NCBI RefSeq assembly: GCF_000003605.2
Contig: NW_003111747.1
Coordinates: 1-21,716 of the forward strand
DNA length: 21,716 nucleotides
Origin: Saccoglossus kowalevskii
Lineage: Eukaryota; Hemichordata; Enteropneusta; Harrimaniidae
Direction: 5' to 3'
Below the pieces are notes generated by a model that worked only from the letters and a program-made list of their open reading frames with translations, had not been told where the DNA came from and made no database searches. Numbering within the stretch: the stretch's first letter is position 1; each line of letters begins with the position of its first letter. A program made the translations under genes and the position numbers. This document shows positions 1 to 21,716 of this stretch, piece by piece.

Positions 1-788
1 TAATACATTGTCCCAGTCACACTATGATATGGTGAGTAATGCATTGTCTCAATCACGCTATGATATCGTGAGTAATACATTGTCTCAATCACACTATGAT
101 GCGGTGAGTATTACATTGTCTCAATCACACTATGATATGGTGGGTAATGCATTGTCTCAATCACGCTATGATATCGTGAGTAATACATTGTCTCAATCAC
201 ACTATGATACGGTGAGTATTACATTTTCTCAATCACACTATGATATGGTGAGTAATGTATTGGCTCAATCACACTATGATACAGTGAATAATGCATAGTC
301 TCAATCACACTATGATGTGGTGAGTAATGTAATGTCTCAGTTATACTATGATATGATGAGTAATGCATTGCGTCAATCACACTATGATACGGTGAGTAAT
401 GCATTATCTCAATAACACTGTGATATGGTGAGTAATACATTGTCTCAATCACACTATGATATGGTGAGTAATACATTGTCTCAATCACACTATGATATGG
501 TGAGTAAATGCATTGTCTCAATCACACTATGATACGGTGAGTAAATGCATTGTCTCAATCACTCTATGGTATGGTGAGGTAATGCATTGTCTCAATCACA
601 CTATAATACAGTGAGTAAATGCATTGTCTCAATCACTCTATGATATGGTGAGTAATGCATTGTCTCAGTTATACTATGATATGGTGAGTAATGTAATGTC
701 TCAGTTATACTATGATATGATGAGTAATGCTTTGCGTCAATCACACTATGATACGGTGAGTAATTCTTTGTCTCAATAACACTATGAT
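1..788 (+). repeat. Left-edge irregular block of 36/37-bp units
   Basis: About 22 units. Units from 29 to 244 show a three-unit (108-bp) order repeated twice: a CACGCTATGAT unit, an ATCGTGAGTAATACATT unit, then a GTGAGTATTACATT unit. Units at 317-424 and 681-788 carry the pair TGTAATGTCTCAGTTATA followed by TTGCGTCAATC, which recurs through the array. Between 497 and 644 four consecutive units each have one extra base (three AGTAAATG, one GAGGTAATG), giving a local 37-bp period. In-frame TAA variants occur near 413 and 777. No gene or unique DNA is present. Confidence 0.9.
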
Positions 789-1580
789 ATGGTGAGTAAT
801 GCATTGTCTCAATCACACTATGATACGGTGAGTATTACATTGTCTCAATCACACTATGATATGGTGAGTAATGCATTGGCTCAATCACACTATGATACAG
901 TGAGTAATGCATTGTCTCAATCACACTATGATATGGTGAGTAATGTAATGTCTCAGTTATACTATGATATGATAAGTAATGCATTGCGTCAATCACACTA
1001 TGATACGGTGAGTAATTCATTGTCTCAATAACACTATGATATGGTGAGTAATGCATTGTCTCAATCACACTATGATATGGTGAATAATACATTGTCTCAA
1101 TCACACTATGATATGGTGAGTAATGCATTGTCTCAATCACACTATGATACGGTGAGTAATGCATTGTCTCAATCACTCAATGATATGGTGAGTAATGAAT
1201 TGTCTCAATCACACTATAATACGATGAGTAATGCATTGTCTCAATCACTCTATGATATGGTGAGTAATGCATTGTCTCAATAACACTATGATATGATGAG
1301 TAATGCATTGTCTCAATAACGCTATGATATGGTCAGTAATGCATTGTCTCAATCACACTATGATACGGTGAGTAATGCATTGTCTCAATCACACTATGAT
1401 ATGGTGAGTAACTCATTGTCTCAATCACACTATGATGCGGTGAGTAATGCATTGTCTCAATCACTCTATGGTATGGTGAGTAATGCATTGTCTTAATCAC
1501 ACTATAATACGGTGAGTAATGCATTGTCTCAATCACTCTATGATATGGTGAGTAATGCATTGTCTCAATAACACTATGAT
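789..1580 (+). repeat. 22-unit block, mixed variants, no clear HOR
   Basis: Twenty-two regular 36-bp units. It opens with the recurrent order TATTACATT, TTGGCTCAATC, ACAGTG, TGTAATGTCTCAGTTATA, TTGCGTCAATC (825-1004), then shifts to R-like units with CACTCTATG and CACTATAAT. TCA-to-TAA changes lie near 1029, 1281, 1317 and 1569. A separate TTGTCTTAATC stop variant sits near 1491 and is matched only near 21283. The stretch 1437-1580 has the same order and private variants (GATGCGG, CTATGGTATGG, TCTTAATC) as 21229-21372, so this edge and the right edge of the window share recent ancestry. Confidence 0.88.
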
Positions 1581-2300
1581 ATGGTGAGTAATGCATTGTC
1601 TCAATCACACTATAATATGGTGAGTAATGCATTGTCTCAATCACACTATGATACGGTAAGTAATGCATTGTCTCAATCACACTATGATATGGTGAGTAAT
1701 GCATTGTCTCAATCACACTATGATACGGTAAGTAATGCATTGTCTCAATCACACTATGATACGGTAAGTAATGCATTGTCTCAATCACACTATGATATGG
1801 TGAGTAACGCATTGTCTCAATCACTCTATGATATGGTGAGTAATTCATTGTCTCAATCACTTTATGACATGGTGAGTAATGAATTGTCTCAATCACACTA
1901 TGATATGGTGAGTAATACATTGTCTCAATCACACTATGATATGGTGAGTAATACATTGGCTCAGTCACACTATGATATGGTGAGTAATACATTGTCTCAA
2001 TCACACTATGATATAGTGAGTAAAACATTATCTCAGTCACATTATGATATGGTGAGTAATGCATTGTCTCAGTCACACTATGATATAGTGAGTAATGCAT
2101 CGTCTCAATTACACTATGATATGGTGAGTAATGCATTGTCGCAAACACACTATAATACAGTGAGTAATGCATTGTCTCAATCACACTATGATATAGCGAG
2201 TAATACATTGTCCCAGTCACACTCTGATATGGTGAGTAATGCATTGTCTCAATCACGCTATGATATCGTGAGTAATACATTGTCTGAATCACACAATGAT
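1581..2300 (+). repeat. 20-unit HOR cassette S, copy 1
   Basis: Twenty exact 36-bp units (720 bp) in the same order as 17627-18346. Diagnostic units in order are: CACTATAAT; two plain units around an ACGGTAAGT unit; two further ACGGTAAGT units; AACGCATT with CACTCTATG; a CACTTTATGACATGG unit; ATGAATT; three ATACATT units (one with TTGGCTCAGTC); an AAAACATTATCTCAGTC unit; CATCGTCTCAATTACAC; TTGTCGCAAACACAC; ATAGCGAG with GTCCCAGTCACACTC; and CACGCTATG. Only a handful of substitutions separate the two copies (for example near 2070, 2154, 2286 and 2296). This order looks like the base cassette from which other HORs in the window derive. Confidence 0.9.
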
Positions 2301-3306
2301 ACGGTGAGTATTACATTGTCTCATCGCACTATGATATGGTGAGTAATGCATTGGCTCATCACACTATGATATAGCGAGTCATACATTGTCCCAGTCACAC
2401 TCTGATATGGTGATTAATGCATTGTCTCAATCACGCTATGATATCGTGAGTAATACATTGTCTCAATCACACTATGATACGGTGAGTATTACATTGTTTC
2501 AATCACACTATGATATGGTGAGTAATGCATTGGCTCAATCACACTATGATACAGTGAGTAATGCATTGTCTCAATCACACTATGATGTGGTGAGTAATGT
2601 AATGTCTCAGTTATACTATGATATGATGAGTAATGCATTGCGTCAATCACACTATGATACGGTGAGTAATGCATTGCCTCAATAACACTATGATATTGTG
2701 AGTAATGCATTGTCTCAATCACACTATGATATGGTGAGTAATACATTGTCTCAATCACACTATGATATGGTGAGTAATGCATTGTCTCAATCACACTATG
2801 ATACGGTGAGTAATGCATTGTCTCAATCACTCTATGGTATGGTGAGTAATGCATTGTCTCAATCACACTATAATACGGTGAGTAATGCATTGTCTCAATC
2901 ACTCTATGATATGGTGAGTAATGCATTGTCTCAATAACACTATGATATGGTGAGTAATGCATTGTCTCAATCACACTATACTATGGTGAGTAATGCATTG
3001 TCTCAATCACACTATGATACGGTGAGTAATGCATTGTCTCAATCACACTATGATATGGTGAGTAACGCATTGTCTCAATCACTCTATGATATGGTGAGTA
3101 ATTCAGTGTCTCAATCACATTATGATATGGTGAGTAATGAATTGTCTCAATCACACTATGATATGGTGAGTAATACATTGTCTCAATCACACTATGATAT
3201 GGTGAGTAATACATTGGCTCAGTCACACTATGATATGTTGAGTAATACATAGTCTCAATCACACTGTGATATAGTGAGTAAAACACTATCTCAGTCACAT
3301 TAAGAT
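2301..3306 (+). repeat. Q-tail plus module R, copy 1
   Basis: A short junction with two 1-bp deletions (TCTCATCGCAC near 2323, GGCTCATCAC near 2356) leads at 2371 into the tail of module Q, then module R from 2695. R holds CACTCTATGG, CACTATAAT and CACTATACT units, a TCAGTGTCTC unit and an ATGTTGAGTAATACATAG unit. The stretch 2371-3306 matches 12959-13894 almost base for base at a constant offset of 10,588, including the private GCATTGCCTCAATAAC unit (2659 and 13247). The one difference I noticed is TTGTTTC versus TTGTCTC near 2492. No coding evidence. Confidence 0.9.
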
Positions 3307-3988
3307 ATGGTGAGTAATGCATTGTCGCAAACACACTTTGATAAAGTGAGTAATGCATTGTCTCAATCACACTATGATATAGCGAGAAATACATTGTCCC
3401 AGTCACACTCAGATATGGTGAGTAATGCATTGTCTCAATCACGCTATGATATCGAAGTAATACATTGTCTCAATCACACTATGATTCGGTGAGTATTACA
3501 TTGTCTCAATCACACTATGATATGGTGAGTATTACATTGTCTCAATCACACTATGATATGGTGAGTAATGAATTGTCTCAATCACACTATGATACAGTGA
3601 GTAATGCATTGTCTCAATCGCACTATGTTACGGTAAGTAATACATTGTCTCAACCACATTCTAATATGGTGAGTAATGAATTGTCATAATCACACTATGA
3701 TATGGTGAGTAATACATTGTCTCAATCACACTCTGATAGGGTGAGTAATGCATTGTCCCAATCACACTATGATATGGTGAGTAATGCATTGTCTCAATCA
3801 CACTATGATATGGTGAGTAATGCAATGTCTCATCATACCATGATATGGTGTGTAATGCATTGTCTCAATCACACTATGATACGGTGAGTGTTGCATTATC
3901 TCAATCACACTATGATATGGTGAGTAATACATTGTCTCAATCACACTATGATATGGTGAGTAATGCATTGTCTCAATCACAGTATGAT
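3307..3988 (+). repeat. Module P, left-truncated copy (P0)
   Basis: Units from 3379 to 3988 match the right part of module P (4888-5493). They include TATCGAAGTAA with a 1-bp deletion near 3453, the GATTCGGTG unit, CACTATGTTACGGTAAGT (3630), CAACCACATTC, the TTGTCATAATC stop variant, and the CATCATACCATG unit. That last unit (3810-3844) keeps the GCAAT bases missing from most other P copies, so it is 35 bp rather than 30 bp. The block ends at the GATACGTGAG junction shared by all P/Q boundaries. Confidence 0.88.
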
Positions 3989-5493
3989 ACGTGAGTAATG
4001 CATTGTCTCAATCGCACTATGATATGGTGAGTAATGCATTGTCTCAATCACACTATGATATGGTGAGTAATGTAATGTCTCAGTTATATTATGATATGAT
4101 GAGTAATGCATTGCGTCAATCACACTATGATGTGGTGAGTAATTCATTGTCTCAATCACATTATGATATGGTGAGTAATGAATTGTCTCAATCACACTGT
4201 GATATAGTGAGTAAAACATTATCTCAATCACATTATGATATGGTGAGTAATGCATTGTCTCAGTCACACTATGATATAGTGAGTAATGCATCGTCTCAAT
4301 TACACTATGATATGGTGAGTAATGCATTGTCGCAAACACACTTTGATAAAGTGAGTAATGCATTGTCTCAATCACACTATGATATAGCGAGTCATACATT
4401 GTCCCAGTCACACTCTGATATGGTGATTAATGCATTGTCTCAATCACGCTATGATATCGTGAGTAATACATTGTCTCAATCACACTATGATACGGTGAGT
4501 ATTACATTGTCTCAATCACACTATGATATGGTGAGTAATGCATTGGCTCAATCACACTATGATATGGTTAGTAATGCATTGTCTCAATCACACTATGATG
4601 TGGTGAGTAATGCATTGTCTCAATCACACTATGATATGGTGAGTAAAGTAATGTCTCAATCACACTATGATATGGTGAGTAATACATTGTCTCAATCACA
4701 CTATGATATGGTGAGTAATACATTGGCTCAGTCAAACTATGATATGGTGAGTAATGCATTGTCTCAGTCACACTATGATATAGTGAGTAATGCATCGTCT
4801 CAATTACACTATGTTATGGTGAGTAAAGTATTGTCGCAAACGCACTATGATACAGTGAGTAATGCAATGTCTCAATCACACTATGATATAGCGAGTAATA
4901 CATTGTCCCAGTCACACTCAGATATGGTGAGTAATGCATTGTCTCAATCACGCTATGATATCGAGAGTAATACATTGTCTCAATCACACTATGATTCGGT
5001 GAGTATTACATTGTCTCAATCACACTATGATATGGTGAGTATTACATTGTCTCAATCACACTATGATATGGTGAGTAATGAATTGTCTCAATCACACTAT
5101 GATACAGTGAGTAATGCATTGTCTCAATCGCACTATGTTACGGTAAGTAATACATTGTCTCAACCACATTCTGATATGGTGAGTAATGAATTGTCATAAT
5201 CACACTATGATATGGTGAGTAATACATTGTCTCAATCACACTCTGATAGGGTGTGTAATGCATTGTCCCAATCACACTATGATATGGTGAGTAATGCATT
5301 GTCTCAATCACACTATGATATGGTGAGTAATGTCTCATCATACCATGATATGGTGTGTAATGCATTGTCTCAATCACACTATGATACGGTGAGTGTTGCA
5401 TTATCTCAATCACACTATGATATGGTGAGTAATACATTGTCTCAATCACACTATGATATGGTGAGTAATGCATTGTCTCAATCACAGTATGAT
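3989..5493 (+). repeat. 42-unit super-repeat QP, copy 1 (1505 bp)
   Basis: Forty-two units, from one P-to-Q junction (GATACGTGAG) to the next. Module Q covers 3989-4491: TGTAATGTCTCAGTTATATT, TTGCGTC, AATTCATT, ATGAATT, AAAACATT, CATCGTCTC, TTGTCGCAAACACACTTTG, GTCATACATT and GATTAATGC units. Module P covers 4492-5493: TTGGCTC, GGTTAGT, AGTAAAGTAATG, CAGTCAAACTATG, CTATGTTATGGTGAGTAAAG, TATCGAGAG, GATTCGG, GGTAAGT, CCACATTC, a TCATAATC stop variant, GATAGGG, and a 30-bp CATCATACCATG unit at 5320. Length equals 42 x 36 minus 6 minus 1. The GTGTGTAATG change near 5252 is private to this copy. Confidence 0.92.
5320..5349 (+). repeat. 30-bp deleted unit; also 6824, 10057, 12390, 16159
   Basis: This unit reads GTGAGTAATGTCTCATCA then TACCATGAT and is 6 bp shorter than consensus. 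Related 35-bp units with TGCAATGTCTCATCATACC sit at 3810, 14291 and 15153. A parsimonious path is one 1-bp deletion (CTCAATC to CTCATC) with local substitutions, then loss of five bases (GCAAT). It is a clean lineage marker for module P. Confidence 0.85.
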
Positions 5494-5502
5494 ACGTGAG
5501 TA
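5487..5502 (+). repeat. P/Q junction signature (seven copies)
   Basis: CAGTATGATACGTGAG combines CACAG for CACAC with loss of one G from CGGTGAG. It occurs at the end of every P module, with the 35-bp unit starting at 3989, 5494, 6998, 10231, 12564, 15332 and 16333, and is always followed by a CAATCGCAC unit. A GATACGTGAG without CACAG occurs near 20690 and is probably independent. The signature sets the register of the central HORs. Confidence 0.9.
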
Positions 5503-6997
5503 ATGCATTGTCTCAATCGCACTATGATATGGTGAGTAATGCATTGTCTCAATCACACTATGATATGGTGAGTAATGTAATGTCTCAGTTATATTATGAT
5601 ATGATGAGTAATGCATTGCGTCAATCACACTATGATGTGGTGAGTAATTCATTGTCTCAATCACATTATGATATGGTGAGTAATGAATTGTCTCAATCAC
5701 ACTCTGATATAGTGAGTAATGCATTGTCCCAATCACACTATGATATGGTGAGTAATGCATTGTCTCAATCACACTATGATATGGTGAGTAATGCATTGTC
5801 TCAATCACGCTGTGATATGGTGAGTAATGCATGTGTCAATCACACTATGATGTGGTGAGTAATCCATTGTCTCGATTATATTATGATATGGTGAGTAATG
5901 AATTGTCTCAATCACACTATGATATGGTGAGTAACACATTGTCTCAATCACACTCTGATATGGTATGTAATACATTGGCTCAGTAACACTATGATATGGT
6001 GAGTATTACATTGTCTCAATCACACTATGATATGGTGAGTAATGCATTGGCTCAATCACACTATGATATGGTTAGTAATGCATTGTCTCAATCACACTAT
6101 GATGTGGTGAGTAATGCATTGTCTCAATCACACTATGATATGGTGAGTAAAGTAATGTCTCAATCACACTATGATATGGTGAGTAATACATTGTCTCAAT
6201 CACACTATGATATGGTGAGTAATACATTGGCTCAGTCAAACTATGATATGGTGAGTAATGCATTGTCTCAGTCACACTATGATATAGTGAGTAATGCATC
6301 GTCTCAATTACACTATGTTATGGTGAGTAAAGTATTGTCGCAAACGCACTATGATACAGTGAGTAATGCAATGTCTCAATCACACTATGATATAGCGAGT
6401 AATACATTGTCCCAGTCACACTCAGATATGGTGAGTAATGCATTGTCTCAATCACGCTATGATATCGAAAGTAATACATTGTCTCAATCACACTATGATT
6501 CGGTGAGTATTACATTGTCTCAATCACACTATGATATGGTGAGTATTACATTGTCTCAATCACACTATGATATGGTGAGTAATGAATTGTCTCAATCACA
6601 CTATGATACAGTGAGTAATGCATTGTCTCAATCGCACTATGTTACGGTAAGTAATACATTGTCTCAACCACATTCTGATATGGTGAGTAATGAATTGTCA
6701 TAATCACACTATGATATGGTGAGTAATACATTGTCTCAATCACACTCTGATAGGGTGAGTAATGCATTGTCCCAATCACACTATGATATGGTGAGTAATG
6801 CATTGTCTCAATCACACTATGATATGGTGAGTAATGTCTCATCATACCATGATATGGTGTGTAATGCATTGTCTCAATCACACTATGATACGGTGAGTGT
6901 TGCATTATCTCAATCACACTATGATATGGTGAGTAATACATTGTCTCAATCACACTATGATATGGTGAGTAATGCATTGTCTCAATCACAGTATGAT
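5494..6997 (+). repeat. 42-unit super-repeat QP, copy 2 (1504 bp)
   Basis: Also 42 units, one base shorter through an extra 1-bp deletion (AATGCATGTGTC near 5831). P (5996-6997) aligns to 4492-5493 at offset 1504 with only a few differences. The second half of Q is replaced: 5781-5995 carries CACGCTGTG, TTGTGTC, AATCCATTGTCTCGATTATA and AACACATT units that reappear only at 9013-9228. Copies 1 and 2 thus have the same unit number but not the same unit content, which suggests unequal exchange or conversion of an internal nine-unit tract. Confidence 0.9.
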
Positions 6998-9900
6998 ACG
7001 TGAGTAATGCATTGTCTCAATCGCACTATGATATGGTGAGTAATGCATTGTCTCAATCACACTATGATATGGTGAGTAATGTAATGTCTCAGTTATATTA
7101 TGATATGATGAGTAATGCATTGCGTCAATCACACTATGATGTGGTGAGTAATTCATTGTCTCAATCACATTATGATATGGTGAGTAATGAATTGTCTCAA
7201 TCACACTATGATATAGTGAGTAATGCATCGTCTCAATTACACTATGATATGGTGAGTAATGCATTGTCGCAAACACACTTTGATAAAGTGAGTAATGCAT
7301 TGTCTCAATCACACTATGATATAGCGAGTCATACATTGTCCCAGTCACACTCTGATATGGTGATTAATGCATTGTCTCAATCACGCTATGATATCGTGAG
7401 TAATACATTGTCTCAATCACACTATGATACGGTGAGTATTACATTGTCTCAATCACACTATGATATGGTGAGTAATGCATTGGCTCAATCACACTATGAT
7501 ACAGTGAGTAATGCATTGTCTCAATCACACTATGATGTGGTGAGTAATGTAATGTCTCAGTTATACTATGATATGATGAGTAATGCATTGCGTCAATCAC
7601 ACTATGATACGGTGAGTAATGCATTGTCTCAATAACACTATGATATTGTGAGTAATGCATTGTCTCAATCACACTATGATATGGTGAGTAATACATTGTC
7701 TCAATCACACTATGATATGGTGAGTAATGCATTGTCTCAATCACACTATGATGTGGTGAGTAATGTAATGTCTCAGTTATACTATGATATGATGAGTAAT
7801 GCATTGCGTCAATCACACTATGATACGGTGAGTAATGCATTGTCTCAATAACACTATGATATGGTGAGTAATGCATTGTCTCAAACACATTATGATATGG
7901 CGGGTAATACATTGTCTCAATCACACTATGATATGGTGAGTAATACATTGTCTCAATCACACTATGATATGGTGAGTAATACATTGTCTCAGTCACACTA
8001 TGATATGTTGAGTAATACATAGTCTCAATCACACTGTGATATAGTGAGTAAAACACTATCTCAGTCACATTAAGATATGGTGAGTAATGCATTGTCTCAG
8101 TCACACTATGATATAGTGAGTAATGCATCGTCTCAATTACACTATGATATGGTGAGTAATGCACTGTCGCAAACACACTACGATAAAGTGAGTAATGCAT
8201 TGTCTCAATCACACTATGATATAGCGAGTAATACATTGTCCCAGTCACACTCTGGTATGGTGATTAATGCATTGTCTCAATCACGCTATGATATCGTGAG
8301 TAATACATTGTCTCAATCACACTATGATACGGTGAGTATTACATTGTCTCAATCACACTATGATATGGTGAGTAATGCATTGGCTCAATCACACTATGAT
8401 ATGGTTAGTAATGCATTGTCTCAATCACACTATGATGTGGTGAGTAATGCATTGTCTCAATCACACTATGATATGGTGAGTAAAGTAATGTCTCAATCAC
8501 ACTATGATATGGTGAGTAATACATTGTCGCAATCACACTATGATATGGTGAGTAATACATTGGCTCAGTCAAACTATGATATGGTGAGTAATGCATTGTC
8601 TCAGTCACACTATGATATAGTGAGTAATGCATCGTCTCAATTACACTATGTTATGGTGAGTAAAGTATTGTCGCAAACGCACTATGATACAGTGAGTAAT
8701 GCATTGTCTCAATCACACTATGATACGGTGAGTAATGCATTGTCTCAATCACTCTATGGTATGGTGAGTAATGCATTGTCTCAATCACACTATAATACGG
8801 TGAGTAATGCATTGTCTCAATAACACTATGATATGGTGAGTAATGCAATGTCTCAATCACACTATGATATAATGAGTAATGCATTGTCTCAATCACACTA
8901 TGATATGGTGAGTAACGCATTGTCTCAATCACTCTATGATATGATGAATAATGCATTGTCTCAATGACACTATGATATGGTTAGTAATGCATTGTCTCAA
9001 TCGCACTATGATATGGTGAGTAATGCATTGTCTCAATCACGCTGTGATATGGTGAGTAATGCATTGTGTCAATCACACTATGATGTGGTGAGTAATCCAT
9101 TGTCTCGATTATATTATGATATGGTGAGTAATGAATTGTCTCAATCACACTATGATATGGTGAGTAACACATTGTCTCAATCACACTCTGATATGGTGAG
9201 TAATACATTGGCTCAGTAACACTATGATATGGTGAGTATTACATTGTCTCAATCACACTATGATATGGTGAGTAATGCATTGGCTCAATCACACTATGAT
9301 ATGGTTAGTAATGCATTGTCTCAATCACACTATGATGTGGTGAGTAATGCATTGTCTCAATCACACTATGATATGGTGAGTAAAGTAATGTCTCAATCAC
9401 ACTATGATATGGTGAGTAATACATTGTCTCAATCACACTATGATATGGTGAGTAATACATTGGCTCAGTCAAACTATGATATGGTGAGTAATGCATTGTC
9501 TCAGTCACACTATGATATAGTGAGTAATGCATCGTCTCAATTACACTATGTTATGGTGAGTAAAGTATTGTCGCAAACGCACTATGATACAGTGAGTAAT
9601 GCAATGTCTCAATCACACTATGATATAGCGAGTAATACATTGTCCCAGTCACACTCAGATATGGTGAGTAATGCATTGTCTCAATCACGCTATGATATCG
9701 AGAGTAATACATTGTCTCAATCACACTATGATTCGGTGAGTATTACATTGTCTCAATCACACTATGATATGGTGAGTATTACATTGTCTCAATCACACTA
9801 TGATATGGTGAGTAATGAATTGTCTCAATCACACTATGATACAGTGAGTAATGCATTGTCTCAATCGCACTATGTTACGGTAAGTAATACATTGTCTCAA

Positions 9901-10230
9901 CCACATTCTGATATGGTGAGTAATGAATTGTCATAATCACACTATGATATGGTGAGTAATACATTGTCTCAATCACACTCTGATAGGGTGAGTAATGCAT
10001 TGTCCCAATCACACTATGATATGGTGAGTAATGCATTGTCTCAATCACACTATGATATGGTGAGTAATGTCTCATCATACCATGATATGGTGTGTAATGC
10101 ATTGTCTCAATCACACTATGATACGGTGAGTGTTGCATTATCTCAATCACACTATGATATGGTGAGTAATACATTGTCTCAATCACACTATGATATGGTG
10201 AGTAATGCATTGTCTCAATCACAGTATGAT
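6998..10230 (+). repeat. Expanded super-repeat, 3.23 kb, with two P modules
   Basis: The longest spacing between GATACGTGAG junctions. Order: Q (6998-7644, lacking two units found in copy 1); a shortened R-like stretch (7645-8076) in which the three-unit set with TGTAATGTCTCAGTTATA and TTGCGTC is repeated (7537-7644 and 7753-7860); a core cassette (8077-8328) with CACTACGAT; a right-truncated P (8329 to about 8700); R-like and Q2-like units (about 8701-9228); and a full P (9229-10230). The segment 9013-10230 is almost identical to 5781-6997. In-frame stops occur near 7633, 7849, 8028, 8821, 8965 and 9217. Confidence 0.88.
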
Positions 10231-12563
10231 ACGTGAGTAATGCATTGTCTCAATCGCACTATGATATGGTGAGTAATGCATTGTCTCAATCACACTATGA
10301 TATGGTGAGTAATGTAATGTCTCAGTTATATTATGATATGATGAGTAATGCATTGCGTCAATCACACTATGATGTGGTGAGTAATTCATTGTCTCAATCA
10401 CATTATGATATGGTGAGTAATGAATTGTCTCAATCACACTATGATATAGTGAGTAATGCATCGTCTCAATTACACTATGATATGGTGAGTAATGCATTGT
10501 CGCAAACACACTTTGATAAAGTGAGTAATGCATTGTCTCAATCACACTATGATATAGCGAGTCATACATTGTCCCAGTCACACTCTGATATGGTGATTAA
10601 TGCATTGTCTCAATCACGCTATGATATCGTGAGTAATACATTGTCTCAATCACACTATGATATGGTGAGTAATGCATTGGCTCAATCACACTATGATACA
10701 GTGAGTAATGCATTGTCTCAATCACACTATGATGTGGTGAGTAATGTAATGTCTCAGTTATACTATGATATGATGAGTAATGCATTGCGTCAATCACACT
10801 ATGATACGGTGAGTAATGCATTGTCTCAATAACACTATGATATTGTGAGTAATGCATTGTCTCAATCACACTATGATATGGTGAGTAATACATTGTCTCA
10901 ATCACACTATGATATGGTGAGTAATGCATTGTCTCAATCACACTATGATACGGTGAGTAATGCATTGTCTCAATCACTCTATGGTATGGTGAGTAATGCA
11001 TTGTCTCAATCACACTATAATACGGTGAGTAATGCATTGTCTCAATCACTCTATGATATGGTGAGTAATGCATTGTCTCAATAACACTATGATATGGTGA
11101 GTAATGCATTGTCTCAATCACACTATACTATGGTGAGTAATGCATTGTCTCAATCACACTATGATACGGTGAGTAATGCATTGTCTCAATCACACTATGA
11201 TATGGTGAGTAACGCATTGTCTCAATCACTCTATGATATGGTGAGTAATTCAGTGTCTCAATCACATTATGATATGGTGAGTAATGAATTGTCTCAATCA
11301 CACTATGATATGGTGAGTAATACATTGTCTCAATCACACTATGATATGGTGAGTAATACATTGTCTCAGTCACACTATGATATGTTGAGTAATACATAGT
11401 CTCAATCACACTGTGATATAGTGAGTAAAACACTATCTCAGTCACATTAAGATATGGTGAGTAATGCATTGTCTCAGTCACACTATGATATAGTGAGTAA
11501 TGCATCGTCTCAATTACACTATGATATGGTGAGTAATGCACTGTCGCAAACACACTACGATAAAGTGAGTAATGCATTGTCTCAATCACACTATGATATA
11601 GCGAGTAATACATTGTCCCAGTCACACTATGATACGGTGAGTATTACATTGTCTCAATCACACTATGATATGGTGAGTAATGCATTGGCTCAAACACACT
11701 ATGATATGGTTAGTAATGCATTGTCTCAATCACACTATGATGTGGTGAGTAATGCATTGTTTCAATCACACTATGATATGGTGAGTAAAGTAATGTCTCA
11801 ATCACACTATGATATGGTGAGTAATACATTGTCTCAATCACACTATGATATGGTGAGTAATACATTGGCTCAGTCAAACTATGATATGGTGAGTAATGCA
11901 TTGTCTCAGTCACACTATGATATAGTGAGTAATGCATCGTCTCAATTACACTATGTTATGGTGAGTAAAGTATTGTCGCAAACGCACTATGATACAGTGA
12001 GTAATGCAATGTCTCAATCACACTATGATATAGCGAGTAATACATTGTCCCAGTCACACTCAGATATGGTGAGTAATGCATTGTCTCAATCACGCTATGA
12101 TATCGAGAGTAATACATTGTCTCAATCACACTATGATTCGGTGAGTATTACATTGTCTCAATCACACTATGATACAGTGAGTAATGCATTGTCTCAATCG
12201 CACTATGTTACGGTAAGTAATACATTGTCTCAACCACATTCTGATATGGTGAGTAATGAATTGTCATAATCACACTATGATATGGTGAGTAATACATTGT
12301 CTCAATCACACTCTGATAGGGTGAGTAATGCATTGTCCCAATCACACTATGATATGGTGAGTAATGCATTGTCTCAATCACACTATGATATGGTGAGTAA
12401 TGTCTCATCATACCATGATATGGTGTGTAATGCATTGTCTCAATCACACTATGATACGGTGAGTGTTGCATTATCTCAATCACACTATGATATGGTGAGT
12501 AATACATTGTCTCAATCACACTATGATATGGTGAGTAATGCATTGTCTCAATCACAGTATGAT
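10231..12563 (+). repeat. Super-repeat Q-R-core-P, 2.33 kb
   Basis: Q (10231-10841) lacks the TATTACATT unit present at 7429. R (10842-11453) is the twin of 13283-13894; I noticed one difference (TTGTCTC versus TTGGCTC near 11354). The core (11454-11633) lacks two units compared with 8077-8328: GATTAATGC with CACGCTATG, and the following ATCGTGAG unit. P (11634-12563) is 930 bp because two units (the second TATTACATT and the ATGAATT unit, 72 bp) are missing relative to 4492-5493. Whole-unit deletions in register are the usual product of unequal exchange within an array. Confidence 0.9.
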
Positions 12564-15331
12564 ACGTGAGTAATGCATTGTCTCAATCGCACTATGATAT
12601 GGTGAGTAATGCATTGTCTCAATCACACTATGATATGGTGAGTAATGTAATGTCTCAGTTATTTTATGATATGATGAGTAATGCATTGCGTCAATCACAC
12701 TATGATGTGGTGAGTAATTCATTGTCTCAATCACATTATGATATGGTGAGTAATGAATTGTCTCAATCACACTATGATATAGTGAGTAAAACATTATCTC
12801 AGTCACATTATGATATGGTGAGTAATGCATTGTCTCAGTCACACTATGATATAGTGAGTAATGCATCGTCTCAATTACACTATGATATGGTGAGTAATGC
12901 ATTGTCGCAAACACACTTTGATAAAGTGAGTAATGCATTGTCTCAATCACACTATGATATAGCGAGTCATACATTGTCCCAGTCACACTCTGATATGGTG
13001 ATTAATGCATTGTCTCAATCACGCTATGATATCGTGAGTAATACATTGTCTCAATCACACTATGATACGGTGAGTATTACATTGTCTCAATCACACTATG
13101 ATATGGTGAGTAATGCATTGGCTCAATCACACTATGATACAGTGAGTAATGCATTGTCTCAATCACACTATGATGTGGTGAGTAATGTAATGTCTCAGTT
13201 ATACTATGATATGATGAGTAATGCATTGCGTCAATCACACTATGATACGGTGAGTAATGCATTGCCTCAATAACACTATGATATTGTGAGTAATGCATTG
13301 TCTCAATCACACTATGATATGGTGAGTAATACATTGTCTCAATCACACTATGATATGGTGAGTAATGCATTGTCTCAATCACACTATGATACGGTGAGTA
13401 ATGCATTGTCTCAATCACTCTATGGTATGGTGAGTAATGCATTGTCTCAATCACACTATAATACGGTGAGTAATGCATTGTCTCAATCACTCTATGATAT
13501 GGTGAGTAATGCATTGTCTCAATAACACTATGATATGGTGAGTAATGCATTGTCTCAATCACACTATACTATGGTGAGTAATGCATTGTCTCAATCACAC
13601 TATGATACGGTGAGTAATGCATTGTCTCAATCACACTATGATATGGTGAGTAACGCATTGTCTCAATCACTCTATGATATGGTGAGTAATTCAGTGTCTC
13701 AATCACATTATGATATGGTGAGTAATGAATTGTCTCAATCACACTATGATATGGTGAGTAATACATTGTCTCAATCACACTATGATATGGTGAGTAATAC
13801 ATTGGCTCAGTCACACTATGATATGTTGAGTAATACATAGTCTCAATCACACTGTGATATAGTGAGTAAAACACTATCTCAGTCACATTAAGATATGGTG
13901 AGTAATGCATTGTCTCAGTCACACTATGATATAGTGAGTAATGCATCGTCTCAATTACACTATGATATGGTGAGTAATGCACTGTCGCAAACACACTACG
14001 ATAAAGTGAGTAATGCATTGTCTCAATCACACTATGATATAGCGAGTAATACATTGTCCCAGTCACACTCTGATATGGTGATTAATGCATTGTCTCAATC
14101 ACGCTATGATATCGTGAGTAATACATTGTCTCAATCACACTATGATACGGTGAGTATTACATTGTCTCAATCACACTATGATATGGTGAGTAATGCATTG
14201 GCTCAATCACACTATGATAGGGTGAGTAATGCATTGTCCCAATCACACTATGATACGGTGAGTAATGCATTGTCTCAATCACACTATGATACGGTGAGTA
14301 ATGCAATGTCTCATCATACCATGATATGGTGAGTAACGCATTGTCTCAATCACTCTATGATATGGTGAGTAATGCATTGTCTCAATAACACTATGATATG
14401 GTTAGTAATGCATTGTCTCAATCGCACTATGATATGGTGAGTAATGCATTGTCTCAATCACACTATGATATGGTGAGTAAAGTAATGTCTCAATCACACT
14501 ATGATATGGTGAGTAATACATTGTCTCAATCACACTATGATATGGTGAGTAATACATTGGCTCAGTCAAACTATGATATGGTGAGTAATGCATTGTCTCA
14601 GTCACACTATGATATAGTGAGTAATGCATCGTCTCAATTACACTATGTTATGGTGAGTAAAGTATTGTCGCAAACGCACTATGATACAGTGAGTAATGCA
14701 ATGTCTCAATCACACTATGATATAGCGAGTACTACATTGTCCCAGTCACACTCAGATATGGTGAGTAATGCATTGTCTCAATCACGCTATGATATCGAAG
14801 TAATACATTGTCTCAATCACACTATGATTCGGTGAGTATTACATTGTCTCAATCACACTATGATATGGTGAGTATTACATTGTCTCAATCACACTATGAT
14901 ATGGTGAGTAATGAATTGTCTCAATCACACTATGATACAGTGAGTAATGCATTGTCTCAATCGCACTATGTTACGGTAAGTAATACATTGTATCAACCAC
15001 ATTCTGATATGGTGAGTAATGAATTGTCATAATCACACTATGATATGGTGAGTAATACATTGTCTCAATCACACTCTGATAGGGTGAGTAATGCATTGTC
15101 CCAATCACACTATGATATGGTGAGTAATGCATTGTCTCAATCACACTATGATATGGTGAGTAATGCAATGTCTCATCATACCATGATATGGTGTGTAATG
15201 CATTGTCTCAATCACACTATGATAAGGTGAGTGTTGCATTATCTCAATCACACTAAGATATGGTGAGTAATACATTGTCTCAATCACACTATGATATGGT
15301 GAGTAATGCATTGTCTCAATCACAGTATGAT
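12564..15331 (+). repeat. Super-repeat Q-R-core-P, 2.77 kb
   Basis: The most complete example of the Q-R-core-P order. Q (12564-13282) retains the AAAACATTATCTC unit; one unit has TTATTTTATG in place of TTATATTATG near 12663. R is 13283-13894 and the core is 13895-14218. A short mosaic (14219-14397) joins a GATAGGG unit, a CATCATACCATG unit of 35 bp (14291), an AACGCATT/CTCTATG unit and a TAA-bearing unit. P resumes at 14398 and ends at the junction. P here shares TATCGAAGTAA and the GCAAT-containing CATCATACC unit (15153) with P0 at 3379-3988, so these two distant copies are a subtype. Confidence 0.9.
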
Positions 15332-16332
15332 ACGTGAGTAATGCATTGTCTCAATCGCACTATGATATGGTGAGTAATGCATTGTCTCAATCACACTATG
15401 ATATGGTGAGTAATGTAATGTCTCAGTTATATTATGATATGATGAGTAATGCATTGCGTCAATCACACTATGATGTGGTGAGTAATTCATTGTCTCAATC
15501 ACATTATGATATGGTGAGTAATGAATTGTCTCAATCACACTATGATATAGTGAGAAAAACATTATCTCAATCACATTATGATATGGTGAGTAATGCATTG
15601 TCTCAGTCACACTATGATATAGTGAGTAATGCATCGTCTCAATTACACTATGATATGGTGAGTAATGCATTGTCGCAAACACACTTTGATAAAGTGAGTA
15701 ATGCATTGTCTCAATCACACTATGATATAGCGAGTCATACATTGTCCCAGTCACACTCTGATATGGTGATTAATGCATTGTCTCAATCACGCTATGATAT
15801 CGTGAGTAATACATTGTCTCAATCACACTATGATACGGTGAGTATTACATTGTCTCAATCACACTATGATATGGTGAGTAATGAATTGTCTCAATCACAC
15901 TATGATACAGTGAGTAATGCATTGTCTCAATCGCACTATGTTACGGTAAGTAATACATTGTCTCAACCACATTCTGATAGGGTGAGTAATGCATTGTCCC
16001 AATCACACTATGATATGGTGAGTAATGCATTGTCTCAATCACACTATGATATGGTGAGTAATACATTGTCTCAATCACACTCTGATAGGGTGAGTAATGC
16101 ATTGTCCCAATCACACTATGATATGGTGAGTAATGCATTGTCTCAATCACACTATGATATGGTGAGTAATGTCTCATCATACCATGATATGGTGTGTAAT
16201 GCATTGTCTCAATCACACTATGATACGGTGAGTGTTGCATTATCTCAATCACACTATGATATGGTGAGTAATACATTGTCTCAATCACACTATGATATGG
16301 TGAGTAATGCATTGTCTCAATCACAGTATGAT
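15332..16332 (+). repeat. Short super-repeat Q-P, 1.0 kb, internally deleted
   Basis: Q (15332-15870) runs normally to the TATTACATT unit, then jumps straight to the ATGAATT unit of P (15871 corresponds to 5068), omitting the sixteen P units between 4492 and 5067. It then joins GATAGGG directly after CCACATTC (15979), skipping the stop-bearing ATGAATTGTCATAATC unit, and repeats the GATAGGG plus plain-unit set at 16087. The final 282 bp (16051-16332) match 5212-5493. This is the shortest junction-to-junction spacing, a natural product of an in-register deletion. Confidence 0.9.
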
Positions 16333-17050
16333 ACGTGAGTAATGCATTGTCTCAATCGCACTATGATATGGTGAGTAATGCATTGTCTCAATCACACTAT
16401 GATATGGTGAGTAATGTAATGTCTCAGTTATATTATGATATGATGAGTAATGCATTGCGTCAATCACACTATGATGTGGTGAGTAATTCATTGTCTCAAT
16501 CACATTATGATATGGTGAGTAATGAATTGTCTCAATCACACTATGATATAGTCAGTAAAACATTATCTCAGTCACATTATGATATGGTGAGTAATGCATT
16601 GTCTCAGTCACACTATGATATAGTGAGTAATGCATCGTCTCAATTACACTATGATATGGTGAGTAATGCATTGTCGCAAACACACTTTGATAAAGTGAGT
16701 AATGCATTGTCTCAATCACACTATGATATAGCGAGTCATACATTGTCCCAGTCACACTCTGATATGGTGATTAATGCATTGTCTCAATCACGCTATGATA
16801 TCGTGAGTAATACATTGTCTCAATCACACTATGATACGGTGAGTATTACATTGTCTCAATCACACTATGATATGGTGAGTAATGCATTGGCTCAATCACA
16901 CTATGATACAGTGAGTAATGCATTGTCTCAATCACACTATGATGTGGTGAGTAATGTAATGTCTCAGTTATACTATGATATGATGAGTAATGCATTGCGT
17001 CATCACACTATGATACGGTGAGTAATGCATTGTCTCAATAACACTATGAT
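16333..17050 (+). repeat. Module Q, last copy before the diverged block
   Basis: Twenty units matching 12564-13282, ending with TGTAATGTCTCAGTTATA (16944), TTGCGTCATCAC with a 1-bp deletion (near 17000), and a TAA-bearing unit (17015-17050). One unit has AGTCAGTAAAACATT at 16551 instead of AGTGAGT. No module R or P follows, so the regular central HOR domain ends here. Confidence 0.9.
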
Positions 17051-17626
17051 ATTGAGAGAATGCCTTGTCTCAATCACACTATGATATGGTGAGTAATACA
17101 TTGTCTCAATCACTCTATGATATGGTGAGTAATGCATTTGTCTCAGTCACATTATGATATGGTGAGTAATGCATTGTCTCATTCACACAATGATATAGTG
17201 AGTAATGCATCGTCTCTCTTACAATATGATATGGTGAGTAATGCATTGTCTCAAACACTCAATGATACTCTGAGTAATGCATTGTCTCAATCACACTATG
17301 ATATAGCGAGTAATACGTTGTCCCAATCGAACTCTGATATGGTGAGTAATGGATTGTCTCAATCTGGCTATGATATCGTGAGTAATACTTTGTCGCAATC
17401 ACACTATGATACTGTGAGTATTACCTTGTCTCAATCACATTATGATATGGTGAGTAATGCATTGGCTCAATCACACTATAATACGGTGAGTTATGCATTG
17501 TCTCAATCACTCTATGATATGGTGAGTAATGCATTGTCTCATATCCACTATGATATGGTGAGTAATGCATTGTCACATTCACTCTATGATATGGTGAGTA
17601 ATGCATTGTCTCAATAACACTATGAT
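17051..17626 (+). repeat. Diverged relic block of the same cassette
   Basis: Sixteen units with an unusual load of private changes: TTGAGAGAATGCCTTG (17051, 1 bp short), GCATTTGTC (1-bp insertion near 17137), CACACAATG, CATCGTCTCTCTTACAATATG, CAAACACTCAATGATACTCTGAG, TACGTTG, CAATCGAACTC, TGGATTG, CAATCTGGCTATG, TACTTTGTCGC, GATACTGTG, TACCTTG, CATATCCAC and TGTCACATTC. Yet unit order from 17159 (plain, CATCG, CAAACAC, plain, ATAGCGAG, TGGCTATG, ATCGTGAG, TATTACC, TTGGCTC) is the order of cassette S. It is best read as an older copy outside recent homogenisation, at the border between two HOR domains. Confidence 0.88.
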
Positions 17627-18706
17627 ATGGTGAGTAATGCATTGTCTCAATCACACTATAATATGGTGAGTAATGCATTGTCTCAATCACACTATGATAC
17701 GGTAAGTAATGCATTGTCTCAATCACACTATGATATGGTGAGTAATGCATTGTCTCAATCACACTATGATACGGTAAGTAATGCATTGTCTCAATCACAC
17801 TATGATACGGTAAGTAATGCATTGTCTCAATCACACTATGATATGGTGAGTAACGCATTGTCTCAATCACTCTATGATATGGTGAGTAATTCATTGTCTC
17901 AATCACTTTATGACATGGTGAGTAATGAATTGTCTCAATCACACTATGATATGGTGAGTAATACATTGTCTCAATCACACTATGATATGGTGAGTAATAC
18001 ATTGGCTCAGTCACACTATGATATGGTGAGTAATACATTGTCTCAATCACACTATGATATAGTGAGTAAAACATTATCTCAGTCACATTATGATATGGTG
18101 AGTAATGCATTGTCTCATTCACACTATGATATAGTGAGTAATGCATCGTCTCAATTACACTATGATATGGTGAGTAATGCATTGTCGCAAACACACTATG
18201 ATACAGTGAGTAATGCATTGTCTCAATCACACTATGATATAGCGAGTAATACATTGTCCCAGTCACACTCTGATATGGTGAGTAATGCATTGTCTCAATC
18301 ACGCTATGAAATCGTGAGTAATACATTGTCTCAATCACACTATGATACGGTGAGTATTGCATTGTCTCAATCACATTATGATATGGTTAGTAATGCATTG
18401 GCTCAATCACACTATGATACAGTGAGTAATGCATTGTCTCAATCACACTATGATGTGGTGAGTAATGTAATGTCTCAGTTATACTATGATATGATGAGTA
18501 ATAAATTGTCCCAATCACACTATGATACGGTGAGTATTGCATTGTCTAAATCACATTATGATATGGTGAGTAATGCATTGGCTCAATCACACTATGATAC
18601 AGTGAGTAATGCATTGTCTCAATCACACTATGATGTGGTGAGTAATGTAATGTCTCAGTTATACTATGATATGATGAGTAATAAATTGTCCCAATCACAC
18701 TATGAT
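17627..18706 (+). repeat. HOR cassette S, copy 2, with 180-bp tandem duplication
   Basis: The first 20 units (17627-18346) reproduce 1581-2300. They continue with TATTGCATT, TTGGCTC, ACAGTG, TGTAATGTCTCAGTTATA and AATAAATTGTCCC units. That five-unit, 180-bp set then repeats at once (18347-18526 and 18527-18706), the copies differing at TCTCAATC versus TCTAAATC near 18547 and GGTTAGT versus GGTGAGT near 18387. The AATAAATTG unit replaces the TTGCGTC unit seen elsewhere. The longest open frame in the window (584 codons) starts at 17627, but it owes its length only to the absence of the TAA variant here. Confidence 0.9.
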
Positions 18707-19390
18707 GTGCTGAGTAATTCATTGTCTCAATCACATTATGTTATGGTGAGTAATGAACTGTCTCAATCACACTATGATATGGTGAGTAATACATTGTCTC
18801 AATCACACTATGATATGGTGAGTAATACATTGGCTCAGTCACACTATGATATGGTGAGTAATACATTGTCTCAATCACACTATGATATAGTGAGTAAAAC
18901 ATTATCTCAGTCACATTATGATATGGTGAGTAATGCATTGTCTCATTCACACTATGATATAGTGAGTAATGCATCGTCTCAATTACACTATGATATGGTG
19001 AGTAATGCATTGTCGCAAACACACTATGATACAGTGAGTAATGCATTGTCTCAATCACACTATGATATAGCGAGTAATACATTGTCCCAGTCACACTCTG
19101 ATATGGTGAGTAATGCATTGTCTCTATCACGCTATGAAATCGTGAGTAATACATTGTCTCAATCACACTATGATACGGTGAGTATTACATTGTCTCAATC
19201 ACATTATGATATGGTGAGTAATGCATTGGTTCAATCACACTATGATACAGTGAGTTATGCATTGTCTCAATCACACTATGATGTGGTGAGTAATGTAATG
19301 TCTCAGTTATACTATGATATGATGAGTAATGCATTGCGTCAATCACACTATGATACGGTGAGTAATGCATTGTCTCAATAACACTATGAT
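18707..19390 (+). repeat. HOR cassette S, copy 3, left-truncated
   Basis: Units 18743-19354 match 17915-18526 at offset 828 (23 units), with few changes: GAACTG near 18757, TCTCTATC near 19125, TTGGTTCAATC near 19227 and AGTTATGC near 19254. The shared private changes TCTCATTCAC (near 18115 and 18943) and CACGCTATGAAATCG (near 18302 and 19130) set copies 2 and 3 apart from copies 1 and 4. The block closes with TGTAATGTCTCAGTTATA, TTGCGTC and a TAA-bearing unit. Confidence 0.88.
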
Positions 19391-20506
19391 ATGGTGAGTA
19401 ATGCATTGTCTCAATCACACTATGATATGGTGAGTAATACATTGTCTCAATCACACTATGATATGGTGAGTAATGCATTATCTCAATCACACTATGATAC
19501 GGTGAGTAATCCATTGTCTCAATCACTCTATGGTATGGTGAGTAATACATTGTCTCAATCACACTATGATATGGTGAGTAATGCATTATCTCAATCACAC
19601 TATGATACGGTGAGTAATGCATTGTCTCAGTCACACTATAATATGGTGAGTAATGCATTGTCTCAATAACACGATTATATGGTGAGTAATACATTGTCTC
19701 AATCACACTATAATATGGTGAGTAATGCATTGTCTCAATCACACTATGATACGGTGAGTAAAGCATTGTCTCAATCACACTATGATATGGTGAGTAACGC
19801 ATTGTCTCAATCACTCTATGATACGGTGAGTAATGCATTGTCTCAATCACTCTATGGTATGGTGAGTAATGCATTGTCTCAATAACACTATGATATGGTG
19901 AGTAATGCATTGTCTCAATCACACTATAATATGGTGAGTAATGCATTGTCTCATTCACACTATGATACGGTAAGTAATGCTTTGTCTCAATCACACTATG
20001 ATATGGTGAGTAACGCATTGATTCAATCACTCTATGATATGGTGAGTAATGAATTGTCTCAATCACTTTATGACATGGTGAGTAATGAATTGTCTCAATC
20101 ACACTATGATATGGTGAGTAATACATTGTCTCAATCACACTATGATATGGTGAGTAATACATTGTCTCAGTCATATTATGATATGGTGAGTAATACATTG
20201 TCTCAATCACACTATGATATAGTGAGAAAAACATTATCTCAGTCACATTATGATATGGTGAGTAATGCATTGTCTCAGTCACACTATGATATAGTGAGTA
20301 ATGCATCGTCTCAATTACACTATGATATGGTGAGTAATGCATTGTCGCAAACACACTATGATACAGTGAGTAATGCATTGTCTCAATCACACTATGATAT
20401 AGCGAGTAATACATTGTCCCAGTCACACTCTGATATGGTGAGTAATGCATTGTCTCAATCACGCTATGATATCGTGAGTAATACATTGTCTCAATCACAC
20501 TATTGA
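19391..20506 (+). repeat. R-like units followed by cassette S, copy 4
   Basis: Units 19391-19894 are R-like (CACTCTATGG, CACTATAAT, AATCCATT), with TAA variants near 19667 and 19883. One unit reads AACACGATTATATGG near 19673 where others have AACACTATGATATGG. From 19895 the S order begins, with GATTCAATC near 20020, a CACTTTATGACATGG unit, CAGTCATATTATG near 20167 and GTGAGAAAAACATT near 20222. S then runs in register to the CACGCTATG and ATCGTGAG units. No gene. Confidence 0.85.
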
Positions 20507-20976
20507 TACGGTGAGTATTACATTGTCTCAATCGCACTATGATATAGGTGAGTAAATGCATTGTCTCAATCACACTATGATATGGTGAGTAATGCATTGT
20601 CTCAATCACACTATGATGTGGTGAGTAATGTAATGTCTCAGTTTTACTATGATATGATGAGTAATGCATTGCGTCAATCACACTATGATACGTGAGTAAT
20701 GCATTGTCTCAATAACACTATGATATGGTGAGTAATGCATTGTCTCAATCACACTATGATATGGTGGGTAATACATTGTCTCACTCACACTATGATATGG
20801 TGAGTAATGCATTGTCTCAATCACACTATGATACGGTGAGTAATGCATTGTCTCAATCCTTCTATGGTATGGTGAGTAATGCATTGTCTCAATAACACTA
20901 TGATATGGTGAGTAATGCATTGTCTCAATCACACTATAATATGGTGAGTAATGCATTGTCTCAATAACACTATGAT
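20507..20976 (+). repeat. Indel-rich junction block
   Basis: Three single-base insertions lie within about 50 bp (CACTATTGATACGG near 20504, GATATAGGTGAG near 20544, AGTAAATGC near 20555). A GATACGTGAG 1-bp deletion follows near 20690, resembling the central-domain junction but in different flanking units. TAA variants are near 20715, 20893 and 20965. Elsewhere units are plain or R-like. The GATATAGGTGAG insertion recurs once, near 21698. Confidence 0.82.
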
Positions 20977-21716
20977 ATGGTGAGTAATGCATTGTCTCAA
21001 TCACACTATAATATGGTAAGTAATGCATTGTCTCAATCACACTATGATACGGTATGTAATGCATTGTCTCAATCACACTATGATATGGTGAGTAACGCAT
21101 TGTCTCAATCACTCTATGATATGGTGAGTAATGAATTGTCTCAATCACTTTATGACATGGTGAGTAATGAATTGTCTCAATCACACTATGATATGGTGAG
21201 TAATGCATTGTCTCAATCACACTATGATGCGGTGAGTAATGCATTGTCTCAATCACTCTATGGTATGGTGAGTAATGCATTGTCTTAATCACACTATAAT
21301 ACGGTGAGTAATGCATTGTCTCAATCACTCTATGATATGGTGAGTAATGCATTTTCTCAATAACACTATGATATGGTGAGTAATGCATTGTCTCAATCAC
21401 ACTATAATATGGTGAGTAATGCATTGTCTCAATCACACTATGATACGGTAAGTAATGCATTGTCTCAATCACACTATGATATGGTGAGTAACGCATTGTC
21501 TCAATCACTCTATGATATGGTGAGTAATTCATTGTCTCAATCACTTTATGACATGGTGAGTAATGAATTGTCTCAATCACACTATGATATGGTGAGTAAT
21601 ACATTGTCTCAATCACACTATGATATGGTGAGTAATACATTGGCTCAGTCACACTATGATATGGTGAGTAATACATTGTCTCAATCACACTATGATATAG
21701 GTGAGTAAAACATTAT
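20977..21716 (+). repeat. S-type units, copies 5 and 6, running off the right edge
   Basis: Copy 5 (20977 to about 21180) follows S order: CACTATAAT, ACGGTATGT, AACGCATT/CTCTATG, CACTTTATGACATGG, ATGAATT. It is followed by GATGCGG, CTATGGTATGG, TCTTAATC and TAA units (21229-21372) that duplicate 1437-1580. Copy 6 starts at 21373, lacks three of the early S1 units (108 bp), and then matches 1797 onwards to the window end. The last unit reads GATATAGGTGAGTAAAACATTAT, one base longer than its S1 counterpart. The array clearly continues. Confidence 0.87.

Follow-up and report, generated by a model that had tools for sequence, protein, structure and literature searches.

Satellite arrays are known to grow by copying blocks within themselves, and a regular block length is typical of the higher-order form of alpha satellite. 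In primates, a review of this family describes monomers that are ~70% alike within blocks that reach 97-100% identity, as well as some centromeres without the CENP-B box (PMC8122249). Higher-order organization has also been described for a much shorter repeat, VicTR-B of Vicia, in which a 38-bp monomer forms a 186-bp higher-order repeat (PMC2543021), and short monomers of 44-50 bp can be centromeric in Vicia faba (PMC5895790). Minisatellites characterized by variant-repeat maps consist of short tandem units that lend themselves to letter coding (PMC2897807), and 36TR of Drosophila virilis is a 36-bp tandem unit located inside the pDv transposable element (PMC6922343).

The window analyzed here is a whole contig of 21,716 bp (C580) from an assembly that, at 572 Mb, is presumably eukaryotic; it consists, end to end, of a single array of a 36-bp monomer, with no flanking DNA or insert seen along its length:

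1..21708, forward strand: continuous tandem array in one orientation, 604 copies of 36 bp according to TRF, monomer consensus TAATGCATTGTCTCAATCACACTATGATATGGTGAG

Unit-by-unit alignment extends the array to position 21716. The units diverge from each other by ~13%, and lengths of 30, 35, 37 and 38 bp occur besides 36 bp. As in the higher-order repeats of alpha satellite, diverged monomers are contained in nearly identical blocks; in contrast to alpha satellite, the monomer is 36 bp rather than ~171 bp long, and the blocks are irregular, with 28-90 units. The CENP-B box pattern has 0 matches on either strand of the window. VicTR-B resembles the array in its near-equal monomer length and homogenized higher-order form, but has five monomers per block, whereas blocks of the present array contain tens of monomers and vary in length. 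The coding of short tandem units as letters is shared with the minisatellites for which variant-repeat maps are described, but at 604 units and at least 21.7 kb the array is larger than a typical minisatellite locus. The unit length of 36 bp is common to the array and 36TR; 36TR, however, is tied to a transposable element, whereas the array stands alone in the window.

The best explanation is that the array is a new satellite family of an already known kind. Specifically, we consider it highly probable (about 0.85) that this is a non-coding satellite array of the minisatellite type, whose irregular higher-order repeats were generated by recurrent in-register unequal exchange, perhaps accompanied by conversion. 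In line with this assignment, it is a long head-to-tail array of a single monomer family with stops in all six frames and, in the two frames with a stop-free consensus, no silent excess. A CRISPR array was rejected given that the units are contiguous, with no spacers between repeats. There is no double TTAGGG or TTTAGGG telomeric repeat within the window; TTAGGG repeats are present in the assembly, including the start of one contig. Folding of the trimer is not notable (z -1.57, with 13 of 200 shuffles equally good). Searches returned no Rfam family at the gathering score (4,227 families), no match in phage, plasmid and E. coli records (query of 2,001 of the 21,716 bases), no exact match in IMG/VR and GTDB contigs (two patterns each) and no occurrence of five monomer stretches in literature text. 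No function is indicated other than what applies to satellite DNA at large.

Segment-pair and unit comparisons delineate a homogenized core, which we divide into blocks that each end with a marker unit (see below), and two outer parts:

1..2378, forward strand: left part, whose units have fewer near-identical partners within the window (unit comparison)
2379..17129, forward strand: recently homogenized core, units 66-476, irregular higher-order repeats
2379..3995, forward strand: block B1, units 66-110 (45 units), marker unit last; the left edge (unit 66) is our choice
3996..5500, forward strand: block B2, units 111-152 (42 units)
5501..7004, forward strand: block B3, units 153-194 (42 units)
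7005..10237, forward strand: block B4, units 195-284 (90 units)
10238..12570, forward strand: block B5, units 285-349 (65 units)
12571..15338, forward strand: block B6, units 350-426 (77 units)
15339..16339, forward strand: block B7, units 427-454 (28 units)
17130..21716, forward strand: right part, whose units likewise have fewer near-identical partners within the window (unit comparison)

The 32 segment pairs that lie within the core have identities of 98.6-99.9%, compared with 86.9% for randomly ordered units; all 39 overlapping segment pairs together have 273 mismatches in 30,780 columns, i.e., ~99.1% identity (range 97.0-99.9%). Thus, diverged monomers lie in blocks of far higher identity, which is the hallmark of a higher-order repeat. 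A preliminary description of this DNA had proposed multi-kilobase units of variable length, and this is borne out by blocks of 28-90 units (1.0-3.2 kb); given these irregular lengths, we call the array irregular higher-order rather than the regular form. Only B2 and B3 are equal in length, and six to eight units are replaced between them. Repetition also occurs inside a block: in B4, ten units (8337-8696) are repeated, with 1 mismatch, 25 units further on (9237-9596). Core units have closer partners than outer ones. When units are grouped in bins of 50, the mean nearest-unit mismatch is 0.06-0.20 in the eight bins that cover 1.8 to 16.2 kb; it is higher in the first bin (0.52) and in the three bins that follow 16.2 kb (0.64, 0.46 and 0.42), and a final bin with just 4 units gives 0.0. 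The distance to the consensus is 2.54-2.88 in the intermediate bins and lower at the ends (2.28 for the first bin, 2.20 for the last full one). The outer units, including the left part, are accordingly no further from the consensus than the core, which counts against the best explanation.

The blocks are delimited by the 10-mer GATACGTGAG, which starts at 3986, 5491, 6995, 10228, 12561, 15329, 16330 and 20687, i.e., 8 times against 0.01 expected (100 shuffles). The units concerned are:

3961..3995, forward strand: marker unit 1, 35 bp, ending in AGTATGATACGTGAG (unit alignment)
5328..5357, also 6832, 10065, 12398 and 16167, forward strand: derived 30-bp unit (unit alignment)
20662..20696, forward strand: unit of another type that carries the eighth GATACGTGAG and falls outside the seven-copy clade (match search, unit comparison, tree)

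The first seven copies all sit in one identical 35-bp unit, which starts again at 5466, 6970, 10203, 12536, 15304 and 16305. The seven sites and six spacings of the preliminary description are exact, and the eighth copy has to be added to them. The spacings correspond to 42, 42, 90, 65, 77 and 28 whole units and fall short of multiples of 36 bp because 30- and 35-bp units intervene (our own arithmetic). The unit of the eighth copy differs from the marker unit in 3 columns, and its surroundings match those of the other copies in 0 units on the left and 2 on the right. In a tree that also includes the eighth copy and 24 random windows, the seven marker modules form one clade with support of 100/99, the bootstrap being not fully settled; this is the outcome that the preliminary description had predicted, and it agrees with the proposed single marker-bearing ancestor. 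Homology around the seven markers extends over 7-34 units upstream and 5-22 downstream (21 pairs), so that each pair shares between 12 and 46 units besides the marker. Because this homology runs through the 10-mer, the latter is not the amplification junction it had been taken for; it is a 1-bp deletion inside the block, a passenger marker and no break site, and its copies in a second contig (C4651) lie in unrelated surroundings. Five of the seven markers have the 30-bp unit on their upstream side, its nested 5-bp deletion being present in 5/7 blocks; the other two markers have a 35-bp form at this position (3818, 15161), and a third 35-bp form of that unit is at 14299.

The order of units is far from random; a fixed order had been claimed for modules Q, R, core and P, and the tests address this claim at the level of units. 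Five-unit words are repeated at 265 of 600 positions, compared with 0 in each of 200 shuffles. When unit types that occur just once in each of two blocks are compared for order, 3,228 of 3,309 pairs are concordant and 81 discordant, whereas shuffling makes ~50% discordant; the discordant pairs, 45 of which involve one unit type, count against the best explanation. The 21 alignments of the seven blocks support the gain and loss of whole units, in that every gap comprises one or more complete units; this is in part a consequence of the aligner, which handles nothing smaller than a unit, but the base lengths of the blocks agree. The 25- and 50-unit gaps past unit 207 have identical units on both flanks, in favor of the best explanation. 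Against it, the breakpoint statistic is inflated, several of its 16 classes only mirroring block periods, and both two-unit gaps in the breakpoint set are flanked by units with at least 2 mismatches.

An exact 32-mer of the monomer core occurs at 151 places in the assembly; 88 of them are in C580 and 63 in C4651, and no third contig has an exact match. By this measure, which misses diverged or collapsed copies, the array totals ~41 kb in the 572-Mb assembly. The marker unit is found twice in C4651, 71 bp apart; compared with C580, its left flank there shares 0 units and its right flank 0 or 2. Since it lacks matching surroundings in that contig, units also move or persist individually, outside blocks, which counts against the best explanation. 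C4651 further contains AGTATG units without the deletion, which possibly are the precursor of the deletion-bearing marker.

Kilobase-sized blocks, with unit order and private variants in common, have been copied recently within the array, which is ordinary biology. We infer that already diverged units carrying the 1-bp deletion were duplicated several times, probably through out-of-step exchange between sister or homologous arrays. Later exchanges and conversions would have gained or lost whole unit runs, because strands mispair by whole units, and would thus have produced unequal block lengths, and the second deletion (30-bp unit) would have arisen in one lineage before being copied into 5/7 blocks. 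In 12 runs of a neutral exchange model with hand-chosen parameters, repeated five-unit words took up 0.25-0.69 and twelve-unit words 0.08-0.46 of positions; the observed values, 0.44 and 0.15, lie inside both ranges. The coefficient of variation of marker spacing counts against the best explanation: all 12 runs (0.44-0.77) exceed the observed 0.38. Exchange was barred near the ends in these simulations, so the end effect is built in and was left unused. The array can be read as a record of turnover, the likely order being substitution, deletion, block duplication and second deletion. It adds an example of a very short monomer with irregular higher-order organization and leaves the general view of satellite evolution unchanged.

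In-register unequal exchange, as put forward in the preliminary description, fits the data, although conversion or circle-based amplification could do so too. Amplification of blocks via extrachromosomal circles or rolling-circle replication followed by reinsertion, instead of stepwise unequal exchange, appears unlikely: rolling circles would be expected to favor equal successive block lengths, contrary to the series observed, and even the sole equal pair, B2 and B3, differs by the replaced units. Gene conversion alone, carrying the marker to pre-existing positions with no block duplication, would account for the isolated marker units of C4651 and for weak signs of mosaic blocks (B5-B1, P 0.019; B5-B6, 0.003; B1-B6, 0.030; B5-B4, 0.091; weak tests, with uncorrected P values and block parts picked by hand). 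However, the long homology around the markers and the whole-run length changes among blocks imply duplication and loss as well, and we regard conversion alone as quite improbable.

Misjoining of fewer real segments, or of alleles, during assembly would fit the lack of a unique flank in C580, the single further array contig detected by exact matches, and the 80-380 60-base words common to the terminal 2 kb of C580 and C4651 (four comparisons). Such an artefact nevertheless appears quite unlikely, given that the block copies differ by substitutions, nested deletions and distinct whole-unit indels. C580 and C4651 were also rejected as colinear alleles: their colinearity does not exceed what chance gives (chain score 283 versus a shuffled mean of 299), and they therefore are not simple alleles. 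The idea of a very large protein built from 12-residue repeats, for which one could cite the divisibility of 36 by 3 and an open run of 587 codons in one frame, is close to untenable. Each of the six frames has 523-692 stops; the two stop-free consensus frames have 312 and 305 silent variants of 1,466 (21%), against a neutral expectation of 22%, whereas in the other four, with a consensus stop in every unit, the silent share departs both ways (8% to 33%); and the 30, 35, 37 and 38-bp units shift the frame or drop residues.

Within the unequal-exchange explanation, it is doubtful that breakpoints favor certain unit types, i.e., that unit-variant identity, not random placement, guides block edges. 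Of the 21 marker pairs, 14 lose homology at 5 or 6 units past the marker on its downstream side, and the losses in B7, which is without a run found in the longer blocks, and in B2 join at type C units (letter strings, by eye); shared descent of the blocks could account for both.

The window is a single array with a period of 36 bp (604 copies from 1 to 21,708, as delineated by TRF), which wrap-around alignment to the consensus parses into 605 units with no interrupting non-array DNA across the window. The window spans contig C580 in full (21,716 bases); the assembly comprises 572,110,611 bases in 4,830 contigs, a size that points to a eukaryote. The features used below are the following (forward strand):

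Core: 2379-17129, units 66-476, cut after each marker, the 10-mer GATACGTGAG, into seven blocks (B1-B7) of 45, 42, 42, 90, 65, 77 and 28 units
Sides: 1-2378 and 17130-21716, flanking the core within the array
Eighth copy of GATACGTGAG: in the unit at 20662-20696, a different unit type, 3 columns off the marker unit
Unit lengths: 573 of 36 bp, 18 of 35 bp, 7 of 37 bp, 5 of 30 bp, 1 of 38 bp and a last partial unit of 11 bp

The 604 full units include 182 distinct sequences, 112 of them singletons, and randomly ordered units are 86.9% identical, versus 97.0-99.9% in 39 gap-free segment pairs scoring at least 20 (11-47 units each; 98.6-99.9% in the 32 pairs inside the core). These pairs cover 483 of the 604 units and sum to 273 mismatches in 30,780 columns, although they overlap and are not 39 independent measures. 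Five-unit words are repeated at 265 of 600 positions, compared with 0 in 200 shuffles. In combining diverged monomers with nearly identical blocks, the array is like alpha satellite, as the latter is described in the review PMC8122249; PMC2543021 describes a 38-bp satellite with a higher-order form of five monomers. Five stretches of the monomer had no match in the main text of the open-access papers searched. We class the array as a new satellite family of an already known type.

The preliminary description held that modules occur in a fixed order with whole units gained or lost, and at the level of units the seven core blocks align in one order and differ by runs of whole units. When unit types that occur once in each of two compared blocks were considered, order was concordant in 3,228 cases and discordant in 81, 45 of which involve one unit type. 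Within B4, a 10-unit run (8337-8696) is repeated 25 units on (9237-9596) with 1 mismatch. The reported spacings of 1505, 1504, 3233, 2333, 2768 and 1001 bp are 42, 42, 90, 65, 77 and 28 whole units, and fall short of multiples of 36 because, by arithmetic on the unit list, intervening 30- and 35-bp units miss bases.

Seven copies of GATACGTGAG do lie in the range originally described, all within one identical 35-bp unit that also bears a C-to-G change (AGTATG), but the window holds eight. The eighth, at 20687, has surroundings without a match to those of the seven and most likely arose separately, through loss of 1 bp from the same run of bases. Among modules of 13 units around each marker (468 columns), the seven differ from one another in at most 8 columns, from the eighth-copy module in 53-57 and from each of 24 random windows in at least 43; as anticipated, they form one clade in a tree (support 100/99, the bootstrap being not fully settled). 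The marker had been taken for a junction, yet homology between copies continues through it: across the 21 pairwise comparisons of the seven it extends 7-34 units leftward and 5-22 rightward. The marker is not where the copies were joined. An extra 5-bp deletion, yielding a 30-bp unit, is common to five of the seven blocks, and the other two retain the 35-bp form at that site. A likely order of events would be the AGTATG change, the 1-bp deletion of the marker, block duplication after it, the 5-bp deletion within one lineage, and further duplication and loss.

In-register unequal exchange, the mechanism initially proposed, would yield whole-unit indels, irregular blocks and core units with closer partners, and accounts for all three; the mean mismatch to the nearest unit is 0.06-0.20 in the core versus 0.42-0.64 in four 50-unit side bins. 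Since side units are no further from the consensus than core units, that the sides are older is only inferred. A test for identical units at indel edges was strongly positive, with a mean of 0.56 mismatches versus 3.24 in the null, a contrast inflated because block periods are among the 16 classes of this statistic. Twelve runs of a small neutral simulation, its parameters set by hand, gave repeated-word rates similar to those observed, and marker spacing more variable than observed in 12 of 12 runs, the simulated value being an average over several unit types and the observed one that of a single marker. For alpha satellite, the proposed mechanisms covered by PMC8122249 include unequal crossing-over, gene conversion and rolling-circle replication; here, signs of mosaic blocks are weak, and conversion and circle-based amplification are possible contributors alongside unequal exchange.

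A 32-base monomer core has 151 occurrences across the genome, every one on the forward strand of its contig as written. Direct counts of 88 in C580 and 63 in C4651, a second contig of the assembly, account for all of them, and therefore only these two contigs carry the exact core, a lower bound given that an exact search misses diverged copies. Unit parsing resolves the 19,729 bases of C4651 into 549 units end to end (TRF covered its first 10,000 bases). The two contigs have 91 unit types in common, and their best two segments span 28 units with 3 mismatches and 30 units with 5; no colinearity beyond chance was found between them (chain of 283 versus a shuffled mean of 299 and maximum of 385). 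Two copies of the identical marker unit lie 71 bp apart in C4651, with neighbours that match those in C580 at 0 units on the left and 0 or 2 on the right; no 30-bp unit was found in this contig. Two units of C4651 carry AGTATG but lack the deletion (motif at 1715 and 4307) and may represent a precursor state of the marker. The marker-unit copies, at 1663-1768, stand two units apart, and the stretch that separates them holds a unit with AGTATG but not the deletion.

Of the units in C580, eight exceed 36 bp (37 or 38 bp), and they lie at 505-653 (three), 17130 (one) and 20479-21705 (four). Single-base insertions thus lie near both contig ends, perhaps because bases are called less accurately there or because the array is older.

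Each frame of the window contains 523-692 stops. Counting variants present in at least two units, whose occurrences are not independent as units are copies, silent variants make up 312 and 305 of 1,466 occurrences in the two stop-free consensus frames (21% versus 22% expected) and 8% to 33% (17-28% expected) in the other four, where every consensus unit includes a stop. The window contains no match to an Rfam family, no CENP-B core pattern and no double telomere motif. Elsewhere in the genome, TTAGGG repeats stand at the start of contig C4632 (from base 1) and, among the matches listed, in at least three internal clusters of contig C3217 (5892-10280).
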